Positions 1 through 64,000 of a DNA stretch of 64,000 nucleotides are shown piece after piece. The stretch is from a virus. The notes below the pieces were generated by a model. The model had not been told where the DNA came from. It saw only the letters and a list, made by a program, of their open reading frames with translations, and did no database searches. The stretch is from IMG/VR virus record IMGVR_UViG_3300022891_000002, positions 1 to 64,000 of that record. The stretch is one strand, 5' to 3'. Every line of letters begins with the position of its first letter. Position 1 is the stretch's first letter. A program made the position numbers and the translations under genes.

Positions 1-269
1 TCCGGAGTAGTTTTGTACTTAATAGTTTGAGTAGTAATTCTTTCTGCATGACCTGAGTTAGTTACTTGAGATAATAAAGCTTCATCTTTTAGATAACTAT
101 TTACCATTTCAGCTATTTTTGGGTATGCCTTTCTATGTTGTTCTAGAAATTTTAGAGGTACTTTGTTTTGAGATACGTGTTCAAGGGTCACTTTACCTAC
201 TTCCCATTTCTTAAAGAATTTATTGTTTTCTACTAATTCTTCTAACTTTTGACGTTTTTCAGCATCCAT
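1..269 (-). CDS. Partial gene of unknown function, cut by the left edge
   Basis: The frame opens at an ATG at 269, preceded by AGGAG at normal spacing, and stays open to base 1, giving at least 89 residues. The peptide starts MDAEKRQKLEELVENN and is charged and helix-rich, with no motif I can name. It is the most downstream member visible of the leftward cluster of small genes. About 130 bases without a gene separate it from the next upstream gene. No function is proposed. That it is a real gene rests on the ribosome-binding site and the long open frame. Confidence 0.7.
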   Translation of the reverse strand, partial: MDAEKRQKLEELVENNKFFKKWEVGKVTLEHVSQNKVPLKFLEQHRKAYPKIAEMVNSYLKDEALLSQVTNSGHAERITTQTIKYKTTP

Positions 270-396
270 TATTGAATCTCCTATAACTAACTACTCAAAC
301 ATCCTCTCAGTTGCCCTTATTTGCTCGTTTAAGCCACTTTAGAATGAAAAGACAAGAGAAAGTCCTTCTTAAGGTTAAAGTTCCTCATAGAACAAT

Positions 397-591
397 TTAA
401 CCTCGTCTGTACGCAATATCTTCAGCGGGAATTCTATAGCTGTTCCACGCTACTCCTAAAAGCCCTTCATAAGATAGATTCCCATTGTAAACCATTCGTA
501 GTGCAAAAGGATGATTTTTATCTTTATCTGTGACTCCCTCCACATACCACCACTGACCCATAGAAATCTTACCTGCTACAAATCTAGCCAT
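397..591 (-). CDS. Small protein of unknown function
   Basis: A 64-residue protein starting MARFVAGKISMGQWW. A GTG nine bases further upstream is also in frame, but the ATG at 591 has AAGGTG at the right distance, so I chose it. The protein is rich in aromatic residues (several W and Y), which suggests a small folded domain. It lies 17 bases downstream of the 116-residue gene and is probably co-transcribed with it. The family is not recognised. Confidence 0.65.
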   Translation of the reverse strand: MARFVAGKISMGQWWYVEGVTDKDKNHPFALRMVYNGNLSYEGLLGVAWNSYRIPAEDIAYRRG

Positions 592-608
592 TAGATGCAC
601 CTTATAAA

Positions 609-959
609 TTAGTTAACAAACTCAATCTCATCTTCTGAAATGCCATAACCGTCTTTAGCTACTCTTAATAAAGCTTCTTTACCTAGAAGGTCTTCAAACT
701 CTCCTACAAAATCATTCTCATAATCTTCTTCTTTGATAGCAGAAATCTCGTAATTAAAACCTCTCCTATTCAAGTCTCTACACCAAACGCGAAATCTCCG
801 CTTACTCTTATCAACGTAATCCTGAATAATCTTTTCTACTAAATCATCTACTATTCCTTGACCTGTATAGTCGAAACTTTTTTGAGCTATCTCATTTAGC
901 TTATCGTACAAAACTTGAGAGATATTAATTGAGTCGTTTGCCCAATAATTTTCTGACAT
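609..959 (-). CDS. Acidic protein of unknown function
   Basis: A 116-residue protein with a strong ribosome-binding site (GGAG, seven bases before ATG). The first half looks helical, with a basic stretch KSKRRFRVW near residue 52. The second half is rich in Asp and Glu. No catalytic motif is visible. It sits 10 bases from the upstream gene in a same-strand run and is likely part of one transcript. Function unknown. Confidence 0.7.
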   Translation of the reverse strand: MSENYWANDSINISQVLYDKLNEIAQKSFDYTGQGIVDDLVEKIIQDYVDKSKRRFRVWCRDLNRRGFNYEISAIKEEDYENDFVGEFEDLLGKEALLRVAKDGYGISEDEIEFVN

Positions 960-969
960 TTCTTTCTCC

Positions 970-1347
970 TTAATTTTCCCACCATCGGACTGACATTATT
1001 CTGTCTACTGCTTCTTTAACAGCTTTAGGAGAGTCAACTCTATCATTAGCAATCCAACCATCCCAATACGCATCAACCCAACAATCAGAAATAGTTTCAT
1101 AGATATTGATATAAGTATTTCCAACGAAAGCTGAATTACCAGCTAAAGAGAACACTATATCGGCGAAGTCTCCTTTTATGTGTTGAGGAACTACAATTGT
1201 GTCATTCTTTGTCAGATTACCGAATCCTTTGTACGTTTTCCATATCTTAACGTTACTATCTCTTACTGGAACCATTCTTAAGTAATTAATCACCTCTTGA
1301 GGAATTTCAGGGTATTTAGTATTAGTAGATGTAGAGTAGGCAGGCAT
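970..1347 (-). CDS. Protein of unknown function
   Basis: A 125-residue protein whose ATG directly follows the stop codon of the upstream gene. The ribosome-binding site AAAGGAGG lies inside that gene's last codons, so translation is probably coupled. It contains aromatic-rich segments (DCWVDAYWDGWIAND near the C-terminal third) and a predicted beta-rich middle. It belongs to no family I recognise. Confidence 0.7.
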   Translation of the reverse strand: MPAYSTSTNTKYPEIPQEVINYLRMVPVRDSNVKIWKTYKGFGNLTKNDTIVVPQHIKGDFADIVFSLAGNSAFVGNTYINIYETISDCWVDAYWDGWIANDRVDSPKAVKEAVDRIMSVRWWEN

Positions 1348-1557
1348 CTAACTAACATCCTCCTTTACTACTAACTCTTCCCACTGAACTTTCTCTAATA
1401 GTTGATGAAGACTTTTAGTAGCTAATCCTACCACAATAGTAGAACTAAGTCCTAATTGTATTCTTACGTAGTCTTCTACTTCTTCTGCATTTAAACCAGT
1501 AACAGAACTTTCAGACTTAACTAACCAATCCTGAATGTGTTGTGTTTGCCAATTCAT
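1348..1557 (-). CDS. Small protein of unknown function
   Basis: A 69-residue protein starting MNWQTQHIQDWL. A longer in-frame start exists at 1590, but it would overlap the upstream gene, and only the ATG at 1557 has a ribosome-binding site (GAGGA). The protein looks mostly helical and acidic. It lies four bases after the upstream stop and abuts the next gene. Function unknown. Confidence 0.68.
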   Translation of the reverse strand: MNWQTQHIQDWLVKSESSVTGLNAEEVEDYVRIQLGLSSTIVVGLATKSLHQLLEKVQWEELVVKEDVS

Positions 1558-1561
1558 AGTT

Positions 1562-1834
1562 TTAATCCTCGTAAGGTTTGTAACTCTCAAGCAAAGACTC
1601 TAAATCAAAAAGAATAACTTCTGCCCAATCAGGACTATCCTCTTTTACCCAGTCACGATAATCAGAACCATCATCTAGATAATCTCGATGAATAGCTGTT
1701 ACTTCAGAACTCTCATAAGAATTATAAACTCTTATCTTGTAATTCTTAGATTGAAGAAACAGTAGATAGTTGTGTTTGGCTTCTTCTATTTTGAATTGGA
1801 GAAATTTGAGTTCTGCTAATTCGTGTTCGTTCAT
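1562..1834 (-). CDS. Acidic helical protein of unknown function
   Basis: A 90-residue protein beginning MNEHELAELKFLQFK. The alternative TTG start three codons earlier overlaps the stop codon of the 54-residue gene upstream. I prefer the ATG at 1834, which begins five bases after that stop and has a weak purine-rich AAAAGA ahead of it. The N-terminal half is probably helical and the C-terminal half is acidic. Function unknown. Confidence 0.65.
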   Translation of the reverse strand: MNEHELAELKFLQFKIEEAKHNYLLFLQSKNYKIRVYNSYESSEVTAIHRDYLDDGSDYRDWVKEDSPDWAEVILFDLESLLESYKPYED

Positions 1835-1839
1835 AATAT

Positions 1840-2004
1840 TCAATTCTTTTCAGAGTATTTTACTATAGATATCCACAATACTAGAACTACCTGGAAAATA
1901 ACTAAGGCAGGTATTGTTATATCTACTAAATCAGAGTTGGCGACTGGACATGAACAAGGGGTTGTATCTGGCATTTTTATTTCTCTTAATTGTTCAGTAG
2001 TCAT
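1840..2004 (-). CDS. Small single-pass membrane protein
   Basis: A 54-residue gene that is easy to miss. The ATG at 2004 follows an excellent TAGGAGA ribosome-binding site, and its stop lies five bases from the next gene's ATG, as expected in a packed operon. Residues 11-24 hold two cysteines (PCSCP). Residues about 28-48 form one hydrophobic membrane segment (VDITIPALVIFQVVLVLW). The short C-terminus carries KYSEKN. It may be an inner-membrane peptide; the function is unknown. Confidence 0.65.
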   Translation of the reverse strand: MTTEQLREIKMPDTTPCSCPVANSDLVDITIPALVIFQVVLVLWISIVKYSEKN

Positions 2005-2062
2005 GAAATTTCTCCTAAGTAAGTGAATAGAACTAGGTTAGTTACCTCCCTAGATATTGAAA

Positions 2063-2271
2063 CTATTTACTAGAAGATGATGTACTTGTAGATTTAAACA
2101 AGCAAGAAGACAGAAGACTCAACATTAGAGCCTCCATAAAACTAATTACTTTCAAACCAAAAATTGAAGGAACTACTGCATTCCATAAGAGCATAACAGG
2201 TAAAAAGAAGTAAGTAAAGAACCTAACAACAGCCCTAAAAATGTCAAACCTATCCAAGTTAAAGTTTCCAT
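2063..2271 (-). pseudogene. Small membrane protein broken by a -1 frameshift
   Basis: The only good start (ATG at 2271 after GGAGAG) opens a 32-residue hydrophobic frame that stops at 2173. The adjacent -1 frame, open down to 2063, encodes VMLLWNAVVPSIFGL followed by a second hydrophobic stretch. This resembles the LWNWLMP-xxFGL motif of a widespread family of small bacterial membrane proteins, cited from memory. Adding one T to the five-T run at 2202-2206 joins both into one protein of about 69 residues with two membrane segments. Either the gene is broken, the assembly has a homopolymer error, or slippage joins the frames. Confidence 0.55.
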
Positions 2272-2339
2272 GATGTGTCTCTCCTAAGTTAGTTGTGCTA
2301 CTCGTCCTTTCCTTGCTCCCACGAGTCATGAGCAGTAGA

Positions 2340-2735
2340 TTATTTGCAGATATAGTTAAAAAACTCATCTACAATTTCTGGTTTTTCTTCTGTTGTAGTT
2401 TTAGATTTTAACCAACGGAAAGCTTCTGTCCAATCTAGTTTTTCTTCAGGGTCTAAACAGCTATGTATGTAGAAATTTCTTTTCTCACTAGAGATTACAA
2501 AAATGTCGTGAGGACTAATAAAATCAGCAGCGCTAACATGATTAACTCTCTGATTATAAGACGGAACAACTACAACACCTAACCTCTCTTTTCTTTTTAA
2601 CAGCTCAGGGATGACCACACAATTAACCACGTCATCTTCAAAATACTCAATTGTTCCATCATTAGCTTTCTTAAGCAGTTCGAGAGCATGAGTTTTCCCA
2701 GATTTAGCTTCACCAGTCAAAACAATTAATTTCAT
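2340..2735 (-). CDS. P-loop NTPase-like protein
   Basis: A 131-residue protein with an N-terminal beta strand and Walker A motif (MKLIVLTGEAKSGKT, residues 8-15), so it probably binds ATP or GTP. It is short for a full kinase or AAA protein. A clear Walker B was not identified; hydrophobic strands ending in acidic residues (near DDVVN and PHDIFVISS) are candidates. No usual ribosome-binding site precedes the ATG; a foldable sequence occupies the leader instead (see 2749-2822). The substrate is unknown. Confidence 0.6.
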   Translation of the reverse strand: MKLIVLTGEAKSGKTHALELLKKANDGTIEYFEDDVVNCVVIPELLKRKERLGVVVVPSYNQRVNHVSAADFISPHDIFVISSEKRNFYIHSCLDPEEKLDWTEAFRWLKSKTTTEEKPEIVDEFFNYICK

Positions 2736-2748
2736 GAGTTGAAGAAGT

Positions 2749-2822
2749 AAAGGGCAAACTATCTCTATTAGCGTTACCCACTAGCACTACGAGGAAGTTA
2801 GAGATATAGCTAGCATCCCTTT
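2749..2822 (-). other. Nested-stem RNA structure in the leader of the P-loop gene
   Basis: Read on the minus strand, three nested stems can form: AAAGGG with CCCTTT (2817-2822 and 2749-2754), TATCTCTA with TAGAGATA (eight pairs, 2799-2806 and 2760-2767), and UAGUG with CGCUA (2785-2789 and 2769-2773). The element ends 13 bases before the ATG of the P-loop gene, which lacks a ribosome-binding site. A leader control element is a reasonable guess. No T-run follows, so it is not a standard terminator. Confidence 0.35.
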
Positions 2823-2873
2823 GCTAAATAAATAACAAAGGTTAAATCTTCTTCTAAAAAACGAACTTGTGAG

Positions 2874-3032
2874 TTAAATACTCTTAACTAATTGTTCTGG
2901 TCTTGTAATTCCTAATCCTCTTACATTGCTACTTACTATCAAACGATTAGCAGCAGAAATTGCCTCTGAGTATTCAACAAATTCTCGATATTTTCCTAGC
3001 AGTTCTATTTTGTATCTTGGCTCTCTTGACAT
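2874..3032 (-). CDS. Small basic protein of unknown function
   Basis: A 52-residue gene below usual length cutoffs. The ATG at 3032 has a near-perfect AAGGAGG ribosome-binding site, and the gene starts 14 bases after the 100-residue gene. It begins MSREPRYKIELLGKYREF and includes an Arg-rich C-terminal part (VRGLGITRPEQL). No motif is recognised. Confidence 0.65.
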   Translation of the reverse strand: MSREPRYKIELLGKYREFVEYSEAISAANRLIVSSNVRGLGITRPEQLVKSI

Positions 3033-3046
3033 AATTTCCTCCTTAG

Positions 3047-3349
3047 TTAAGAATCCAGTTCTGGTATAATTTGCATTTTCTGGGCTTCTTCATTCCACTG
3101 ATAGGCACAGTATCTACAAGGTTTACCGTACCTCCGAATATGAAAAACAAAAGCATTTGGCAGATGTTTTAGAATTTTCTCTAACGTTAGCTCATTAATT
3201 TCTCCTTCTACTGTTATTTTTCCACTTTCTTTGTCTTGGTAAAACCTACACGTCATCCTATTATAATCAAGCTTAAAACTGACAAAATCCACGGTTTCTT
3301 TGTTGGGAATATCTAAACAATTCCAAATAGTCTGAAGAGTTAAGTTCAT
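3047..3349 (-). CDS. Protein of unknown function with a CxxC-type cysteine pair
   Basis: A 100-residue protein. A pair of cysteines near the C-terminus (KPCRYCAYQW) could bind a metal, but only two such residues are close together. The rest looks beta-rich and charged. The ribosome-binding site is weak (GGA about nine bases from the ATG). It starts just downstream of a strong terminator, so it probably has its own promoter. Function unknown. Confidence 0.6.
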   Translation of the reverse strand: MNLTLQTIWNCLDIPNKETVDFVSFKLDYNRMTCRFYQDKESGKITVEGEINELTLEKILKHLPNAFVFHIRRYGKPCRYCAYQWNEEAQKMQIIPELDS

Positions 3350-3383
3350 GATAAAAATCCAAAATCTTGTTACGTACTGACAC

Positions 3384-3430
3384 GAAAAAACCCCTATCTA
3401 TCAGAGATTGCTCTCGTCAAGATAAGGGCT
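3384..3430 (-). terminator. Rho-independent terminator
   Basis: On the minus strand a nine-pair stem (CCCTTATCT with AGATAGGGG, one G-U) encloses a second small hairpin, GAGA-GCAA-TCTC. Six T residues follow directly. It lies 26 bases after the stop of the 306-residue gene and should end its transcript. Confidence 0.85.
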
Positions 3431-3455
3431 AGAAGGTCAAATTAGTCAGTAGAGC

Positions 3456-4376
3456 TTAGTAGAGTTCGTCAGTGGCTTTCTTTTTATAAATCTTGGCTTT
3501 TGGTTCTTCTTTTGGCTCAGGAGTAACTTCGGGTTTAGACTCCTCAACTATAGGTAAGGATGTATCGGGCAGAGGTTCGAGAGTAGTTACTTGTGATTCA
3601 GTCTCTTGTACTGGTTTTTGAGCTTCGAGGATTGATTCTTCTGGTACTATATCAACGATTGGTTCTGTTTCTTTATTTTCCTCAATTGGTCGAGTAAGTG
3701 TAGTCGGTTCAACAGCAGGAGAAAGTAGAGGACGGATAGGAAACAGTTTCTTAGCTCTTGGGGAACTGTTATGTAGCTTTGTAAGTAGAGTCAGGTATTT
3801 GTGAGCTACTACTTGTGAATCAACTCCGTCTTTAATAATCTGGATGTTACCTTTTGCATCTACTTTATCACGGCTAGTTAAGTAAGCAAAGAAGAGAAGT
3901 AGAGCATTGACAAACTCTGAGGTATAAGTAGAGTCACTTACCTGGTTTTCCAAATACTCCTCAAAACGCTTAGATTGCAGCCATTTCTTAAATAGTCCTG
4001 ATACTGTTTCTGCTACAATGTGACCTCCAAAAGTAGGGTCTGTAGGGATGATAATGTGCATTTTTGGTTTTTTCCAGATAGCAGCAGGTTCAAAATTTAC
4101 TCCTGTCTTGGTAAACTCAAAAGTTGCTACGACATCCTCATTCATTAGTAGAGAAAGAATCTGCTTATCTTCTCCTTCTGACCTTGTAACTTGTAGATAC
4201 TCTTCAGGTACTTCTACTTTCTTTTTATCAGTACCTCTAACTTCCATCTTTTTCTTGTAAGACACTTCCCCTTTCTTGTTAGTAATGCTCTCACCCGGAA
4301 CATAGAAGAAAGTCAGTGTATCAGTAGCTTCAGTAACCCAAACGGCATCCAATTCTTCAAGATTTAAGCGTGACAT
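3456..4376 (-). CDS. Unknown protein with a Pro/Glu-rich C-terminal tail
   Basis: A 306-residue protein starting MSRLNLEELDAVWVTE, with an AGAGGT ribosome-binding site. Residues 1-225 look like a mixed alpha/beta globular part. Residues about 230-306 are a low-complexity tail rich in Pro, Glu, Val and Thr that ends in a basic patch. Such tails often serve as linkers or docking segments, but no partner is known here. It is followed by a strong terminator and preceded by the 1,117-residue gene, so the two probably share a transcript. No known phage family was recognised. Confidence 0.7.
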   Translation of the reverse strand: MSRLNLEELDAVWVTEATDTLTFFYVPGESITNKKGEVSYKKKMEVRGTDKKKVEVPEEYLQVTRSEGEDKQILSLLMNEDVVATFEFTKTGVNFEPAAIWKKPKMHIIIPTDPTFGGHIVAETVSGLFKKWLQSKRFEEYLENQVSDSTYTSEFVNALLLFFAYLTSRDKVDAKGNIQIIKDGVDSQVVAHKYLTLLTKLHNSSPRAKKLFPIRPLLSPAVEPTTLTRPIEENKETEPIVDIVPEESILEAQKPVQETESQVTTLEPLPDTSLPIVEESKPEVTPEPKEEPKAKIYKKKATDELY

Positions 4377-4447
4377 AGTTACCTCTTTGTTGATTGTGTT
4401 AACTTCTACTAATATATACCCTTAACTCTGGGGCTTTAGTAGAAACA

Positions 4448-4475
4448 GCCGAGTAAATCACGACAAATACTCGAC
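4448..4475 (-). other. Stem-loop between two co-directional genes
   Basis: An eight-pair stem (GUCGAGUA with UACUCGGC, one G-U) with a 12-base loop lies 12 bases after the stop of the 1,117-residue gene. No T-run follows, so it is more likely an mRNA 3'-end stabiliser or processing site than a terminator. This is inference from the fold alone. Confidence 0.35.
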
Positions 4476-4486
4476 TTAGTAGAAAG

Positions 4487-7400
4487 TTAGTAGATTGCTT
4501 TACTTCTCTCTATTTCTAGACATCGACCGTGACAATCATGCAAGTTAGCAAGATGTTCCTTTATTGGTTGATAGGTTTTCTCACTATCCCAGCCAGATTT
4601 AATTTTCTCTAATGAGTCGTAGAGATAGTCAACGGATTTACCCAACCATGCCTCGATATTGCCTTTGTCTGAGTCTAGTAGAAGGTTAGTAAGCTGTAAC
4701 TTGATTCGATGTTCCCATTTCTCAACTTGATTGTCATAAATACAATCAGGAGTTAGAATCACCCCATTATCAAACCGAAAACCTACTGATTTGTACTCAT
4801 TAGCCTCTTTACAAACCTCAGCAAACCAATTAATAGTGTCTTGCCAAGCTTCTTTATCCTCTTCAAAGTTACCTGAGAGAATCTTTTTAGTCAAAACATG
4901 AACTAAAATCTCGGGGTCTGTGGCTTTACTAGATGAACCTCCTATTTTTATCCTTTGTAAGTCTTTTCTACACCAATTTGACCAATTCTCGGCAATTTGA
5001 ATGATTAAATGCTCTAAATCTTGAGTAGAAAGCACTTGATTAGTGGCTAAATATGTCAGTTTTCCAGCCTTTGTTTCCGAATTAGAGGAATAAGGTAGTA
5101 GATGCTTGACAAAACCTTTCTTAATCTCACTCCAACCTGATTTAGACTTCTCAAAACCAATGATTTCTGACACTTTTCTCTGTTGTCCTACCTTTCCATC
5201 TCCAACTAAAGTGTTAAAGTTGCGAGATAGAAAAATATTGACTAAGTGACGTAACTGGTTCTGAGCTTCTGCCACAAACCGACCATCTTTAGTCCTCAAA
5301 AACTTCTCAAATACACTCCTTTCTGCAAAGTTAGGGGTTCCGTTGACTTTAGTAGACACTTTCCCTCTGTTCTTCCCATCACTTACAGGCATTTTGACGG
5401 TAAGTAACTGAGTAACCTGTATTTTTCGGTTATGAAGTACATCAAAGTAGATTTTTTTACCCTCCTCTCTGATTTTTAGTTCTACTTCACTAAATTTTGC
5501 TGTTGCTTTTGGGTTTTTTGAGTCCACTCCCGCAAAGCTTTGATTGAACTTAGGATATAAGAAATCTCTTAACTCCTGTACCGTTGGTTTTTTAGAAGGG
5601 AACTGCTTTTGTAAGTTGTTAGGTAATCTACTTAACCAACGAACTGCACTGATAACTTGAGTTGCGGGTCTACTATGACTCATGTGGTCATCGAATAAGT
5701 AAGTAATCTTATCCTCATTGGTACTAACAAAGTAGACTTGAGCCAATATGTACCGACTAAAGTATTTATCAGTGATACTTGGGCGATAACTAGCTGATTT
5801 AATAGCCTGTTTCACTATCTCTGTACATTCAGCTATCACTTTTGGGTCTAGTTTCTCGTGATTGAGAACTGCTTTCCTTAACTTTTGTAGATTCGTGATT
5901 CTCCTACCTATCTTCTCAAGCTTTAAAGTATCCTGAGTTTTAGCAGACATCTCTTCTAATCTACTCATCTCCTTATCTAATGGGATGATAATCTGGTTGT
6001 CTAAGTCCTCTTGTTGCCAGTAACCTTCAATAGATTTAGCAGCAAGACAGTAAAGTAGAGGGTAACTAGGAATCTCCTGTATTGGTAATGCTTCTAGTTG
6101 CCAATGGTCGTGACTATTTACTAAGTTGACAATGCAAGGCACGTTACTCAAGAAACCTACCCATTCTAACGAGTTTTGAGCTACTAACTTGGCGTTACTT
6201 AAGTCACTTAGGCGCGCTTTTTTAACTGCCTTAACTTGAGTAGTAGAAGCTATAGCAAAATGTCCATCTTCATTCCTGAAGGATTCTTTTACCTTAATGT
6301 TTGGATGTTGAAAGCCGAGGAAGGTTACTGGTGCAGCTACAAATCTCAAGTCACTTATTTTGTTTCCATTCTGGTCTTTAGCTAAATTGTCCGTCGAGGT
6401 AATAGAGTCAGAAAGAACCCAGACACCAGAAGTCTTTTGATAGTGCTGTAGTTTTAACGTATTTCCATCAGGGTCAAGAGACTCAAATGTTACCATCTGG
6501 ATAGATAAGTCAGGAAATACGTACTTACCTGTAAAGTAGACCTTCTTAGTATCTTCACAGTCTCGAATAATTTCCTTACCTTCAATTGCTTCTACTAATG
6601 GCTCAATGTTGTGTAAGTTTCTATCTTCTGGAGATAAGTCACTGAAGTAATAGAACTTACCGCCATTTTGTACAGCAATCCTCCTTATTTCTCTTGAATG
6701 TTCTAATGTATCTGGATTGAAAAGGATGTAAGACTGAGCTAAGTAGATTGATTCTACTAATATAGGTGAGATGTTTTCGAGGCTTCCTAACTCCGGTACA
6801 GAATCTTTTCTTCTTCTTTCCTCAATGCTTCCTGCTCTATTAGTGATTCTAGACACATAAGCACTTAAGACATCTCTCTTAAAAGGTTTAAAAGTTGTCT
6901 CTAGCTTAGTTGTAGTTCTCAGATGAAAGTCACCTTCACATTCAATACTGCCCTTAATCGCATGAGCTTGTATTAACTCTTCTTTCCCCCACTTCTCAAT
7001 ATTTCTTAAGTGGTCGAACAATTCTTGAGAAAACTGTTTAACTCCTAACTTCTCTCTAATCTCCTCAGTATCTTCTAGAAAGCAATCAAGCAAGGTAACT
7101 TCTTTCTTTCGTGTTACTTCCCTAATCTCCCATTCATAACTTGGGTTTAGGTACAAAACTATAGAGTTGTGCTTAGTTTCTCTTAATTCCTGTTTAAAGT
7201 CAGAGAGTCGGTCAATAGCTACTAACCAAGGTTTGATTATTCCAAATAGCTCACTAGAGAACATATCCTCAACTAAGACTTTCTGAGTCAAACCTTCACT
7301 ATTGGTTCGAGCTATGTAGATATTGAGAGACTTGTTAGTAGAAGTTTTATTAAGTAACGTAGGTTGAGATATTACTTCAATAGGTCTGTCTGACATCTCT

Positions 7401-7840
7401 GCTACTTGTTCGATGACTTCCTCTACTTCTGTCTGACTAATAGATGTTGTACTGTCTTCTATTACGGAGAGGGTTAAGTCAATGTTAGTAGAGTTAATTA
7501 TCTCTTCTTCCTGTACTACTGAAACATTATCAGGTAAGTTTTCTGAAGTAGTAGGTACTTGTGAGACTGACAGACGTTGAGTAGTGCTATCCCACTCAGT
7601 AACTAGACTAACTCTCTCTTCCCCTACTTTATGATAGAAGGTAGCTAGGTCAAGGTTCTTAACTATGTACCTGACATCATTCCAAGCAACTGAGTTAAGT
7701 AGATGAAGGTTAATTCCCTCTAACTTACCTACATTAAAGTAGACATCCTCAACTGAACAAGGTAAAACGGGTAGATTAATTGCTCTGTTAATGACCTGAA
7801 TTGCTTCTGCTTTGTTTTGTGCTTTTAAGTTAGTAGTCAT
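4487..7840 (-). CDS. Very large protein of unknown function (1,117 residues)
   Basis: The longest leftward gene. Residues about 85-150 are acidic and rich in Ser, Thr and Val and look disordered. The rest is a long mixed helical and beta protein with many charged residues. A His/Cys group lies near the end (HDCHGRC). I looked for polymerase, primase, helicase and nuclease signatures and saw none. It precedes the 306-residue gene and follows a region with two hairpins. There is no clear ribosome-binding site at the ATG. Its size in an early-type cluster suggests a replication or host-takeover role, but that is a guess. Confidence 0.7.
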   Translation of the reverse strand: MTTNLKAQNKAEAIQVINRAINLPVLPCSVEDVYFNVGKLEGINLHLLNSVAWNDVRYIVKNLDLATFYHKVGEERVSLVTEWDSTTQRLSVSQVPTTSENLPDNVSVVQEEEIINSTNIDLTLSVIEDSTTSISQTEVEEVIEQVAEMSDRPIEVISQPTLLNKTSTNKSLNIYIARTNSEGLTQKVLVEDMFSSELFGIIKPWLVAIDRLSDFKQELRETKHNSIVLYLNPSYEWEIREVTRKKEVTLLDCFLEDTEEIREKLGVKQFSQELFDHLRNIEKWGKEELIQAHAIKGSIECEGDFHLRTTTKLETTFKPFKRDVLSAYVSRITNRAGSIEERRRKDSVPELGSLENISPILVESIYLAQSYILFNPDTLEHSREIRRIAVQNGGKFYYFSDLSPEDRNLHNIEPLVEAIEGKEIIRDCEDTKKVYFTGKYVFPDLSIQMVTFESLDPDGNTLKLQHYQKTSGVWVLSDSITSTDNLAKDQNGNKISDLRFVAAPVTFLGFQHPNIKVKESFRNEDGHFAIASTTQVKAVKKARLSDLSNAKLVAQNSLEWVGFLSNVPCIVNLVNSHDHWQLEALPIQEIPSYPLLYCLAAKSIEGYWQQEDLDNQIIIPLDKEMSRLEEMSAKTQDTLKLEKIGRRITNLQKLRKAVLNHEKLDPKVIAECTEIVKQAIKSASYRPSITDKYFSRYILAQVYFVSTNEDKITYLFDDHMSHSRPATQVISAVRWLSRLPNNLQKQFPSKKPTVQELRDFLYPKFNQSFAGVDSKNPKATAKFSEVELKIREEGKKIYFDVLHNRKIQVTQLLTVKMPVSDGKNRGKVSTKVNGTPNFAERSVFEKFLRTKDGRFVAEAQNQLRHLVNIFLSRNFNTLVGDGKVGQQRKVSEIIGFEKSKSGWSEIKKGFVKHLLPYSSNSETKAGKLTYLATNQVLSTQDLEHLIIQIAENWSNWCRKDLQRIKIGGSSSKATDPEILVHVLTKKILSGNFEEDKEAWQDTINWFAEVCKEANEYKSVGFRFDNGVILTPDCIYDNQVEKWEHRIKLQLTNLLLDSDKGNIEAWLGKSVDYLYDSLEKIKSGWDSEKTYQPIKEHLANLHDCHGRCLEIERSKAIY

Positions 7841-7851
7841 GGTAACGTAAA

Positions 7852-7875
7852 CCCTATTGATAAAGGAGCATAGGG
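7852..7875 (-). other. Short perfect hairpin upstream of the 1,117-residue gene
   Basis: CCCTAT (7852-7857) and ATAGGG (7870-7875) pair perfectly around a 12-base loop, 12 bases before the ATG of the large gene. It sits immediately downstream, in the reading direction, of the tRNA-like element at 7879-7935. It may shape the leader; there is no T-run. Confidence 0.35.
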
Positions 7876-7878
7876 CAA

Positions 7879-7935
7879 ATCTCAGCTAGGGAGTTAAACC
7901 CTAGATTGAACCTATTACAGTTCTCCTTCTGAGTT
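7879..7935 (-). ncRNA. tRNA-like element, weaker copy
   Basis: On the minus strand, AACTCAG pairs with CTGAGAT in six of seven positions. Flush inside its 3' side lies a T-arm-like hairpin, CTAGGG-TTTAACT-CCCTAG, with a seven-base loop. A 24-base linker replaces the D and anticodon arms. The loop differs from the TTCRANY consensus at one position. The 5' side overlaps the stop codon of the 65-residue gene by two bases. It matches the clearer elements at 10512 and 11863 in plan, but alone it would be weak. Confidence 0.35.
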
Positions 7936-8131
7936 AGTTATCTCGGAGTTGAGTATGAAATATCTCAAGCAAGCCGTTCTCTATGTAATCATTTATCTCT
8001 AACTCGCAGTTATTGAGTGTATTGTAAGAATGGATTAACATCTCCCAACTGTACTGTAGAAAGTCATTAATCCCTAGAGTAGAAAAGTAGTCAGTTAGAA
8101 GTGAAATACAGACTTCTTTTGCGATGTTCAT
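7934..8131 (-). CDS. Small acidic protein of unknown function
   Basis: A 65-residue protein with an excellent AAGGAGA ribosome-binding site. It is acidic and probably all-helical (starts MNIAKEVCISLLTDYF). It is separated by 95 bases from the upstream gene. Function unknown. Confidence 0.62.
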   Translation of the reverse strand: MNIAKEVCISLLTDYFSTLGINDFLQYSWEMLIHSYNTLNNCELEINDYIENGLLEIFHTQLRDN

Positions 8132-8226
8132 GTGATTCTCCTTAAGTTATTTACTGAAAATAGTCCGGTAAGAAGTCGAGTCAATGGGCGGATAGATTAC
8201 TTATTCATCCTCTTCAATTAGTTCCC

Positions 8227-8442
8227 TTAAAATCCTTGGTCTTGACTGTCTTCCCAAACCCCACCAACAGATATCAAAACAAACCTTGCACATTTATTGA
8301 GATATGCCTGATATTCTCTAGAGCGAAAGATAGCTACTTGAGATAGTCCGCAATAAGGGTAGATTCTCTGAGGTGTAGAACCTTTACTTTTGACGGCTGC
8401 TCTGGCATTTGAGTATATAATTTTCCAAAGCTGTTTATTCAT
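8227..8442 (-). CDS. Small basic protein of unknown function
   Basis: A 71-residue protein, basic in its first half (NARAAVKSKGSTPQR). It has no clear ribosome-binding site, but it starts two bases after the upstream gene's stop, so it may depend on translational coupling. No family is recognised. Confidence 0.55.
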   Translation of the reverse strand: MNKQLWKIIYSNARAAVKSKGSTPQRIYPYCGLSQVAIFRSREYQAYLNKCARFVLISVGGVWEDSQDQGF

Positions 8443-8444
8443 TG

Positions 8445-8735
8445 TTAGTAGAGAGTGTACTTCATTACTAGAACAGGAATCCCTAGTAACTGTTTACCAG
8501 TCTTTTCGACTTCCTCTCCGTATTGCTCTTTCATTGCTTGTGATACAGCTTTCTCGGCAATCTTTAAAAAATCGAAACAAGACATTCTCCCAAAACCTTG
8601 TAATGGTAGACTATCAGAATGTTTAGTAGAATCTTCCCAGTATTCGGCTACTACTAATAACTCATTCTCTGCTGCAAAGAAATTACATTGATTAGTAGAG
8701 TAATGACCTTGATACCCCTTTATTGAGATAGTCAT
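8445..8735 (-). CDS. Protein of unknown function
   Basis: A 96-residue protein with an AAGGGAG ribosome-binding site. It has an N-terminal beta-rich half and a helical C-terminal half (EKAVSQAMKEQYGEEV). It lies between the 91-residue gene upstream and the 71-residue gene downstream, all on one strand. Function unknown. Confidence 0.65.
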   Translation of the reverse strand: MTISIKGYQGHYSTNQCNFFAAENELLVVAEYWEDSTKHSDSLPLQGFGRMSCFDFLKIAEKAVSQAMKEQYGEEVEKTGKQLLGIPVLVMKYTLY

Positions 8736-8761
8736 GATTGTTTCTCCCTTGAGTAAATGAA

Positions 8762-9037
8762 CTAAGCGACTAGAGAAATAGTTCTGTCACATTCTACTAA
8801 CAAACTTAGTCTTTCTACGGTCTCAACTGTCTTCTGATAATCCTCACCTCCTAAGGAAAGGTAGTTATTATCTAAATCACAAATGATGTCCGTATAGTTC
8901 TGGTATTGACTAATCACTCCTAATACTAAATACTCATCACCAAAGACAGTGATATGAGAGTTGACAGATACTACTCGATAATCTCCTAAGAACTCAGGGG
9001 AATTCTTGACAACGTTCTTTACTAATCTATTATTCAT
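8762..9037 (-). CDS. Protein of unknown function, first gene after a divergent region
   Basis: A 91-residue mixed alpha/beta protein. The ATG is preceded by TTACTTACC rather than a ribosome-binding site. It lies 87 bases from the divergent homing-endonuclease-like gene, so that gap should carry a promoter for each direction. No family is recognised. Confidence 0.6.
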   Translation of the reverse strand: MNNRLVKNVVKNSPEFLGDYRVVSVNSHITVFGDEYLVLGVISQYQNYTDIICDLDNNYLSLGGEDYQKTVETVERLSLLVECDRTISLVA

Positions 9038-9124
9038 GGTAAGTAACTAGAGTGAAAAACAAATCTCTAGTAAAAGCTACTAAAGGAATAGAAAATGTTA
9101 TACTAGAGTTTTATCCCTACAATA

Positions 9125-9751
9125 ATGAGAAAAATAGCTCTAGTAACCTGTAAATGCTGTGAAAAAATCGTAGAACGAGACTTATCTAGATACAACCGAG
9201 ATGTTAGTAGAGGTCAAAAGAATTGGTACTGTTCTAGATACTGTCTTTTTCATGGTAAAAGTATAGAAATAGATTGTACTCAATGCGGTAAAACAGTTAG
9301 ACGGGTTAATACTCAAGCTATTAGGTCTAAAAATGCTTTCTGCTCTAGAAGTTGTGCTGCTATCTACAATAATGCACATAAGACAAAAGGCACTACCCGG
9401 TCTAAACTAGAAAAATATCTAGAAGAACAACTTACTCTACTCTTTCCTGACCTAGAAATATTATTTAACTGCAAAGATGTTATTAACTCTGAGTTAGACA
9501 TCTATATTCCTAAGTTTAAATTAGCTATTGAGTTGAATGGTATCTGTCACTACAAACCTATCTATGGAGAGAAGAAACTAAAAGAGATTCAGGCTAATGA
9601 CTTTCGCAAAATAGAGATGTGTACTAAGCACTTAATTACCTTAGTCACTGTAAATACTACTGCTCAGGGTCAGTGGAGCAGTGAATCTTCTAAAGAATTC
9701 CTCATCTCCATAAAAGAGCTACTAAACAGCTATACTCTACTACCTGACTAA
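9125..9751 (+). CDS. Zinc-finger homing-endonuclease-like protein
   Basis: A 208-residue protein on the opposite strand to all its neighbours. Two zinc-type modules come first: C9, C12, C36, C40 and then C51, C54, C73, C77, both with YCSR or FCSR signatures. Residues 123-142 form a nuclease core (SELDIYIPKFKLAIELNG followed by H142), typical of PD-(D/E)xK or Vsr-like phage homing endonucleases. Such genes stand alone, carry their own promoter and insert copies of themselves into related genomes by cutting DNA. TATACT about 25 bases before the ATG may be its -10 box. The fold call is from motif memory. Confidence 0.75.
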   Translation: MRKIALVTCKCCEKIVERDLSRYNRDVSRGQKNWYCSRYCLFHGKSIEIDCTQCGKTVRRVNTQAIRSKNAFCSRSCAAIYNNAHKTKGTTRSKLEKYLEEQLTLLFPDLEILFNCKDVINSELDIYIPKFKLAIELNGICHYKPIYGEKKLKEIQANDFRKIEMCTKHLITLVTVNTTAQGQWSSESSKEFLISIKELLNSYTLLPD

Positions 9752-9788
9752 AAGACAGAACTAATTATCTGTAGTAGCGGGTTGAATT

Positions 9789-10466
9789 TTACAGGTTAAT
9801 AGAATTGTAATCTAAATCGTATTGATGTTTGAGACTGGACAAACTTACAGGCATGAACTCATGAGGACTACTACTTAAAAACCATTGTTCACCGTTACTT
9901 GCATCTTCTCCTGCTGGTGAATAGTTAGAGGCTAGCCAGATACCAAAGTCGTTGTCGATTTTACCTAAATAACTGTCCAAATCTAACATATCATTTAGGA
10001 TTTCTCTTTCTGCAATCTTGTCTAGAATTTGAGTTGCCACATCATACGGACTCTCTAATGTGGTTTTTAACTTGGGCATTTTATTCACACCTAAAAACCC
10101 GGTATAATCCCAACTATCCCAGAAACTACAACCGTGACCAAAGCACCTCAACACTTCTCTCAAAGTTGAAGATTCGTCAGCTTCCCACATTTTAGAGAAT
10201 AGGTTAGTACCAATGTTGTCAATCAGTTGGTCTACTAAAGGTAATAACTGTTGATACTCATCAAAAAGAAATAGAGATGCTGTTACTTGACGGTAGTTTT
10301 CTACTATATCTTCCCTGGGTTGAATGAGTAGGTGACGTAAATGCGAGTATTCCTCATATTCTAAAAATGTTGAGATTGTATCTGCCATAATTAGCTCGAT
10401 AATACTTCTCACCATTTCAGGACGTTCTGCCGTCAATTCTAAAGCTGTTACTGTTTGAGTAGTCAT
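9789..10466 (-). CDS. Protein of unknown function (225 residues)
   Basis: Starts MTTQTVTALELTAERPEM; a GTG one codon earlier is in frame, but I chose the ATG. The protein is acidic, largely helical, with aromatic clusters (GCSFWDSWDYTGF). Its 3' end faces the homing-endonuclease-like gene. The region before its ATG holds the clearest tRNA-like element. No family is recognised. Confidence 0.62.
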   Translation of the reverse strand: MTTQTVTALELTAERPEMVRSIIELIMADTISTFLEYEEYSHLRHLLIQPREDIVENYRQVTASLFLFDEYQQLLPLVDQLIDNIGTNLFSKMWEADESSTLREVLRCFGHGCSFWDSWDYTGFLGVNKMPKLKTTLESPYDVATQILDKIAEREILNDMLDLDSYLGKIDNDFGIWLASNYSPAGEDASNGEQWFLSSSPHEFMPVSLSSLKHQYDLDYNSINL

Positions 10467-10511
10467 CACTTAAAGAAACTCTACTGGTTAAGTATTCCTG
10501 AGTAGAGTAAA

Positions 10512-10558
10512 TGCTCAGTTACGAATCGAACGTAATATAGCTACCGTTAGCCTGAGCA
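10512..10558 (-). ncRNA. tRNA-like minihelix (acceptor-type stem plus T-arm)
   Basis: Minus strand, 47 bases. A perfect seven-pair stem TGCTCAG/CTGAGCA stacks flush on a perfect five-pair T-arm TTACG-TTCGATT-CGTAA whose loop fits the tRNA consensus TTCRANY. The D and anticodon arms are replaced by a 16-base linker that can form a small hairpin, GCTA-ACGG-TAGC. No CCA is encoded; TTTA follows. It lies between two co-directional genes. This is the minimal shape recognised by RNase P and tRNase Z, so mRNA processing is one reading and a decayed tRNA another. Confidence 0.6.
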
Positions 10559-10565
10559 AAATTGA

Positions 10566-10919
10566 TTATGCGTTATACCAAAACTCGATTGATTTCTCAT
10601 CCTCAGAAAGAGAACATCGGATACTACAGCCGTCCTCATCCCATAGCCCGTATTCCATTGCTTTAGCTAGATTGTACGCTGAATGTTGATATTCAAGACT
10701 CATAGCTAGCACACAAGCAGAAACCTTAAATCCCTCCCCAATTAACACCATCCGTTTACTACCGTGCTTTTTATGTGTAGCATCCCATAGAAAACTCTCT
10801 ATAAGATTAGGATTATCTGTGGCAAGTACCTCGGAATACTCTTGTAGTTGTGAAAGAGTAGCAGAATTAATTTGTTTTTGGATTTCTAAGATTGAAATAG
10901 AACCGATAACTACCCTCAT
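10566..10919 (-). CDS. Protein of unknown function (117 residues)
   Basis: Starts MRVVIGSISILEIQKQ. The longer in-frame start at 10961 is rejected because only the ATG at 10919 has a ribosome-binding site (AGGAGC). The protein is mixed alpha/beta with two cysteines close to the end (CSIRC). It ends eight bases before the tRNA-like element. Function unknown. Confidence 0.62.
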   Translation of the reverse strand: MRVVIGSISILEIQKQINSATLSQLQEYSEVLATDNPNLIESFLWDATHKKHGSKRMVLIGEGFKVSACVLAMSLEYQHSAYNLAKAMEYGLWDEDGCSIRCSLSEDEKSIEFWYNA

Positions 10920-10966
10920 TGTTTTGCTCCTATGTGTTAGTGAATGTGTTAGTAGATGCACTGAAA

Positions 10967-11242
10967 CTAAAAATAACCTAAGTCACAACTATCGAGACTA
11001 AGCCAGTTACATTCAAAGGTTAGCTCTATGTAGTGTCCGTCTGGATATTGTTCGGGAAGTGGACAGTCCCAAGTATTTCTACCTCCTTTCTCTTGGTCAA
11101 GTAAGTAGGCTTCAGGATGAGTAGCAAAATACTGAGTCATATCATAACTCCCAAACTGCTCAAATACATAACCTTGATTCTTGAGATACTGCAAAAACTC
11201 AATCTCTGCGTTAGTGATTGCTTGCTGATATTGTTGCCACAT
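10967..11242 (-). CDS. Protein of unknown function (91 residues)
   Basis: Good AGGAG ribosome-binding site. It begins with a helix (MWQQYQQAITNAEIEFLQYL) and is rich in aromatics and acidic residues later. It sits between two small genes on the same strand. The family is not recognised. Confidence 0.62.
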   Translation of the reverse strand: MWQQYQQAITNAEIEFLQYLKNQGYVFEQFGSYDMTQYFATHPEAYLLDQEKGGRNTWDCPLPEQYPDGHYIELTFECNWLSLDSCDLGYF

Positions 11243-11286
11243 TTAGACTCCTGATTAGTTGGTAGATATTAGATGCACCTGACTCT

Positions 11287-11664
11287 TTAAAAAACGCTAC
11301 AGAAAACTACTGTATTGTCATCAGTAAAACCGACTAGAGTTGTATTTTCTGAGATGTATTCCTCAATCGCTTCCTTTAGTAAGTCTCTGATTTCTTCCTC
11401 AGTAGGCTGAATAATGCCATCAAAACTGAAGGAGAAATCCCAGGAGATAGTTAAGCTGTATTCGGCTGCAAACTGTTCCAAAGTTAATTCGGAATAATCG
11501 CAGCACAGAGCAATAACGTCTAGCTCCATCTCGTTACCTGTATCTTCCTCTAATTGTTCTAGGTAGTTAAAGAGAAGACTTAAACCTTCATAACTGAAAT
11601 TATCCTTTCTGTCGTAGTCGATGAACATATCGCAAAACATTCTTTCGGTTACTGTAACTTTCAT
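11287..11664 (-). CDS. Conserved phage/plasmid-type protein of unknown function
   Basis: A 125-residue acidic protein. The stretch around residues 24-60, including FSYEGLSLLFNYLEQLEEDT and ELDVIALCCDYSE, matches from memory a family often seen in phages and plasmids without assigned function. The pair of cysteines in ALCCDY is part of that pattern. No strong ribosome-binding site is seen. The tRNA-like elements at 11702 and 11863 lie in its leader. Confidence 0.65.
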   Translation of the reverse strand: MKVTVTERMFCDMFIDYDRKDNFSYEGLSLLFNYLEQLEEDTGNEMELDVIALCCDYSELTLEQFAAEYSLTISWDFSFSFDGIIQPTEEEIRDLLKEAIEEYISENTTLVGFTDDNTVVFCSVF

Positions 11665-11701
11665 GTTTATCTCACTTAACCCGGGATACTGTACCGAGTA
11701 G

Positions 11702-11775
11702 GGCTAGTAAAGGGATTGCACCTTATCCTAAGCTTTGAACTTATAAGCCGATTAGTAGAATAAATGACACTAGCT
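11702..11775 (-). ncRNA. tRNA-like element, tRNA-sized and imperfect
   Basis: Minus strand, 74 bases. AGCTAGT pairs with ACTAGCC at six of seven positions. Flush to it, TAAGG-TGCAATC-CCTTT forms a T-arm with four of five pairs and a seven-base loop like tRNA except G at position 55. A partial anticodon-type hairpin (GCTT with AAGC) exists, but the loop lacks the usual T33 and no D-arm is evident. A decayed tRNA gene is the simplest reading. Confidence 0.4.
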
Positions 11776-11861
11776 TTTAGCATTTACATCTACTTTGTGA
11801 TATTTTTTGATAATAGACATTTGTTTTCCTCTGATATAGTCACTCTGTATTGAGTAACAAA

Positions 11862-11907
11862 ACTTACTAGAGGGACTTGCACCCTCTTAATCTCTGTAGT
11901 AGTAAGT
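11862..11907 (-). ncRNA. tRNA-like minihelix (acceptor-type stem plus T-arm)
   Basis: Minus strand, 46 bases. A perfect eight-pair stem ACTTACTA/TAGTAAGT lies flush on a perfect five-pair hairpin GAGGG-TGCAAGT-CCCTC with a seven-base T-type loop. Only a 13-base linker stands where D and anticodon arms would be. TTTG follows and no CCA is encoded. It ends two bases from the stop codon of the 173-residue gene. Thirteen uninterrupted pairs arranged as in a tRNA top half are unlikely by chance. Confidence 0.6.
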
Positions 11908-11909
11908 AG

Positions 11910-12431
11910 TTAAGACATCAGCACCCATTGAATATCCACCACATCATCTCCTAAGTTAGTTACATCATTAGTATGTGAGAAATAGGACTCGTTATCCTCT
12001 GAATCGTAACTCCAATGCCCTTTATCAAACGTTAGTCCTTCTCTTTCTATGAAACTATCAAGCGCTTCTATCTCACTATCCTCTAACCCACTATCATCGG
12101 AATTAAATAGAGAACAGAGACACCAAGTAGGGATTGTGTAAGTAATAGTCTCGGGTTTTTCTTCATCCTCTATACTATAAAGCTGTACAATTCCTTCCCA
12201 ATCAACTACAGATACCCATCTATCCGCGCTTAACCGCATCTTTCTTAACTCTGCTTTGAGGTCATCTCTATTTAATCCGTTTTTAAGTGGGAAATCACCT
12301 TTCAGAACCTCATAGTAGAACATATCGCTAACTTGTTCTGCGGTAGACTCAATCTCACTTTCTGGGAATTCAGATAAGCCACCTAACAGTTGAAGCCATT
12401 TATGAGCTAGTTTGGTTGATTTGTTTTTCAT
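11910..12431 (-). CDS. Conserved phage-type protein of unknown function
   Basis: A 173-residue acidic protein with ribosome-binding site AAAGGAG. Around residues 102-130 it carries WCLCSLFNSDDSGLEDSEIE, which resembles the NGDxSGL signature of a phage/plasmid family of unknown function (compare DUF6926, from memory). Its leader (about 12432-12585) contains hairpins and a tRNA-like element, and the end of that leader matches the leader of the 104-residue gene upstream. Confidence 0.65.
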   Translation of the reverse strand: MKNKSTKLAHKWLQLLGGLSEFPESEIESTAEQVSDMFYYEVLKGDFPLKNGLNRDDLKAELRKMRLSADRWVSVVDWEGIVQLYSIEDEEKPETITYTIPTWCLCSLFNSDDSGLEDSEIEALDSFIEREGLTFDKGHWSYDSEDNESYFSHTNDVTNLGDDVVDIQWVLMS

Positions 12432-12454
12432 GATAAACTCCTTTGTTTACTTAA

Positions 12455-12500
12455 TCGAGCGTTAGCGACACTCGCTTTCGAGAACTTGACTTTATTGTCA
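12455..12500 (-). other. Hairpin-rich leader of the 173-residue gene
   Basis: The minus-strand leader holds a TTGAC/GTCAA stem with a six-base loop, then CTCG-AAAG-CGAG, which overlaps an alternative GCGA/TCGC hairpin, so two folds exclude each other. The same TTGAC/GTCAA stem and a matching ACAAAGGAG site occur before the 104-residue gene. This suggests a duplicated leader control element; no ligand or regulator is known. Confidence 0.35.
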
Positions 12501-12503
12501 AAA

Positions 12504-12581
12504 CTTAGGAGGGAGAATTGAACTCCCACAACTAATCGCAGATATCGAGTCTACGAGATATTTCTAGTCAGCCTTGCTAAG
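12504..12581 (-). ncRNA. tRNA-like element with a canonical T-arm
   Basis: Minus strand, 78 bases. A perfect T-arm GGGAG-TTCAATT-CTCCC with a consensus loop is flanked flush by CTTAGCA and TCCTAAG, pairing at six of seven positions. The 47-base middle can form an ATATC/GATAT hairpin, but I could not fold a convincing D-arm or an anticodon loop. The length is that of a tRNA. I read it as a degenerate tRNA or a member of the local tRNA-like family, not a working tRNA. Confidence 0.45.
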
Positions 12582-12585
12582 TGAT

Positions 12586-12900
12586 TTAACTGTAATCTTC
12601 AAAGTTATCTGCTTGAGATATTAAACTATCTGCTAACTCAGTGATAAGAGTCTCTAGTATTTCTTCATCCCAGTCATAATCCAGTGTTGCATAGCCCCAG
12701 TATCCTAGATGATTTGTATCATACTGAGCATCACCTACATGGATGTCTAATGAGTCATCTAACACCTGGAGTCGGACATCAATACCTGAATTACCACAAT
12801 CACATTCTAGTTCCTCTCTAGTGTATGATGATTTCATATACTCCCATTCTGAGATAAGAGAGTTAATGATGTTTTGTTTTTCTTCCTGATTAATAACCAT
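12586..12900 (-). CDS. Conserved phage-type acidic protein of unknown function
   Basis: A 104-residue protein with ribosome-binding site AAAGGAG. The stretch DIHVGDAQYDTNHLGYWGYA resembles a small phage protein family with a HxGDxxYDxxHxGYWG pattern, recalled without a name. It is acidic and probably beta-rich in the middle. The tRNA-like element at 12504 begins five bases after its stop. It is the first gene of the leftward cluster, so its promoter should lie within 12901-13100. Confidence 0.65.
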   Translation of the reverse strand: MVINQEEKQNIINSLISEWEYMKSSYTREELECDCGNSGIDVRLQVLDDSLDIHVGDAQYDTNHLGYWGYATLDYDWDEEILETLITELADSLISQADNFEDYS

Positions 12901-14331
12901 GATTTTCTCCTTTGTTGTGAACTTGACTTTCTAAGACGGGCATCGCTATGCTCGGCTAATTGTCAATACCTGCTGAGGGAATCGAACAAAAGATTTTTAC
13001 ATCTTCCCCATTACTTCGCTTATCTCCATCTTTCGCACTTCCCAATTCCTTGCTAGAGAGTATGGGAATAGATGTTGTCTTGCTTTGTTCTCTACTTGTT
13101 ATATGGGTTAATTACTCTTATCTCAGTTACTAAGGAATAACGTCATTTGAGTAATGGAACTCCGCGAGATAGCACGTCAAGCTACCATTGCAGGTAATAC
13201 TATGAGCTAGCAAGTACGCTTAGCTATTTTTCAAGGTTCTGTTTATCCCTACTGTGTGGAAGTTCTCATCTTAGTAGGTGACGAACTTTAGATGTGACCT
13301 TTGTTAGTACCAAATACTTCGCCGGATGTTCTCGACTATAGAGGTTGATTGTAACTAAGGTAAGTAAGTTAGGTTAGTTGTGCATTATCTCCGTTACTAA
13401 CGAATAGGTTGTAAGGTTAACTAACTATTGTACTAATCATCAACAGATGTAAGTAGGTTTAGTTATGTGGGCTATCCCTTATCAGTGTAGATGAGTGTAT
13501 CTAGTAATCAGATGTTTGACTGTGTTACTTAGATAATGAACTGACCTACAGATGTAAGGGTGAGTCTCAAATATACCCCTAGCTGGGTACTCGTTACTCG
13601 ATGATTTTCCGCCTCGGCTGAGGGAGAAGTATAAGAGTTAGTTGCTAAGCTGTTGCTTGTCTTTCGCTCTATGAATACTAATGTACAGGGTTTAAAAGGA
13701 TATGTAAAGGGGGTAAGCCATGATTGTTTCTTATGTACCTTACTCATTAGCCAGGATACTACTTATATACTACATTCACACTACTTAGTACCTGAGATAA
13801 GGACGTTAGAGACTATACACGTACATATAGAGTGTTAGTTAATAAGGTGAGTCTGAGCTACCTAGGTTAAGCAGTTGAGTACAGTAGATGAGACATAGTA
13901 CAGATATATAGATATAGAAGATGCACAAGTAACAGAACTGAGAATAAGTACCTTAACTCAGAGATATTGTATGAGTAAGTAGCTATATAATTATGTATGG
14001 AAGAGAAAGATAGATACAAGTAACATAGATGAGGAGATAAGTCAAGGGATATAAGTAGGTTAAACGTGAGTAAGGTAGGTGAGAAGGGCAAGTTATGATT
14101 GTAGAAATAGGCTATACACATCCTGGTGATTTAGTCAAGACAGTATAGCGAGTAGTTATGATTAGGTTTAGAATAAATAAGGGCAAGTTATGAGAGGAAA
14201 AGTGTGAGTTATTTACTCCTCAAACACATAAAGACTAAAAATATCTAAAAATAGACAAAACTCAAAAGTTAATAGAAGCTCTTAAAATAACCTAAACTTA
14301 AAAGAAATAGCACAGTTGAAAATACATAACT
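12901..14331. other. 1.4-kb region without a supported gene
   Basis: This gap separates the leftward cluster from the rightward terminase-small-subunit candidate. Next to the leftward gene it holds a TTGAC/GTCAA stem enclosing a GGGCAT-CGCT-ATGCTC hairpin (about 12921-12965) and a TTCGATT loop sequence near 12978 without a proper T-stem. From 13330 to 14200 short words recur (GTAAGTAGGTT-like, ACAGATGTAAG at 13444 and 13548). The right end has a 15-base direct repeat. Open frames here lack ribosome-binding sites and look like chance. It may carry promoters and a packaging or replication site. Confidence 0.5.
14084..14193 (+). repeat. Direct repeats upstream of the terminase-small-subunit candidate
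   Basis: AAGGGCAAGTTATGA occurs at 14084-14098 and again at 14179-14193, 95 bases apart. A shorter copy, AGTTATGATT, lies at 14154-14163. Terminase small subunits often bind short repeats near their own gene (cos or pac sites), so binding by the next gene's product is a testable idea. Operator or promoter function is equally possible. Confidence 0.5.
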
Positions 14332-15045
14332 ATGGCAAATTTAAAAAAATGGGATTGGGAATCAATAAGACTTGAATACATAATCGGAGAATTAGTAACA
14401 GATGAGTTCGGTAATGAAACTAGAAAGCCTTACTCCACTAAACGACTAGCAGATAAACATGGGATTCCCTTCAACACATTAGCCAATAAATGCCATGATG
14501 ATAAATGGGTACAAGATAGAAACAGGTTAGACGTAGAACTTAAGAGAAGAGTGACTGAAGATAAAGTAACTCAAATATTTGGTGAATCCGTTATATCCTC
14601 TTCTTATACACTAAAACAATTAGGCAAAGTAAATCAGATAATAGACGCGTATCTACAACCTTATTTAGACTTACTTGATTCAGACAAGAACTCTAGTATC
14701 TCAGTAAAAACAATAATCAATGAAGATGGTTACTCAAACTTAGAGGTCTTAAGTGAATCAGACGAAAAGAAGATTAACCCAAGAGACATCAAAGATATAG
14801 TATCAATCATCAAAGAAGTACATTTACTCAAGAAATCTATTTTAGGAGATGAACAATTACAAGTAGCAGTGGAAGATATCAAAATCAAAGACAAAGCTAA
14901 ATCAATATCTAAACTCAAAGGAGGTAAGGGAATAGAAAGTCAACTAGATATGTTACTCAAAGAAAAACAAAAGGTACAAGCTAGATTGAATAGTAGTGAT
15001 AATAGTAAGAATAATCAAGAGTTAGATATAGAAGATGATGAGTAA
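14332..15045 (+). CDS. Putative terminase small subunit (HTH protein)
   Basis: A 237-residue protein. Residues 36-60 (TKRLADKHGIPFNTLANKC and following W) match the helix-turn-helix of phage terminase small subunits, which recognise packaging sites and pass DNA to the large subunit. The rest is helical and charged, with an acidic end (DIEDDE). The gene is alone on its strand, 15 kb from the large subunit, which is unusual. A strong two-way terminator follows. Another HTH DNA-binding protein remains possible, since the C-terminal part is not diagnostic. No ribosome-binding site is evident at the ATG. Confidence 0.55.
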   Translation: MANLKKWDWESIRLEYIIGELVTDEFGNETRKPYSTKRLADKHGIPFNTLANKCHDDKWVQDRNRLDVELKRRVTEDKVTQIFGESVISSSYTLKQLGKVNQIIDAYLQPYLDLLDSDKNSSISVKTIINEDGYSNLEVLSESDEKKINPRDIKDIVSIIKEVHLLKKSILGDEQLQVAVEDIKIKDKAKSISKLKGGKGIESQLDMLLKEKQKVQARLNSSDNSKNNQELDIEDDE

Positions 15046-15078
15046 GTAATATAAGAAATATTCGATTGCTTGCATGAG

Positions 15079-15121
15079 AAAAAACTCTCTAGGTCGGATT
15101 CACTTAGAGAGCTTCTTTTTT
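15079..15121. terminator. Bidirectional rho-independent terminator
   Basis: A perfect seven-pair stem CTCTCTA (15085-15091) with TAGAGAG (15105-15111) is flanked by six A on the left and a T-rich tract (CTTCTTTTTT) on the right. It therefore works on both strands. It sits between the convergent terminase-small-subunit candidate and the 275-residue gene. Confidence 0.85.
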
Positions 15122-15145
15122 ATATATGAGCCACGTTGGCTTTAA

Positions 15146-15973
15146 CTACAGATATTGGTCATAGTAAACTGCTATACCCTCATCAGTTAAATACCCAGTA
15201 GTCAGTAAATTAGTGAAGTAAGTATCTTTAAGTAAGATTTGAGTAATATGATTAGAAGGATGAACATCTAGCCATTGACAACCTATTGCAGGATTAGTAT
15301 TCTTAACAAACCAATCAACAAAATAAGTAGTAGGTTTAGTTACGTGAGTTTCTAGTACAGTAGCAGATTGATTCAAAGTAAGAACATTATCAGTTATAGT
15401 CCCTACATAAACAAACATATTACTTTCTACTTGTTGCTTGAATACATCCATAGTTCTAGTAACAAACTTCTTATTCGGAACAGCAGGAACTACTTTATCT
15501 TCCTTGACTAACTTATCAACATCTATTTCTTGTAATCTACTTACAAACTCTTCCTTACTAATTAGTCTAGGACTTACACCACTAGCTCTATATATTTTAT
15601 TAGGAATACCTTTAAGATCTTCATTAAATTTACTGTCATCAAAGTCTTTACCTTTAGAAATAGCTGAATTAACTGTTATAGGCTTAGGTACTAACTTCTC
15701 TAGTAGTTCGACTATCCTATCTAACTTATTATTGAACTCAGTCAACTTACTTAACTCAACATTAAATCTTTGTTCAAAACTATTAATACTTTGTTCTTCT
15801 AATGTCATGTGTCTAACATTCTTCTGATGTTCTTTTTCTTCTTGAATATTCTGTAAGTTAGATATTTGTAAAGATAATAACCCAGATAACTTCTGTATAT
15901 TATCTGTTATCACATCATAGTTATCTTCCCAACAGTTCAGTGATTGTACAAACTTTTCATCTTCTGGATTCAT
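15146..15973 (-). CDS. Coiled-coil protein fused to a local paralogous domain
   Basis: A 275-residue protein. Residues 1-100 are helical, probably coiled coil. Residues about 170-275 match the whole 110-residue gene at 18828-19160: both have VGxxx then a shared block ITQ, and end in TGYLTDEGIAVYYDQY or TGYITDDGIAVYYNQY. It is the most derived member of the family spread over 15-19 kb. Its start directly follows the stop of a 57-residue gene with GGAGG ahead. It is last in the leftward operon before the two-way terminator. Function unknown. Confidence 0.7.
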   Translation of the reverse strand: MNPEDEKFVQSLNCWEDNYDVITDNIQKLSGLLSLQISNLQNIQEEKEHQKNVRHMTLEEQSINSFEQRFNVELSKLTEFNNKLDRIVELLEKLVPKPITVNSAISKGKDFDDSKFNEDLKGIPNKIYRASGVSPRLISKEEFVSRLQEIDVDKLVKEDKVVPAVPNKKFVTRTMDVFKQQVESNMFVYVGTITDNVLTLNQSATVLETHVTKPTTYFVDWFVKNTNPAIGCQWLDVHPSNHITQILLKDTYFTNLLTTGYLTDEGIAVYYDQYL

Positions 15974-16147
15974 CTATTTATCCTCCGTATACAATTGAAT
16001 TTCTTTATCATGAACTATTTGACTAACCGTAACTATTATCCCTCTACTCTTCAATGTCTCTAGTAGCTTACTCATTCTCTCAGGATAATCAATAGGACAT
16101 GAATTAGGTCTGTACGGGTCATCTATAATTATCAGCTCTCTAGTCAT
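15974..16147 (-). CDS. Small protein with a Walker-B-like strand
   Basis: A 57-residue gene missed by length cutoffs. The ATG at 16147 has AAGGTG at good distance, and the stop TAG abuts the next ATG, as in a packed operon. It starts MTRELIIIDDPYRPNSCP; the hydrophobic strand ending in DD resembles a Walker B motif, but there is no Walker A. The rest contains a helix and a strand (RGIIVTVSQI). Function unknown. Confidence 0.6.
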   Translation of the reverse strand: MTRELIIIDDPYRPNSCPIDYPERMSKLLETLKSRGIIVTVSQIVHDKEIQLYTEDK

Positions 16148-16151
16148 TTTC

Positions 16152-16496
16152 TTACACCTTAATCAACCAATTATCCACGTTACAGATATCTAGCTTATTC
16201 TTTTTGAAATACTCAATAGCTTCATCTTTAAGGTCATCTTCATCTCTACCTACAAACGTTCTAAAAGTTATAGGTGGATAACTAACTGTCCTCAATATAT
16301 CTTTGTAAGTTGTAATAGTAGCAATCCAACCATCATCTGTCTTCTTAGTAGTGATTTTACCACCCATATACAGATACAAATCCATTAACTCAGTAGGCAG
16401 AACTAGATAAGTGTAGATAGGAGCAAGACTATTATTAGTAGATATGGTATGTAATCCATAATTATTTCTAGGTGAACCAAAGAAACTAGCTATCAT
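16152..16496 (-). CDS. Protein of unknown function (114 residues)
   Basis: Starts MIASFFGSPRNNYGLH. A GTG five codons upstream is in frame, but the ATG at 16496 overlaps the upstream stop (ATGA) and has GGAAG at the right spacing. The protein is mixed alpha/beta with a C-terminal stretch DEDDLKDEAIEYFKKNKLD. No family is recognised. Confidence 0.65.
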   Translation of the reverse strand: MIASFFGSPRNNYGLHTISTNNSLAPIYTYLVLPTELMDLYLYMGGKITTKKTDDGWIATITTYKDILRTVSYPPITFRTFVGRDEDDLKDEAIEYFKKNKLDICNVDNWLIKV

Positions 16497-16819
16497 AATA
16501 AATGCTTCCACTGCTCTCTACTATACTTATAAACCCAATTAACAGCATTACAACATTGATTAAAACTTAGTTCGTAGTTAATAACTTCTTCTACTTCATA
16601 AGCTAATTTTTGCACTTTAGGTTTTATAGCTACTAAATCATCCCATAACCAACCAGACTTAACTAATTCTGCTAAATCTATATCTTTGAGAATACCTGAG
16701 TTATTTAGTTTTTCTGCTAAATGAGCAATAGCACTTTTATATAACTTAGAACGGTCTTCACCTAGGTTGTAACCTGATTGTTCTTGAACTTCAATTTCAA
16801 AGTCAGATAGCTTAGTCAT
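16493..16819 (-). CDS. Helical protein of unknown function
   Basis: A 108-residue protein with ribosome-binding site AAGGAA. It looks all-helical, with a cysteine pair (NQCCNAVNW). It overlaps the next gene by four bases (ATGA). It is flanked by two members of the local paralogous family but does not show that family's signature. Confidence 0.65.
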   Translation of the reverse strand: MTKLSDFEIEVQEQSGYNLGEDRSKLYKSAIAHLAEKLNNSGILKDIDLAELVKSGWLWDDLVAIKPKVQKLAYEVEEVINYELSFNQCCNAVNWVYKYSREQWKHLL

Positions 16820-16821
16820 AA

Positions 16822-17166
16822 TTAAATTCCTTCACAATACTGTTCCCAAAATACTATCTTACCTTTATCGTAATAACCAATAGACTCTTGACAATACTCA
16901 TCTCTATTAACTACTAATAGGTCTCTATCATCAAACATTCTAGTAATAATTATGTTTCTCTCTTTATCCAGACGATACCTCTCAAAATCATTTGAATATA
17001 CATCAGGACTTTCATAGTTTACTTGGTCAATACATTTAACAGGTTCATTGAAGACTATACTATTTCTTTCATCCAACCTACCTACTAAGATTGCGTTACC
17101 TTGATAAGCGTGTCTTTTATAAACACCTTTAGAGTCTAAATCGTCTTCACCATACCATTTAGTCAT
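16822..17166 (-). CDS. Member of the local YK-VG-QY paralog family
   Basis: A 114-residue protein with a TAGGAGA ribosome-binding site. It shows the family plan: a basic YKRHAY near residue 16, then VGRLDERNSIVFNEP, a variable acidic middle, and a C-terminal strand ending KIVFWEQY. Related proteins are at 15146, 17481, 18332 and 18828. Such divergence among neighbours suggests old tandem duplication and rapid change, common in phage factors that meet host proteins. Function unknown. Confidence 0.65.
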   Translation of the reverse strand: MTKWYGEDDLDSKGVYKRHAYQGNAILVGRLDERNSIVFNEPVKCIDQVNYESPDVYSNDFERYRLDKERNIIITRMFDDRDLLVVNRDEYCQESIGYYDKGKIVFWEQYCEGI

Positions 17167-17177
17167 TTTCTTATCTC

Positions 17178-17477
17178 CTAAAAAATAAAGTTACTAATTG
17201 TTCTATCACAATCCTTATTAATCAAATCTTCCAAAGGACTATAGCTTAACCATTTACTATCACTCTTTCTCTGTAACTCTTTAAGATGTATCTCTAACTC
17301 ATTCAATAGCCAACGACAATCTTGTAAATATTTTTCGTCAGTAGTCTTAGTTATCTCTTCTCTAACAGCATAAATGTGTAATATAGTATTTACTTCATTT
17401 AACTCAGACATAGGATTCTTCGGAAGACTCTTAATAGTATCAAGTAAATCATCTAGTATTTCTTTACTACTTGTCAT
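17178..17477 (-). CDS. Helical protein of unknown function
   Basis: A 99-residue, probably all-helical protein (starts MTSSKEILDDLLDTIKSL). It has no clear ribosome-binding site, but it starts three bases after the upstream stop. It lies between two members of the paralogous family. No motif is recognised. Confidence 0.6.
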   Translation of the reverse strand: MTSSKEILDDLLDTIKSLPKNPMSELNEVNTILHIYAVREEITKTTDEKYLQDCRWLLNELEIHLKELQRKSDSKWLSYSPLEDLINKDCDRTISNFIF

Positions 17478-17480
17478 AAA

Positions 17481-17969
17481 TCAAATTTTTCTGTACTGGT
17501 CATAAAACACTACTTCTGCATTTCGATAGTCACCCATCATAAATCCTAATACTGGACAGTTAACTACTTCAATGTCATCACGGTAGTTACTAGGCTCATA
17601 AAGAATCTCAGAGAACATCTGTCTATTAACTATCTCGTAATAAGAATAATAATCTCCTTCTGTATTAGCTTCAGTGAGAGTAAACCAACCAGCATAATAT
17701 ACATTACTACTCCTACCTAGATTTTTAGTCATAGGATAAAGTGAACTCTTAGGTAAATCAAATATAATCTCATTCTTAGGAGTTAACTTACCTACTTGAA
17801 CTAACTCACCTGTACCATAAGCTTTTTTGTAGATAGGTTTCGTTCTAGCTAATATTTCTAATGAAACTCTAATCTCATCAAGAACATATTCATTTGAAGT
17901 TTCTTTTAGTAACTCAATGGCTCTATTTAGTTGTTCTTGTGAATAGGTTAGGTAATTGTAGTCACTCAT
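17481..17969 (-). CDS. Longest stand-alone member of the YK-VG-QY paralog family
   Basis: A 162-residue protein with a GAGGA ribosome-binding site. A helical N-terminal extension of about 50 residues precedes the family core: IYKKAYGTGELVQVGKL, a long variable middle, and a C-terminus with AEVVFYDQY. The start overlaps the likely stop of the frameshifted small gene upstream. Function unknown. Confidence 0.65.
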   Translation of the reverse strand: MSDYNYLTYSQEQLNRAIELLKETSNEYVLDEIRVSLEILARTKPIYKKAYGTGELVQVGKLTPKNEIIFDLPKSSLYPMTKNLGRSSNVYYAGWFTLTEANTEGDYYSYYEIVNRQMFSEILYEPSNYRDDIEVVNCPVLGFMMGDYRNAEVVFYDQYRKI

Positions 17970-18134
17970 CTCTTTAAATCCTCAATAGTTAATAATCTAG
18001 ATATAGGTAAATTAGGTTGTGGATAAAAAAAAGAATCTAGGAATAACCCAGCTATATCCTTCTTCATCTACGTACATAATAGTATCTTGCTTAATCTTTT
18101 TTATTAACTCCTCTGTTTCTTTATCTATTTTCAT
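17966..18134 (-). pseudogene. Small gene interrupted at an eight-T run
   Basis: An ATG at 18134 with GAGGAAAG ahead opens MKIDKETEELIKKIKQDT and reaches SWVIPRFFF, then stops at 18012. Removing one T from the eight-T run (18025-18032) lets it continue as YPQPNLPISRLLTIEDLKR and stop exactly in an ATGA overlap with the next gene. That neat fit implies the true gene is about 55 residues. Homopolymer miscounting, a real mutation, or polymerase slippage could explain it. Confidence 0.55.
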
Positions 18135-18315
18135 TTTCTCTTTCCTCTTCTTCTAATTTACATAACAATCTGTTGGTATACTTAAGAGCTATATCTACAG
18201 CTTTCTCCTTATCCATACCTCCTCTAACTACAAGAGAAGATAATATCTGAGTAGCTACATATAACTTCTTATCTTTGTCGTTGAAATAGTTTGCACTGTA
18301 ACCTAAAACTGACAT
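18121..18315 (-). CDS. Small helical protein of unknown function
   Basis: A 64-residue protein starting MSVLGYSANYFNDKD and ending in a charged helix (LEEEERENENR). Its ribosome-binding site lies in a run of nine G directly after the upstream stop, an odd arrangement. Its end overlaps the start of the next small gene by 14 bases. Function unknown. Confidence 0.62.
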   Translation of the reverse strand: MSVLGYSANYFNDKDKKLYVATQILSSLVVRGGMDKEKAVDIALKYTNRLLCKLEEEERENENR

Positions 18316-18323
18316 AATTTTAA

Positions 18324-18332
18324 CCCCCCCCC
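18324..18332 (-). promoter_or_regulatory. Nine-G tract acting as ribosome-binding site
   Basis: Minus-strand GGGGGGGGG lies eight bases before the ATG of the 64-residue gene and immediately after, partly within, the upstream TAG stop. It is the only plausible Shine-Dalgarno sequence there. Such long G runs are rare in AT-rich DNA and change length easily. Confidence 0.5.
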
Positions 18333-18718
18333 TAATAGTAATTCTTATCTATGCCTACAAAATCTTGATAGTACCAACTCCAATCTAAAGCAATATTGCT
18401 AAAACCTACTACTTCATTACAGTTTACATATATCTCTTCAAGAGAATTTAATATAGTAACTTCCTCTAACTTTCCGTTTTCATCTTCTCCTAACCAACCC
18501 GGGTAATAACTCTCTTTAGTAAATACTTCTGAAATATAAGAAGAATCAGTATCCGGTAACTTAGCTAAAGTATGTAGTGACCAACTAGGAATAAAATAAT
18601 CTTTAGTGGAGACGCATCTGTAATAACCAATCTCTACTAACTCATTATCTTTCACTCTCTTCTTATACAACTTTCTTCTAGAGTTTAGTATAAAACGTTC
18701 TTCTAGTTCTCTACGCAT
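18332..18718 (-). CDS. Divergent member of the YK-VG-QY paralog family
   Basis: A 128-residue protein with a GAGGGAG ribosome-binding site. Near residue 17 it has LYKKRVKDNELVEIG, matching the family's first block. A middle rich in aromatics follows, and the end (SWYYQDFVG) keeps only a weak trace of the QY strand. It is the first gene after an extended -10 promoter at 18745-18756. Function unknown. Confidence 0.6.
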   Translation of the reverse strand: MRRELEERFILNSRRKLYKKRVKDNELVEIGYYRCVSTKDYFIPSWSLHTLAKLPDTDSSYISEVFTKESYYPGWLGEDENGKLEEVTILNSLEEIYVNCNEVVGFSNIALDWSWYYQDFVGIDKNYY

Positions 18719-18744
18719 AATGTCACTCCCTCTTAACTATCACT

Positions 18745-18756
18745 ATCATAGCACAA
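18745..18756 (-). promoter_or_regulatory. Extended -10 promoter
   Basis: Minus-strand TTGTGCTATGAT fits the pattern seen before four other transcription units in this window (YTGYGYTATWAT-like). It lies 27 bases before the ATG of the 128-residue gene. Confidence 0.5.
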
Positions 18757-18783
18757 CAACGTAACGACTAACTATGGATACTT

Positions 18784-18805
18784 AAAAGCTCCCGATTAAG
18801 AGAGC
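18784..18805 (-). terminator. Rho-independent terminator
   Basis: Minus-strand GCTCTC and GGGAGC form a six-pair stem (one G-T) with loop TTAATC, followed by TTTT. It ends the 110-residue gene's transcript just before the promoter of the next operon. Confidence 0.7.
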
Positions 18806-18827
18806 CTCATATTTTTCTATTTACTTA

Positions 18828-19160
18828 CTAAATACTAAAATTCATGTACTGATTGTAGTAAACAGCTATTCCATCATCAGTAATATAACCTGTCACTGGA
18901 TAATTAGAAGTCCTTAATGTATTTCTAAAATTTACCATTTGAGTAATAGAGTTTTTAGGAGCAAATTCTAATTTAACAAACTTATCTTTCTCGTCTATCT
19001 CTATATAAAACTTTGGGTCGAAATCATGTGGTATACAGTTACCAAGAGTCTTTTCAGCAGGTTCATCGAATTCTACCTGACCATATTCATCTACTTGACC
19101 TACTTTGACGTATTCTTTCATATTGTGCATTTTCTTGTACACTGGAATTTTATTTGTCAT
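18828..19160 (-). CDS. Prototype member of the YK-VG-QY paralog family
   Basis: A 110-residue protein. It contains VYKKMHNMKEYVKVGQV, an acidic stretch, then SITQM and TGYITDDGIAVYYNQY. The last 90 residues align without large gaps to the C-terminal domain of the 275-residue gene at 15146. The ribosome-binding site AAAGGAA lies about 10 bases before ATG. It has its own promoter and terminator. Function unknown. Confidence 0.68.
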   Translation of the reverse strand: MTNKIPVYKKMHNMKEYVKVGQVDEYGQVEFDEPAEKTLGNCIPHDFDPKFYIEIDEKDKFVKLEFAPKNSITQMVNFRNTLRTSNYPVTGYITDDGIAVYYNQYMNFSI

Positions 19161-19191
19161 GGATTTAGTTTCCTTTTGATTTGTTAACTTG

Positions 19192-19203
19192 ATTATAGCA
19201 CAG
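19192..19203 (-). promoter_or_regulatory. Extended -10 promoter
   Basis: Minus-strand CTGTGCTATAAT contains a perfect TATAAT with TG one base upstream. It lies about 30 bases before the ATG of the 110-residue gene and belongs to the recurring promoter pattern of this genome. Confidence 0.6.
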
Positions 19204-19401
19204 CAGTATAAAGAGTAGAGGTAGATTTAGTAGAATTTGTGTAATGCTTTGAGTTTACCTTTTAGATTCCAACTTTTCATAGTTGCCTTTTTTCTTACTT
19301 CTTTACAGATATTATAAGAATTATTTTACTAAATATTGCAACTTTTTATTCACAAATCATCTTATACAAATTAAATAAAACCTAAAAAAGTTATCTCAAT
19401 A

Positions 19402-19430
19402 TACGTTTTTTTCAAAAATTAGATTATAAT
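19402..19430 (+). promoter_or_regulatory. Promoter for the helicase-like gene
   Basis: A perfect TATAAT lies at 19425-19430, 32 bases before the ATG. The -35 region is poor (T-rich). The 300-base gap 19161-19461 between the two divergent genes holds this promoter and the opposite one at 19192; nothing else was recognised. Confidence 0.5.
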
Positions 19431-19461
19431 ATTAATAGAGACAACAAAAAATGTATAACTC

Positions 19462-21219
19462 ATGAAAACAACGATTACGACTACTGCTGAGCAAAAATAC
19501 TTATCCGATGTTTTAGAAGAACTACCAATAGGTATCTTGAATAAGAAAATGCCAGGAGTAGGAGGTTCTCATTTAGCTCTTAACTCTCCACATAACTATC
19601 TAATAGTAGTTCCTACAAGAGATTTAATAGATAACAAACTATCTAACGCAAACAACAGTATTTATAAGCTATTCGGTATTTATGCCGGAATAACTAAGAA
19701 AGAATTCAAGGATTATATCAAGAGTAATGAGCTACATCACATATTAGTTACTTATGATTCTCTACCTAAATTAGTAAAGTGGTTAGTAGAATTAGGTATA
19801 AATGCTTATGACTACAGAGTTCTATTTGATGAGTATCATATGCTTCTTACTGAGATGGGCTATCGTAGTAAAGCTATCGAAACATTAGTAAGAGAAGCTA
19901 AGAACTTTAAGCACTATACATTTATGAGTGCTACTCCTATACCTGAGAAATTCTTACCTAGTATTTTAGCAGACTTACCTTATACAGAGATTCAATGGGC
20001 AAACACTAAAACGTTAGTACCTACTAGATTTAACTGTGGCAATGTATTTCAAGCTACTGTCAGATTACTAAAAGAATTAGAAGATGGATTAGACGGAGTA
20101 GAAGTAAAAGAGAGATTCATCTTTACTAATACTGTAATGGGCATTAGACAGATATTAGATAGTGCAGATTTAGACCCAAATGAAGTCAAGATAGTATGTG
20201 CCAATACAATTCGCAATGAGCAAGTCTTAGGTAATTATGAAATATCTACTATGACTGGAGAGAACAAGAAATATAACTTCTTCACTTCCAAAGGATTCCA
20301 AGGTTGTGACTTATTTAGTAAATCTGGTCTAGCAATCGTAGTTAGTGACTCTAAGAAGAAACATACATTAACAGATATTCAGACTACTCTATATCAAATT
20401 AGTGGAAGGATTAGAGATGTAGATAATGTATTTGCTGACCGAATCTTTCATATCTATACTACTGGCTATGCTACTCAAACTAGAGAACAATATGAAGCAG
20501 AGAAGAAAGAGATTGTATCTGATACTTTAGATTTAATTCATCTTTACAATCAATCTAAAGAAAGAGTAAGAGTTGCTTATTCTAAAAGAGGTAACATAGA
20601 TGATTACTTTATCTCTTTTAATGAAGATACAAAGTTACTTGAGTATAGTGACCTTAAAGAGAAATTTGCAGATTTTAATTATGAGTTAACTCAGCATACT
20701 TATACTAACGGACTATCTATAAGAAAAGCTTATGAAGATGCAGGTATCAGTGCAGGAAATCAAATACAAACTTCATTTTTAGATAGAGATATTCAGTTAG
20801 TAAAGAGAGTAACTAAAGTAGGTTTCAAGATTCTACTAGAACAATATATCGAATTAAGAGAAAAGAATGATGAAGAGGATGAGTTCATGATTCGTAGATA
20901 TGAATTTGAACATCCTATCTTTAAAGATGCTTATGAGAAGTTAGGCAAGAAGATTATTAATAGCTGTAAGTTTAGTGAGCGAGCCATAAAAGAGAGGTTA
21001 TATTCTGTATCGACTACTTCTATAGGAGCAGTTAAAGAATTACTAGGAGATAAGTTTAAATCAGGTCAGTTAGTACCTGCTAAAGAAGTTAAAGATGAAT
21101 TGCAAAATATTTACAATCTACTAAAGATTAATTCTAAAGCCAAAGCTACTGATGTAAGTAACTATCTAACTACTTCTATCGTTAATTCTAAAGGAACTCG
21201 GATGGTCAGCTTTAAGTGA
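19462..21219 (+). CDS. SF2 helicase-like protein with atypical motif I
   Basis: A 585-residue protein with superfamily 2 helicase signatures in order: motif I PGVGGSH (31-37), motif II DEYH (123-126), SAT (156-158) and motif VI GRIRD (315-319). Motif I lacks the GKT lysine; a GG-S/T variant like this is known, from memory, in some phage and conjugative-element helicases. The enzyme should unwind or move along nucleic acid using ATP. The C-terminal 250 residues are helical and unassigned. It has its own promoter with TATAAT. A GIY-YIG nuclease gene follows. Confidence 0.75.
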   Translation: MKTTITTTAEQKYLSDVLEELPIGILNKKMPGVGGSHLALNSPHNYLIVVPTRDLIDNKLSNANNSIYKLFGIYAGITKKEFKDYIKSNELHHILVTYDSLPKLVKWLVELGINAYDYRVLFDEYHMLLTEMGYRSKAIETLVREAKNFKHYTFMSATPIPEKFLPSILADLPYTEIQWANTKTLVPTRFNCGNVFQATVRLLKELEDGLDGVEVKERFIFTNTVMGIRQILDSADLDPNEVKIVCANTIRNEQVLGNYEISTMTGENKKYNFFTSKGFQGCDLFSKSGLAIVVSDSKKKHTLTDIQTTLYQISGRIRDVDNVFADRIFHIYTTGYATQTREQYEAEKKEIVSDTLDLIHLYNQSKERVRVAYSKRGNIDDYFISFNEDTKLLEYSDLKEKFADFNYELTQHTYTNGLSIRKAYEDAGISAGNQIQTSFLDRDIQLVKRVTKVGFKILLEQYIELREKNDEEDEFMIRRYEFEHPIFKDAYEKLGKKIINSCKFSERAIKERLYSVSTTSIGAVKELLGDKFKSGQLVPAKEVKDELQNIYNLLKINSKAKATDVSNYLTTSIVNSKGTRMVSFK

Positions 21220-21260
21220 AATATATTTTTTATATTTTCTTATTTATTTATATCTGATTT

Positions 21261-21767
21261 TTGAAAAAAACATATAATGAAGAGGAGTATCTAGCAAGTA
21301 TTACCTCTTCACCAATCTACAAATTTATGAAACTTTACATTTATTTCCTCTACGATTCTAATAACATTTTACTTTATATAGGTAAAACTACTAATCTAAT
21401 ACTTAGACTTCAGAATCATTTCTCTAAGGAGAGTATAAAACTAGCACCTTGGAAAGAGACAGTTGATAAAGATAAAGTTATTGTCTATGAATGTGAAAAT
21501 ATTTGTGACTTAGATATCTACGAAACTTACTTCATAAACAAATATCAGCCACTACACAATATTGAGAAAGTATTTTTCTGTTCTACTACTTTTGATTTAC
21601 CTTATTTAGAACCAATAGAAATAAGAAAGCAGTATGAACAAGCTAGAGATGTAGTGGAGTTTTTAAAGGATTGTAAAAATGAGATGGTTAGAGATATTCT
21701 ACTAAACAACAGTGATAGTAATTACTTGATTAAAAGTGGAAGTAAACTAAAGCTAACTAGATTTTGA
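21261..21767 (+). CDS. GIY-YIG endonuclease
   Basis: A 168-residue protein from a TTG start; an ATG at codon 23 is the alternative, and neither has a good ribosome-binding site. The catalytic core is clear: YIYFLYDSNNILLYIGKTT (26-44), R49, H53 and E88 within YETYFINKYQP. GIY-YIG enzymes cut DNA and in phages are often homing endonucleases. It lies 41 bases after the helicase-like gene and may travel with it or prey on this locus. Confidence 0.8.
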   Translation: MKKTYNEEEYLASITSSPIYKFMKLYIYFLYDSNNILLYIGKTTNLILRLQNHFSKESIKLAPWKETVDKDKVIVYECENICDLDIYETYFINKYQPLHNIEKVFFCSTTFDLPYLEPIEIRKQYEQARDVVEFLKDCKNEMVRDILLNNSDSNYLIKSGSKLKLTRF

Positions 21768-21870
21768 GTTCTACTTAGGATTTATGCTAAAAAAATAACT
21801 ACAAATCCTATCCATACTTTTTATATATTCTATTAACCTGGAATTATATTAGGTATGGATTTACTACTCT

Positions 21871-21892
21871 TTATCTACTTGTGTTATTATAT
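21871..21892 (+). promoter_or_regulatory. Promoter, copy 1 of a perfect 22-base repeat
   Basis: The 22 bases here are identical to 22614-22635. Both contain CTACTTGTGTTATTAT with an extended -10 (TG-T-TATTAT). It lies 30 bases before the ATG of the 205-residue gene, where a promoter is expected. Confidence 0.65.
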
Positions 21893-21921
21893 TATAAACA
21901 GCAACAAGAGAGCTACCTAAC

Positions 21922-22539
21922 ATGATTAAGTACGATTTGTTCAAGAATAGATTAGACAGTCTTCACACTAAAGCTACAGAAACAGATAACGTCTTAACTC
22001 TACAATCAATTATGGATGAGTATAAAAGAGTTACTGATGAGATGTTATATGAGTTAGGAAGGAAGAATGATAATAGTGAATTAATTTACAGAGTAATGGA
22101 AGATGGTAGAAAGATTAATATTGGATTCATGTTACCTAACGGAACTATCTATTATTATGATGAGACTGAGTTAGCTAAAAATGTTCCTTATGAGTTTTCT
22201 TTATCTGCAATGATAGATGTGGCTTTAAAAGATGGAGATGAGTATTACAGGATAGAAGTAGTACCAGTAGATGGAACGATTAGTTTATGTTGTAAAGCTA
22301 GAATTGTTTGTAGTTCAGATGATAAAGAAGAGTTTGATATTTGGTACTATCTACCTAGTGTAAGAGAATCATTTGCAAAGAGATTTGGTAATCAGTTTGA
22401 TGAGAGTTACTTAACTGATTATAGCTATGGGTTAGAAGGATTTATTAGGAATGGTTGGGAGAAGTCATATAGACCAGATTTTATACCCGACCCAATTGAA
22501 TATGCAGAGTGGAAAGCAAGTTTAGTAGTAAGTAAATAG
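21922..22539 (+). CDS. Protein of unknown function (205 residues)
   Basis: Starts MIKYDLFKNRLDSLHTKA, with a GAGAG ribosome-binding site. A helical N-terminus is followed by a beta-rich acidic body (EDGRKINIGFMLPNG, DGDEYYRIEVVPVDG). It has its own promoter, one copy of a repeated sequence. The N-terminal pattern is weakly like that of the 78-residue gene behind the second copy. Function unknown. Confidence 0.65.
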   Translation: MIKYDLFKNRLDSLHTKATETDNVLTLQSIMDEYKRVTDEMLYELGRKNDNSELIYRVMEDGRKINIGFMLPNGTIYYYDETELAKNVPYEFSLSAMIDVALKDGDEYYRIEVVPVDGTISLCCKARIVCSSDDKEEFDIWYYLPSVRESFAKRFGNQFDESYLTDYSYGLEGFIRNGWEKSYRPDFIPDPIEYAEWKASLVVSK

Positions 22540-22550
22540 TCAATAACAAA

Positions 22551-22582
22551 AGAGGTAAGAGTAACTTTCATCTCCTACCTCT
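22551..22582. terminator. Terminator-like hairpin after the 205-residue gene
   Basis: AGAGGTA and TACCTCT form a seven-pair stem. A T-rich tract follows only on the minus strand, so on the plus strand it may act as an mRNA end or weak terminator. Its sequence resembles the terminator at 24034-24066, so it may be a dispersed element. Confidence 0.4.
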
Positions 22583-22613
22583 ACAAATGATAACTATAAT
22601 TGTAGTCTACTTC

Positions 22614-22635
22614 TTATCTACTTGTGTTATTATAT
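22614..22635 (+). promoter_or_regulatory. Promoter, copy 2 of a perfect 22-base repeat
   Basis: Identical over 22 bases to 21871-21892, with extended -10 TG-T-TATTAT. It precedes the 78-residue gene and shows that the GTG at 22624 is inside the promoter and cannot be the start. Confidence 0.65.
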
Positions 22636-22659
22636 AGAAAACTGATTGAGAACAAGCCA

Positions 22660-22896
22660 GTGACAGATAAAGCTAAGACCGAACAAATCCATCAATACTA
22701 CATTTTTCGACTAGAAAGTTTATCTACAAATGATAGACAACTCTCTACTAATCATATAGAAGTAGAACTTAAGAATATTCATAAATTCTTCCACAGCTTA
22801 CTAGATTTAACTGAAAAAGATGTTAAAGAAGACTATTGTGTATTAGCTTCTAAGAAGAAAGATATGTTTACTCAAACATTAATTCCTAGTAAATAA
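22660..22896 (+). CDS. Small helical protein of unknown function
   Basis: A 78-residue protein read from GTG at 22660, with GAG about nine bases upstream. The frame is open earlier, but that part is the promoter. It is helical and charged (HIEVELKNIHKFFHSLLDL). The sequence after its stop up to 23023 looks coding in another frame, so this gene may once have been longer (see findings). Function unknown. Confidence 0.5.
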   Translation: MTDKAKTEQIHQYYIFRLESLSTNDRQLSTNHIEVELKNIHKFFHSLLDLTEKDVKEDYCVLASKKKDMFTQTLIPSK

Positions 22897-23023
22897 ATTA
22901 AAAAATATAACTAATAAATCAGCAGACTGGATTGATGGATTATCTAGTTACATCAACGAAGAAGGGGAACAAGTAGATTTAATTCTACCAGAAGATTTAG
23001 CCAAGTTAAAAGAGATAAATAAG

Positions 23024-23377
23024 ATGACTAAACTAAGACATGACGGTGGAGAGAAGAAGTTCACAGATAAGATTGATAGTTTAATATTAGCTGTTAAGAA
23101 TGCTTCTACTCCAGAAGACAAAGAAAAAGCTATTAGTGAGAGAAATAACTATTTTGAAGACCAAGGACACTATGTAGTTAGACGAGGGGATAATAGGGAA
23201 GGAGCAATAGTTACTTATGCTATTTCTAACGTATTGTTTAACTCTGATTTAGATAGCTCAGATGACTTAATCTACTCTCTACTAATAATCTTAGATGAAG
23301 AGAAATATGATGTAGAAGAGTTTTGTAAAAAAGGTGAAAAGTTAGGATTGACTTATACATTTAAGGAAGTTGAGTAA
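23024..23377 (+). CDS. Unknown protein, paralog of the gene at 23601
   Basis: A 117-residue protein starting MTKLRHDGGEKKF. The frame extends about 110 bases upstream with coding-like content but no start codon. The middle (ERNNYFEDQGHYVVRR and ATIVTYAI-like IVTYAISNVLF) aligns with the frameshifted gene at 23601-23934, so the two are duplicates. The C-terminal half is acidic. Function unknown. Confidence 0.62.
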   Translation: MTKLRHDGGEKKFTDKIDSLILAVKNASTPEDKEKAISERNNYFEDQGHYVVRRGDNREGAIVTYAISNVLFNSDLDSSDDLIYSLLIILDEEKYDVEEFCKKGEKLGLTYTFKEVE

Positions 23378-23382
23378 GAGTT

Positions 23383-23595
23383 ATGACTGAAGATAAAGAA
23401 TACGATTTTGAAGAGTTAAAGACACGTACAGTAGAAGCACTAAAAACAAGTAATCTATCTATTCGAGAGTTCCATTATTTTAAGGTAACTTTAGAAGATA
23501 GTAAGGGTAATAAAACTGAGCTTGGTCACTATCCAATATGTTTAGTAGATGAGTATAAACAGTTTGTAGAAGATAATTTACCTAAAGGAGAATAA
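23383..23595 (+). CDS. Small acidic protein of unknown function
   Basis: A 70-residue protein six bases after the upstream stop, with TAAGAG as a weak ribosome-binding site. It has a beta-rich middle (EFHYFKVTLEDSKGNKTEL). It lies between two paralogous genes. Function unknown. Confidence 0.62.
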   Translation: MTEDKEYDFEELKTRTVEALKTSNLSIREFHYFKVTLEDSKGNKTELGHYPICLVDEYKQFVEDNLPKGE

Positions 23596-23600
23596 TAATT

Positions 23601-23934
23601 ATGGCTACTACAACAGAGATGGAAATTCGTTTATTACACGAAGATATTGCTAGATTACATAAAGCAACTAAAGTAGAAGATAAGAAGAAACGAATATTTG
23701 AATGGTAGAGGTTATAAAGTAATTAATGTACTAGATATTAATGGTTATCATATAACTTACGCAATCCACGAGTATTTATTTGATAATAGAGTAATGCAAG
23801 GAAGAGACAAAGATGAAAATAACGAAGAAGATAGTTGGGCAGTTATCGAGTTAGGAGCTTATTACTTTGATGAAGAGAAGCATAGTGCAAAAGGAGAAAC
23901 TGTTTTCTTAGCTGGAGTAGAGCAACCTGAGTAA
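23601..23934 (+). pseudogene. Paralog of the 117-residue gene, split by a frameshift
   Basis: An ATG at 23601 with AAAGGAG opens 35 residues (MATTTEMEIRLLHEDIARL) and stops at 23708. A second frame, 23698-23934, starts with TTG and has no ribosome-binding site. Its upstream codons read RNEYLNGRGYKVI, which align with RNNYFEDQGHYVV of the 117-residue gene. One base fewer in the AAGAAGAAACG stretch near 23685-23695 joins both parts into a protein of about 110 residues. So this is one gene, broken or misassembled. Function unknown. Confidence 0.6.
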
Positions 23935-24002
23935 GGAACTACTTCTATTAATTCTTTGTTATAACTAGATTACATGAAGTTTGACCTTCTAAATTTGCTA
24001 AG

Positions 24003-24028
24003 TAGCTGGGTGGTTCCCGGCTATTTTT
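24003..24028 (+). terminator. Rho-independent terminator
   Basis: TAGCTGGG pairs with CCCGGCTA (eight pairs, one T-G) around a five-base loop and is followed by TTTTT. It ends the rightward run 19462-23934. Confidence 0.85.
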
Positions 24029-24033
24029 ATGAC

Positions 24034-24066
24034 AAAAAGAGGTAAAAGTTATCCGGCTCTTACCTC
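24034..24066 (-). terminator. Rho-independent terminator
   Basis: On the minus strand GAGGTAA and TTACCTC form a perfect seven-pair stem followed by TTTTT. It ends the leftward run coming from 30.1 kb and lies back to back with the rightward terminator. Confidence 0.8.
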
Positions 24067-24091
24067 AACTAACTAACGAATTATCTGTACA

Positions 24092-24322
24092 TTATAGCTT
24101 TATAGGCTCTAAAACATAATAAACCCACAAAACTATTTCTTTATACTCAACTAATGCCCAACCCTGATTCTCTAACAGTTCTTCATCTTTTTTACTCATA
24201 ACTCCTAAATCTTCAACTAATATATCGAAAGTGAGTCTATCATCTTCTACTGTTATTCTTCCTTTTGGATGTGACCTAGCTAGTAATAGAAGTCCTTCAG
24301 CTATTTCTTGTGTTAATTTCAT
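24092..24322 (-). CDS. Small paralog pair, member A
   Basis: A 76-residue protein. It aligns with the 77-residue gene at 24562 through LLLLARSHPKGRI, a central D-rich strand, KKDEELLENQGWAL and a W near the end. The pattern recalls small phage proteins that end in LGW-x-W, of unknown function. No clear ribosome-binding site; it starts one base after the upstream stop. Confidence 0.6.
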   Translation of the reverse strand: MKLTQEIAEGLLLLARSHPKGRITVEDDRLTFDILVEDLGVMSKKDEELLENQGWALVEYKEIVLWVYYVLEPIKL

Positions 24323-24323
24323 A

Positions 24324-24569
24324 TTATTTACTAATAAACTCTTCGTATTTTATTTGACTACATCTAATTTCTTTAACTTCTACTAATCTTTCTTCTACTA
24401 ATTTCTGAATAAGACCTTGGTATTTTTCAATAGTAATATTTACATAAGTCTCTTTTTCTGTTTGTTTACTTATAGTACCTGTACCAATTTTATATCCTCT
24501 TTCTTCATATATAGGAATGGTAGACTTGCTATTAGCTAATTGATTTACCTTAGTTTGATATTCAATCAT
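24324..24569 (-). CDS. Small protein of unknown function
   Basis: An 81-residue protein starting MIEYQTKVNQLANSKS. A longer start at 24644 would lie inside the upstream gene; the ATG at 24569 has AAGGTA and overlaps the upstream stop by eight bases. It is beta-rich, then helical (EKYQGLIQKLVEERLVEVK). Function unknown. Confidence 0.62.
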   Translation of the reverse strand: MIEYQTKVNQLANSKSTIPIYEERGYKIGTGTISKQTEKETYVNITIEKYQGLIQKLVEERLVEVKEIRCSQIKYEEFISK

Positions 24570-24795
24570 TGATAGTACCTTGTAGTTCAAATTCCCAGTA
24601 ATAAGTCTCTTCATAATAGTTAAGTCTCCAATCCCAATCTTCAAGTATCTTTTTAGTTTCAGGTACTAAATCATCTTCCATACCTCTTACATGGAGTTCT
24701 TCTCTAGAAAATCCCATTCTTACTTTAGCTTTAGGATATAGAGCTAATAGAAGATTTAGTCCTTTAATTAGATTTTGAGTTGATTCATCTTTCAT
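24562..24795 (-). CDS. Small paralog pair, member B
   Basis: A 77-residue protein aligned with member A at 24092: GLNLLLALYPKAKV, then REELHVRGMEDDL, KKILEDWDWRL and a final YYWEFEL. One unrelated gene separates the pair. Function unknown. Confidence 0.6.
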   Translation of the reverse strand: MKDESTQNLIKGLNLLLALYPKAKVRMGFSREELHVRGMEDDLVPETKKILEDWDWRLNYYEETYYWEFELQGTIND

Positions 24796-24807
24796 AGTTC
24801 TATTCTC

Positions 24808-24969
24808 TTAAAGGTCTTTAAACAACCAAAATAACCAATTACCAAATCTGTTTAACCATTTTTTCATATCTATCTCTTTGTTGACTAAATACTCTTCATA
24901 TAAAGAACCAAATAGACATAATAGAAAACCAATTATTAGAACCAATACTGTGAACTGTAAATATATCAT
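24808..24969 (-). CDS. Small single-pass membrane protein
   Basis: A 53-residue gene below usual cutoffs. Its ATG overlaps the MazG-like gene's stop (TAATG) and AAGGAA precedes it. Residues 4-22 are a hydrophobic membrane segment (LQFTVLVLIIGFLLCLFG). The rest is charged, then amphipathic with several W (KWLNRFGNWLFWLF). Function unknown. Confidence 0.6.
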   Translation of the reverse strand: MIYLQFTVLVLIIGFLLCLFGSLYEEYLVNKEIDMKKWLNRFGNWLFWLFKDL

Positions 24970-25487
24970 TATCTAATTCCTTGAGTGTTAAAACCTTCAG
25001 GATATCTACTACCTAACTTCTTCTCAAGAATCTCATAACTATCAGACAAATCAAAGACTTCACTAATCATCTTAAGTGGTTCGATATATCCGTATAAAGA
25101 ATCAATTGGTCTGCTAGGATAATCTCTTACGTATTTCTTAGCTTTTTCTAAATGTTTGAGACTTTCTTGTAAGTATTCTTGTAAATCGGCTACATCAGAC
25201 TCAGGGAATATATAGTAGTAGTAATTTTCTTTCTTACTAAAATCAATATCTTCTAGTAGATGTTCAGTCTCTAGCATTAGGGAAATAGCTATTGTATACC
25301 AAACTACGTCTGCTAATTCTTCTTTAAAGTGTTCATAGCAGACATCATAAGCTTCTATTGTTTCTCCTATTTCTCCGACTAATCCCATGAAGTAAATAGC
25401 AATAGTTAGTCTATCGTTTTTATCAAGGGAGCTAGCTGTAGTTATTACTAAATTCTTGAGTTGTTCTATCATTGATTTAGAGTTCAT
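24969..25487 (-). CDS. MazG-like nucleotide pyrophosphohydrolase
   Basis: A 172-residue protein. Metal-binding residues sit as in the all-alpha NTP pyrophosphatase family: GEIGETIE (E39, E42, E45) and KEELADVVWY (E56, E57, D60). The ending RYPEGFN is also typical of small MazG-like proteins. These enzymes hydrolyse nucleoside triphosphates or alarmone-like nucleotides to monophosphates and PPi. Phage copies are thought to adjust host nucleotide or ppGpp pools. A middle insert (about residues 75-135) is acidic and aromatic. It overlaps its upstream neighbour by 11 bases. Confidence 0.8.
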   Translation of the reverse strand: MNSKSMIEQLKNLVITTASSLDKNDRLTIAIYFMGLVGEIGETIEAYDVCYEHFKEELADVVWYTIAISLMLETEHLLEDIDFSKKENYYYYIFPESDVADLQEYLQESLKHLEKAKKYVRDYPSRPIDSLYGYIEPLKMISEVFDLSDSYEILEKKLGSRYPEGFNTQGIR

Positions 25488-25815
25488 ATAATTTGTTCAA
25501 TTGGTCAATAGTAGATTTGTTATTCGCTTTCTTCTTCCACTCTTCTAAATAACTGTTATACTCATCTATTAACTTCCTAACTTCTTCTGAAGAGTTAGAT
25601 ACTAATGCAATCATTTCTAGTTTTATATTCTCTTCCCAGATTTGAATGATGTTATTAGAATGAAACCACGGTGCATTATCATATTGAATAAAAACTATCT
25701 TTCTAGAAGTTACTATATCTGGAACTGCTGCGTAAATAAAATTAGTTAACTTCTGTTCTACTGGAAATAAAGTGTTTTGATAAATGAAATGATTTGTGAT
25801 AGGTAGTATTTTCAT
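25477..25815 (-). CDS. Protein of unknown function (112 residues)
   Basis: Beta-rich N-terminal part, then a charged helix (SEEVRKLIDEYNSYLEEWKKK). It starts in an ATGA overlap with the upstream gene and overlaps the MazG-like gene. No motif is recognised. Confidence 0.62.
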   Translation of the reverse strand: MKILPITNHFIYQNTLFPVEQKLTNFIYAAVPDIVTSRKIVFIQYDNAPWFHSNNIIQIWEENIKLEMIALVSNSSEEVRKLIDEYNSYLEEWKKKANNKSTIDQLNKLYEL

Positions 25816-26042
25816 GAATTTATCCAGTTATTGTATTTTTCGTCATCAGAGAATTTATATCCGTACTTTAAAGCTTCTTCTAGAAATAAACACTCTATCT
25901 TTCCACCTTCATCAGTTACGTAATTAACTATAACTATAGTTCCATAATCAGATTCTATTAGCTTTAGGATTTTGTAGACAGTAACTAAGATATCTACATT
26001 GAAGTGGTCTGAATGAATCGTTTGAACTAAGTATTTGTGCAT
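25812..26042 (-). CDS. Small acidic protein of unknown function
   Basis: A 76-residue protein starting MHKYLVQTIHSDHF. It lies directly after a terminator-like hairpin whose T-run reaches to within about 10 bases of the ATG, so there is no ribosome-binding site at the usual place. The hairpin may control its expression. Function unknown. Confidence 0.55.
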   Translation of the reverse strand: MHKYLVQTIHSDHFNVDILVTVYKILKLIESDYGTIVIVNYVTDEGGKIECLFLEEALKYGYKFSDDEKYNNWINS

Positions 26043-26050
26043 ATTAAAAT

Positions 26051-26084
26051 AAAAAAGTAGTCAGCTAACCCAAACTAACTACTT
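26051..26084 (-). terminator. Rho-independent terminator or attenuator
   Basis: Minus-strand AAGTAGT and ACTACTT form a perfect seven-pair stem followed by TTTT-rich sequence. It lies between the metallophosphoesterase gene and the 76-residue gene, ending about nine bases before the latter's ATG, so partial termination is possible. Confidence 0.7.
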
Positions 26085-26130
26085 AAACGTAAAAGGTCAA
26101 TTAGAGAGCTTAGTCTCTAGGTTATTACTA

Positions 26131-26940
26131 TTATACCTCTACTACTAATTGATATTGAAATTTATCATTGCTACCTTCTGTACTAGAACTATTGTTTGAA
26201 TAACTAATACAAGTGTCAGGAGCTTTTAAGTAGCCTCTTGGATTAGATATTGCGTGACATCTATCACTAAACTGATAATCTACACTTTCATGAGAATGTC
26301 CAAAAGTAACTAAATCAAACTTATCTAGAAATTTTCCAATCTCATTTAAATAGAAACAATTCATTTCGTTACCTACGTATTTCTCTGAGATAAATCTTGA
26401 GTGAGGAACGTGATGAGTAATTAGAACTTTCTTGCTTTCATCATCTGGTACGGACTTAATAAACTTAATAGCTTTTTTCGACCAAGTATCTGGAGCAAAG
26501 CAATCTTCTGAACGTTCTGACCTAATACAACGATAATCATTCATATAATACCTCATCATAGAAGTATCTACATTTTCTTCAAACCACAAGGTAGTCCCAA
26601 AGAAAGTAATGTCCTGCACTTGTATAAAATTATTCTCTAATACGTGGAGGTTAGGTCTGTACTTACATAACTTATTTATCTTCCCGTATACTTCTATAGG
26701 AGAACAACCATAATACTCATGATTACCTAAGATGTAGATAATATCTGAGTAACCTTTGCTTTCTAATAAATTAATAAAAGCATAGAGGTTAGTAATAGAT
26801 TTATCAGCTAAGCTACAAATGTCGCCAGCTAATATAAGTACATTAGAACTATTTCCCCAACTAATCTTATGTGCCAGTTCTACGGATTGGTCAGTTGATA
26901 AGAACTCTAAATGTAAATCAGAAACTACTTGTATCTTCAT
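26131..26940 (-). CDS. Calcineurin-like metallophosphoesterase
   Basis: A 269-residue protein with all the usual metal-binding motifs: DLH (8-10), GD (39-40), GNHE (72-75), HH (176-177) and GHSH (214-217). These enzymes use two metal ions to hydrolyse phosphoesters. In phages they act on nucleic acids, nucleotides or proteins; the substrate here cannot be read from sequence. Length and motif spacing are normal for the family. It is the last gene before an internal terminator and follows the six-gene paralog array. Confidence 0.85.
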   Translation of the reverse strand: MKIQVVSDLHLEFLSTDQSVELAHKISWGNSSNVLILAGDICSLADKSITNLYAFINLLESKGYSDIIYILGNHEYYGCSPIEVYGKINKLCKYRPNLHVLENNFIQVQDITFFGTTLWFEENVDTSMMRYYMNDYRCIRSERSEDCFAPDTWSKKAIKFIKSVPDDESKKVLITHHVPHSRFISEKYVGNEMNCFYLNEIGKFLDKFDLVTFGHSHESVDYQFSDRCHAISNPRGYLKAPDTCISYSNNSSSTEGSNDKFQYQLVVEV

Positions 26941-26943
26941 ATG

Positions 26944-27171
26944 TCAATCTACAAATTTGTAATATTGTTTAGTATCTTTATTTTCACTATCTAAGTCCGT
27001 AACTGTAAGAATTGATATACCTAAAAATCTATAATCGCCAGAAGCAGAAATCTCTTTAGCTTTATCTTTAGCTTTTTCTAAATCTCTGTACGCTAGTATT
27101 TTACAACTTCCATTATATTTAGCTAAATCTGGCCCTACAAATCGGTGAATCAGAATAAGATAATATGTCAT
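26944..27171 (-). CDS. Paralog array, member 6
   Basis: A 75-residue protein, MTYYLILIHRFVGPD, then LAYRDLEKAKDKAKEI and a C-terminal strand ending KQYYKFVD. It is closest to member 2 (27831), which starts MTYYFLVGF and ends KHYYQLEN. Small alpha/beta domain. The family is unrecognised, but six adjacent versions argue for function. Confidence 0.62.
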   Translation of the reverse strand: MTYYLILIHRFVGPDLAKYNGSCKILAYRDLEKAKDKAKEISASGDYRFLGISILTVTDLDSENKDTKQYYKFVD

Positions 27172-27179
27172 TTATTCTT

Positions 27180-27398
27180 TCAATAATCACAAATTAAATA
27201 ACTAATAGTAAAATCTTCTAACTCTTTTATTTTCACGTCTAATTGTCTACATTCTTTGTAGTATTTAGCTTCCCAGACAGCAGATTCTTTTTCTGTATAA
27301 ACTAAAACTAATCCAGTTTCTTCATCTCTTATGTAATCGTTGTTTAGTAGAAGCACCCAGAATTTATCTATCAAAATTACTTCTTTATTAGGCATCAT
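27180..27398 (-). CDS. Paralog array, member 5
   Basis: A 72-residue protein with LVLVYTEKESAVWEAKYY in the middle and a C-terminal strand ISYLICDY, as in the other members. Three adjacent possible starts (TTG, ATG, ATG); I chose the first ATG. It overlaps the end of the upstream member. Function unknown. Confidence 0.58.
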   Translation of the reverse strand: MMPNKEVILIDKFWVLLLNNDYIRDEETGLVLVYTEKESAVWEAKYYKECRQLDVKIKELEDFTISYLICDY

Positions 27399-27609
27399 CA
27401 ATTATTATGTAATAGTTCTTATCTACATATTTTAGTTCTAGAGGAATTACTTGTGTCATTCTAAATTCAGAAAAGAGTTTATCAGCTTCTTTTTCAGCTA
27501 CTTCTTTCTTAGTGAATAAAACTATCTTATCTGATTCTTCTTCACATACGACATCCCAACCTAATTCTTCTCCACCAAGAACATCAGTATAGTGAATTAC
27601 CCAGTACAT
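27388..27609 (-). CDS. Paralog array, member 4
   Basis: A 73-residue protein: MYWVIHYTDVLGGEE, then KIVLFTKKEVAEKEADKLF and a C-terminal strand YYIIIDDA. Its ribosome-binding site GAGGAG lies in the last codons of the upstream member, so translation is coupled. Function unknown. Confidence 0.62.
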   Translation of the reverse strand: MYWVIHYTDVLGGEELGWDVVCEEESDKIVLFTKKEVAEKEADKLFSEFRMTQVIPLELKYVDKNYYIIIDDA

Positions 27610-27614
27610 ATTAA

Positions 27615-27827
27615 TTACTCCTCGTTAATAGTTACATAAGGTCTTTCTGATGAGAGAATGCGATGAGGAATTACCTGAACTAAGTAATAAGTAGTAGATA
27701 TTTCACAGGCTTTACTTTCTGCTGTACTTCTATTACTAAATAGTTGAAGTCTAAATCCATCCGTAAATAGATGTGTTCCTGTATAATCTGTACATTGAAT
27801 TGCGTAAAGGTTCATTATTGGTTTCAT
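27615..27827 (-). CDS. Paralog array, member 3
   Basis: A 70-residue protein with NLYAIQCTDYTGTHL, then LQLFSNRSTAESKACEI, VQVIP and a final strand YVTINEE. An ATG four codons later is an alternative start that would match the other members better. Function unknown. Confidence 0.6.
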   Translation of the reverse strand: MKPIMNLYAIQCTDYTGTHLFTDGFRLQLFSNRSTAESKACEISTTYYLVQVIPHRILSSERPYVTINEE

Positions 27828-27830
27828 GAC

Positions 27831-28049
27831 TTAATTTTCAAGTTGATAGTAGTGTTTAATTTCAAGATTCTCGATATCTAACTCTAAAGTTGTACAAACT
27901 AAGACTGTCTTATAACCTTCTGAAGCCTTTACTTCTTGAGCTTTAGTTGCTGCATCATATAAATTTTGGAATAATAGCATCTGTCCACAACCCTCTGTAA
28001 TAACTATTGGACGAACTGAACCAAATCCTACAAGAAAATAATAAGTCAT
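27831..28049 (-). CDS. Paralog array, member 2
   Basis: A 72-residue protein read from the ATG that gives MTYYFLVGF, chosen because member 6 begins the same way. An ATG three codons upstream is also possible. The core is MLLFQNLYDAATKAQEV, VLVCTTLEL and a final HYYQLEN. Function unknown. Confidence 0.6.
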   Translation of the reverse strand: MTYYFLVGFGSVRPIVITEGCGQMLLFQNLYDAATKAQEVKASEGYKTVLVCTTLELDIENLEIKHYYQLEN

Positions 28050-28050
28050 A

Positions 28051-28293
28051 TCATTCATCTACTATTAAAAAGTTATGTGTTACATCTGGCCAATATTCTT
28101 GAACTACTACAAGGGTAGAATTAGTGCTAAGTTCATCAGCTACTCTTAGAGCATTTCTTCTATCTGTAAATACTAATAACTTATGGAGTATTGGGTCGCG
28201 ATACCAAATTGAGTCAGTCAAATCTCCGTCTACCCAAAAAGAACAAAGTAATGCGTAATAGTGAGGATAATCTAAGAGTGCTAATGGTGACAT
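28051..28293 (-). CDS. Paralog array, member 1
   Basis: An 80-residue protein: HYYALLCSFWVDGDL, then KLLVFTDRRNALRVADEL, VVVQEY and a final strand NFLIVDE. All members share this order: an aromatic strand, a loop rich in Gly/Asp, a strand (LLVF), a helix with regularly spaced Ala, then two strands. Function unknown. Confidence 0.62.
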   Translation of the reverse strand: MSPLALLDYPHYYALLCSFWVDGDLTDSIWYRDPILHKLLVFTDRRNALRVADELSTNSTLVVVQEYWPDVTHNFLIVDE

Positions 28294-28295
28294 AA

Positions 28296-28607
28296 TTACC
28301 GTTTTATATTAGGAAGTAGTTTTTCTGATTGATAATTTCTACTAGGAGAATAATCAAAGTTAATCTGCTCCCTTAAGTCTGGAAAGAATATAGGAGTTAC
28401 TAATGCTGCTAATAGAAGTAAACCCCAAGGAAACGATTCTTTCTGAGGTGGAGGACTAAAAGGAGAAGATGAAAATGGAGAATTAGATATGTCTTTGAAA
28501 TTCACTCTATCTTTATCAAATAAACTTTTAGGGTCGAAGCTATTAGGAGATAATAAATCGAACTTGTGAGATAAATCTGTAACGTCAACTAAATATTTCT
28601 TGTTCAT
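28296..28607 (-). CDS. Membrane protein with a Pro/Ser-rich N-terminal half
   Basis: A 103-residue protein with a GAGGAAG ribosome-binding site and an ATGA overlap with the upstream gene. Residues about 40-56 are Ser/Pro/Phe-rich (NSPFSSSPFSPPPQKE). One hydrophobic segment follows (PWGLLLLAALVTPIFF, about 60-76) and a basic end. Function unknown. Confidence 0.62.
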   Translation of the reverse strand: MNKKYLVDVTDLSHKFDLLSPNSFDPKSLFDKDRVNFKDISNSPFSSSPFSPPPQKESFPWGLLLLAALVTPIFFPDLREQINFDYSPSRNYQSEKLLPNIKR

Positions 28608-28996
28608 TGTGCTTCCTCAGTAAATAGTAGTAAAGTGTCTTCTAATTCTTTGAACATGGAAAGTTTACCTAAATTTAGGTAATTTCTCCAACCAGTTAGA
28701 ACATTTTTCTTATACATTGATTGTACATAAATCTCCTCGTGACTTCTTATCTCAAAAAATAAAGACCATTCTGTATCCCATGATAAGTGAACTCTTAAAG
28801 GTTCTTCTGTAATAACTACATCAATATTAGGAGCTGTTAGCTTTTGACTATATTTGTTATAAGTATGTACATAAAGAAATTCCCAGCATACTTCTGCATT
28901 AGTTATTAAATTCTTTAACTCTGTCTCAAGTTTTTCTAACTCTTTATACTTTTGACAATGGAGTTCTACCTTGACATCTAACAATGTGTTTTTCAT
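28604..28996 (-). CDS. Three-gene paralog set, member C
   Basis: A 130-residue protein. A helical first half (ELEKLETELKNLITNA) precedes a strand-rich block (PLRVHLSWDTEWSLFFEIRS) and a final helix (KELEDTLLLFTEEAQ). The two upstream genes share this order and the pattern of a charged W near a strand. Function unknown. Confidence 0.6.
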   Translation of the reverse strand: MKNTLLDVKVELHCQKYKELEKLETELKNLITNAEVCWEFLYVHTYNKYSQKLTAPNIDVVITEEPLRVHLSWDTEWSLFFEIRSHEEIYVQSMYKKNVLTGWRNYLNLGKLSMFKELEDTLLLFTEEAQ

Positions 28997-28998
28997 AC

Positions 28999-29421
28999 TT
29001 ACTCCACAAATAAAGATAACTTTTCAAATAATTCCGTAGCACTTAAAGAATTAATGTTAGGAGATAAATCATCATCACACATAGCAAAATTACATTCCCA
29101 AATCCAAACCTTATGAGTAAAACTATTCCGGTAAAAGAACTCTATAATCCCAGCATAAAATATCTCACACTCTAAATAATCCTCATCTTTCTCCCAAAAG
29201 AACTTAATATTAAAATCTCCTTGACTACCGTTATTAGGGGAACAATCAGGAACTTCCAACACTAAATTCCTTTGGGCTAATTTATGAGTTAGTAGAGTTA
29301 AAAAATCTTGAGCTAGATATACTACTGATTCATCACCGTTAATTCTCTTAGCTTCTTCTTTTAGTGAGTTTAGGTACTCATTCATTCGTTCTCGTCTACT
29401 CAATTGATATTCAGTGACCAT
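28999..29421 (-). CDS. Three-gene paralog set, member B
   Basis: A 140-residue protein. The core FNIKFFWEKDEDYLECEIFY and final helix ATELFEKLSLFVE line up with members A and C. Its start overlaps the upstream gene by 11 bases and has no good ribosome-binding site. An ATG at codon 13 is an alternative. Function unknown. Confidence 0.6.
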   Translation of the reverse strand: MVTEYQLSRRERMNEYLNSLKEEAKRINGDESVVYLAQDFLTLLTHKLAQRNLVLEVPDCSPNNGSQGDFNIKFFWEKDEDYLECEIFYAGIIEFFYRNSFTHKVWIWECNFAMCDDDLSPNINSLSATELFEKLSLFVE

Positions 29422-29788
29422 TGTTTTGTTTATTATTTTTGTTTATAAAGACTAAGAGTTTTTGAACTAACCAATCTGGTAATTTACCATCTAATTCATG
29501 AACTTCATTTAAAGTGGTATCTGTATCGGAGTAATAGACTAATAAATGTTCTGTACTTTCAAGTAATCGTAAAGATAGGTAGTAATAATCTCTGACCCAT
29601 TCAAATTCAATAATAGGAACATTGTATTTATCAGTATAGATTTTGACATAAGGCTCTGTTATTTTCTTGTTAGTTTTATCTTTTATTAATTTCCATAGTT
29701 GAGTAGCACTTCTAGATAAGTCGCCAATATCTTTAGTGACAGTTATCTCCGTATTGGATATTAAGTAATTTGTGGTGTTGTCAGTCAT
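29411..29788 (-). CDS. Three-gene paralog set, member A
   Basis: A 125-residue protein starting MTDNTTNYLISNTEI after GAGAG. A longer start at 29842 is rejected because a promoter lies there. The core PIIEFEWVRDYYYLSLRLL and final helix WLVQKLLVFI match the two downstream genes. It is the first gene of the operon that runs down to the metallophosphoesterase. Function unknown. Confidence 0.62.
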   Translation of the reverse strand: MTDNTTNYLISNTEITVTKDIGDLSRSATQLWKLIKDKTNKKITEPYVKIYTDKYNVPIIEFEWVRDYYYLSLRLLESTEHLLVYYSDTDTTLNEVHELDGKLPDWLVQKLLVFINKNNKQNNGH

Positions 29789-29843
29789 TTGTTTTTCTCT
29801 CAATAAAAAGTAAATAACCCCCACCTGAGTAGAGATTATCAAT

Positions 29844-29859
29844 ATTATAACGCAAGTAG
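29844..29859 (-). promoter_or_regulatory. Promoter of the 24-29.8 kb leftward operon
   Basis: Minus-strand CTACTTGCGTTATAAT matches 14 of 16 bases of the repeated promoter at 21871 and 22614 and contains a perfect TATAAT. It lies 56 bases before the ATG of the first operon gene. Confidence 0.6.
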
Positions 29860-29861
29860 TT

Positions 29862-30098
29862 TTAGAGTTTAGGTTCTACTGTTCCTACTTCTCCTTCATA
29901 TTTAACTACCCCTTCTCGTTGTAAATGAAAGAACATTTCTTCTAATTCAGATACAGAACAAGTTAACTCTTCTCCTTTCTCGTTAAAAAATGTAAGTTGA
30001 TTTTGGTCTATTTGTTCTTTTAAAGTTAAGCAACAAGTAGCTAGAGTACATGAAGTAATCTGCTCTTTTCCGTTAACAGTCTTTTTTGTGATAGTCAT
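29862..30098 (-). CDS. Small cysteine-containing protein of unknown function
   Basis: A 78-residue protein starting MTITKKTVNGKEQIT. Three cysteines cluster early (SCTLATCCL) and a fourth lies in LTCSVSEL. The C-terminus is acidic. It is divergent from the terminase gene with 45 bases between them, so the promoters must be close. Function unknown. Confidence 0.6.
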   Translation of the reverse strand: MTITKKTVNGKEQITSCTLATCCLTLKEQIDQNQLTFFNEKGEELTCSVSELEEMFFHLQREGVVKYEGEVGTVEPKL

Positions 30099-30143
30099 AG
30101 GTTTGGTATAAGATAGAAAGTAAATAACATTCTAGCATCAATC

Positions 30144-31772
30144 ATGGCAACAAATAACCGAAAAATAGAAAAGAAACTTCAATCAATAGATGAGCAAATA
30201 GAGTTCTTACTTAATCAACAGAAATATGTAAACGCTTCTAACTCGCTTTATCAGTTTCTCAAAGTTGGGTTTGAACATAAAGAAGTAAATGAGTTTAGAG
30301 ATAGTAGATTGGCTCAAGCTCTTTGTGAACATTTAGAAGCAGTAATGAGAGGAGAAATAAAAAGATTAATTATCAATATATCTCCTAGAACAATGAAGAC
30401 TCTGCTTACTGGAGTTTACTTTCCTGCTTATTGGTGGTTGAAGAAACCTCATCTTCAATTTATTTACTGTAGTTATACATTTGGAATTGCTAAGGTTTGT
30501 TCTCAAAAATTTAGAGGATTGGTTCAACATGATTTCTATAGAGATGTTCAAAATACTATGGAAAGTTTAGTAGATGACCCAATTACTCTTATTGAAAATA
30601 ATGAAAGTTTTCTACTAAATAATTATCAAGGAAGTAGAGATACAGTAGGTATTTCGGGAACTATCACTGGTAAAGGTGCGGACGTAATTATCTTAGATGA
30701 CCCGTTAAAAGCTAGTGAAGCTAAATCTAAGAAGGTTAACTCAAGAACTAACGAGTTTATTGGGGAAACTTTAATGTCTCGTTTTAATAGAACAAGTCAA
30801 GAAAAAGTTCTTATCTTGATTCAGCAAAGATTAAAAGAAGATGATACTTCTGGATTTTTAAGAGAGATGGGAGGATTTGATATTTTAGAACTTCCTCTTC
30901 TCTACACGGGAATGTCTAACTCTATTACTAAATTAGGCTTTAAAGATTGGAGAAAGAAACCAGGTGAAATCTTAGTTCCTGAGCTAGTAACAATGGATGA
31001 AGTAGCTCGAATGGAAATAGAGATGGGGTCACTTGAATTTGAGAGGCAATGTCAGCAAAACGTTAGAGCAGCAGCCGGAAATATTATATCTAGCAAACAT
31101 TTTAAAGAATATCAGAATGCTCCTCCTTATGAGTCTTATATCTTAGCAGCAGATTTAGCTGAGTCTATTGAGGAGGATGCGTGTTATACCGGGATAGTTA
31201 TTTTTGGTATCTATGAGAATAAGTATTATGTAGTAGAAGTAATAGAAAAGAAACTTAGATTTGAAGACCAACTATTAGAAGTAAAGAATCTACTAATTAA
31301 ATATCCATCTTGCAGACATAAGTTAGTAGAAAAGAAAAGTATGGGGCCTGCTTTGGTAGCTACATTATCTAAGGAATATCCGGGTTTTATTGCTCTTGAA
31401 CCTAAAGATTACGGTAATCAAAAAGAAGCTAGACTCAAAGCTACTATTCCAGCATTCAGAGATGGTAAGATTTATTTTCCTACTAAAGAGAGCTGTGAAA
31501 AGATTACTACTCTTAAAGACCAGCTAACTACTTTTCCTCTTTGTAGAAATGATGATGTGATGGATGCGTTCTGTTATGGAGTTCTTTGGTTGGAGAGGAA
31601 TGAAAGAGTTATTGACACTACTGAGGTTATGATGGAAATACCTGAACATATAAAAGAAAGAAGAAATATCTTTGCTGATACTTCCTCTCCTCGTCAGTCT
31701 ATTTTTGGTAGTAGATTAGGTAATCCTAGTTCTGATTTCGTAAAGTCTAATGGTATAGATATATTCTTTTAA
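30144..31772 (+). CDS. terL: Terminase large subunit
   Basis: A 542-residue DNA packaging motor. The ATPase half has a Walker A at residues 80-86 (SPRTMKT) and Walker B VIILDDP (181-187). The nuclease half has D337 in AADLAES and DDVMDA (470-475). It would cut concatemeric DNA and pump it into the prohead through the portal. The Walker A lacks the usual G before K (M84), which is unusual. TATAAG about 35 bases upstream may be its -10 box. The HU-like gene after it is on the other strand. The length is normal for the family. Confidence 0.9.
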   Translation: MATNNRKIEKKLQSIDEQIEFLLNQQKYVNASNSLYQFLKVGFEHKEVNEFRDSRLAQALCEHLEAVMRGEIKRLIINISPRTMKTLLTGVYFPAYWWLKKPHLQFIYCSYTFGIAKVCSQKFRGLVQHDFYRDVQNTMESLVDDPITLIENNESFLLNNYQGSRDTVGISGTITGKGADVIILDDPLKASEAKSKKVNSRTNEFIGETLMSRFNRTSQEKVLILIQQRLKEDDTSGFLREMGGFDILELPLLYTGMSNSITKLGFKDWRKKPGEILVPELVTMDEVARMEIEMGSLEFERQCQQNVRAAAGNIISSKHFKEYQNAPPYESYILAADLAESIEEDACYTGIVIFGIYENKYYVVEVIEKKLRFEDQLLEVKNLLIKYPSCRHKLVEKKSMGPALVATLSKEYPGFIALEPKDYGNQKEARLKATIPAFRDGKIYFPTKESCEKITTLKDQLTTFPLCRNDDVMDAFCYGVLWLERNERVIDTTEVMMEIPEHIKERRNIFADTSSPRQSIFGSRLGNPSSDFVKSNGIDIFF

Positions 31773-32123
31773 TTAGTCTACTGTTTTAAAGGAGGGTTCC
31801 TTGAATGTTCGTTTTCGCTCAATACATCTATGACGTAAAGCATCATTTAATCTAAGCTTAGGTCGGAAATAACTAGGAACTTCAAAGAAAGTATTTAGTC
31901 CAATATTCCTACGTTTAGTAGTTGGAACATCTTTAATACCAAGAACTCCTAGATGAGGTAGAGTAACTTCTTTACCTTCTTCTATATAAGCAACTACTAC
32001 TTCAAATACTACATCAAAGATTTTACTGGTGAGTACCTTAGATAGTAGAGTATTACCTTCTTCTTTGATTCGGCTTTGAATGCGTTCAATCAATTCTTCT
32101 TTCGTAACCTTTGGGATTTTCAT
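31773..32123 (-). CDS. HU/IHF-like DNA-binding protein
   Basis: A 116-residue protein starting MKIPKVTKEELIERIQ; a TTG five codons upstream is the alternative. It matches the HU/IHF fold: an N-terminal helical pair, then GKEVTLPHLGVLGIKDV, an Arg-rich arm (PTTKRRNIG) and a strand FFEVPSYFRPKLRLND. Such proteins bend DNA and help packaging, replication or transcription. It runs opposite to the virion genes on both sides, converging with terL and diverging from the MuF gene. Confidence 0.75.
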   Translation of the reverse strand: MKIPKVTKEELIERIQSRIKEEGNTLLSKVLTSKIFDVVFEVVVAYIEEGKEVTLPHLGVLGIKDVPTTKRRNIGLNTFFEVPSYFRPKLRLNDALRHRCIERKRTFKEPSFKTVD

Positions 32124-32180
32124 TCTTTGTTCTGTCAAGTAAATTCAATTATACTGACATTATAAGAACTAATATTATTT
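32124..32180. promoter_or_regulatory. Divergent promoter region
   Basis: Rightwards, TTGTTC and TATACT are separated by 17 bases, and the ATG of the MuF gene follows about 25 bases later. Leftwards, TATAAT occurs twice before the HU-like gene. The rightward leader is short and lacks a ribosome-binding site. Confidence 0.45.
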
Positions 32181-35100
32181 ATGGCAACTACCTTGATAAA
32201 AAAAACTAATCCGAAGACGGGTCTACCGACTAATACTAAAACCTTTTCGTCTCTAAGTACAAAGTATGTAGAGGAATTTGTCAGTAGAGTAGAGAGTAAA
32301 TTATATGACTTTAATAAAAGTTTCCTTACTCCTTATAAAAAGAAGTTAGATGAGTTAGATAGGTCAGTAATATCAGATATAGAAAAGAACTTATCTTCTC
32401 CAGCTCTTTTAGTTAAAAATCAGTTAGATGAGTTATGGAACTATCATTGGATGATAGGTCAAAAAGATGTCTTAAGTCTCGAAGGTAAGAAAATAAGTAA
32501 GGTAGCTAATTATTCTAGTGAGGTAGATAACTTAGTAACCTTTGCTACTCAAGATGATTTAGCTGTTAAAGGTCTTTGGGATGCAAAAGTAGAGAAGAGT
32601 ATACTAAGAGACTATGATAGACGAGTAATAAGACTTCAAAGAGACTTAACTAAAGCTACTGATATTAGTGATAGAAGTAATATATCTAATGAGTTAAAAG
32701 ACATTAGTAGAGAGTTAGATATATTTTTAGGTAAGGTACAGAACAGACAGTCTACGGCTACTAATAAACAATTTGCAACTATCGGTGTTAGAGTTCGTGA
32801 CTTACAAGAGACAGTAAGAGTAATGGAACTAAAGCTATCTAATACGTCTACTAATGTAACTAACGATATTGACATACTTAACTCATCTCAATTTGGCACT
32901 ATCTACCAAGATAAGAGAACTTTGTTATTAGGTCAGTCTTATTCAGGTGATTATAAGAAAGGTATTATCTCTAATATTAAGAAGTATTTTATAAGTAGTG
33001 AGGATACTAATAGGCTTAAGACTAGAGAACGTGACTTATTTACTCAACTAACTAGGAATACTATAAGTAATATAAGTAAAGAAGAATCTACTAGAGTTAA
33101 AACTTTAATTAGTAACAAAGATAGATTGTCTAATAAAGACAGGTCAGCAGCTCAAGCAGTAGATAACTTAGTTAAGTCTCTTAGTTACGGTAAAACTCTT
33201 AGTGATAAGAAGATATCTAACTTTATTAAAGGAGGTAATAACTTAGATAATTTAAGGTCAGTTACTCAAGGTACTATCTATGAAAATTCTACTAATCAGT
33301 TAATTAATGAACTAAGTAGTGGAGGTAAGAACGTCAAACCTATATTACAAGAGATAAAGAATAGAGAGAAATACCCGTTAGGAGATAATGTAGAGAGAGT
33401 TTATGATAGTAGGAGTGGTAGTTATAGAAGTATAGAAGATTTAGAAAGTTCTATTAGTAACATTTTTGGTATTCAGCGGATTAAACGCATTGCTGAAACA
33501 GAGATATCTCTTGCGTATAACTTAGGTAGATTAAAGAAATTAGAAGAGTTAGGTTATAAGAAGGTAAGAATAACTAATGAAGCTGAGAACAATAGTAATA
33601 GACAACAAGCTCTTAATGTATATGGAAGTTTAGCTAAAGCATATAGGTCAGACACTAATGAACGTTACTTACCTATGTTATGTACTCATTGTCTTAGTAG
33701 AAATAATCAAGTAATGGACATTAGCACTATTTATAGGAGCAAGGTAGATACTAAGTATGAAATAAATGGGAAGTATTCTGCTTTACCTCCTTTCCATGTA
33801 TCTTGCTGGTGTTATTTTGTTGGAGTTGAAGAGAGTAAGAGAGATAAAGAAGGAAGTTTAGTAAGTGAACTAGCCGAAACAATTAAGAACTCAGTAGTAG
33901 CAAATAGTTTAAGTGGGGAGACTACTACATCTAACGCTTTCTACAATGACCCTTTTATAAAGAAATTAGTAATTGCAGGAGTAGGACTACTTGGTGTAGG
34001 AGCAGCTTACTATGCTTACACAAAACTGGCAAGAAATAGAGTTCAAATACCTCTTAATTTAAGACCTAAGAAGAGTAGTGTTAGTAATGTAACTGAGGAA
34101 ACTCAAGAAGCTTTACTTAAGAACTTTGTAAATAACTTAGACAATACAGCAATGGTAGAAGTAGCAGAAGTCGCAGGTAAGTTACCTAAAGCATTCAGGA
34201 TACTTAGTAGTGCAGATGATTTAGCAGGAGCAGTAGATAACCAACTATCTCAGGAAGTTTACACACTATCTAATTCTACTCAAGCTACTCTTAATGAACT
34301 AATTGCAGATAACCCGGAGTATTTAAGTGTATTAGACTCTTTACTATCTTCTAAGAAATCTTATGAGTCTATAAGAGATAGAATTCTACAAAATAAACTA
34401 AAAGGTCAAGATTTAGATGAAGTGTACCAGACCTACTTAAATAGTAAACAAGAATATGAAGCTCAGTTAAGTAGATATTTACAAGCAACTAAAGATAAAA
34501 AATCTAACCTTATTGATTTAAGTTCAAATCTTAATGTAAGTGCAAGAGAAGTATTACTAGATAATAGAAGTAACTTACCTGAAGGAGCTAGTTTACAAAG
34601 TGCATTAGAGAATCTTAAGAGTAGGAAGTTAATAGATAGCAGTAATAAACAACTAAGAAGTATTGAAAAGAACCTCAACAAAGAGATAAGTAACATTAGT
34701 GACTTACAATCTAGAGAAAGTAGGTTAGTAGATACAAGGTTAGGAGGTAGAGATAGTAGAGCAAGAGCTGAACAACTAAGAAGTATTAAACCTAAGGTAC
34801 CTTCTACTAATACTAAGAATTTAGATGCAGTAGTTAGTAACGTTAATAGAATCAAACGAGACTTAAATGATAATCGTCTCAATATGGAAACTATTAGAAG
34901 TATTAGTAAGAAACGTTTAGATAGTTCTAGTGTTGCGGATAGAGCTTTACTAATAGATACTCAAAGACAGTATTACAGACAGATATTAACTGAGAAAGGA
35001 AGAGTAGTCAGTCAACTAAAGAGCATGAGTAACGTAGAAAGTCTTGAGAATTTTAGTAAGCTATATAGGTCAGAGATAAGTAATAAAGCTAAGACAGGTT

Positions 35101-35378
35101 ATCCATACAGTAGTGGGTTGTGGAAAGAAGCTGACATTAGTAAGTTAGACGAGACTTATAAAGAAGTGAGTAATGTACTTACTATCAAGAAGTCTTATGA
35201 GTCATATCTATCAGAATTAGACGATATGTTAGAGAAAATGAACAATTTTGAATCTGTAATTAGTTCAAATATTCAGTTTTCAAGTACAGGAAGTAGTGAT
35301 GAAACAAATAGAATAAACTTAAGAATAGAAAGATTACGCAAAATTCCCAGAATTGGATGTTTGAAACTATATGAGTGA
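32181..35378 (+). CDS. MuF/SPP1-gp7-type head protein, very long
   Basis: A 1,065-residue protein. Residues about 436-544 carry the MuF signature: RIAETE (436-441) and a Asn/Gly-rich helix, then CTHC (501-504) and PPFHVSCWC (536-544). MuF proteins are minor head components near the portal, and some are injected. They are usually 250-500 residues; this one adds a long coiled-coil N-terminus, a membrane-like segment near residue 595 (LVIAGVGLLGVGAAYYAY) and a long helical C-terminus. That build suggests a protein carried in the head and delivered into the host, which is inference. Its end overlaps the next gene. Confidence 0.8.
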   Translation: MATTLIKKTNPKTGLPTNTKTFSSLSTKYVEEFVSRVESKLYDFNKSFLTPYKKKLDELDRSVISDIEKNLSSPALLVKNQLDELWNYHWMIGQKDVLSLEGKKISKVANYSSEVDNLVTFATQDDLAVKGLWDAKVEKSILRDYDRRVIRLQRDLTKATDISDRSNISNELKDISRELDIFLGKVQNRQSTATNKQFATIGVRVRDLQETVRVMELKLSNTSTNVTNDIDILNSSQFGTIYQDKRTLLLGQSYSGDYKKGIISNIKKYFISSEDTNRLKTRERDLFTQLTRNTISNISKEESTRVKTLISNKDRLSNKDRSAAQAVDNLVKSLSYGKTLSDKKISNFIKGGNNLDNLRSVTQGTIYENSTNQLINELSSGGKNVKPILQEIKNREKYPLGDNVERVYDSRSGSYRSIEDLESSISNIFGIQRIKRIAETEISLAYNLGRLKKLEELGYKKVRITNEAENNSNRQQALNVYGSLAKAYRSDTNERYLPMLCTHCLSRNNQVMDISTIYRSKVDTKYEINGKYSALPPFHVSCWCYFVGVEESKRDKEGSLVSELAETIKNSVVANSLSGETTTSNAFYNDPFIKKLVIAGVGLLGVGAAYYAYTKLARNRVQIPLNLRPKKSSVSNVTEETQEALLKNFVNNLDNTAMVEVAEVAGKLPKAFRILSSADDLAGAVDNQLSQEVYTLSNSTQATLNELIADNPEYLSVLDSLLSSKKSYESIRDRILQNKLKGQDLDEVYQTYLNSKQEYEAQLSRYLQATKDKKSNLIDLSSNLNVSAREVLLDNRSNLPEGASLQSALENLKSRKLIDSSNKQLRSIEKNLNKEISNISDLQSRESRLVDTRLGGRDSRARAEQLRSIKPKVPSTNTKNLDAVVSNVNRIKRDLNDNRLNMETIRSISKKRLDSSSVADRALLIDTQRQYYRQILTEKGRVVSQLKSMSNVESLENFSKLYRSEISNKAKTGYPYSSGLWKEADISKLDETYKEVSNVLTIKKSYESYLSELDDMLEKMNNFESVISSNIQFSSTGSSDETNRINLRIERLRKIPRIGCLKLYE

Positions 35379-36516
35379 GATATATCTAACTAAAAGTAAA
35401 CTAGGTTCTATTACTTTTGCTAGTGAGATTAGTCCTAGAAAGATAAAGAAGAATATTAATGTCAAAGGATTTTTTAGGAAAGGTAGATTTGTTAGAGCCT
35501 TTAATAGAGAGCAAGATGTAAGAGAGAAAGTAGTTAAGGTTGCTGTTGTTAGTTTAGCTGTATTGGGAACTGCTTTAGGTGTTGGAGTGGCAAGTGCAGC
35601 TTTAACTAAAGTTCGATATAACAGAAATCTAGTTAACTTTGGTAAGAATATTGCTAAAGGTGGAATTGGTATTGAAGATATGAAAATTCCTTCAGGTGTT
35701 AAAAAAGTCCAAATTCCTAAACCTATTACTGACCCAAATAAAAAATCTATGACATTCTTTGTTGGGGGGATGAGTAAGTTTGAAGATGCCGAAGGAGATA
35801 AGTTTATGAAGTTGGTACGGTCTGCTTACGCTAAACAAGGTAGACCGATAGATAAGACTAATGAACTAATTCCTCTTTTTCACCAACATCAAGTAAAAAG
35901 AGATACTAAGTTTGGAATAGCTCAAGAAATAGCTGATGTATTTGAGAAAGCCACCGTAAAAGGATATAACAAAGACTCGGTTATTATGGCCAATGAGATT
36001 TATAAATGGCACAAGTTAAACCCAACTAAACCTATTAATATTGTTACGGCTAGTGCTGGAGGTTTTCAAGGTAGAGATATTCCACATATATTAGAAGCTG
36101 CGGGAGTAGATACAAAGAAATTAATGAAAGTGTTTTCTACTGCGAGTCCTGATTATGGATTAGTAGATGAAGTAGTACCTACATTAAAAGTTATGCACAA
36201 TGATGATTTATACTCTAAAACTATTCCGGGTATAAAAGACGGATTGCGACTGCCTTCTTTACATAGAGGAACTAGGTTTGTAGGTAAAGGGAACACTCCT
36301 GAATATAAAGATATGGTAGCTAGAAAGTGGATGTATGATGACGGAAACCAAGTAGTTAAAGAAAACGGAACTTTTGTAGCTGGTAAAAGATATAACTCTC
36401 CTTCTGATAAACAGATGCCTTTAATAGTTCACTTTGCTCCTGCCTATTTTAACGGAGAAACTAAGACATCTAAGAAAACTTTGCAATACCTACACAACTT
36501 TATGTTTAAGGATTAG
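35371..36516 (+). CDS. Alpha/beta-hydrolase-like protein with a membrane segment
   Basis: A 381-residue protein. Residues 11-18 (LGSITFAS) resemble the N-terminal tag of the glycine-zipper proteins. A hydrophobic segment lies at about 53-76. The catalytic part begins with MTFFVGGMS. A nucleophile elbow, NIVTASAGG, holds S228, and a late His (IVHFAPAYF) could complete a triad. This suggests a serine hydrolase such as a lipase or esterase. It overlaps the MuF gene by eight bases. Head placement and injection are possible; the substrate is unknown. Confidence 0.6.
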   Translation: MSEIYLTKSKLGSITFASEISPRKIKKNINVKGFFRKGRFVRAFNREQDVREKVVKVAVVSLAVLGTALGVGVASAALTKVRYNRNLVNFGKNIAKGGIGIEDMKIPSGVKKVQIPKPITDPNKKSMTFFVGGMSKFEDAEGDKFMKLVRSAYAKQGRPIDKTNELIPLFHQHQVKRDTKFGIAQEIADVFEKATVKGYNKDSVIMANEIYKWHKLNPTKPINIVTASAGGFQGRDIPHILEAAGVDTKKLMKVFSTASPDYGLVDEVVPTLKVMHNDDLYSKTIPGIKDGLRLPSLHRGTRFVGKGNTPEYKDMVARKWMYDDGNQVVKENGTFVAGKRYNSPSDKQMPLIVHFAPAYFNGETKTSKKTLQYLHNFMFKD

Positions 36517-36747
36517 TAGAGTAACTAAGTGAGTTTTAAGAGACAAAGAATATAGGTAAATAGATAGTTCAATTGTTTCTACTATTTGCAAGTATTGATT
36601 TATAGTTATATCTATTTTTCCATTCTCAATTTTACTCATCTCTGCTTGAGAGTAAGAGAGTATTTTACCTAACTCTATTTGACTTATCTTCCTACTTTCA
36701 CGATATTCTCTTAGCTGTTTACCAAATTCAATATTAGCTGGATACAT
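36490..36747 (-). CDS. XRE-type helix-turn-helix regulator
   Basis: An 85-residue protein. Residues 9-60 match the Cro/cI-like HTH: FGKQLREYRESRKISQIEL and ILSYSQAEMSKIENGK. Such proteins repress promoters. It is a single leftward gene inside the rightward virion block and converges on, and overlaps by 27 bases, the hydrolase gene. It may control the rightward promoter at about 36.8 kb, but no operator was identified. Confidence 0.8.
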   Translation of the reverse strand: MYPANIEFGKQLREYRESRKISQIELGKILSYSQAEMSKIENGKIDITINQYLQIVETIELSIYLYSLSLKTHLVTLLILKHKVV

Positions 36748-36839
36748 TATTCACCGAAAGAATTACTATTAATAACGAAAATAGTAACATACAATAAGTG
36801 ATATAACAAAAATATATTAATAAGCTAGAGAGGCGATTA

Positions 36840-37064
36840 ATGGCAGGTAAAAGATTAGTTCAAGCAGCAAAAATGGCGGGTACTGGAGCAGGAACGGGTT
36901 GGGCTGCTGGCTATGCTTTAGGTGGAAATAACGATAAAGTTCCAATGGTAGTTAAAGGTAAATTGAAGAAAGGAGGGAAAAAAGCTCCTACAATTCAAAG
37001 AAGTGCTGCTATCGGTGGTTTAGCTTTAGGTGCAGGGATAGGCCTACTTAAAAAGAAAAAGTAA
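36840..37064 (+). CDS. Small glycine-zipper protein
   Basis: A 74-residue very basic protein with GTGAGTGWAAGYALGG and GGLALGAGIGLLKKKK. Repeated GxxxG spacing suits a membrane-inserting helix pair. It has an AGAGAGG ribosome-binding site and overlaps the protease-like gene by one base. It belongs by composition to the glycine-zipper set at 45.6-51.5 kb. Confidence 0.65.
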   Translation: MAGKRLVQAAKMAGTGAGTGWAAGYALGGNNDKVPMVVKGKLKKGGKKAPTIQRSAAIGGLALGAGIGLLKKKK

Positions 37065-38272
37065 TGACGATAATTCATTTTAATACTGTTCCTAGCGCGT
37101 TAAAAGAAGTTGGTAATAGTGAAGACCCAAATGAAATAGTAAAAGAAGGTTTAATATTCTACTCTACTGAAGAGAACAATCCACATATAGATAGTAGAAA
37201 AAATAAACATAACTTTTCCCCTGATAAAATTAGACAGTTAGTAGAGAATACTAATAAACATTTCAATATCTCTGAGTGTGGAATTCCTGTATTAACAGAG
37301 CATAAAAAAGATGTTAATAATGTGGTAGGCTTCATAGAGTCTCCAATGGAAGCTAGAGTAATAGATGAAACTTATACGAAAGGAAATCCAAAACTCAAAC
37401 ATTTATTAGGAAGAGTTGGTGTATTCGTTAAAGATGTTATTATCAAAACTCCAGAAATAGTTGATAAGATGAGAAGAGGTCTTGCTAAAACTGTTTCTGC
37501 GGGTATTGATTTAGATTCTTTTTCTATTAAAGAACTTTCACTTGTAGCTTTACCAGCAATACCAAACGCAACTCTTTTTAGTTATCATGCTAATAAAGAA
37601 GCTAAGAAACCAAACATGAAGAAAATTAAAAATAAGAATTTGTTAGTATCGAAAGGATATAGTAAAGAAAGTAATTATGCTTTATCTCTTGAAGAAGCTC
37701 TTAATACTTCACAAAGTATTGAAGAACAAAGAGAAGAAGCAATGAAGATATTTACTGCATTTCTGGAAGTAGTTGAAGATGCTAATGAGATTGACCCAGA
37801 GGAAATGGCTTCAATGGGGATACAAGACCCGTCTGAACTTATCCAAGGAGCAATTGAGGATTTATCGAATATGTTAGCTGAGATGTTTGTTTCTGTTCCT
37901 GAACCAGAGACTCAACAACCAGCTCCCGTAACTCCTCAAAGACCAGGAATGCCAGCTAAAACAGCTAGGTACTCTTTTTCTCCCGAGTTAATTAAGTTTG
38001 CAGCTAATCCTTACGCGAAGAGTGGTAGAATGGCTGCTACTGTTCAAAGTAAGATTAATGATATGGCTACTGGTAAAGGTGCTGCTGGAGTTTATAGCAA
38101 AATAGGTAAAGCAATCAAAACTGTTAAAGCTAATCCTCTTAAAACTGGAGCTGCTCTGTTAGTGGCGAACCAAGTAAGAAAAACAGGGATGAAAGCTTTG
38201 AGTAACCGTAAAAAGAAATCTCAAAGTTTAGAAGGTAAACTATCTCGTGCAATTAAAACATTTAAAAACTAA
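37064..38272 (+). CDS. Prohead-protease-like protein with a glycine-zipper tail
   Basis: A 402-residue protein. Residues 70-170 follow the prohead protease pattern: VLTEH (H80), GRVGVF, a helix, TVSAGID (S145) and ELSLVALPAIPNA. These serine proteases mature the head by cleaving scaffold and capsid proteins. After residue 185 comes an acidic, scaffold-like region. The last 70 residues are a basic, Ala/Gly-rich module nearly repeated in the next gene (ANPLKTGAALL here; KNPGKAGLAMA there). Position before scaffold and capsid genes fits. Confidence 0.7.
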   Translation: MTIIHFNTVPSALKEVGNSEDPNEIVKEGLIFYSTEENNPHIDSRKNKHNFSPDKIRQLVENTNKHFNISECGIPVLTEHKKDVNNVVGFIESPMEARVIDETYTKGNPKLKHLLGRVGVFVKDVIIKTPEIVDKMRRGLAKTVSAGIDLDSFSIKELSLVALPAIPNATLFSYHANKEAKKPNMKKIKNKNLLVSKGYSKESNYALSLEEALNTSQSIEEQREEAMKIFTAFLEVVEDANEIDPEEMASMGIQDPSELIQGAIEDLSNMLAEMFVSVPEPETQQPAPVTPQRPGMPAKTARYSFSPELIKFAANPYAKSGRMAATVQSKINDMATGKGAAGVYSKIGKAIKTVKANPLKTGAALLVANQVRKTGMKALSNRKKKSQSLEGKLSRAIKTFKN

Positions 38273-38276
38273 AACT

Positions 38277-38546
38277 ATGAAGAAATCAATCAACTTTTCT
38301 ATTGCTCAAATGGCTTTAGATTCTGCTAAAAAAGGAGTCAAGAGAGCTAAACGTGTCGGCACAGTAATGGCTAAGAAAGGATTAAAGGCAATAGCTAAAA
38401 ATCCTGGTAAAGCGGGTCTTGCAATGGCTGGGTTGGCTACTGCTGGTGGTTTAGGAATGGCTGGGTTAAAAGCAATTGGTAATGCTCGTAAACCTAAAAG
38501 CTTGACTGACCGACTCAAAAATGCTTCTAAGAAGATGTTTAAATAA
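38277..38546 (+). CDS. Small basic glycine-zipper protein
   Basis: An 89-residue protein starting MKKSINFSIAQMALDSAKK. The start at 38277 is preferred to an in-frame GTG inside the upstream gene. The first residues resemble the tag of the 46-51 kb proteins. The rest (KNPGKAGLAMAGLATAGGL and NARKPKSLTDRLK) copies the C-terminal module of the protease-like protein. Probable packaged or membrane-active protein; inference only. Confidence 0.62.
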   Translation: MKKSINFSIAQMALDSAKKGVKRAKRVGTVMAKKGLKAIAKNPGKAGLAMAGLATAGGLGMAGLKAIGNARKPKSLTDRLKNASKKMFK

Positions 38547-38551
38547 CCAAT

Positions 38552-39580
38552 ATGAGTAGAGAACAAAGGCAAGAAGTATATGAGTTATATGACCAAATTT
38601 TAGAGGGTCTGGAATCTAACTACTCTAGTGGCGAGTTGGATGAAGATGATTATACGCGACTTAAAATCAAATCTTTGGCTGACTTAGAAACATCTTTAAT
38701 TGACTTAACAGGATTAAAAGAAAGTAAAATTAGTAACAATGAATCAAATTACAGTATGAACTACGCAAATTTCAATATGGCAGGTTATTTTGTTCCCGCT
38801 CTTGTAGAGTGTATTGAGCAAGATTATGATACTTTAGAAGATGGTTTAGCAGATATTCTCGAACAGACTGAGCTAACCGAACAGCAACTAAATAAAGTTC
38901 TAAGTGGTAAGTTGTTTCCACGTCCTGAGATGGTAGATATTCTCAATGAAATGTTTACTGCAACTTCTACTAACGACGAAAACGCTCTTTTGTTACAAGC
39001 TTACGCAGCAGTAGATAGAGGTGACTTGGAAGAGTCAGTGTTGCTTGAAGTAATGGGTGAAACTGAGGAAGATGACGACTTGGAAGACGAAGATGAGGAT
39101 GAAGAAGATAGCGAAGAAATAGAAGAAGATGAGGAAACTGACGAACCTCAAGAAGATGCTAAATATTCCTACATCAATGATGAAGTAGAATCTTTAAAAT
39201 CTAAAATTGCTAACTTTGAATTTAACTCTCAACTGCAAGAACGTGTATCTGAAGTAGCTACTTATGCTCAACGAGGTCTTCAAGAACATTGGCTTACTAA
39301 GTTTAAGCGGGATTTATATTTAGGTTCTGTTACTAAGTTAGAAGATATGGTGGCAAGCTTCTCTCAAAATGCAGAAAGTAATGGAGTAGATTTAGAAACT
39401 CATCTTTATGCTATTGAATTTGCACTTCAAGCTGATGAAGAAGCTAATGACCCCTCTGTTGATTTTTCTCGTTATGTAGGGGAAAGTCTAACTCCTGCTA
39501 ATGAAGTAGATGATGAATTGCTAAAACTTAATGTAGCTAATATGAAAGAACGTTTAGCTGCTCGCAAGAATAACCGATAA
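38552..39580 (+). CDS. Putative scaffold protein
   Basis: A 342-residue acidic protein. Residues about 175-205 are almost all Asp and Glu. A helical C-terminal half follows, ending in a basic patch. Acidic coiled-coil proteins between the protease and the capsid gene are usually scaffolds that shape the head and are then cleaved and lost. No signature motif exists, so the call rests on position and composition. Confidence 0.6.
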   Translation: MSREQRQEVYELYDQILEGLESNYSSGELDEDDYTRLKIKSLADLETSLIDLTGLKESKISNNESNYSMNYANFNMAGYFVPALVECIEQDYDTLEDGLADILEQTELTEQQLNKVLSGKLFPRPEMVDILNEMFTATSTNDENALLLQAYAAVDRGDLEESVLLEVMGETEEDDDLEDEDEDEEDSEEIEEDEETDEPQEDAKYSYINDEVESLKSKIANFEFNSQLQERVSEVATYAQRGLQEHWLTKFKRDLYLGSVTKLEDMVASFSQNAESNGVDLETHLYAIEFALQADEEANDPSVDFSRYVGESLTPANEVDDELLKLNVANMKERLAARKNNR

Positions 39581-39599
39581 TAAATATAGAGAATTAATT

Positions 39600-40433
39600 A
39601 TGTTTACAAGATTTGGTAAGGTTAATGCAGAGAAAGCTATTATTGCTTATCCTCGTGGTATCCGAACTCCTTTCCATGTATCCCTTTCCGGTAAATACAT
39701 TAGTAGAAATAAACAAGGTAAGAACGCTTTGCCTGAGGGAATGTTTGTTTCTAAAAAGAATGGAGAACACCGATTTCTTCCTCGTGCTAGAGTAACTGCT
39801 CCTACAAGTGGTAGCCGAATTAAAGTAGGTAATCCTTATTGCTTTGTACCTGGAGATGTGTTAGAGATTCTTAATCCTTCTGCGATGCTAACTGTATCGG
39901 GTGTTGGTGAAGCAGGAATAACTTTTAACAATCAAACGTTTAAATATGTTCCGGTTGGAGCAGCTAACGCAACAGAAGCAGCAGCTATCTTGGCAGCTCA
40001 CTTTAATAGAATTCCTAATCTGAGTAAGAATCTAGAGTTTATTGCTACAGGAGCTAATCTTTATGTCTATTCTCCTGCTGGTCGTCCTTTAGCTACTTTT
40101 ACTCCTTCTGGTACTTTAGGAACTACTGTTACTACTACCGCTGCTAATACGGTTCCTGTAGGTACTGTAAGCTCTATTGACCCCGTGACTGAAGAAATTA
40201 TCTTAGGAAGTGCGGTTGTTGGTACTTTACCAGTAGGTTCTTCTATTGGAGTTCCTCAAGATGAAGTTCTTGGTATCTTTCCTCACTCAATTGACTTTAC
40301 AGAAGGTGGAGTTACTGGTCGTGCATTAGGAGTTGTACATAAAGCTTATATCTACAAGCTGCATTTACCGTACTACGATAATTCTCTAGTATATGAATGT
40401 CCTGATTTAGAAGCACGAGAAGTTTGGTCTTAA
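39600..40433 (+). CDS. Putative head decoration or accessory head protein
   Basis: A 277-residue protein rich in Gly, Thr, Val and Pro, with the look of a beta-sandwich virion protein. It starts with a basic MFTRFGKVNAEKAIIAYPRG. It lies just before the capsid gene, the usual place for decoration proteins. No family motif was recognised, so head fibre or other structural roles remain open. Confidence 0.55.
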   Translation: MFTRFGKVNAEKAIIAYPRGIRTPFHVSLSGKYISRNKQGKNALPEGMFVSKKNGEHRFLPRARVTAPTSGSRIKVGNPYCFVPGDVLEILNPSAMLTVSGVGEAGITFNNQTFKYVPVGAANATEAAAILAAHFNRIPNLSKNLEFIATGANLYVYSPAGRPLATFTPSGTLGTTVTTTAANTVPVGTVSSIDPVTEEIILGSAVVGTLPVGSSIGVPQDEVLGIFPHSIDFTEGGVTGRALGVVHKAYIYKLHLPYYDNSLVYECPDLEAREVWS

Positions 40434-40451
40434 TTATAAATAAATAAAAAT

Positions 40452-41618
40452 ATGAGTCACGTCGCTAGTTTTTTTAATGAACCTTTTATCAATAAGCAGA
40501 TTAATGCTATTGTTGATGAAACACATCGAGATTTACTCAAACGAGATAAGTTAATCGATGAAGCAATGCCAACCCAGACGTTTGAAACTAGAAACTTCAT
40601 GGCGTTGTTAACTTCCCGTATTGCTCCTGCTGCTAGAGTAGTTGCTTGGGGTGCAGAGATTCCCGTTACTCGTCATGGAGGATTTGAGAAAGTTACAGCT
40701 CAGCTTACTAAACTTGCTTTATCTCACAGATATGATGAAGAAGATATGTGGGCATTGTCTGAAGCTTATCAACTAGCTGGTTATATGTGGAATAAGATTC
40801 AAACTATCCACAAGCCAGATGGAACTGTTCAACGAGGAGCTAATGATGACCTTGCTACAGCTTTATTTGGGGATGTCCAACAACTATTAGACGGTATGGT
40901 AGATAGAATGGACATGATGAAGTGGCAGGCAATATCTACTGGTGCATTAAACATCGAAGATATGTCTACTGGAGTTAAGTTTGAGATTGATTATAAGAAG
41001 TCAGACGCACCTTACAATCATTTTCCTCTACCTTTAGTTGCTACTGGTAATACTGTTACCCCTACTCTTAATAAGTGGAGTGATAAACAGAATGCTGATG
41101 GTTTCCGCAATATCCAAGATTTAACAGATATCTACGAAGATACTAACGGTTTCTTGCCAGATAAGATTGTGATGAACCGCAAACTTTGGAATATGTTCTT
41201 AGACCAGAAATCCACTAAGGAAGCTGCTCGTGCAATGACTACCTCAGAAATTGGTTTAGTTTCTAGAGATATGGCAGATGAACTATTGCGTAGACGTAAG
41301 TTACCTCCTGTAGTAGAGTTTGGTGAAAAGTATCATGAAGAAGTTCCAGGTGGAGAAGCTGTTACCGCTAATTTCTTGAACGATAATCGTCTAGTATTTC
41401 TCAAGAATAAGATGGGTATCTCAGCAATTGGCCCTACTATGGAATCTAAGACTAACATTATTTCTAGTGGTAAAGATATTCCTAAGATTAAGACTGGTAT
41501 TTACTTAGATATCTACACTGAAAACGGTCGCCCTCCTAATGATGTAGTAGCAACAGTAGCTAGCTTTATTCCTATAATCATGAATCCTAAACTTCTGATG
41601 GCACAAACAGTAAATTAA
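40452..41618 (+). CDS. Major capsid protein
   Basis: A 388-residue protein. The N-terminus (HRDLLKRDKLIDEAMPTQTF), the central domain with NRKLWNMFLDQKS and the C-terminal GIYLDIYTENGRPPNDVV fit an HK97-fold capsid protein of the gpE-like class. Its size, its place after protease, scaffold and decoration genes, and the terminator soon after agree. Identity is by pattern and context, not by a strict motif. Confidence 0.8.
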   Translation: MSHVASFFNEPFINKQINAIVDETHRDLLKRDKLIDEAMPTQTFETRNFMALLTSRIAPAARVVAWGAEIPVTRHGGFEKVTAQLTKLALSHRYDEEDMWALSEAYQLAGYMWNKIQTIHKPDGTVQRGANDDLATALFGDVQQLLDGMVDRMDMMKWQAISTGALNIEDMSTGVKFEIDYKKSDAPYNHFPLPLVATGNTVTPTLNKWSDKQNADGFRNIQDLTDIYEDTNGFLPDKIVMNRKLWNMFLDQKSTKEAARAMTTSEIGLVSRDMADELLRRRKLPPVVEFGEKYHEEVPGGEAVTANFLNDNRLVFLKNKMGISAIGPTMESKTNIISSGKDIPKIKTGIYLDIYTENGRPPNDVVATVASFIPIIMNPKLLMAQTVN

Positions 41619-41624
41619 AAAAAT

Positions 41625-42077
41625 ATGAGACAATATATTCTCCACAAAACTTTTAGAGATAGAACTGGTAACTTTTATTGGGCTAGAACAGCTCCATATC
41701 CAGAGGGAGAACTACCTGAAAATATTACTAAAGACCCGACTAAAGTATCTATTATTGAAACTGATACTCATGTTGCAGAATCGGTTCTAATTACTCCTGT
41801 TCAAGAAATTAGGAACTTAACTCCTGCTGCTGAACATCTCATACCCCTAACTCCTCAATTTGTAGAAGCTACTCCTGTTATTACTACTAAGATAGATGTT
41901 AATACTGCTTCTATTGAAGATATTAAAAACGTTAAAGGAATAGCAGAGAAAACAGCAACTTTGATTGTAAGTAATAGACCTTATGAAAGTATGGCTGACC
42001 TTACTACTAGAGTTAAACCACCTTTGGGTAAAACTTGGAGTGATTTTCCATTTAAATACGGCTCAACTCCAGAGTAA
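41625..42077 (+). CDS. Helix-hairpin-helix protein next to the capsid gene
   Basis: A 150-residue protein. Residues about 90-135 (KIDVNTASIEDIKNVKGIAE, then KTATLIVSNRPYES) are a ComEA-like helix-hairpin-helix, which binds DNA without sequence specificity. The first half is a small beta-rich part (RDRTGNFYWARTAPYPEG). In this place it could be a head-completion protein that holds DNA ends. A terminator follows. Confidence 0.7.
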   Translation: MRQYILHKTFRDRTGNFYWARTAPYPEGELPENITKDPTKVSIIETDTHVAESVLITPVQEIRNLTPAAEHLIPLTPQFVEATPVITTKIDVNTASIEDIKNVKGIAEKTATLIVSNRPYESMADLTTRVKPPLGKTWSDFPFKYGSTPE

Positions 42078-42100
42078 TACTACTTCTACATCTCATTAAC

Positions 42101-42139
42101 AAGTATAGTTTTGACATAAGAGACTATACTTTTATTTTT
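42101..42139 (+). terminator. Rho-independent terminator after the capsid operon
   Basis: A perfect nine-pair stem AAGTATAGT (42101-42109) with ACTATACTT (42123-42131) is followed by TTATTTTT. It should limit read-through from the highly expressed capsid gene. Confidence 0.85.
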
Positions 42140-42157
42140 ATCTAACGATGACTAACT

Positions 42158-42583
42158 ATGCTGATTAAGTCAAAAGTTACGACACTTCAAGTAGTTAGAG
42201 ATTCTACAATAGAGAAACCTTATGTGTATCTAAAGAACTCAAGTCACTCAATTAAAGATACAATTCCAGTAATAGTAGATATTAGTACAAGTGAACCTAT
42301 AAAAATTAATAACATAGGTATAACCTTTAAACTAATTCATCAACTAACTGGATTAGTTCTTAAACAGTACGATAATAATAGCTTTGTTTTTCCACTAATA
42401 CAACAAGAGAACATCAAAGCAATCTTGTATATTAGTGGTAGTGATATAGCTACTTTCTACCAAACTAAAGGACTTGAGTTTTCTAGTAGAGTACATAACA
42501 TTATCTACGAACTAGACATCTCAGTTAAGACTACTACTAATTTATCTAAGTACACAGACTCAGGAAACTTCTATTTAATATGA
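42158..42583 (+). CDS. Beta-rich protein of unknown function, likely virion
   Basis: A 141-residue protein starting MLIKSKVTTLQVVRDS. It has alternating hydrophobic strands and no helix-rich part, as in small head or tail proteins. It overlaps the next gene by four bases. Function unknown. Confidence 0.6.
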   Translation: MLIKSKVTTLQVVRDSTIEKPYVYLKNSSHSIKDTIPVIVDISTSEPIKINNIGITFKLIHQLTGLVLKQYDNNSFVFPLIQQENIKAILYISGSDIATFYQTKGLEFSSRVHNIIYELDISVKTTTNLSKYTDSGNFYLI

Positions 42584-42981
42584 GCATTAAAGTATCTACT
42601 TATAGAGAGTGGAAAGATAATCCTCTCTCAGGTTCTATAGTTCCTCGAAGTGATGATTTACCTCTAGGAGTCACATTAGAGTCGATGGATAATCCTTCAC
42701 TATTAGGAGTTGGAGTATCAGTTAACTTCACTGTCTTTACTAATACTTCTACTACTAATTTCTCAGTAGGTAATTATGGTACTAATAGTGGTTTATCTCC
42801 TATAGTTACCGAACCTACCAAGATAATTTTTAAAGGTCTAGTAGAAAAGGAAACGATTCAAAGCAAGTTAGACCCTAAACTAGACTCATCTATCTACTAT
42901 GTTACTAAAGCAGTGTTTCCAGATACAGCGGAAGTTACATTAGACGAAGGCTATTTCACAAGTAAAGTTACTCTTATTTAA
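42580..42981 (+). CDS. Beta-rich protein of unknown function, likely virion
   Basis: A 133-residue protein rich in Ser, Thr and Val (SVNFTVFTNTSTTNFSVG). Its start overlaps the upstream stop. It is probably structural because of its place between capsid and lysis genes. No family is recognised. Confidence 0.6.
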   Translation: MSIKVSTYREWKDNPLSGSIVPRSDDLPLGVTLESMDNPSLLGVGVSVNFTVFTNTSTTNFSVGNYGTNSGLSPIVTEPTKIIFKGLVEKETIQSKLDPKLDSSIYYVTKAVFPDTAEVTLDEGYFTSKVTLI

Positions 42982-42990
42982 TTAACTAAT

Positions 42991-43752
42991 ATGACTAAGC
43001 TAAGAATTATTAACAGAACTCCTTTAAAGAGTCGTGCAATTCCATTTATTGAACTACAGCCTAAATATCTTTATTGGCTAGACACTGGTAAAGAGATTGA
43101 TGTAGAAATTCTAAAAGAGAAAGATGGACATTATGAAGTAAAGCTGTCTACTAATTTTGAGAATTCTCCAGTAGGTATTCGCTCTTGGTTTATCTATAAA
43201 GAACACGTTCAAGTAGTAGAAGATAAGAAAAAGAAAGTATCTAAGAATGTACTTAAGACTGATTACTATTATCAATTAGATAATAGTTACCAACCTTATA
43301 CATCTTGTTTTCTTACTTGTGTAGCGATGTTACTATCTTTCTATAAAGTTAAGGTAACTCCTGACCAACTCTATAACAAGTGTCGTGATTTAGGATACGA
43401 CAGATTTTCTGGGGAAGGTATTGTAGCTATCCTTAAAAACTATGGGGTTAATTATCACTATACTACTTCTGGTACTGCTCAAGATTTAAAAGATACTGTT
43501 ACCAAGGCTCCTGTAATCTTAGGCACCTATCTAACTGAAGCTAGCCACATTGTGTTAGTAGTTGGCTATGACGAAACTGCTTATGATGGTCGTGGAGCTT
43601 TTATAGTCAATGACCCCTATGGAGAGTTTACTCATAACGGCTATATCCACACTCCTACAGCCGGCAAAAATACACTTTATTCTTTCTCTTTAATTGCTCA
43701 AGTTGGCGCACCTGAAGGAGACGGAAATTACTGGCTACATCTTCCAGTTTAA
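42991..43752 (+). CDS. C39-like cysteine peptidase, possible endolysin
   Basis: A 253-residue protein. Residues 1-78 look like an SH3-type binding domain. Residues about 90-215 match papain-like C39 peptidases: Q101 and C106 in YQPYTSCFLTC, H186 in ASHIVLVVGYD, and N207-D208 in IVNDPYG. With a small membrane protein gene next to it, a cell-wall-cutting lysis enzyme is plausible. A virion-associated protease is the alternative. Confidence 0.75.
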   Translation: MTKLRIINRTPLKSRAIPFIELQPKYLYWLDTGKEIDVEILKEKDGHYEVKLSTNFENSPVGIRSWFIYKEHVQVVEDKKKKVSKNVLKTDYYYQLDNSYQPYTSCFLTCVAMLLSFYKVKVTPDQLYNKCRDLGYDRFSGEGIVAILKNYGVNYHYTTSGTAQDLKDTVTKAPVILGTYLTEASHIVLVVGYDETAYDGRGAFIVNDPYGEFTHNGYIHTPTAGKNTLYSFSLIAQVGAPEGDGNYWLHLPV

Positions 43753-43769
43753 TTATTATGAGAGAAAAA

Positions 43770-44033
43770 ATGAAACGTTCGTTATATCTAAGTAAAACTT
43801 TTCTATTTGGTGTAGCTCTTTGGTTATCAGTTGCTTATGTACCAGTAGTTAATTGGATCTATGATGGTAAGTTAACTAAAGATGATTTTACGAGTCTTAT
43901 ACTTTCTACTGTTGGATTATTTGGTATTTCTAATGGAAGACTAAGAGTTAATGAAGATATTAAGAAAAGTGCAGAAACAGGAATTCCAGTTGGTCTACTT
44001 ACTCCAAGAGTAGCCCCAAAAGCAAAAGAATAA
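43770..44033 (+). CDS. Holin-like small membrane protein
   Basis: An 87-residue protein starting MKRSLYLSKTFLFG, with GAGAG ahead; an ATG four codons earlier is also open. It has two hydrophobic segments (about 9-30 and 42-57) and a charged C-terminus ending PRVAPKAKE. This size and plan fit phage holins, and it follows the peptidase gene by 17 bases. Not proven by motif. Confidence 0.6.
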   Translation: MKRSLYLSKTFLFGVALWLSVAYVPVVNWIYDGKLTKDDFTSLILSTVGLFGISNGRLRVNEDIKKSAETGIPVGLLTPRVAPKAKE

Positions 44034-44039
44034 AATGAA

Positions 44040-45599
44040 ATGGTTGTATTTTCTGTATTATTTGAGAATGTTGAGGGAGAGTATTATTACCGATATATAA
44101 GTGATAGTATTACGTATTATCTCCCTTCTTATAGGATTGATAGGTTAGATAAGCCAATCAGTAGTTTTATCAATGTTCAAGGGCCGATGTATGCTGAATC
44201 CGTTTATAAGTTCTTAGATAAAGTTTTTGAGACAGGGGAGAATATTGGTGATTTTGTTGTTACTGACCCAAGAAGTGAAAAAGAGATATCTCTAACTTTA
44301 TTTGGCTATAAGTATCTCAACTTTGTTATTTTAGTTGGTAGTCAAAAGTCTGATAGTTTACTAGAAAGCACTTTATTTAAAGAGAACTATTTATTTCTGA
44401 TTCAATGGACAGGTTCAAAAGAAGAGTTGGTAGATGATATTTCTGATAATGTAGTAAGTTTACTTGAATATACAAAACCAGAGATACTCGCAAAATCTTA
44501 CATTTCTTTTATTAATCCTGAAGATGTTCTTTCTTTTAAATCGGAATTAATTACTTACTTAGATAAAGGTACAGCGTCTTTCTATCAAAAATATAGATTA
44601 GTTAGTAAGTCAGGTAAAGATATAACTGTTCTTGACCATACTTGTAGAATTCTTAGAGAGGAGAAAGTAGTTACTATTAGCTATTTGAGAGACATTACTA
44701 AAGATGAGTTAATGTCTACTAAATTAGCTGAACTAGCTTTATTAGATGAAGAGAATTTTAATACTAGCTTACTTATAAAAATTGAATGGGATAGAAATTT
44801 TAACATTACGAGATGGAACAATCAAGCAGAAAATTTACTTGGTTGGGATAAATCAATATTAGGAAAGAATATTAGAGATACTCACCTTTTTAATTCAGAA
44901 GATACCACTACAATACAAGGTCAGATTGAAAGAATACTTAACCACAAATCTGAATTAGTAATTAGTAACTTTAGAGTAAATAAAAAAGATGGTAATCAGC
45001 TAGACATTAAATGTTCTAACAGGCTTGCTATTCGAGAAGGGGAACTTAGAGTTATTTCTTCTATTATTGACAGAAGTGAAGAAGCTTCTTTAACCACTCG
45101 CTTAGTAGAAATGGAGGAAAGGTCAGACTTATTGCTTAAAACTCTTTATTCTACTAATACTAACTTTAACAATGATGTGTTTAAAAAACTTGTAGATACT
45201 CCTTTGACTTCTAGCTCTGAAGGTTTAATTAAAGCTGAGATTATTATCAGAAAGATAGAAGAAGAGTTGAAGAGACTTAATGATACTATTTTTCACAATA
45301 ACGGTAACAACTTACTTAGTGAAGTAGCTAATCTCAAATATGATGTCAAAGACCTAAAAGAAGATGTTAATAGAGTTAAAGATAGTCAAGCTAAATTATC
45401 TTCTGAACTTAACGACTTACTTAATATTAATATTCTTAGTTTAAGTAAAAATTTAAACTTTAAAAATTTAACAGGATTGCTTGTAATTAGTTATGTAGTG
45501 TTTGGGATATTGTTTCCGGCTTTGTATCATAATCTAGCTAAACCTTATCTTATTCAATACAATAAAGAACTTAAACAAATAGAAGGTAAAAAAGATTAA
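44040..45599 (+). CDS. PAS-domain protein with coiled coil and C-terminal membrane anchor
   Basis: A 519-residue protein. Residues about 130-225 and 245-350 are PAS/PAC domains: the second has WDRNFNITRWNNQAENLLGW and ILGKNI, and both end in blocks such as TISYLRDIT. A degenerate PAS-like part may fill 15-115. A coiled coil follows (about 350-465), then one membrane helix (about 478-498) and a short basic tail. No kinase, cyclase or DNA-binding output domain is present. PAS domains sense ligands, redox or light. In a virion gene block this is very unusual. A weak start site precedes it. Confidence 0.75.
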   Translation: MVVFSVLFENVEGEYYYRYISDSITYYLPSYRIDRLDKPISSFINVQGPMYAESVYKFLDKVFETGENIGDFVVTDPRSEKEISLTLFGYKYLNFVILVGSQKSDSLLESTLFKENYLFLIQWTGSKEELVDDISDNVVSLLEYTKPEILAKSYISFINPEDVLSFKSELITYLDKGTASFYQKYRLVSKSGKDITVLDHTCRILREEKVVTISYLRDITKDELMSTKLAELALLDEENFNTSLLIKIEWDRNFNITRWNNQAENLLGWDKSILGKNIRDTHLFNSEDTTTIQGQIERILNHKSELVISNFRVNKKDGNQLDIKCSNRLAIREGELRVISSIIDRSEEASLTTRLVEMEERSDLLLKTLYSTNTNFNNDVFKKLVDTPLTSSSEGLIKAEIIIRKIEEELKRLNDTIFHNNGNNLLSEVANLKYDVKDLKEDVNRVKDSQAKLSSELNDLLNINILSLSKNLNFKNLTGLLVISYVVFGILFPALYHNLAKPYLIQYNKELKQIEGKKD

Positions 45600-45601
45600 T
45601 T

Positions 45602-45952
45602 ATGTGGCGACCTTTTGACAGTCCAGCTAAAAAAAGAAAAAGATTTATAGAAAAAAACAGTCCTTATTTAGTTCCATTAGCAGTTGGAGGATTGGCAGCT
45701 ATGGGAGATGAAAATGCTTCAGTTAGACAAAGACTTAAAAGAGGAATGGTTACAGGAGGTCAGACTTTTGCAGCTATGAAGACCGCAGGAGTATTTGCTA
45801 ATAACGCAAGTAAGAAGAATTATTATAAAAATACTATTCTACCAACTGTTCAACAAGCTAGAGGAATTGCTAATACCGGACTGAACATTAAAAAAGATAT
45901 TAGAGCTGCTACTAGGTTTGATTTTTGGAAAAAGAAGAAAGGAATTATATGA
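45602..45952 (+). CDS. Basic protein of the glycine-zipper set
   Basis: A 116-residue protein (MWRPFDSPAKKRKRFIEKN) with a Gly/Ala-rich hydrophobic part (VPLAVGGLAAMG), then a basic tail (RFDFWKKKKG). It lacks the N-terminal tag but has the composition of its neighbours. It overlaps the connector-like gene (ATGA). Confidence 0.6.
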   Translation: MWRPFDSPAKKRKRFIEKNSPYLVPLAVGGLAAMGDENASVRQRLKRGMVTGGQTFAAMKTAGVFANNASKKNYYKNTILPTVQQARGIANTGLNIKKDIRAATRFDFWKKKKGII

Positions 45953-46545
45953 TGTACAAGTATTGCACAGTAGAAAAGATTCAAAGAAGGTTAGGTAGAC
46001 GAGCTAATATCTTTACTGAGTCTCTTATACCCTCAGATAATGTATCGGTCATCTCTTCTAATTTAGATGTAGAGTTAGTACATGAACTCATATTAGCTAA
46101 TGAGACTTTAATAGATACTTACTTTAGGATGTTATATGTTCTACCAATACATCCATTAGATATTCCACTAATAGAACCAATAGTAGTGGGATTTGTTATT
46201 AATGACTTAATGATGTCTTTATATGACCAAGGAATGATAGCTAGTTTAGGAGGTGACGGAGGATTAGGTTCTACTATCTACCAAAAAGCTAAGGAGTTAC
46301 TTAAGAGTTACTTTATTGGTACTAATATCTACATTCCAGGAGTATCTGCTCCAGAAGACAATGCTCTCCAAGGTGCTTATAGATTGATTCTACCTAATAC
46401 TCCTGAGTTAATAAATAGGAGAACTTCACTTACTCAGAATGTTACGGTTGTTGGTGAGTATAAAACTAATAAAAATAATTTGGGTCTTGACTTTGGGGAA
46501 GATAGGAGATATAGAGGTGTTGAAGTTAACTGGGAAGTATATTGA
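45949..46545 (+). CDS. Putative head-tail connector protein
   Basis: A 198-residue protein starting MMYKYCTVEKIQRRLGRRA after AAAGGAA. The beginning, with a helix, a Pro-rich bend, a second helix (VELVHELILANETLIDTYF) and LPIHPLDIPLI, follows the plan of Mu gp36-like head-tail connectors. These join the portal to the tail. The call is from pattern memory and position. Confidence 0.5.
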   Translation: MMYKYCTVEKIQRRLGRRANIFTESLIPSDNVSVISSNLDVELVHELILANETLIDTYFRMLYVLPIHPLDIPLIEPIVVGFVINDLMMSLYDQGMIASLGGDGGLGSTIYQKAKELLKSYFIGTNIYIPGVSAPEDNALQGAYRLILPNTPELINRRTSLTQNVTVVGEYKTNKNNLGLDFGEDRRYRGVEVNWEVY

Positions 46546-46546
46546 T

Positions 46547-47050
46547 ATGAGAAAAATAACGTTTACAGGACAAGTACAATCTAACTATAGAGCTATTGTT
46601 CGTTCTAGTTCTAGCCTAAGTAATACATCTAGGTCTGCTAATAGTTTTAGAGCCAAACCTAACTCTATTGATACTAGAAATAAAAACATTAGAACTGTAG
46701 CAAGAGCAGTAGCTTATACTAATGTAGGAAATACTTTAAGAAAAGAAGTAGATAAAAATAAGCAAAGATTCTTAAAATCTGGCCCAAAATCTCGAATTGG
46801 TAAGATTGCTAATGATACCAAATTAGGAGCTTCAGCAGGAGCAGCTTTAGGTTTTCTTAAAGGAGCAGGAAATAGTTTAACTACTCCGGGGAGTGTAAAA
46901 AAGAAAATTGCGTATGGACTAGGACACGCTACTAAACAAGCTTTAAAAGGTGGAATTGGAGGAGGTAGTCTAGGAGCAGGAATTGGTACTACGAGAGGTT
47001 TTATTCAACCAAATAAAAAGAAATCACTTTTAGATAAATTTAAAAAATAG
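46547..47050 (+). CDS. Tagged glycine-zipper protein 1
   Basis: A 167-residue very basic protein starting MRKITFTGQV after GGGAAG; longer in-frame starts inside the upstream gene are rejected. It has a Ser/Arg-rich linker, then the shared module KSGPKSRIGKIANDTKLGA, a Gly-rich zipper (GGIGGGSLGAGIGTTRGF) and the tail PNKKKSLLDKFKK. The same order recurs in the next two genes. I infer a packaged protein that may insert into membranes. Confidence 0.65.
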   Translation: MRKITFTGQVQSNYRAIVRSSSSLSNTSRSANSFRAKPNSIDTRNKNIRTVARAVAYTNVGNTLRKEVDKNKQRFLKSGPKSRIGKIANDTKLGASAGAALGFLKGAGNSLTTPGSVKKKIAYGLGHATKQALKGGIGGGSLGAGIGTTRGFIQPNKKKSLLDKFKK

Positions 47051-47056
47051 AAATTT

Positions 47057-47935
47057 ATGATGTTTGATATTACGTTTGCAGGTCAAGAAGAATGTCTAAA
47101 CTTCGGAAGAGGTAAGGATAAAGCTAAAAGAAAAAGTAGAGTTTCTATAGCTGCTGGAGCTGGATTAGGTACTATAGCAGGTGGCCCAGTTGGAACTATT
47201 GCTGGTGGATTGATTGCTAAAGGTATTAATAAAGAAAAAGATAGATATGAAAAGCAAGGCCCAAGAAGTCCTCTAGGTAAGATTGGTCACGATGCTAAAT
47301 TAGGGGCTAAATCAGTAGGGATTGGTAGTGCTATTACTGCGGGGTTGGCTGGAGCAGCTTTAGGTTCTAAATTACCAACTGTAAAAAAGAAAGGTTTTCT
47401 AGGTCTAGGTAGGGATAAAAAAGCAGAAAGTAGACAGAAACTTAAAAATACACTTATTGGAGCAGGTTTAGGAGTTCTTGGAGGTGGAGTTAGTGGAGCT
47501 GTTTCTGGTGCAGGTAACGGTGCGTTAGTAGGAGCTACAAGAGGATTTGTACAAGAGAATAAAACCAAGAAAAAGAAAGGTAAGTTTTCTAACTCTACGA
47601 AACTTGCTGAATTTGCTCTTAGTCTTCCACCTAAAAAACAAAAACAAAGAAGTAGATTAGGAATGGTAGGACATGATACTAAAGTTGGAGCTAAAATTGG
47701 TGCGGGTTTAGGAGCAGCTTATGTAGGTAGTAGCGGTATTAGAGGAGTTATGAAAGCTCCTGGCAGTCTTAAATCTAAATTGGGTTCTGCTGCCTTAGTA
47801 GGTGCTTCGGGTGCATTATTAGGTAGTGGAGTAGGAGGTTTTAGTGGGGCAACTTACGGAGCAGGAATAGGGGCAGGTAGAGCATTACTGACTCCTAGAA
47901 AGAAAAAGTCTCTATTTAATAGATTAAAAAAGTAG
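47057..47935 (+). CDS. Tagged glycine-zipper protein 2, with a duplicated module
   Basis: A 292-residue protein starting MMFDITFAGQE, then NFGRGKDKAKRKS. It has two copies of the unit: KQGPRSPLGKIGHDAKLGA and RSRLGMVGHDTKVGA, each followed by a Gly/Ala zipper and a basic end (LLTPRKKKSLFNRLKK at the C-terminus). It looks like a fusion of two smaller family members. Confidence 0.65.
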   Translation: MMFDITFAGQEECLNFGRGKDKAKRKSRVSIAAGAGLGTIAGGPVGTIAGGLIAKGINKEKDRYEKQGPRSPLGKIGHDAKLGAKSVGIGSAITAGLAGAALGSKLPTVKKKGFLGLGRDKKAESRQKLKNTLIGAGLGVLGGGVSGAVSGAGNGALVGATRGFVQENKTKKKKGKFSNSTKLAEFALSLPPKKQKQRSRLGMVGHDTKVGAKIGAGLGAAYVGSSGIRGVMKAPGSLKSKLGSAALVGASGALLGSGVGGFSGATYGAGIGAGRALLTPRKKKSLFNRLKK

Positions 47936-47939
47936 AAGT

Positions 47940-48566
47940 ATGAGAAAGATTATATTTGCAAACTCTACTAATTTAAACTTTGGTAGAGGTAGAGATAAAA
48001 AGAAACGTAAATCTAGAACTATTCTTTCGGACGCTAAAGACTTTGTTGTAGGTGCAAAAAATGCGGTCAAAGAAGCTAATATTAAAAGTCCTAAAGATTT
48101 AGTAGATATCTATAATAGACGTAGAGATAGGTCTAGCGTAGCTACTAATTCTCTTACTACTATTGGAGCTGCTTTAGGTGCTAGAAGTGCTATGAAATCG
48201 GGTATGAATCCCACTTTAGGTGCTTTATCTGGAGCTTATAATTTATCTTTTATAGGAGGAGCAGTAGACAGAAGAATATCTAAAGAAAAAGCTAGATATA
48301 GAAAAGAAGGTGCTAGGACTAGATTAGGTAAAGTAGGAAACGATACTAAAGTTGGAGCAGTTAGTGCAGCAGGAAGTTACGCTATTGATGGTGCGATAAA
48401 ACAATTACGAAGACCCGGAAGTATTAAGAGTAAAGCACTTAAAACTATTGCTGGCGCTATTTATGGAGGAGCTAAAGGAGCTGTCATTGGAGGCATCGTT
48501 GGCTCAGGGGTAGGAACTATCAGAGGATTTGTTCAACCTAACAAGAAAAAGAAGGATAAGAAATGA
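47940..48566 (+). CDS. Tagged glycine-zipper protein 3
   Basis: A 208-residue protein starting MRKIIFANSTNLNFGRGRD. It has the module KEGARTRLGKVGNDTKVGA, zippers before and after it, and the tail FVQPNKKKKDKK. It lies four bases from the upstream gene and overlaps the next. Strong similarity to proteins 1 and 2 shows local duplication. Confidence 0.65.
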   Translation: MRKIIFANSTNLNFGRGRDKKKRKSRTILSDAKDFVVGAKNAVKEANIKSPKDLVDIYNRRRDRSSVATNSLTTIGAALGARSAMKSGMNPTLGALSGAYNLSFIGGAVDRRISKEKARYRKEGARTRLGKVGNDTKVGAVSAAGSYAIDGAIKQLRRPGSIKSKALKTIAGAIYGGAKGAVIGGIVGSGVGTIRGFVQPNKKKKDKK

Positions 48567-49804
48567 GAGAGATTATATTTGCGGGACAAGTAAAGAATAA
48601 TTACCTATATACCAACTTTGCGAAATCTAATAAGAAAGATAAAGAACCGAAAAGAAATCTTATTAAAGGAGCTGCTTATTTAGGAGCTTCTGGAATAGTA
48701 GGTCAACAAGCTATTAGGTCAGGTATTCCTAGATTATTAGGTGTAAGATTGGAATCTCACAGTACCTCTAAAAAGAATGCTAAAGAAATATTAAAAAACG
48801 GAGGAATTCTCGACCCAAATAAAGGAGGAAGTGGTGCTACTAAAAATTTAACTAATGATGTAAAACGTGGCTATGGTTGGGCTGCTGATGTATTTAATAA
48901 ACAAGAAAAAGGTAAAGAATTTCTTACTAGAGCAAAAAATAGTATTTATATAACAGGTAGAAATGACGCTTCTGCTAACGCTTCAAATAATGTAGCTAAT
49001 AACTTAAGAGGCTTTTGGAAAACTCCAGTAGGTCAATCTATCTATAAGAAAGGACAAAGAGCTTTTTATAGAGGTCAGTCTAGTACAGATATTGATAGAG
49101 ATGCTATAGAGTCTGAAGTCAAAAACTGGAGAAAATCAAAAGAAACACAAGAAAAACTTACAAAACTTAAAAATCAACTTAAAGACCAAGTAGAAAGTTC
49201 AAAAAAACCTAAATCAAAGCTAGACAATCCTAGAGACTTTACACCTAAAAAAAGCAAGAAATACGGCTATCTCTCTCCTATAGATAAATCAATAAGAAAG
49301 GGGATACAAGAGCAGATTAAAGAGATTAACAGTGGAGCTAGAAAAAGAGCCGAACTTACAGATATAGCCGTTGAAAAAAGAAAACCCGAAGCTATTAAAA
49401 AGGGTTTATTAGGCAGAGGTAAAAGTTTATATATTGGTGGTGGAGATGATTACTTTAATAAAAACTTTGTACCTGACCCTGATGATGCAATTGCTTTAAA
49501 AACCAACAAACCTATTAAAGTTAGTGGCAGTAGAACAGGTGCAACTTTAGAAGCTTTAAAAAGAGAAGGTGGAGGAAGTAGATTAAAAGGAATTGCTAGA
49601 TTAGTAAAAGCCAATCCTAGTAGAGCTTTGGCGGGAGCTGGTATTTTGGCAGGAGGTGGATTATTAACAGCTAAACTGGGTCAGGCAGCCTACAGGAATA
49701 TAACAGCTCCTAGTGATGGTAAAGTCAAAGGATTTAGTAGAAAAAATAAATCAGGTAAATGGTCTAATGTTAAATCATTTATAAGAGATAAAATAAAGAA
49801 ATGA
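48563..49804 (+). CDS. Tagged protein with an ADP-ribosyltransferase-like region
   Basis: A 413-residue protein starting MREIIFAGQVKNNYLY. Residues 63-90 (LESHSTSKKNAKEILKNG then GGILDPNKGG) match the first motif of H-Y-E-type ADP-ribosyltransferases (H66). SIYITGRNDASANA (128-141) could be the Y motif, and FVPDPDDAIAL (302-312) the final strand. Between them is a charged helical insert. The last 70 residues repeat the basic zipper tail of the 37-38.5 kb genes (VKANPSRALAGAGILAGG). Phage T4 Alt is a known injected enzyme of this class; this call is weaker and by motif only. Confidence 0.5.
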   Translation: MREIIFAGQVKNNYLYTNFAKSNKKDKEPKRNLIKGAAYLGASGIVGQQAIRSGIPRLLGVRLESHSTSKKNAKEILKNGGILDPNKGGSGATKNLTNDVKRGYGWAADVFNKQEKGKEFLTRAKNSIYITGRNDASANASNNVANNLRGFWKTPVGQSIYKKGQRAFYRGQSSTDIDRDAIESEVKNWRKSKETQEKLTKLKNQLKDQVESSKKPKSKLDNPRDFTPKKSKKYGYLSPIDKSIRKGIQEQIKEINSGARKRAELTDIAVEKRKPEAIKKGLLGRGKSLYIGGGDDYFNKNFVPDPDDAIALKTNKPIKVSGSRTGATLEALKREGGGSRLKGIARLVKANPSRALAGAGILAGGGLLTAKLGQAAYRNITAPSDGKVKGFSRKNKSGKWSNVKSFIRDKIKK

Positions 49805-50292
49805 GAAAAATAACTTTTATAGGTTCTACTAATACCAGTTATTTATTTGGTAGACCTAAGAAACCATCAAGATTAAAAAGTGCGGGAATAGGTGCTGGTG
49901 TAGGAGTAGCTGCTGGTTATAATGCTGGTGGAATTCCTGGTGCAGTTATGGGAGGACTTAGAGGTGCTACTGATAGTTTTGTAAGGAAGAACGGCTATAA
50001 CTCTTTACTTACTAGAGCTAAAAGATATGCTCCTACTTCTTTTGCTGGCAAAGTAACTAACGATGCTAAAACTATTGGAACTCTATCTGCTGCTGGAGGT
50101 GGATTAACGGGAGCTGTTAGAGGAGGAATCAAAGGACTTAAAGGTGGTTGGAAAGGTGCTTTAGGAGGAGCAGTTGGTCAAGGAGCTAGGTCTGCATTTG
50201 GTGCTGCTAAAAAAGGAGCTGCTGTAGGTGCAGGAATTGGTGGATTGAGGGGATTGAAGAGAAAGAAAAACTATTTATTGCCTACTTCTTAA
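49801..50292 (+). CDS. Tagged glycine-zipper protein 4
   Basis: A 163-residue protein starting MRKITFIGSTNTSYLFGRPK. It has a zipper, the module SFAGKVTNDAKTIG, and a second long Gly-rich zipper. It overlaps the upstream gene (ATGA). The tail is shorter (GLKRKKNYLLPTS). Confidence 0.65.
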   Translation: MRKITFIGSTNTSYLFGRPKKPSRLKSAGIGAGVGVAAGYNAGGIPGAVMGGLRGATDSFVRKNGYNSLLTRAKRYAPTSFAGKVTNDAKTIGTLSAAGGGLTGAVRGGIKGLKGGWKGALGGAVGQGARSAFGAAKKGAAVGAGIGGLRGLKRKKNYLLPTS

Positions 50293-50294
50293 AT

Positions 50295-50654
50295 ATGAGT
50301 AAAAGTAAATGCAAGTTTAGGTCTAGGTTTAACACTTGGAAAAGAAGTAGAGAAGCTTGGGAGGTTAGTAGAAGTCTTATTCGTAAGTCTCTTTACTTAT
50401 GCCCTATTTGTAGATTACCTCTATCACTAGGAGAAGGACATTTATTCCATATCATACCTATTAAACTACTAAGTAACTATAACTGTATTAGTTTAGTAAG
50501 TAATGAACTTAATCTACTTTACTCTTGTAAGTCATGTAACTTAAGACAGAGAACTGACATTTACCTACCTTGCTTAGAAGATAAGTTACTAACCTTATGG
50601 ACTAAGGTAACTAATAACATAACTAAAGATAATAACTATGAGAAATGCGCTTAA
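50295..50654 (+). CDS. HNH-type nuclease-like protein
   Basis: A 119-residue basic protein. It has CPIC, then GHLFHIIPIKLL, an N-rich stretch, LLYSCKSCNLRQR: two cysteine pairs around an H-x-x-H core, as in HNH endonucleases. Phage HNH proteins act in packaging or as homing enzymes. Its place between virion genes fits either. It overlaps the next gene by 17 bases. Confidence 0.65.
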   Translation: MSKSKCKFRSRFNTWKRSREAWEVSRSLIRKSLYLCPICRLPLSLGEGHLFHIIPIKLLSNYNCISLVSNELNLLYSCKSCNLRQRTDIYLPCLEDKLLTLWTKVTNNITKDNNYEKCA

Positions 50655-51147
50655 AGTAGATAAGATATTTAACTGGCAAAGTGATACGAGTAATGGTACT
50701 CAGAATAATAACTGTAGGTTACAGATATACTCTCCGTTGTACGACTTTGATGAAACAAGTAAAGCTATTAAGGTAAAACGTAGATACTTAAATCCTAAAG
50801 AATACGAGGTAGTTATATGTAGCGACTTTAATGACCATGTATCAGGTTCTATTACTACTGAGATTTATAGTTTAGCTAGTAAGGTAATTAAGGAACATAC
50901 ATTGCTAGTTCCTCATACTATTTGGATTAATAAATATGAAGAACATCATGAAGGACTCTTTCATTTTCAATACTCAATTTCATTAGTAGATATAGATAAT
51001 AACTACGTAAGTAATAGTAGCTTTACTTATTATCCTATTTGGCAAGATGAATTAGAGTTTATTATGACTGGTGAACCTATCTATTTTAAACAGTTAATGT
51101 CCGCAGGCTGGGAGAAGTTATATAACAGATGGAGAACAAGAGTATGA
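50638..51147 (+). CDS. Protein of unknown function, likely virion
   Basis: A 169-residue protein starting MRNALKVDKIFNWQ, with beta-rich, aromatic sequence (EEHHEGLFHFQYSISLVDID). It overlaps the HNH-like gene and the next tagged gene. No family is recognised. Confidence 0.6.
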   Translation: MRNALKVDKIFNWQSDTSNGTQNNNCRLQIYSPLYDFDETSKAIKVKRRYLNPKEYEVVICSDFNDHVSGSITTEIYSLASKVIKEHTLLVPHTIWINKYEEHHEGLFHFQYSISLVDIDNNYVSNSSFTYYPIWQDELEFIMTGEPIYFKQLMSAGWEKLYNRWRTRV

Positions 51148-51516
51148 AGAGAATTATATTTATGGGTCAAGTTAAAAATAAAAATATAGAATTTGGACTT
51201 CTGAGAAAAGATAACGACCAAGAATAAGTATGGTTTAGTGAATAATCATAGTAAAAGAGAAATAGCTTTAGGCACTGTCTTAGGTGGTTTAGCCGGAATG
51301 AATGCTGGAGGAATATACAACGATGCCAGAGCAGCCAGTGAAGTAAACAAACGTTTAAGTATTAAGGATTTAGATAAAAGAATAAAAGGACAATGGAAAG
51401 CTAAACTAACTGGAGCAGTTATTGGTGCAGGATTAGTAGGAGGTAGTCAACTATTAATGAGAAAAAATAAGAAAGACAAAGACGGACGTTCAGATAAAGG
51501 TAAAAAGAGAAAATAA
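51144..51516 (+). pseudogene. Tagged glycine-zipper protein 5, split by a frameshift
   Basis: An ATG at 51144 opens MKRIIFMGQVKNKNIEFGLL and stops after 27 residues at 51227. The next frame reads KNKYGLVNNHSKREIALG and continues to 51516 with a zipper (GGLAGMNAGG, GAVIGAGLVGG) and a basic tail. A GTG at 51238 is the only start for that part. Removing one base near 51215-51222 joins tag and zipper into a normal family member of about 123 residues. So this is one gene, broken, misassembled or read by frameshifting. Confidence 0.6.
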
Positions 51517-51545
51517 TTCATTCCCAAACTGAATAATTTCTTTAT
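51510..51545 (+). terminator. Rho-independent terminator, imperfect stem
   Basis: AAATAATTCA pairs with TGAATAATTT at nine of ten positions around a nine-base loop; CTTTATAAG follows. It closes the glycine-zipper operon. TATAAA near 51561 may be the promoter of the next gene. Confidence 0.5.
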
Positions 51546-51594
51546 AAGTTACACAACTCAATTAGTATAAAAGTAAAGTCAAAAATCAACAATT

Positions 51595-52425
51595 ATGGCA
51601 GATAACAAAAGTCCATTACAAGCAGCTAATCTTTTAAAGTTTTTAACAGGTGAGTTAGTCACTTCTCCTTTAAATAACAATTTATATATTGCTTTATCTA
51701 CTACTCTTCCTACTGTGGATGGTGGTAATTTTACTAGACCAGCTTCAGCTACAGGTTATGCAGATGTTCCTTATCCTACGGGAGTTAGTTATTGGACTGA
51801 GCCAGTTAATAGAACTTGTACTAATCAGCAACCTATCAAATTTAATAAAGCACTGACTCAATATCCTACAGTCGTTGCTATTGGATTATTTGATGAGACT
51901 TCTGATACAGTTCCTATCTACTTTGGTCATATCGATTTAGGTATTTCTATTGAACCAGGGAACTCTATTTACTTTCCTCCTAGTGCAATCACTATTAAAG
52001 AAGTTAAAGATACTTTTAGTAAGTCAGATTACTTAGCTAACTCACAACTAAAGTTACTTAGGAATGAAACTTTTGAAACTCCTGCTGAGGTGTATTTAGC
52101 TCTTGGAACTATGGCTCCTACTGTAACAGGAGATATTGGTGAACTTGCAACTTCTAAATCACCTGGGTATATTCGTGTTCCTATTCCTTGTAATGCTGCT
52201 AACTGGCAACTTACTGGTAGACAGGTTCGTAACTTAAAAGAAATTGAGTTTCCGGCTGCTAATAATGCAGCTTGGGAACCTATCAAATCTTTTGCTTTAC
52301 ATCGTTCTGCTACTGGTGCTGGAAATATGCTGTATTGTGGAAGTTTTGGAGCAAACGATACTAAAGTAATTAATTCATTAGATATTCCTATTGTTCCAAT
52401 CAGTGCCATTACTATTACTGAATAA
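51595..52425 (+). CDS. Virion protein with two copies of a tail-fibre-type domain
   Basis: A 276-residue protein. Two halves repeat the same plan: LYIALSTTLPTVDGG ... GYADVPYP ... SAITIKE and VYLALGTMAPTVTGD ... GYIRVPIP ... SAITITE. Each half resembles a common small phage structural domain (LYxALxxxxP ... GYxRV). The second copy is shorter. It is probably a tail or head-surface protein. It starts a new transcription unit after the terminator. Confidence 0.65.
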   Translation: MADNKSPLQAANLLKFLTGELVTSPLNNNLYIALSTTLPTVDGGNFTRPASATGYADVPYPTGVSYWTEPVNRTCTNQQPIKFNKALTQYPTVVAIGLFDETSDTVPIYFGHIDLGISIEPGNSIYFPPSAITIKEVKDTFSKSDYLANSQLKLLRNETFETPAEVYLALGTMAPTVTGDIGELATSKSPGYIRVPIPCNAANWQLTGRQVRNLKEIEFPAANNAAWEPIKSFALHRSATGAGNMLYCGSFGANDTKVINSLDIPIVPISAITITE

Positions 52426-52427
52426 TC

Positions 52428-53330
52428 ATGGACTACGCATTACAGGCTACTATTTCTACTGATAATTCCAAAATGGAGATATCAGATATGAAGTACCAAA
52501 GAGCAGTAAAAGCTACTATGGAAATAGATAGTAGTTCCATGACTATTGATAAAGTAAATTTCAATAGAGCAATAAAAGCTACTATCTACACTGATAAGAG
52601 TAAGGTTGAAGGTGTTCTTACTAAAATAGCTGCTTATATGGCGACTATCTACACAGATAAGAGTGCTATAAGTCTTAAACTACAGAAGATTGCTGCTGCC
52701 TCTGCTCACATAAATATTCCTGAAGCTAAAACTACTTTCTTTATTTCTGCTTTACGTTATGCAAAAGCTACTATATCTTCCGGTATTAATAGCGGGATGC
52801 AAATGTTTATGAAAGTAAACAGGGCTTTAAAGGCAGTAATGGAAGTAGATAGTTCTTCTTTTAATATTGCTACTATACAAAGAGCCATTCTTACTGAGAG
52901 TCCTACAGGTCAGACTTATGTAATTATTAAAGGAGTAGATGTAAGTCTCAATGGCTATGCTTTAACTAGAAACTCAGTCCATGCTATTAATATCTTAGTC
53001 TACGGAGATAGATTAACCCAAGAAGGTAGTCAGATAGAGTTCATAGTTAAAAGAAATATTTCTGACCCAGATGACACTGCGGTTATCTATTCTTCTACTA
53101 GAAAGGGCATTAAGTTTATTCAAGTTAAGACACTTCCTGACTCAACTATTAGAGAGTATAAAGCTCAAATACAATTGAAAGAATCGGACTTCTACTTAAT
53201 TACTAACCAAAGACCTACCAAACTCTACTATGAAGTGAGAGTAATAGATAGTTTAGATGGTCGCTATCCTCCTGTAGAAGCTGGATATTTTAATCTAACT
53301 ACTACGTTAGTAGATAATAAGTGGGGTTAA
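52428..53330 (+). CDS. Virion protein with short tandem beta repeats
   Basis: A 300-residue protein. Residues 1-155 contain about seven repeats of 20-23 residues with the core KATIYTDKS or KATMEIDSS and a later RA or AA. The second half is a globular beta domain (ILVYGDRLTQEGSQIEFIV). Such repeats can form a fibre or solenoid, so a surface or tail role is likely. Function not proven. Confidence 0.6.
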   Translation: MDYALQATISTDNSKMEISDMKYQRAVKATMEIDSSSMTIDKVNFNRAIKATIYTDKSKVEGVLTKIAAYMATIYTDKSAISLKLQKIAAASAHINIPEAKTTFFISALRYAKATISSGINSGMQMFMKVNRALKAVMEVDSSSFNIATIQRAILTESPTGQTYVIIKGVDVSLNGYALTRNSVHAINILVYGDRLTQEGSQIEFIVKRNISDPDDTAVIYSSTRKGIKFIQVKTLPDSTIREYKAQIQLKESDFYLITNQRPTKLYYEVRVIDSLDGRYPPVEAGYFNLTTTLVDNKWG

Positions 53331-53331
53331 T

Positions 53332-53916
53332 ATGGTAACTTTATCAGCAGATTTTAGTGGACTTGAAGGATTGAGTAAAAAGTTTGAGAATGCTTTGAAA
53401 AGGAGAAAAGATATTTCTCAACTAGAAGCAGGTATCAAAGAGGTATTAGTAGAAGATGTAAAGCTGAGGTTTGCTACTGCTCCTTTAACTAATAGAGGTG
53501 GAATGGCTCATGGTAACGTCTATTGGGCAAAGATGACTCCTAACTGGTTAAAAACTCATCCTGAAAGAAGCGGTAAACCTCTACTAAAAAATACGGGTAA
53601 GTTACTCAATTCTTTGATGATGGGTAATGATGATTCAGTATTTTCTATTACTCGTGAAGGTTTTCAGTTTGGTACTAAAGTCGGTTATGCTAAAGACCAT
53701 CAACCACCTGAGATAGGAAACACGATTCCTCTTAACCTACTTCAAGATGAAAGAATGACTGATGTGTATAGAAGTAAAGGTAAACTTGCTCCTAGACCTT
53801 TTCTCTTTATTCACAAAGCTCTTGAAGATGAAATAGTAGATGTAATATCTGAGTTTATTCTTACTGGGGAAACTAGGATAAGAACTAAGTCTAACGTTAA
53901 GGAGTTAAAAGAGTAA
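53332..53916 (+). CDS. Tail completion protein (virion morphogenesis family)
   Basis: A 194-residue protein with the plan of Mu gpG-like proteins: VYWAKMTPNWLKTHPE, LLKNTGKLLNSL, FGTKVGYAKDHQ and a final RPFLFIH. These proteins complete the head-tail joint. It overlaps the next gene by one base. Confidence 0.7.
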   Translation: MVTLSADFSGLEGLSKKFENALKRRKDISQLEAGIKEVLVEDVKLRFATAPLTNRGGMAHGNVYWAKMTPNWLKTHPERSGKPLLKNTGKLLNSLMMGNDDSVFSITREGFQFGTKVGYAKDHQPPEIGNTIPLNLLQDERMTDVYRSKGKLAPRPFLFIHKALEDEIVDVISEFILTGETRIRTKSNVKELKE

Positions 53917-54461
53917 TGTACGGCAATCTACCTCCTAGAGCGTTAGAAAATTTACAAGCTAAAACCAACTTAGGTTCTACTCAGAAGTTTTCAGCTAACT
54001 TAGATATTAAACCTTATAGAGATGAAGTAGTTAGTTACTTAGCGGAGTATTTATTTGAGTACATAAACAAAGAATACTCTAATTATGTAGCTGCTCATCC
54101 TCAATTAGGCCAGACTTTAGGAAATATAGCTGTCAGACATTACGCTATTTATGATACTTACAATGCTCCTACTACTGCATTTCCCTTATTGAAGGTTTAT
54201 AGAACTAATGATGATTGGAGAAAAGGTACGACTGTAAGAAGCTCAAATATTACTGTTACTTATTCTCTTATAGTTCCTGACCAAGAGAAGTTAATGCCCT
54301 TACTCAATTGGGTTAGTTATCAGTTACAAAAACTTTTAATAACTCCTAGCTGTAAAGTAAAAATTGATTCTGGTCTAAGAGTTCAATATAGGACAATGAT
54401 GAATGAAGTTGGTCAAAATATTCATTCTTTTATAAGAGCTGACCTCTCAATTACAGACTAA
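53916..54461 (+). CDS. Putative tail terminator protein
   Basis: A 181-residue protein. A helix (DEVVSYLAEYLFEYINKEY) is followed by strands with AFPLLKVYRTNDDW and SNITVTYSLIVPD, as in small proteins that cap the tail tube. Position between tail completion and tail tube genes fits. No strict motif. Confidence 0.55.
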   Translation: MYGNLPPRALENLQAKTNLGSTQKFSANLDIKPYRDEVVSYLAEYLFEYINKEYSNYVAAHPQLGQTLGNIAVRHYAIYDTYNAPTTAFPLLKVYRTNDDWRKGTTVRSSNITVTYSLIVPDQEKLMPLLNWVSYQLQKLLITPSCKVKIDSGLRVQYRTMMNEVGQNIHSFIRADLSITD

Positions 54462-54477
54462 TAAATAAAACAAAACT

Positions 54478-54843
54478 ATGGCAATAAATATTACTTTTCC
54501 CCGTCCAAAACTTGTTACTACTTTAGATGAAACTGTACCTATTACAGCAACTTTAGTAGAAGACACAACTAACAAAGTTTATGCCGTTGACCTTAAATAT
54601 ACAGTTACTAAAGATGATGCGAGTTCAGCTACTAAGGTAATGAAGCGTGTAAAACTGATTCCTGTTATTCAAGGAACTACTCTTAGACTTGATGTACAAG
54701 AATTGACTTTTCTTCCTACTGCTCCAGATGCTCCTACAGATGCTCAGGCTATTACTCCTACCGCTGAAATTATTAGAGGTACTGTACTAATAGATTTAGA
54801 TGCTTTCCTTACGGGTGTAGGTGATGCAAGGAAGAATACTTAA
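54478..54843 (+). CDS. Small virion protein of unknown function
   Basis: A 121-residue beta-rich protein (starts MAINITFPRPKLVTTLDE). It lies between the tail terminator candidate and the tail tube candidate. It may be a minor tail protein. No motif. Confidence 0.55.
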   Translation: MAINITFPRPKLVTTLDETVPITATLVEDTTNKVYAVDLKYTVTKDDASSATKVMKRVKLIPVIQGTTLRLDVQELTFLPTAPDAPTDAQAITPTAEIIRGTVLIDLDAFLTGVGDARKNT

Positions 54844-54875
54844 GAACTAAAAACATAAGATAACAAATAAAAGAT

Positions 54876-55637
54876 ATGACTATAGCAAAACAAGAAGCTA
54901 CAATTATTGGTATTACTGAGGTTAAGTTACAACGAGTAAGTGATGGACTAATTTACCATTTACCTATTCCAGCCAATATGGTAATAGATACGGCTAAAGA
55001 TGAACGAGTAATTATGGGTAAAAATAGATTAGGTAGAAGTGTTGAAACTTCCTCTTATATTCGTGGTGAAAATCCAAGTGTAACTATTTCTTACCAACAC
55101 GTTCAGCCAGAGCTACTTCAATTTAGACTCGGTAATTATTTCGAGACACAGACTAAAGAATTATTCATTCCAGTAACTTTTAATTTATCAGAAGGAGGTA
55201 CGTTTCCTGCTTCTACTGCTCCTAACTTAGGTCACTCTATTATTGCTGGCGCAGATGCTTTAGCTTCTATTAAAAAACCTAATGGGATGTCGCAAGCTTT
55301 ACAAGAAGGAGTAGATTTTACTATAGGTGCAGGTGGAGCAATTACTTTTAGTCCTGCTTTGGTTGCTGCAAAAGAAACGGTTTCAATGTTAATTCCTTAC
55401 ACTGTTACTGGTATTGGGATTGGTAGTCAGCTAATTGGTCAACATAGAGTAGTTGCAAGTGCGGTAGATACGGAAGGATATGTCTGGATTTTCTATGCAC
55501 CAAATGCTAAACCTTCTGCTGCTGGTGGAGCTATTGATTTCTCGGCTGAAGGATTTGATTTACAACTTAAGATTTATCCGAGTGGTGGATGTCAAGCTTT
55601 CACTTTAATGAAGACTGGGGATAAAGTTTCTTGTTAG
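54876..55637 (+). CDS. Putative major tail tube protein
   Basis: A 253-residue beta-rich protein (IIGITEVKLQRVSDGLIYHL, VSMLIPYTVTG). Its size, amino-acid content and place before the chaperone and tape measure genes are as expected for a tail tube subunit. A strong terminator follows, which suits a highly expressed product. No family motif is diagnostic. Confidence 0.6.
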   Translation: MTIAKQEATIIGITEVKLQRVSDGLIYHLPIPANMVIDTAKDERVIMGKNRLGRSVETSSYIRGENPSVTISYQHVQPELLQFRLGNYFETQTKELFIPVTFNLSEGGTFPASTAPNLGHSIIAGADALASIKKPNGMSQALQEGVDFTIGAGGAITFSPALVAAKETVSMLIPYTVTGIGIGSQLIGQHRVVASAVDTEGYVWIFYAPNAKPSAAGGAIDFSAEGFDLQLKIYPSGGCQAFTLMKTGDKVSC

Positions 55638-55657
55638 GTTCCTAAGTAGCTAGTCAT

Positions 55658-55696
55658 TAGAGGTCGTACCTAAATAATAAGTAGACCTCTATTTTT
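55658..55696 (+). terminator. Rho-independent terminator
   Basis: A perfect eight-pair stem TAGAGGTC (55658-55665) and GACCTCTA (55684-55691) with TTTTT after it ends the tail tube transcript. Confidence 0.88.
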
Positions 55697-55877
55697 ATGT
55701 CAACTCTTCTCTTCTTTTATCTAACTTGTTTCGTAACTGTTCACAATCAGAAGCAATATTTTCATCTACTTTATTAGTACCTTGCTCTTTATCTGCTTTT
55801 ATATTTTCTTTGACTCTTTCTATTTCTCTAGTATCTTTAGAAGTTAATAAACCGTCTGGGTCTTCTTGTAGATGCAC
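55695..55877 (-). CDS. Small charged protein of unknown function
   Basis: A 60-residue protein read from GTG at 55877, with AGGAG in front. It is almost all charged helix (TREIERVKENIKADKEQG). It follows the membrane protein gene by 12 bases on the same strand, and both run against the virion genes. Function unknown. Confidence 0.6.
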   Translation of the reverse strand: MHLQEDPDGLLTSKDTREIERVKENIKADKEQGTNKVDENIASDCEQLRNKLDKRREELT

Positions 55878-55889
55878 CTAATTAATCTC

Positions 55890-56306
55890 CTATAAACTAT
55901 CTATTTTAGAAGAAGTAAGTCTAGAAACTATTCCACAACTCCAAGAGAAGAAAGCAAATTCTATTACCTGCTGAATATTTAGAGTTAGATTGCTAAAATC
56001 TATTACTAATAAGAGGTAAACTAAGTAACCTGCCCAGCATCCTTGACAGAAAGGACAGATATTTAATTTATGTACTATTCCGTAAATACCTTTCCAAAAC
56101 CAACTTTGAGGAGCATCTAACTTGACAACTATTAAACCACTTTCTGTTTTTTGAGATTTCTTACTTGAACTAATTACTTTTTCTTTTATTTTTTTTTCTA
56201 ACTCTTCCCATACTAATTGCCAATAGAAGAATAGAATGAATCGTAAACTTATAGCATAGAGAAATAATAATGCTATATTAGTAGACGTAGATTGGACTAA
56301 CAACAT
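55890..56306 (-). CDS. Membrane protein of the DUF1360-like type
   Basis: A 138-residue protein with three hydrophobic segments. A cysteine motif lies between them, NICPFCQGCWAGY, which recalls the PFC-G-W signature of DUF1360, from memory. It has a GAGG ribosome-binding site. Its ATG is only 13 bases from the divergent chaperone gene. Function unknown. Confidence 0.62.
   Translation of the reverse strand: MLLVQSTSTNIALLFLYAISLRFILFFYWQLVWEELEKKIKEKVISSSKKSQKTESGLIVVKLDAPQSWFWKGIYGIVHKLNICPFCQGCWAGYLVYLLLVIDFSNLTLNIQQVIEFAFFSWSCGIVSRLTSSKIDSL
56268..56282 (+). promoter_or_regulatory. Possible extended -10 promoter of the chaperone genes
   Basis: AATGCTATATTAG contains TG-C-TATATT, an extended -10. 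It lies about 40 bases before the ATG at 56320 and inside the 5' end of the opposite membrane protein gene, so two opposing transcripts would overlap. Confidence 0.4.
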
Positions 56307-56319
56307 ACTTAGAACCTCA

Positions 56320-56823
56320 ATGAAGAACTTTAAAATTCAAGTCAAAAGCTATGACTTAGAAACAGACACTTACAAAGTAGATAAGACTTATATTGTACAA
56401 CGCTCTGTTAGAAGTGATTTAGATACTATTGTAACTCTACAAAAAGAAGCTCTTTATCATTTTTTAGAAGCAGATACAAACTTAGGGGAGATTGTTAGAA
56501 GTAACGATGCTTGGGAATGTCTGAAAACTTTTGCTAGTAATCTCAATATCTTGGGTCAAAAACAGAAAGGATTTGATTTAGAGGAACTTGCAGATGATAT
56601 TGAACAGATTAGTAGAATCTTTATTAGTCAAAGTATTCCTGACGAAGGTTATATAGAGCGCGATACAGAGGGGGATATTCGTTGGAAACCTTCTTTAATA
56701 TCTGAGTTACATAAACTTAATTTTGGGTTCTACTTTAATGAAGAAGTGGGAAAGTGGAGGGAGAGGAACGACTTGCTGACGGAAGAAGAGAAAGCTCAAC
56801 TAAAGGAAAAACCCAAAAGCTAA
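56320..56823 (+). CDS. Tail assembly chaperone (gpG-like)
   Basis: A 167-residue acidic protein just before the tape measure gene. Lambda gpG and its frameshift product gpGT in this place bind the tape measure protein and recruit tail tube subunits. Sequence similarity to gpG is not visible, but the context and the slippery heptamer G-GGA-AAG at 56748-56754, in this frame, are decisive. No ribosome-binding site is clear at the ATG. Confidence 0.8.
   Translation: MKNFKIQVKSYDLETDTYKVDKTYIVQRSVRSDLDTIVTLQKEALYHFLEADTNLGEIVRSNDAWECLKTFASNLNILGQKQKGFDLEELADDIEQISRIFISQSIPDEGYIERDTEGDIRWKPSLISELHKLNFGFYFNEEVGKWRERNDLLTEEEKAQLKEKPKS
56748..56754 (+). other. Programmed -1 frameshift site
   Basis: The heptamer G GGA AAG is in the chaperone frame (codons GTG GGA AAG). 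It fits X-XXY-YYZ exactly and equals the lambda G/GT site. After slipping, reading resumes at 56754, which is the first codon of the downstream open frame. It yields a fusion of 145 + 124 residues ending at 57128. Confidence 0.88.
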
Positions 56824-57128
56824 CAGCACCAATTCCTAGTAGTGGAGAAGTTTCAATAGACGAATTAGCTCTACTACTAGAAGTTTATAGGGAATATCCA
56901 ATTAACCCTATAAGAGATTTATGGGAGAAATTAGATAAAGAATCTATTAATCTTCTTATTGGTCAAACTCTCGAACATCATAGACCTCAAGAAGAAAGAG
57001 ATAAAGAGCTAGCAATTGAAAGATACAACGAACTCAAAGAAGAAAAAGGACTTCAAGGAGCTATTGCAATTGGCGAACAAGTAGTCTTAGCTAACAATCT
57101 TCTGAACTTTGAAATTACTCCCGAATAG
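56754..57128 (+). CDS. Frameshift extension of the chaperone (gpT-like part)
   Basis: The -1 frame encodes 124 residues beginning right at the slip site, so it is made as a fusion with the upstream protein, not from its own start (no ribosome-binding site at GTG). The sequence is helical and acidic (SIDELALLLEVYREYPINP). In lambda the T part carries the tail tube contact. It ends nine bases before the tape measure ATG. Confidence 0.8.
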   Translation: MEGEERLADGRRESSTKGKTQKLTAPIPSSGEVSIDELALLLEVYREYPINPIRDLWEKLDKESINLLIGQTLEHHRPQEERDKELAIERYNELKEEKGLQGAIAIGEQVVLANNLLNFEITPE

Positions 57129-57136
57129 ATATAAAT

Positions 57137-60100
57137 ATGGATACTTCAAGCAATATTAAATTTAATGTTGAGGGAGATGATAAACTCTCTCAGTTCTTAG
57201 AAAAAACTCAAAAATCATTTAAAGAGCTTAACGAGAAATCTCTTAGGTTATTTAATACTGGCTTGGGAGAAGGTTCTAAAAATTTAAAAGATATTACTAA
57301 ACAGTTCCAAAACAAAAAGAGTATAGTAGATAGTTTAGTTAAAGATTACGGTAAAGCTACGGCTGCTACTAATGATTGGACTGCTTCTTTAGGTAAGTTA
57401 ACTAAAACCACTGCATTATTAGGAAGAGCTTTAAATGCACTAAATATTGCCTCTATTGGCTCTGGAGTAGTTAAAACGGTTAGTACCGGAGTAGCAGAAA
57501 TCTTAGAGGCAGTAACACTTACTCAGACTGGTTTGAATACCATGGCTGCTTCTGGTTTTGATGGTACACCTTTAATGAATTCTTTAGGGGAAATTACTGC
57601 TGTTTTAACGGGTAACAGTCAGGCAATAGAAAGCTTTTCAGCAAGGTCTTCTGCTGCTTTTAACGCATTTGAACAGAAACTAAATGAAGTTAACATTGTA
57701 TTTGGATTGTCTCAAGAAAGATTATCTGAATATGGGGACTCCCTACAAAACGGTTTAGAGAAGAATCTTAAAAATAGTGTAGGTTCTCTTACTGCTCTTA
57801 ATGCTGCCTATCAAGCTGCTAGTGCCGGATTTACTGAATTCCAACAAAACCAAGATGTTGTTAACCTAGCAATTAAAGCTAATAAAGCAGCCCCGGGAAG
57901 TGACCTATTCCAGATTGGTGGAGCTATTGGTAAAGGTGCAGGTATTCTTGAAACTAGAGATATTGCAGAATTAGAAGAAGTAACTGCTAAATGGCTGGCT
58001 ACTGAACAACTAGGTCTTACTACTGTAGGAGACATGACTGAGTATATTTCAGATATGTACAGCTCCCTTAAAAATGCAGGTATCGGTACCAATGACCTGG
58101 TTAATGAGACTCAAGGTTTGGTAGTAGCATTTACTAAGTTAGGTGGCAAAGTTACTGACATCTCAACAGAAATGCAAGCCTTCGCTCGTAACACTATTGG
58201 TAAAACTCCTGAAGCAATGAAAGCTTTAGAAGGATTGGTAGATGCACAGGGGAAAGCAATTACTCTCAACCAAGAATATTTTGGTAGAAAAGGAGTTGTT
58301 CAGGGTATAGTTGACTTTGCTGAAGCAGTTGGCTATAACACTGAGAAAATTAAGGAAGTTTATAACGAGACTAATGCTTTCAACTTTGCAATGAAGGTCT
58401 TAGCTCAAAACGGTAATCTTGCTAAGAAATCTATTGAGGATATTAGTCAAGTAACTTCTGAGAATTTAACTGAAGCTTTTGATTCTGCTACTTCTTCGTC
58501 TCAAGCAAAAATGGAACAAATCACAAATGCTTATGATGAGATAATGATTTCGTTTGGTAAAGCGTTCCAAAAGAGAACTGAGGAAGGTGTTAAATCTGTT
58601 GAGTGGTACAAAGAAGTTTTAGTTAAATTCAAAGAGCCATTAGTAGAAATAGCTGAACGCATGGTTAATTTCTATGATGGTTTAGGTAAGATAACTGGAA
58701 CTCTTGGCGCGTTAGCTAAGATGTTGTTTGGTATTGCCGGAACTATTATTTCTTTTAGAGCTTGGGGATTAGTTTTAGGAGGAATTACTAACGGCTTTAA
58801 AGATTTAAGAAAGGAAGGGTCAGTAATAAAAGAACTCTACCAATCAAATCAAGGTTTATTAGCTATCGGTAAACAAGTTCTTGGGTTAGACCAGCAAAAA
58901 CTTCTAAGTCAAAATAGAATTAATGAAGCAATTAAAAACTCTGCTACTTTAGAGAAAGAGCTTAGTAACTCTATTGGTAAGTCTAGTGCTGATAGATTAA
59001 ATAATATCGGAGTAATTAAAGAAGAGATAGACTCAATTGTTGCTCGTGACCAATCAATTATCAAAGGTCAACAGAACGTAACTAAAGTAGAAGAATCTCT
59101 TAAAAGTAAAACAGATAAACGAGATAGTCAACAGTCCGACGTTACAAATACTCAGAAAAGCTTAGCTAATCTTAAAGTTCTTAAACAAGATATAGATAAC
59201 ACATTTAAAGACAATGTAGAGAATACTAAAAGGTCGGTTCGATTACAAGAAATAGCTACTGAACAATCTGCAATTACACAGCGAAAAGCTAGTAAAGAAG
59301 ATTTAAAAAGATATGTGGAGCTTAATACTGAAAAGCTAAGACTTCAAGATACTTATAACAAAACTACTCTTGACCAATTATCTTCTCTAGAAAAACAGAA
59401 ATCTATTCTTAATAATAAATCTAGAAAGTCAGAAAGAGATTATGCAGCTTTAGATAAACTCAATACAAGAGAGACTCAATTACTTGATAGGGAAAGAACT
59501 AAAGATAGAACTCCTTTAACTCAAGATAAAAGAAACGAGCTAAATAATACTCGTAAAGATGTTGTTACTAAAATAGGTCAAGAAGAATTAGTTCTATTAA
59601 CTCAGAGACAAAAGTTACAAGAAGCTAACAACATAGTAGATAAAGAAACTGAAAAATTAAATAAAGCTAAAACCGACCAAGCTGAAAAACTTAATAGAGT
59701 TACTAAGACTACTACTGAATTAGCTGTTCTTCAACAAGACCTCAATACTAAGAAAAATACTTTAGATAGAGTTAATATTGCTTTTGAAGGTCAGCAACAG
59801 AAACTTTATACAATTCAAAATGCTTTAAGAAAAGAACAAACTACTTTAGATAAGATAAGAAATAAAGATAGTGTAGAATACTTACAACAACAGAAGAAGG
59901 TACTGACTCTACAAGTAGAAGAAGCTAAACAACTTTCTACTGTCCAAAGTGCTAGAACTACTCAACAAGCAGCACAACAAACTTATAACAAAGCAGAGTT
60001 TGAGAGTAAAAGAAAATCTATTCAGCTAACTAGAGAACAAGGACTAGCTGAAGGTACTCTTATTGAGATGAGAACTCGTTCAGGTTCAGTTGCCCTTAAA

Positions 60101-63100
60101 AATAATGCGTTTAATAGAGCTTTAATTGCTACTAATGAAGGTCTTACTAAATCTTTTAAAGCAATAGCTACTCCTGCTCAATCTTTTACCAGCATTCAAG
60201 ATACTCTTAGCAATAAGATGGCTGACTTGAGAAGTAATATTGGTCAAATAGGAACGGTAGCTAGTAGAAGTTTTACAGGAATGGCTGCTTCTGCTCAAAC
60301 TACTTTTGCTTCTATCGGAACCTCTGCTGCCTTAATGGGTGAAACTATCAAAGCTGCTTTTATTTCTACAGGTATAGGTCTATTAATTGGGGCCGTAATA
60401 GCATTAGGAGCTAAACTATTTCAAGTTGGTCAAGCTTCTGCAAAATTAGATAAAACTTATAAAGACTTTAATGTAACTCTTGAAGACTCTGCTACTAAAT
60501 TTGATAGAGCAAATATCTCTTTTGACAATAGCGTTCAAGGACTTAATAAGTTCAGTGACAGACTAGAAGCTTCTAAAAAGTTAATGGCAGATGTGGACAC
60601 TACTGTCTTTGATGACTTAGGTAATGGAATTAAAGGTGCTGTTGGAGGAATAGTAGATTTTGTAAAGACTGCTACTGGACTTAAACTGTTAGACCCTTTA
60701 TTTGCAAATATTGGTGAAAGAATCTCAGCCATTTGGACTAGCTTTTCAGACGCAGAATTCATTAAACGTTCTGCTAAAATGACTCAAATATCAGATTTTA
60801 TTCAAACTTATGAGTTAGCTCTTAGAGGACAAAATAAAGAATTAGCAAACGGAAACCTATTAACTGAAACTTCTAATCAAAAGATTAAAGCTCGGATGAT
60901 TTTGACTGGCGAGGATTTAGAGCGAGAAAAAGCTGCTAATACCGCTAGAATTGATTCGTTCCAGTCTATGACAGATATTCAAAAGAAAGAGTTAGAAGAG
61001 TTAAAAGGTAAAGGGGACAAGCTAAACGAAAGAGATAAACAACAAATTGCTTTATTAGAATCAGAAATTTCTAGACGTGAAAAAGTAATAGAAGTAAGTA
61101 AAAAACAATTTGAAGACCAACTCAAGTATTATGAAGCTCGTAACCTTTTATTAGATAGAGAGAACAAGTTTAGTAATACTCAAGTATCTTTAGAAGAAAT
61201 TAAGAGTTTACAAGGACAAGTTAATTCTTCTCAAACTGCTCTTAACACTAATATTTCAGAAGGTTTAGACATTTATTCTGCGTCTATTAAAGATTCTTCT
61301 GTTAAATCTAAGCAATTCTTATCTGACCTTAAAGATGGGAGTTTAAGCGTAAAAGCCACTCTTAAAGGTCTGGGTGGAGAAATCTATAAAGTTGGAGAAG
61401 ATGGTAAAGTTCTATCTAAATTGCCAGATACAGTTCTTAAATCTATTGAAACAGTTCTTAAAGGTAAAGAGATAGATGGTAAGAAATATACGTTAGAGCA
61501 AGTTCTAGGTCTTAAAGAAACTAGAGATGCGTTAACTGAGGCAGGAGTAGAAATACCTAAAGACCTTTCTGTTCTTGCTGATAAAATGCGTAAGAGCTAT
61601 GAAGAATCTGAAGGTCAAATCAAACTTATCAATCTCAAAGACCTTGAAAAAGATTTAGCTGATTTTAGTGTTTTATCAGATAAGTATCAAGAGAAGAAAA
61701 GACAGTTTCTATCCACAACTAAAGATGATGTTGGTGCTACTGCATTTTCTACTTCTCTTAAGAAATCTCTGAGGTTAGCAGAAACAGATTTACAGTCTTT
61801 CCTAAACGCTCTAGATTCGTCTTCTAAGGGCTTGAATAAGTATGTGACTGCTTCTACTAATAAATTCACTAAAGAAGCCTTAGATGGAACATTAGACCTT
61901 ACTGAAGGCTTAAAGGAGCTAGGTCAGGTAGAAAGTGAAATTAAAACTGAGCAGTTAGATAAACTTAAAGCTGCTATTACCGGAAAGAACAAAGATGAGA
62001 TTTTAGTAGCTCTTAAAGAGATTGGAGTAGAAACTGAAAAAGCTCTTACAGCAGATTCAATTGATTTCAATAAGTTTGAAGAGAACTTGGGAATGTATGT
62101 TGAATCTTTAAATGCAGTTGCAGAAAGTGGAGAAGCTACAAGTGAAGAAATAGCTAAGAAGTTTGAGAATGTCTACAACCAAATGAAAGGTAGAGTTACT
62201 CCGGCTGCCTACAAAGATTTAACTGAGACTCTAATTGGTTATGAAAAAGCGGCTTCGGAACAACGAATCAGCTATATTGGAATGGAAACTTCTGCTCTTG
62301 AACAACAGAAGAAATATGGATTCTTACTAGAAACAGATTATATAGAGCAAATTAATAAACTCAATATTCAAACTTCTGAAGAAAATATTAAGAATAAGAA
62401 AATAGAACTAGCTAGGTTACTTACTTTATACAAAGAATCAGCTCCTCAAGTAGTTAAAGCTAAAGCAGAATTAGAAGCTCTCGAACTGAATCTTTCAAGT
62501 CAAAAGTCCAATAATCCCGTAGAAATTGCTAAAGCTCAAAGCAAAGAAAGATTTGATACTTTAAAGAAAGAACTTGAACTAGGAACTATAACTAGGAGAC
62601 AGTTTATTGAAGAAGAACTCAAAGATTCTAGAACTCTTTATGAAACTCAGCTAGTAGAAAAACAAAAAACTCTTACGGAATTACTAAAAGATGAAGTTAA
62701 AAATGCTAAAGCTATCAAAGCTCTTCGTAAATCTATGGAGTCAGATGAGCAAGACTTTAACTTAAATCTATTAGAAATTAACAGAAGGAGAATAGAAGAA
62801 CAATTTAAGCTACAAACTAATGCTTTAGGTAAGAGAGAGCTTGAAGCTAGAAAAGACGCTCTTAACGGAAATACTAAAGAGGAACTTGAATCTGTCCGTA
62901 AATTAGAAACAGATAAGATTGCTCTAAACATTCAGACTTTAGAAGCTAGGTTAGCAGTAGAAAAACAAGGAAGTGAGAAGTTCTTAGAAATAGAGAAACA
63001 GTTATCAGAAGCTCGACTATCTTTACAAGAAACTCAAGTTAAACAATCTAAAGATAGAACTAATGAAGAGATTGAGAGAAAGAAAAGTGAGTTAAACACT

Positions 63101-64000
63101 ATAGCTGCTCTTGAAGAACGCAACAATATTCGTGGTACTAGCAATAAAAGTCTTGAGAATACTCGTCAACTAAGAGAGAAAGAAGTTCAGTTATCTATTG
63201 ATTCTATTAACTCCCAAATTGCTCTGACTGAAAAAGGAAGTAAGGAAAGGTTAGCTCTTGAACAACAGTTAGTTCTCGAAGTTAATAAGTTACAGAAGAC
63301 TCAATTTGATAACCAGAAAGAAAGACTAGAACAATCCTTAGAAGATAGACGTAAAAAGTTAGAAGCTAAACAAATGGATTTAGAGAAGAATTCTATTAAA
63401 GGTACTACTGATGAAGATATTGAAGCTAGCAGAAAGTTAAAAGAAGAGGAAATCAATTCTACTATTGAAACTCTTAAGCAAAGGTCAGCTCTGTATCGTG
63501 AAGGTAGCAAAGAGAGAGTTGCTCTTGAACAAGAAATAGCTAAAGAAACTCTTAGGTTAGATAAGCAAGTCTATGAAAATCAAAAGTCTAGATTACAGAC
63601 TCAAATAGATAACAAGAAGAAAGCTTTTAAGGATAGTCAACTAGCTCTAGAAAAACTTTTGGTACTTGGAACCTCTACTGAAGATTCTAAGAAAGTTCGT
63701 GCATCTAAAGAGCAAGAAATTCAACTGACTATTGAAGGTATTAAACAAGAAATTAACTTAACTAAAGCGGGTTCTACTCAAAGAAAAGACTTAGAACGTA
63801 GCTTAAGAGAAGAGTTACTTAAGTTAGATAAACAAAGAATAGCAAATAAGAGAGATTTAATCGATGAAGAGATATCTTTAGAAAAAACTAAGATTACTAA
63901 AATCCAGTCTCTACTTGAACGTTCTACTATTGGCGGAACTTTTGAGAAAGATTTAGAAAAGATAAGAGAACTTAAAGTCAAGGAAACTCAAATTGTAATT
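57137..64000 (+). CDS. Tape measure protein, partial at the right edge
   Basis: The frame opens at 57137 (MDTSSNIKFNVEGDDKLSQF) and stays open for 2,288 codons to the end of the window. The first 500 residues follow the plan of TP901-type tape measure proteins. Two hydrophobic segments lie at about 517-545 and 1072-1096. Very long coiled coils follow. The C-terminal visible part has exact 89-residue repeats. The protein sets tail length and may help DNA cross the membrane. At over 2,288 residues it predicts a very long tail, roughly 0.34 micrometre or more at 1.5 angstrom per residue. Confidence 0.9.
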   Translation, partial: MDTSSNIKFNVEGDDKLSQFLEKTQKSFKELNEKSLRLFNTGLGEGSKNLKDITKQFQNKKSIVDSLVKDYGKATAATNDWTASLGKLTKTTALLGRALNALNIASIGSGVVKTVSTGVAEILEAVTLTQTGLNTMAASGFDGTPLMNSLGEITAVLTGNSQAIESFSARSSAAFNAFEQKLNEVNIVFGLSQERLSEYGDSLQNGLEKNLKNSVGSLTALNAAYQAASAGFTEFQQNQDVVNLAIKANKAAPGSDLFQIGGAIGKGAGILETRDIAELEEVTAKWLATEQLGLTTVGDMTEYISDMYSSLKNAGIGTNDLVNETQGLVVAFTKLGGKVTDISTEMQAFARNTIGKTPEAMKALEGLVDAQGKAITLNQEYFGRKGVVQGIVDFAEAVGYNTEKIKEVYNETNAFNFAMKVLAQNGNLAKKSIEDISQVTSENLTEAFDSATSSSQAKMEQITNAYDEIMISFGKAFQKRTEEGVKSVEWYKEVLVKFKEPLVEIAERMVNFYDGLGKITGTLGALAKMLFGIAGTIISFRAWGLVLGGITNGFKDLRKEGSVIKELYQSNQGLLAIGKQVLGLDQQKLLSQNRINEAIKNSATLEKELSNSIGKSSADRLNNIGVIKEEIDSIVARDQSIIKGQQNVTKVEESLKSKTDKRDSQQSDVTNTQKSLANLKVLKQDIDNTFKDNVENTKRSVRLQEIATEQSAITQRKASKEDLKRYVELNTEKLRLQDTYNKTTLDQLSSLEKQKSILNNKSRKSERDYAALDKLNTRETQLLDRERTKDRTPLTQDKRNELNNTRKDVVTKIGQEELVLLTQRQKLQEANNIVDKETEKLNKAKTDQAEKLNRVTKTTTELAVLQQDLNTKKNTLDRVNIAFEGQQQKLYTIQNALRKEQTTLDKIRNKDSVEYLQQQKKVLTLQVEEAKQLSTVQSARTTQQAAQQTYNKAEFESKRKSIQLTREQGLAEGTLIEMRTRSGSVALKNNAFNRALIATNEGLTKSFKAIATPAQSFTSIQDTLSNKMADLRSNIGQIGTVASRSFTGMAASAQTTFASIGTSAALMGETIKAAFISTGIGLLIGAVIALGAKLFQVGQASAKLDKTYKDFNVTLEDSATKFDRANISFDNSVQGLNKFSDRLEASKKLMADVDTTVFDDLGNGIKGAVGGIVDFVKTATGLKLLDPLFANIGERISAIWTSFSDAEFIKRSAKMTQISDFIQTYELALRGQNKELANGNLLTETSNQKIKARMILTGEDLEREKAANTARIDSFQSMTDIQKKELEELKGKGDKLNERDKQQIALLESEISRREKVIEVSKKQFEDQLKYYEARNLLLDRENKFSNTQVSLEEIKSLQGQVNSSQTALNTNISEGLDIYSASIKDSSVKSKQFLSDLKDGSLSVKATLKGLGGEIYKVGEDGKVLSKLPDTVLKSIETVLKGKEIDGKKYTLEQVLGLKETRDALTEAGVEIPKDLSVLADKMRKSYEESEGQIKLINLKDLEKDLADFSVLSDKYQEKKRQFLSTTKDDVGATAFSTSLKKSLRLAETDLQSFLNALDSSSKGLNKYVTASTNKFTKEALDGTLDLTEGLKELGQVESEIKTEQLDKLKAAITGKNKDEILVALKEIGVETEKALTADSIDFNKFEENLGMYVESLNAVAESGEATSEEIAKKFENVYNQMKGRVTPAAYKDLTETLIGYEKAASEQRISYIGMETSALEQQKKYGFLLETDYIEQINKLNIQTSEENIKNKKIELARLLTLYKESAPQVVKAKAELEALELNLSSQKSNNPVEIAKAQSKERFDTLKKELELGTITRRQFIEEELKDSRTLYETQLVEKQKTLTELLKDEVKNAKAIKALRKSMESDEQDFNLNLLEINRRRIEEQFKLQTNALGKRELEARKDALNGNTKEELESVRKLETDKIALNIQTLEARLAVEKQGSEKFLEIEKQLSEARLSLQETQVKQSKDRTNEEIERKKSELNTIAALEERNNIRGTSNKSLENTRQLREKEVQLSIDSINSQIALTEKGSKERLALEQQLVLEVNKLQKTQFDNQKERLEQSLEDRRKKLEAKQMDLEKNSIKGTTDEDIEASRKLKEEEINSTIETLKQRSALYREGSKERVALEQEIAKETLRLDKQVYENQKSRLQTQIDNKKKAFKDSQLALEKLLVLGTSTEDSKKVRASKEQEIQLTIEGIKQEINLTKAGSTQRKDLERSLREELLKLDKQRIANKRDLIDEEISLEKTKITKIQSLLERSTIGGTFEKDLEKIRELKVKETQIVI
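62900..64000 (+). repeat. 89-residue tandem repeats in the tape measure protein
   Basis: The marker G-S in repeats (GSEKFLEIEKQL, GSKERLALEQQL, GSKERVALEQEI, GSTQRKDLERSL) begins at 62969, 63236, 63503 and 63770. Each step is exactly 267 bases. Other markers (GNTKEE, GTSNKS, GTTDED, GTSTED, GTFEKD) keep the same spacing. The array continues past the right edge. Confidence 0.8.

Follow-up and report, generated by a model that had tools for sequence, protein, structure and literature searches.

A short N-terminal tag on a cluster of viral proteins is, in our judgement, probably a capsid-loading leader that brings accessory cargo into the prohead and is then probably removed by a protease, a logic resembling that of phage T4 in a different sequence. 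The cluster lies in the window, the whole 64,000-nucleotide stretch analysed (positions 1 to 64,000 of IMG/VR record IMGVR_UViG_3300022891_000002); the tagged and head-block genes of the window described below are on the + strand. [AILT]-x-F-[AGS], a short linear motif that frequently occurs as a tandem pair and is followed by a Lys/Arg patch, would form the core of the leader. Such a leader would draw accessory proteins to the inside of the prohead; its binding partner would probably be the acidic scaffold or the protease. A Mu gpI-like head-maturation protease would then probably cut the leader off. The mature basic proteins would remain with the packaged DNA, enter the next cell alongside it, and may act there as early effectors (enzymes such as cargo D, or the kinases or ADP-ribosyltransferases of relatives) or, in the case of the zipper proteins, in association with DNA or the envelope. 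Capsid targeting had been proposed in a sequence-only reading of this DNA, and the idea gains support because the tag occurs on unrelated bodies, in a head operon, and on accessory genes subject to gain and loss, and because it is swappable, which matches the published logic of the T4 internal proteins. The same operon encodes a protease and an acidic scaffold-like protein; packaging, cleavage, delivery and effector function are what we infer.

Tagged genes of the cluster

Between positions 46547 and 50292, five neighbouring genes begin with the pattern M-x-x-I-x-F-x-[GN]-[QS], bearing out the earlier observation of near-identical start peptides. The pattern ^M.{1,3}I.F.[GN][QS], which like several others in the leader analysis was picked post hoc from data already seen, matches 5 of the 256 predicted proteins in the 150-kb genome, every match falling inside the 46547-51516 cluster, whereas in 2000 trials with shuffled N-termini the matching proteins averaged 0.022 and never exceeded 2. 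Cargo A (46547-47050, 167 aa) combines the tag MRKITFTGQVQSNY (MRKITFTGQ) with an RxxIGK..DTK module, a zipper and a Lys tail. Cargo B (47060-47935, alternative start 47057; 291 aa) has the tag MFDITFAGQ, a second motif LNFGRGKDKAKRKSR, and two module copies separated by the leader-like KLAEFALSLPPKKQKQRSR at aa 181. Module, zipper and Lys tail recur in cargo C (47940-48566, 208 aa; tag MRKIIFANSTNLNFGRGRDKKKRKSR, MRKIIFANS). Cargo D (48563-49804, 413 aa), with the tag MREIIFAGQ..TNFAKSNKKDKEPKR, has an enzyme-like conserved domain, a mildly hydrophobic segment and a basic tail. The most widely conserved tagged gene, with orthologs in 6 other contigs, is that of cargo E (49801-50292, 163 aa; tag MRKITFIGSTNTSYLFGR, MRKITFIGS), which has glycine zippers. 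A sixth copy of the tag, MKRIIFMGQVKNKNIEFGLLRKDNDQE (MKRIIFMGQ, 51144-51227), meets a stop after 27 codons and is out of frame with its own body, which lies in the +1 frame at 51238-51516 and has a zipper and a KDKDGRSDKGKKRK tail; the same tail is found in an intact tagged protein of a relative (L044:15881-16243). Two untagged genes, 50295-50654 (HNH-like) and 50638-51147, lie within the interval, and the tag also occurs outside it, on the products of 35371-36516 and 38277-38546.

All tagged proteins of the cluster are basic, with net charges of +14 to +51. Other features that the sequence-only reading had ascribed to the set are unevenly distributed. The RxxLGKxxxDTKxGA-like module is present in A, B (twice) and C, weaker in E, and absent from D and the sixth gene. 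GxxxG motifs exceed shuffles in A, B, C and E, with a slight excess in the sixth body and none in D. The Lys-rich ending does not extend to E, which has no terminal Lys, and the description of one body as enzyme-like fits D alone.

Relatedness of the tagged proteins

The 22 tagged or related head-block proteins tested fall into 16 body clusters. The bodies of A, B and C are similar to one another (E 1e-6 to 1e-9), together with two homologs in relatives, and the RxxLGK module is common to several proteins and weakly visible in E, as would be expected if a single basic zipper protein had been duplicated in tandem and its N-terminus, the tag, simply inherited. Part of the similarity is indeed ordinary paralogy, namely among A, B and C, an outcome that the earlier reading had allowed for among its refuting conditions. 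Paralogy does not explain the tag on D, on E, on the sixth gene or on the hydrolase-like protein: body similarity was not detected for these or for most tagged genes of relatives, and the leader is found on unrelated bodies in PA-SR01 and L067/L085. Plain paralogy is thus largely contradicted as a general account, and we regard it as very improbable. One and the same 20-aa leader was found on two different bodies, and internal leaders occur at fused-cargo junctions in B, PA-SR01 21599 and L070:5245.

Searches of Pfam, PHROGs, NCBIfam and PDB with the tagged proteins gave no convincing match. The conserved domain of cargo D contains LGVRLESHSTS (HGTS in the L064 homolog), and we treat an ADP-ribosyltransferase identity of D as a lead only; Pfam and PDB searches with D were without match, and AlphaFold models were unusable (pLDDT 41 for D, 4 rows; 34 for a shorter D homolog, 6 rows).

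Leader-like motifs in the head genes

Motifs of the same type are present in head-block proteins encoded upstream of the cluster. The MuF/adaptor-like minor head protein (32181-35378), which is without a family match and is assigned this putative function from its position, has a conserved I[QK]FS near its C-terminus. The adjacent hydrolase-like head-block protein (35371-36516) has an ITFAS tag at aa 14 and a strong hydrophobic segment. After a small basic zipper protein that is an exception in having no tag (36840-37064), the Mu gpI-like prohead protease (37064-38272) starts with MTIIHFNT and carries LIKFAAN near its C-terminus, followed by a cargo-like basic tail that is missing or a separate gene in relatives. 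The slot between protease and scaffold is occupied by a small basic protein (38277-38546) with the leader MKKSINFSIAQ. The acidic protein at 38552-39580, a likely scaffold as judged from position and acidity, has a conserved NYANF[NS] within a variable linker.

The window protease matches a PA-SR01 gene annotated as Mu-like prophage I protein (9e-17), and in the alignment of the protease family, which has nine members, two match head maturation protease phrog_976 (best 2.5e-5), the window member not being one of them. Direct hhalign comparison of the family with Mu gpI was negative (probability 1.3%). Through PA-SR01 and phrog_976, the 37064-38272 product is a transitive homolog of a head maturation protease family.

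Gain, loss and conservation in relatives

Among ten related IMG/VR contigs the order of the core head genes is constant, and tagged genes are gained or lost at many slots. Orthologs of cargo E are 68% identical in the leader and 89% in the body; the F of the motif is invariant and I/T is retained. In five relatives the N-terminus of the hydrolase keeps ITFA or ISFA (ITFAGQVQ in G008) and the basic patch, with variable flanks. Against the leader reading, some basic zipper proteins encoded in these operons are motif-less (window 36840, L037:12361 and L046:7266).

Alternative explanations for the tag

The tag might instead be an uncleaved binding peptide by which structural internal proteins are tethered to the scaffold, the portal or the capsid, with the zipper proteins having a structural or DNA-condensing role and not being delivered. 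Most bodies are indeed small basic zippers without a recognisable enzyme domain, their positive charge is strong, and the conserved positions of the motif suit binding no less than cleavage. Extensive turnover of bodies and slots, enzyme cargo in relatives, and leader-like motifs at fused-protein junctions and in the protease and scaffold argue against this explanation, which we consider somewhat unlikely. Membrane-active ejection or pilot proteins forming a channel in the host envelope would account for the numerous GxxxG motifs, which exceed shuffles, and for weak matches to Gly-zipper Pfam models, all below the curated cut-offs (best 17.9 bits against 28.9 required). However, the zipper segments peak at Kyte-Doolittle values of 1.25-1.44, below the holin-like (1.78) and hydrolase (2.12) segments of the same phage, so the earlier proposal of insertion into, or passage through, the host membrane finds no backing in the sequence. 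Given the long tail of the isolate PA-SR01, there is no obvious need for an internal ejection channel; channel formation is an unlikely role. Tight packing of the tagged genes, with some ATGA start-stop overlaps, and A-rich 5' ends would also suit an RNA or translation-initiation element with no peptide signal. This was rejected as extremely improbable, since the tags differ at synonymous positions (ATA/ATT, GGA/GGT) and the motif is also found internally and at C-termini.

Comparison with known head-targeting systems

The best reading of the capsid-loading leader is that the strategy is the one known from T4, and that the leader here differs in sequence and is short and swappable. The T4 cargo protein Alt is an ADP-ribosyltransferase, a possible likeness to the cargo here. 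The tag motif appears to differ from the T4 targeting peptide. The T4 internal proteins (IPI-III, Alt) are highly diverse, have only a short N-terminal targeting peptide (CTS) in common, and enter the prohead core (PMC3012670). Here too a short conserved N-terminal peptide is found on otherwise unrelated proteins, with a prohead protease (identified via PA-SR01 and phrog_976) and a likely scaffold encoded nearby. Unlike in T4, the head genes are of Phage_cap_E/Mu gpI type, the leader recurs within fused proteins, and packaging and cleavage are presumed.

In the giant phages SPN3US and phiKZ the prohead protease (gp245 in SPN3US, cutting after A-x-E) cleaves head proteins, which have N-terminal propeptides, and the protease has a C-terminal propeptide of its own (PMC10052503). 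Both systems have in common that many head proteins carry a motif of three residues whose outer positions are fixed; the motif here is [AILT]-x-F-[AGS], its cleavage is presumed, and genome and head genes differ. Effectors linked to MuF are delivered by the virion. Polyvalent proteins are described as phage-encoded multidomain proteins for host conflicts (PMC5512222). Both kinds of effector are domains of large multidomain proteins, in contrast to the many separate small leader-bearing cargo genes found here. The phage P1 proteins DarA, Hdf and DarB are accessory internal head defence proteins whose DNA-facing side is positively charged and which are active in the next host, and the N-terminus of DarA is processed by the prohead protease (PMC12810830). 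Unlike the present cluster, the P1 proteins are large and dedicated, and PMC12810830 describes no short leader common to many bodies.

The motif in other phages

The core [AILT]-x-F-[AGS] with a Lys/Arg patch is also found on unrelated bodies in other phages, where the cargo includes kinase-like (7e-9) and ADP-ribosyltransferase-like (2.7e-4) enzymes. Other phages with a homologous protease (L064 against PA-SR01/Pam2, 2e-26 to 4e-26) have 2-9 leader genes per locus. We tentatively raise the possibility, short of an even chance, that [AILT]-x-F-[AGS] is a head code common to a wide and so far unrecognised range of phages whose Mu gpI-like protease reads it. Such a code would be borne by the scaffold, the protease and the minor head protein as well as by dozens of cargo effectors that can replace one another (kinases, ADP-ribosyltransferases, hydrolases and zipper proteins). 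A single short leader would then let these phages load the effectors they inject and exchange them, and fused cargo would be cut in the prohead. A distinct, short and swappable leader in many probably cyanobacterial phages would mean that the loading of diverse effectors by head leaders, best known from T4, also occurs elsewhere; virion-delivered proteins could be predicted from sequence in genomes now annotated almost entirely as hypothetical; and the leader would be a candidate for a short tag with which proteins could be loaded into phage heads. The host group of this virus family is probably cyanobacterial. No virion proteomics was found for any of these phages; for PA-SR01 the data are SDS-PAGE only (PMC10286775).

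The motif, counted per Phe, is enriched in the head blocks of G000 (p=4e-6) and PA-SR01 (p=1.3e-4), an enrichment that is partly compositional given that a Y/W/L/M control is also enriched about 1.5-fold (p=0.0019). A stricter leader rule gave no enrichment in the PA-SR01 head block (p=0.35), where leaders are without a basic patch, and a scan for the motif at internal positions in G000 was weak and does not alone separate head proteins. Two pattern matches were obtained from the bacterial genomes scanned, neither of them a leader-type protein. The Pseudanabaena phages PA-SR01 and Pam2 resemble the window phage in their homologous protease and capsid proteins and in that zipper genes with leaders lie between the genes for protease and scaffold; they differ in that these genes are annotated as hypothetical and that the leaders are HF[AV]xF or AxF, not IxFxGQ, and mostly patch-less. 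In PA-SR01, a cultured Pseudanabaena phage with the motif but without the patch, M[QKE]HF[AV]xF starts 5 genes (shuffled mean 0.001). One of these, 103596, and the AEFA-bearing 124079 are lone + strand genes amid - strand genes.

A modular leader in the head operon

In the 150,360-bp virus record, the first 64 kb of which form the window, five adjacent genes at 46547-50292 encode proteins starting with M-x-x-I-x-F-x-[GN]-[QS] (A, 46547-47050; B, 47060-47935; C, 47940-48566; D, a putative enzyme, 48563-49804; E, 49801-50292). Genome-wide, these five are the only predicted proteins with the tag pattern, against a mean of 0.022 for shuffled N-termini, consistent with the near-identical start peptides noticed in the sequence-only reading; several of the motif and leader patterns were picked post hoc. 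Downstream lie an untagged HNH-like gene (50295-50654), which nearly all relatives keep in their head-completion region, and an untagged 169-aa gene (50638-51147). A sixth tag, MKRIIFMGQVKNKNIEFGLLRKDNDQE, begins at 51144, and a +1 shift around AGAAAAG is needed to join it to its body (51238-51516, +1 frame). One relative encodes, at L044:15881-16243, a tagged protein that is intact and ends in the same tail; the copy in the window must then carry either a frameshift or an assembly error.

To compare the bodies, the first 35 residues of 22 proteins were removed, leaving 16 body clusters. The bodies of A, B, and C match one another; no body match was found for D, E, the sixth protein, the hydrolase-like protein (35371-36516), or most tagged genes of relatives. 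The suggestion that one tag sits on different bodies therefore holds for D, E, the sixth, and the hydrolase-like protein, and fails for A, B, and C. B consists of two module copies separated by an internal KLAEFALSLPPKKQKQRSR, which looks like a second leader. Insertion into or passage of the host membrane, also proposed earlier, gains no support from hydropathy.

Relatives were IMG/VR contigs found by searching with B, D, E, and the capsid protein. They share a core order of MuF-like, hydrolase, protease, scaffold, decoration-like protein, capsid (Phage_cap_E), several small genes, C39 peptidase, holin-like, PAS protein, Gp36-like, HNH, and fibre-like protein. The slots of tagged genes differ among them: ahead of the C39 peptidase (L004:6009), behind it (L005:6724), or replacing a 116-aa gene (L044:16878). 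One contig has two copies of D with variant leaders, MRFIAEFKK and MHFIAEFKK. In E orthologs the bodies are 89% conserved and the leaders 68%; within the leader, F never varies and the next key position is I or T. The hydrolase N-terminus retains only I[TS]FA and a basic stretch. The leader is a short module that can be exchanged from one body to another and sits on the head operon's accessory genes.

The same operon encodes a PAS-domain protein (44040-45599) with a C-terminal coiled coil and a hydrophobic segment, conserved at that position in relatives; a sensor domain is unusual there. A C39-like cysteine peptidase (42991-43752; Pfam 3.6e-16) in the head block adjoins the holin-like gene. 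A C-terminal tail, RxDKGKKRxxYxK, recurs on zipper proteins that otherwise differ in sequence (L038, L043, L044, L046, and L047).

The leader core in head proteins

Sites resembling the core, [AILT]-x-F-[AGS], are conserved within otherwise variable stretches at both ends of the protease (37064-38272), in the linker of the acidic scaffold-like protein (NYANF[NS]; 38552-39580), and near the C-terminus of the MuF-like protein (32181-35378). The core is thus common to protease, scaffold, and minor head protein. Per Phe, head blocks are enriched in the motif, both in genome G000 (21/208 vs 46/1671, p=4e-6) and in the cultured Pseudanabaena phage PA-SR01, a distant isolate used as a test (18/125 vs 86/1713, p=1.3e-4). 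Part of this enrichment is compositional, because a control with other residues in place of Phe was 1.5-fold enriched (p=0.0019). Some zipper genes lack the motif.

The protease matches proteins of PA-SR01 (9e-17; gene annotated as Mu-like prophage I protein) and Pam2, another Pseudanabaena phage. Two of nine members of its family alignment match the PHROG "head maturation protease" (best 2.5e-5), and the protease of the window is not one of them. Comparing the family profile directly with Mu gpI gave no match. The protease of some relatives stops at the motif, with the zipper tail absent or separately encoded.

We infer that the leader would bind scaffold or protease and that the cargo would be enclosed in the prohead, cut by the protease at or near F-[AGS], and delivered along with the DNA. 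The loading logic of T4 internal proteins is the same, with another leader sequence (PMC3012670). Giant phages show a recurrent cleavage motif, A-x-E (PMC10052503), where the putative site here is F-[AGS]. Given this shared logic and the recurrent motif, the leader system may work like either, by analogy rather than as a demonstrated member.

Leaders in other phages and the host

Scanning for GRGKDKxKRK-type patterns identified other phages (among L052-L088) with leaders such as MAEFGRGKDKKKRK, LANFARTRGAKDKRPRKK, and IADFARTPGSKDKKPRK on many bodies, with two to nine leader genes per examined locus. The protease of one, L064, matches those of PA-SR01 and Pam2. The same blocks encode a protein kinase whose Pfam match (7e-9) exceeds the cut-off, and a kinase-like protein (1e-4). 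A third product, ADP-ribosyltransferase-like (2.7e-4, slightly short of the cut-off), bears the leader TTFSKKKGKR; the N-termini of the first two are basic but different. Two unrelated bodies bear the leader MQYKLATFGRG..., and one of them occurs elsewhere, 97% identical, without it. Five PA-SR01 genes start with M[QKE]HF[AV]xF; one of these, at 103596, and a gene at 124079 (AEFA) are single plus-strand genes amid minus-strand genes.

The virus is related to Pseudanabaena phages, with 28% identity in the capsid protein (2e-40), which suggests a cyanobacterial host. A second recurrent N-terminal module, VKSYxRKGKxVKxYxR, occurs on hydrolase, kinase, and other bodies (window 35371-36516; L064, L067, and L071) and is possibly a second cargo leader. 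Pam2_03 (ON014754.1 2064-3905), in a structural region and with a 614-aa counterpart in PA-SR01, carries a neurotoxin name that is probably a mis-annotation.
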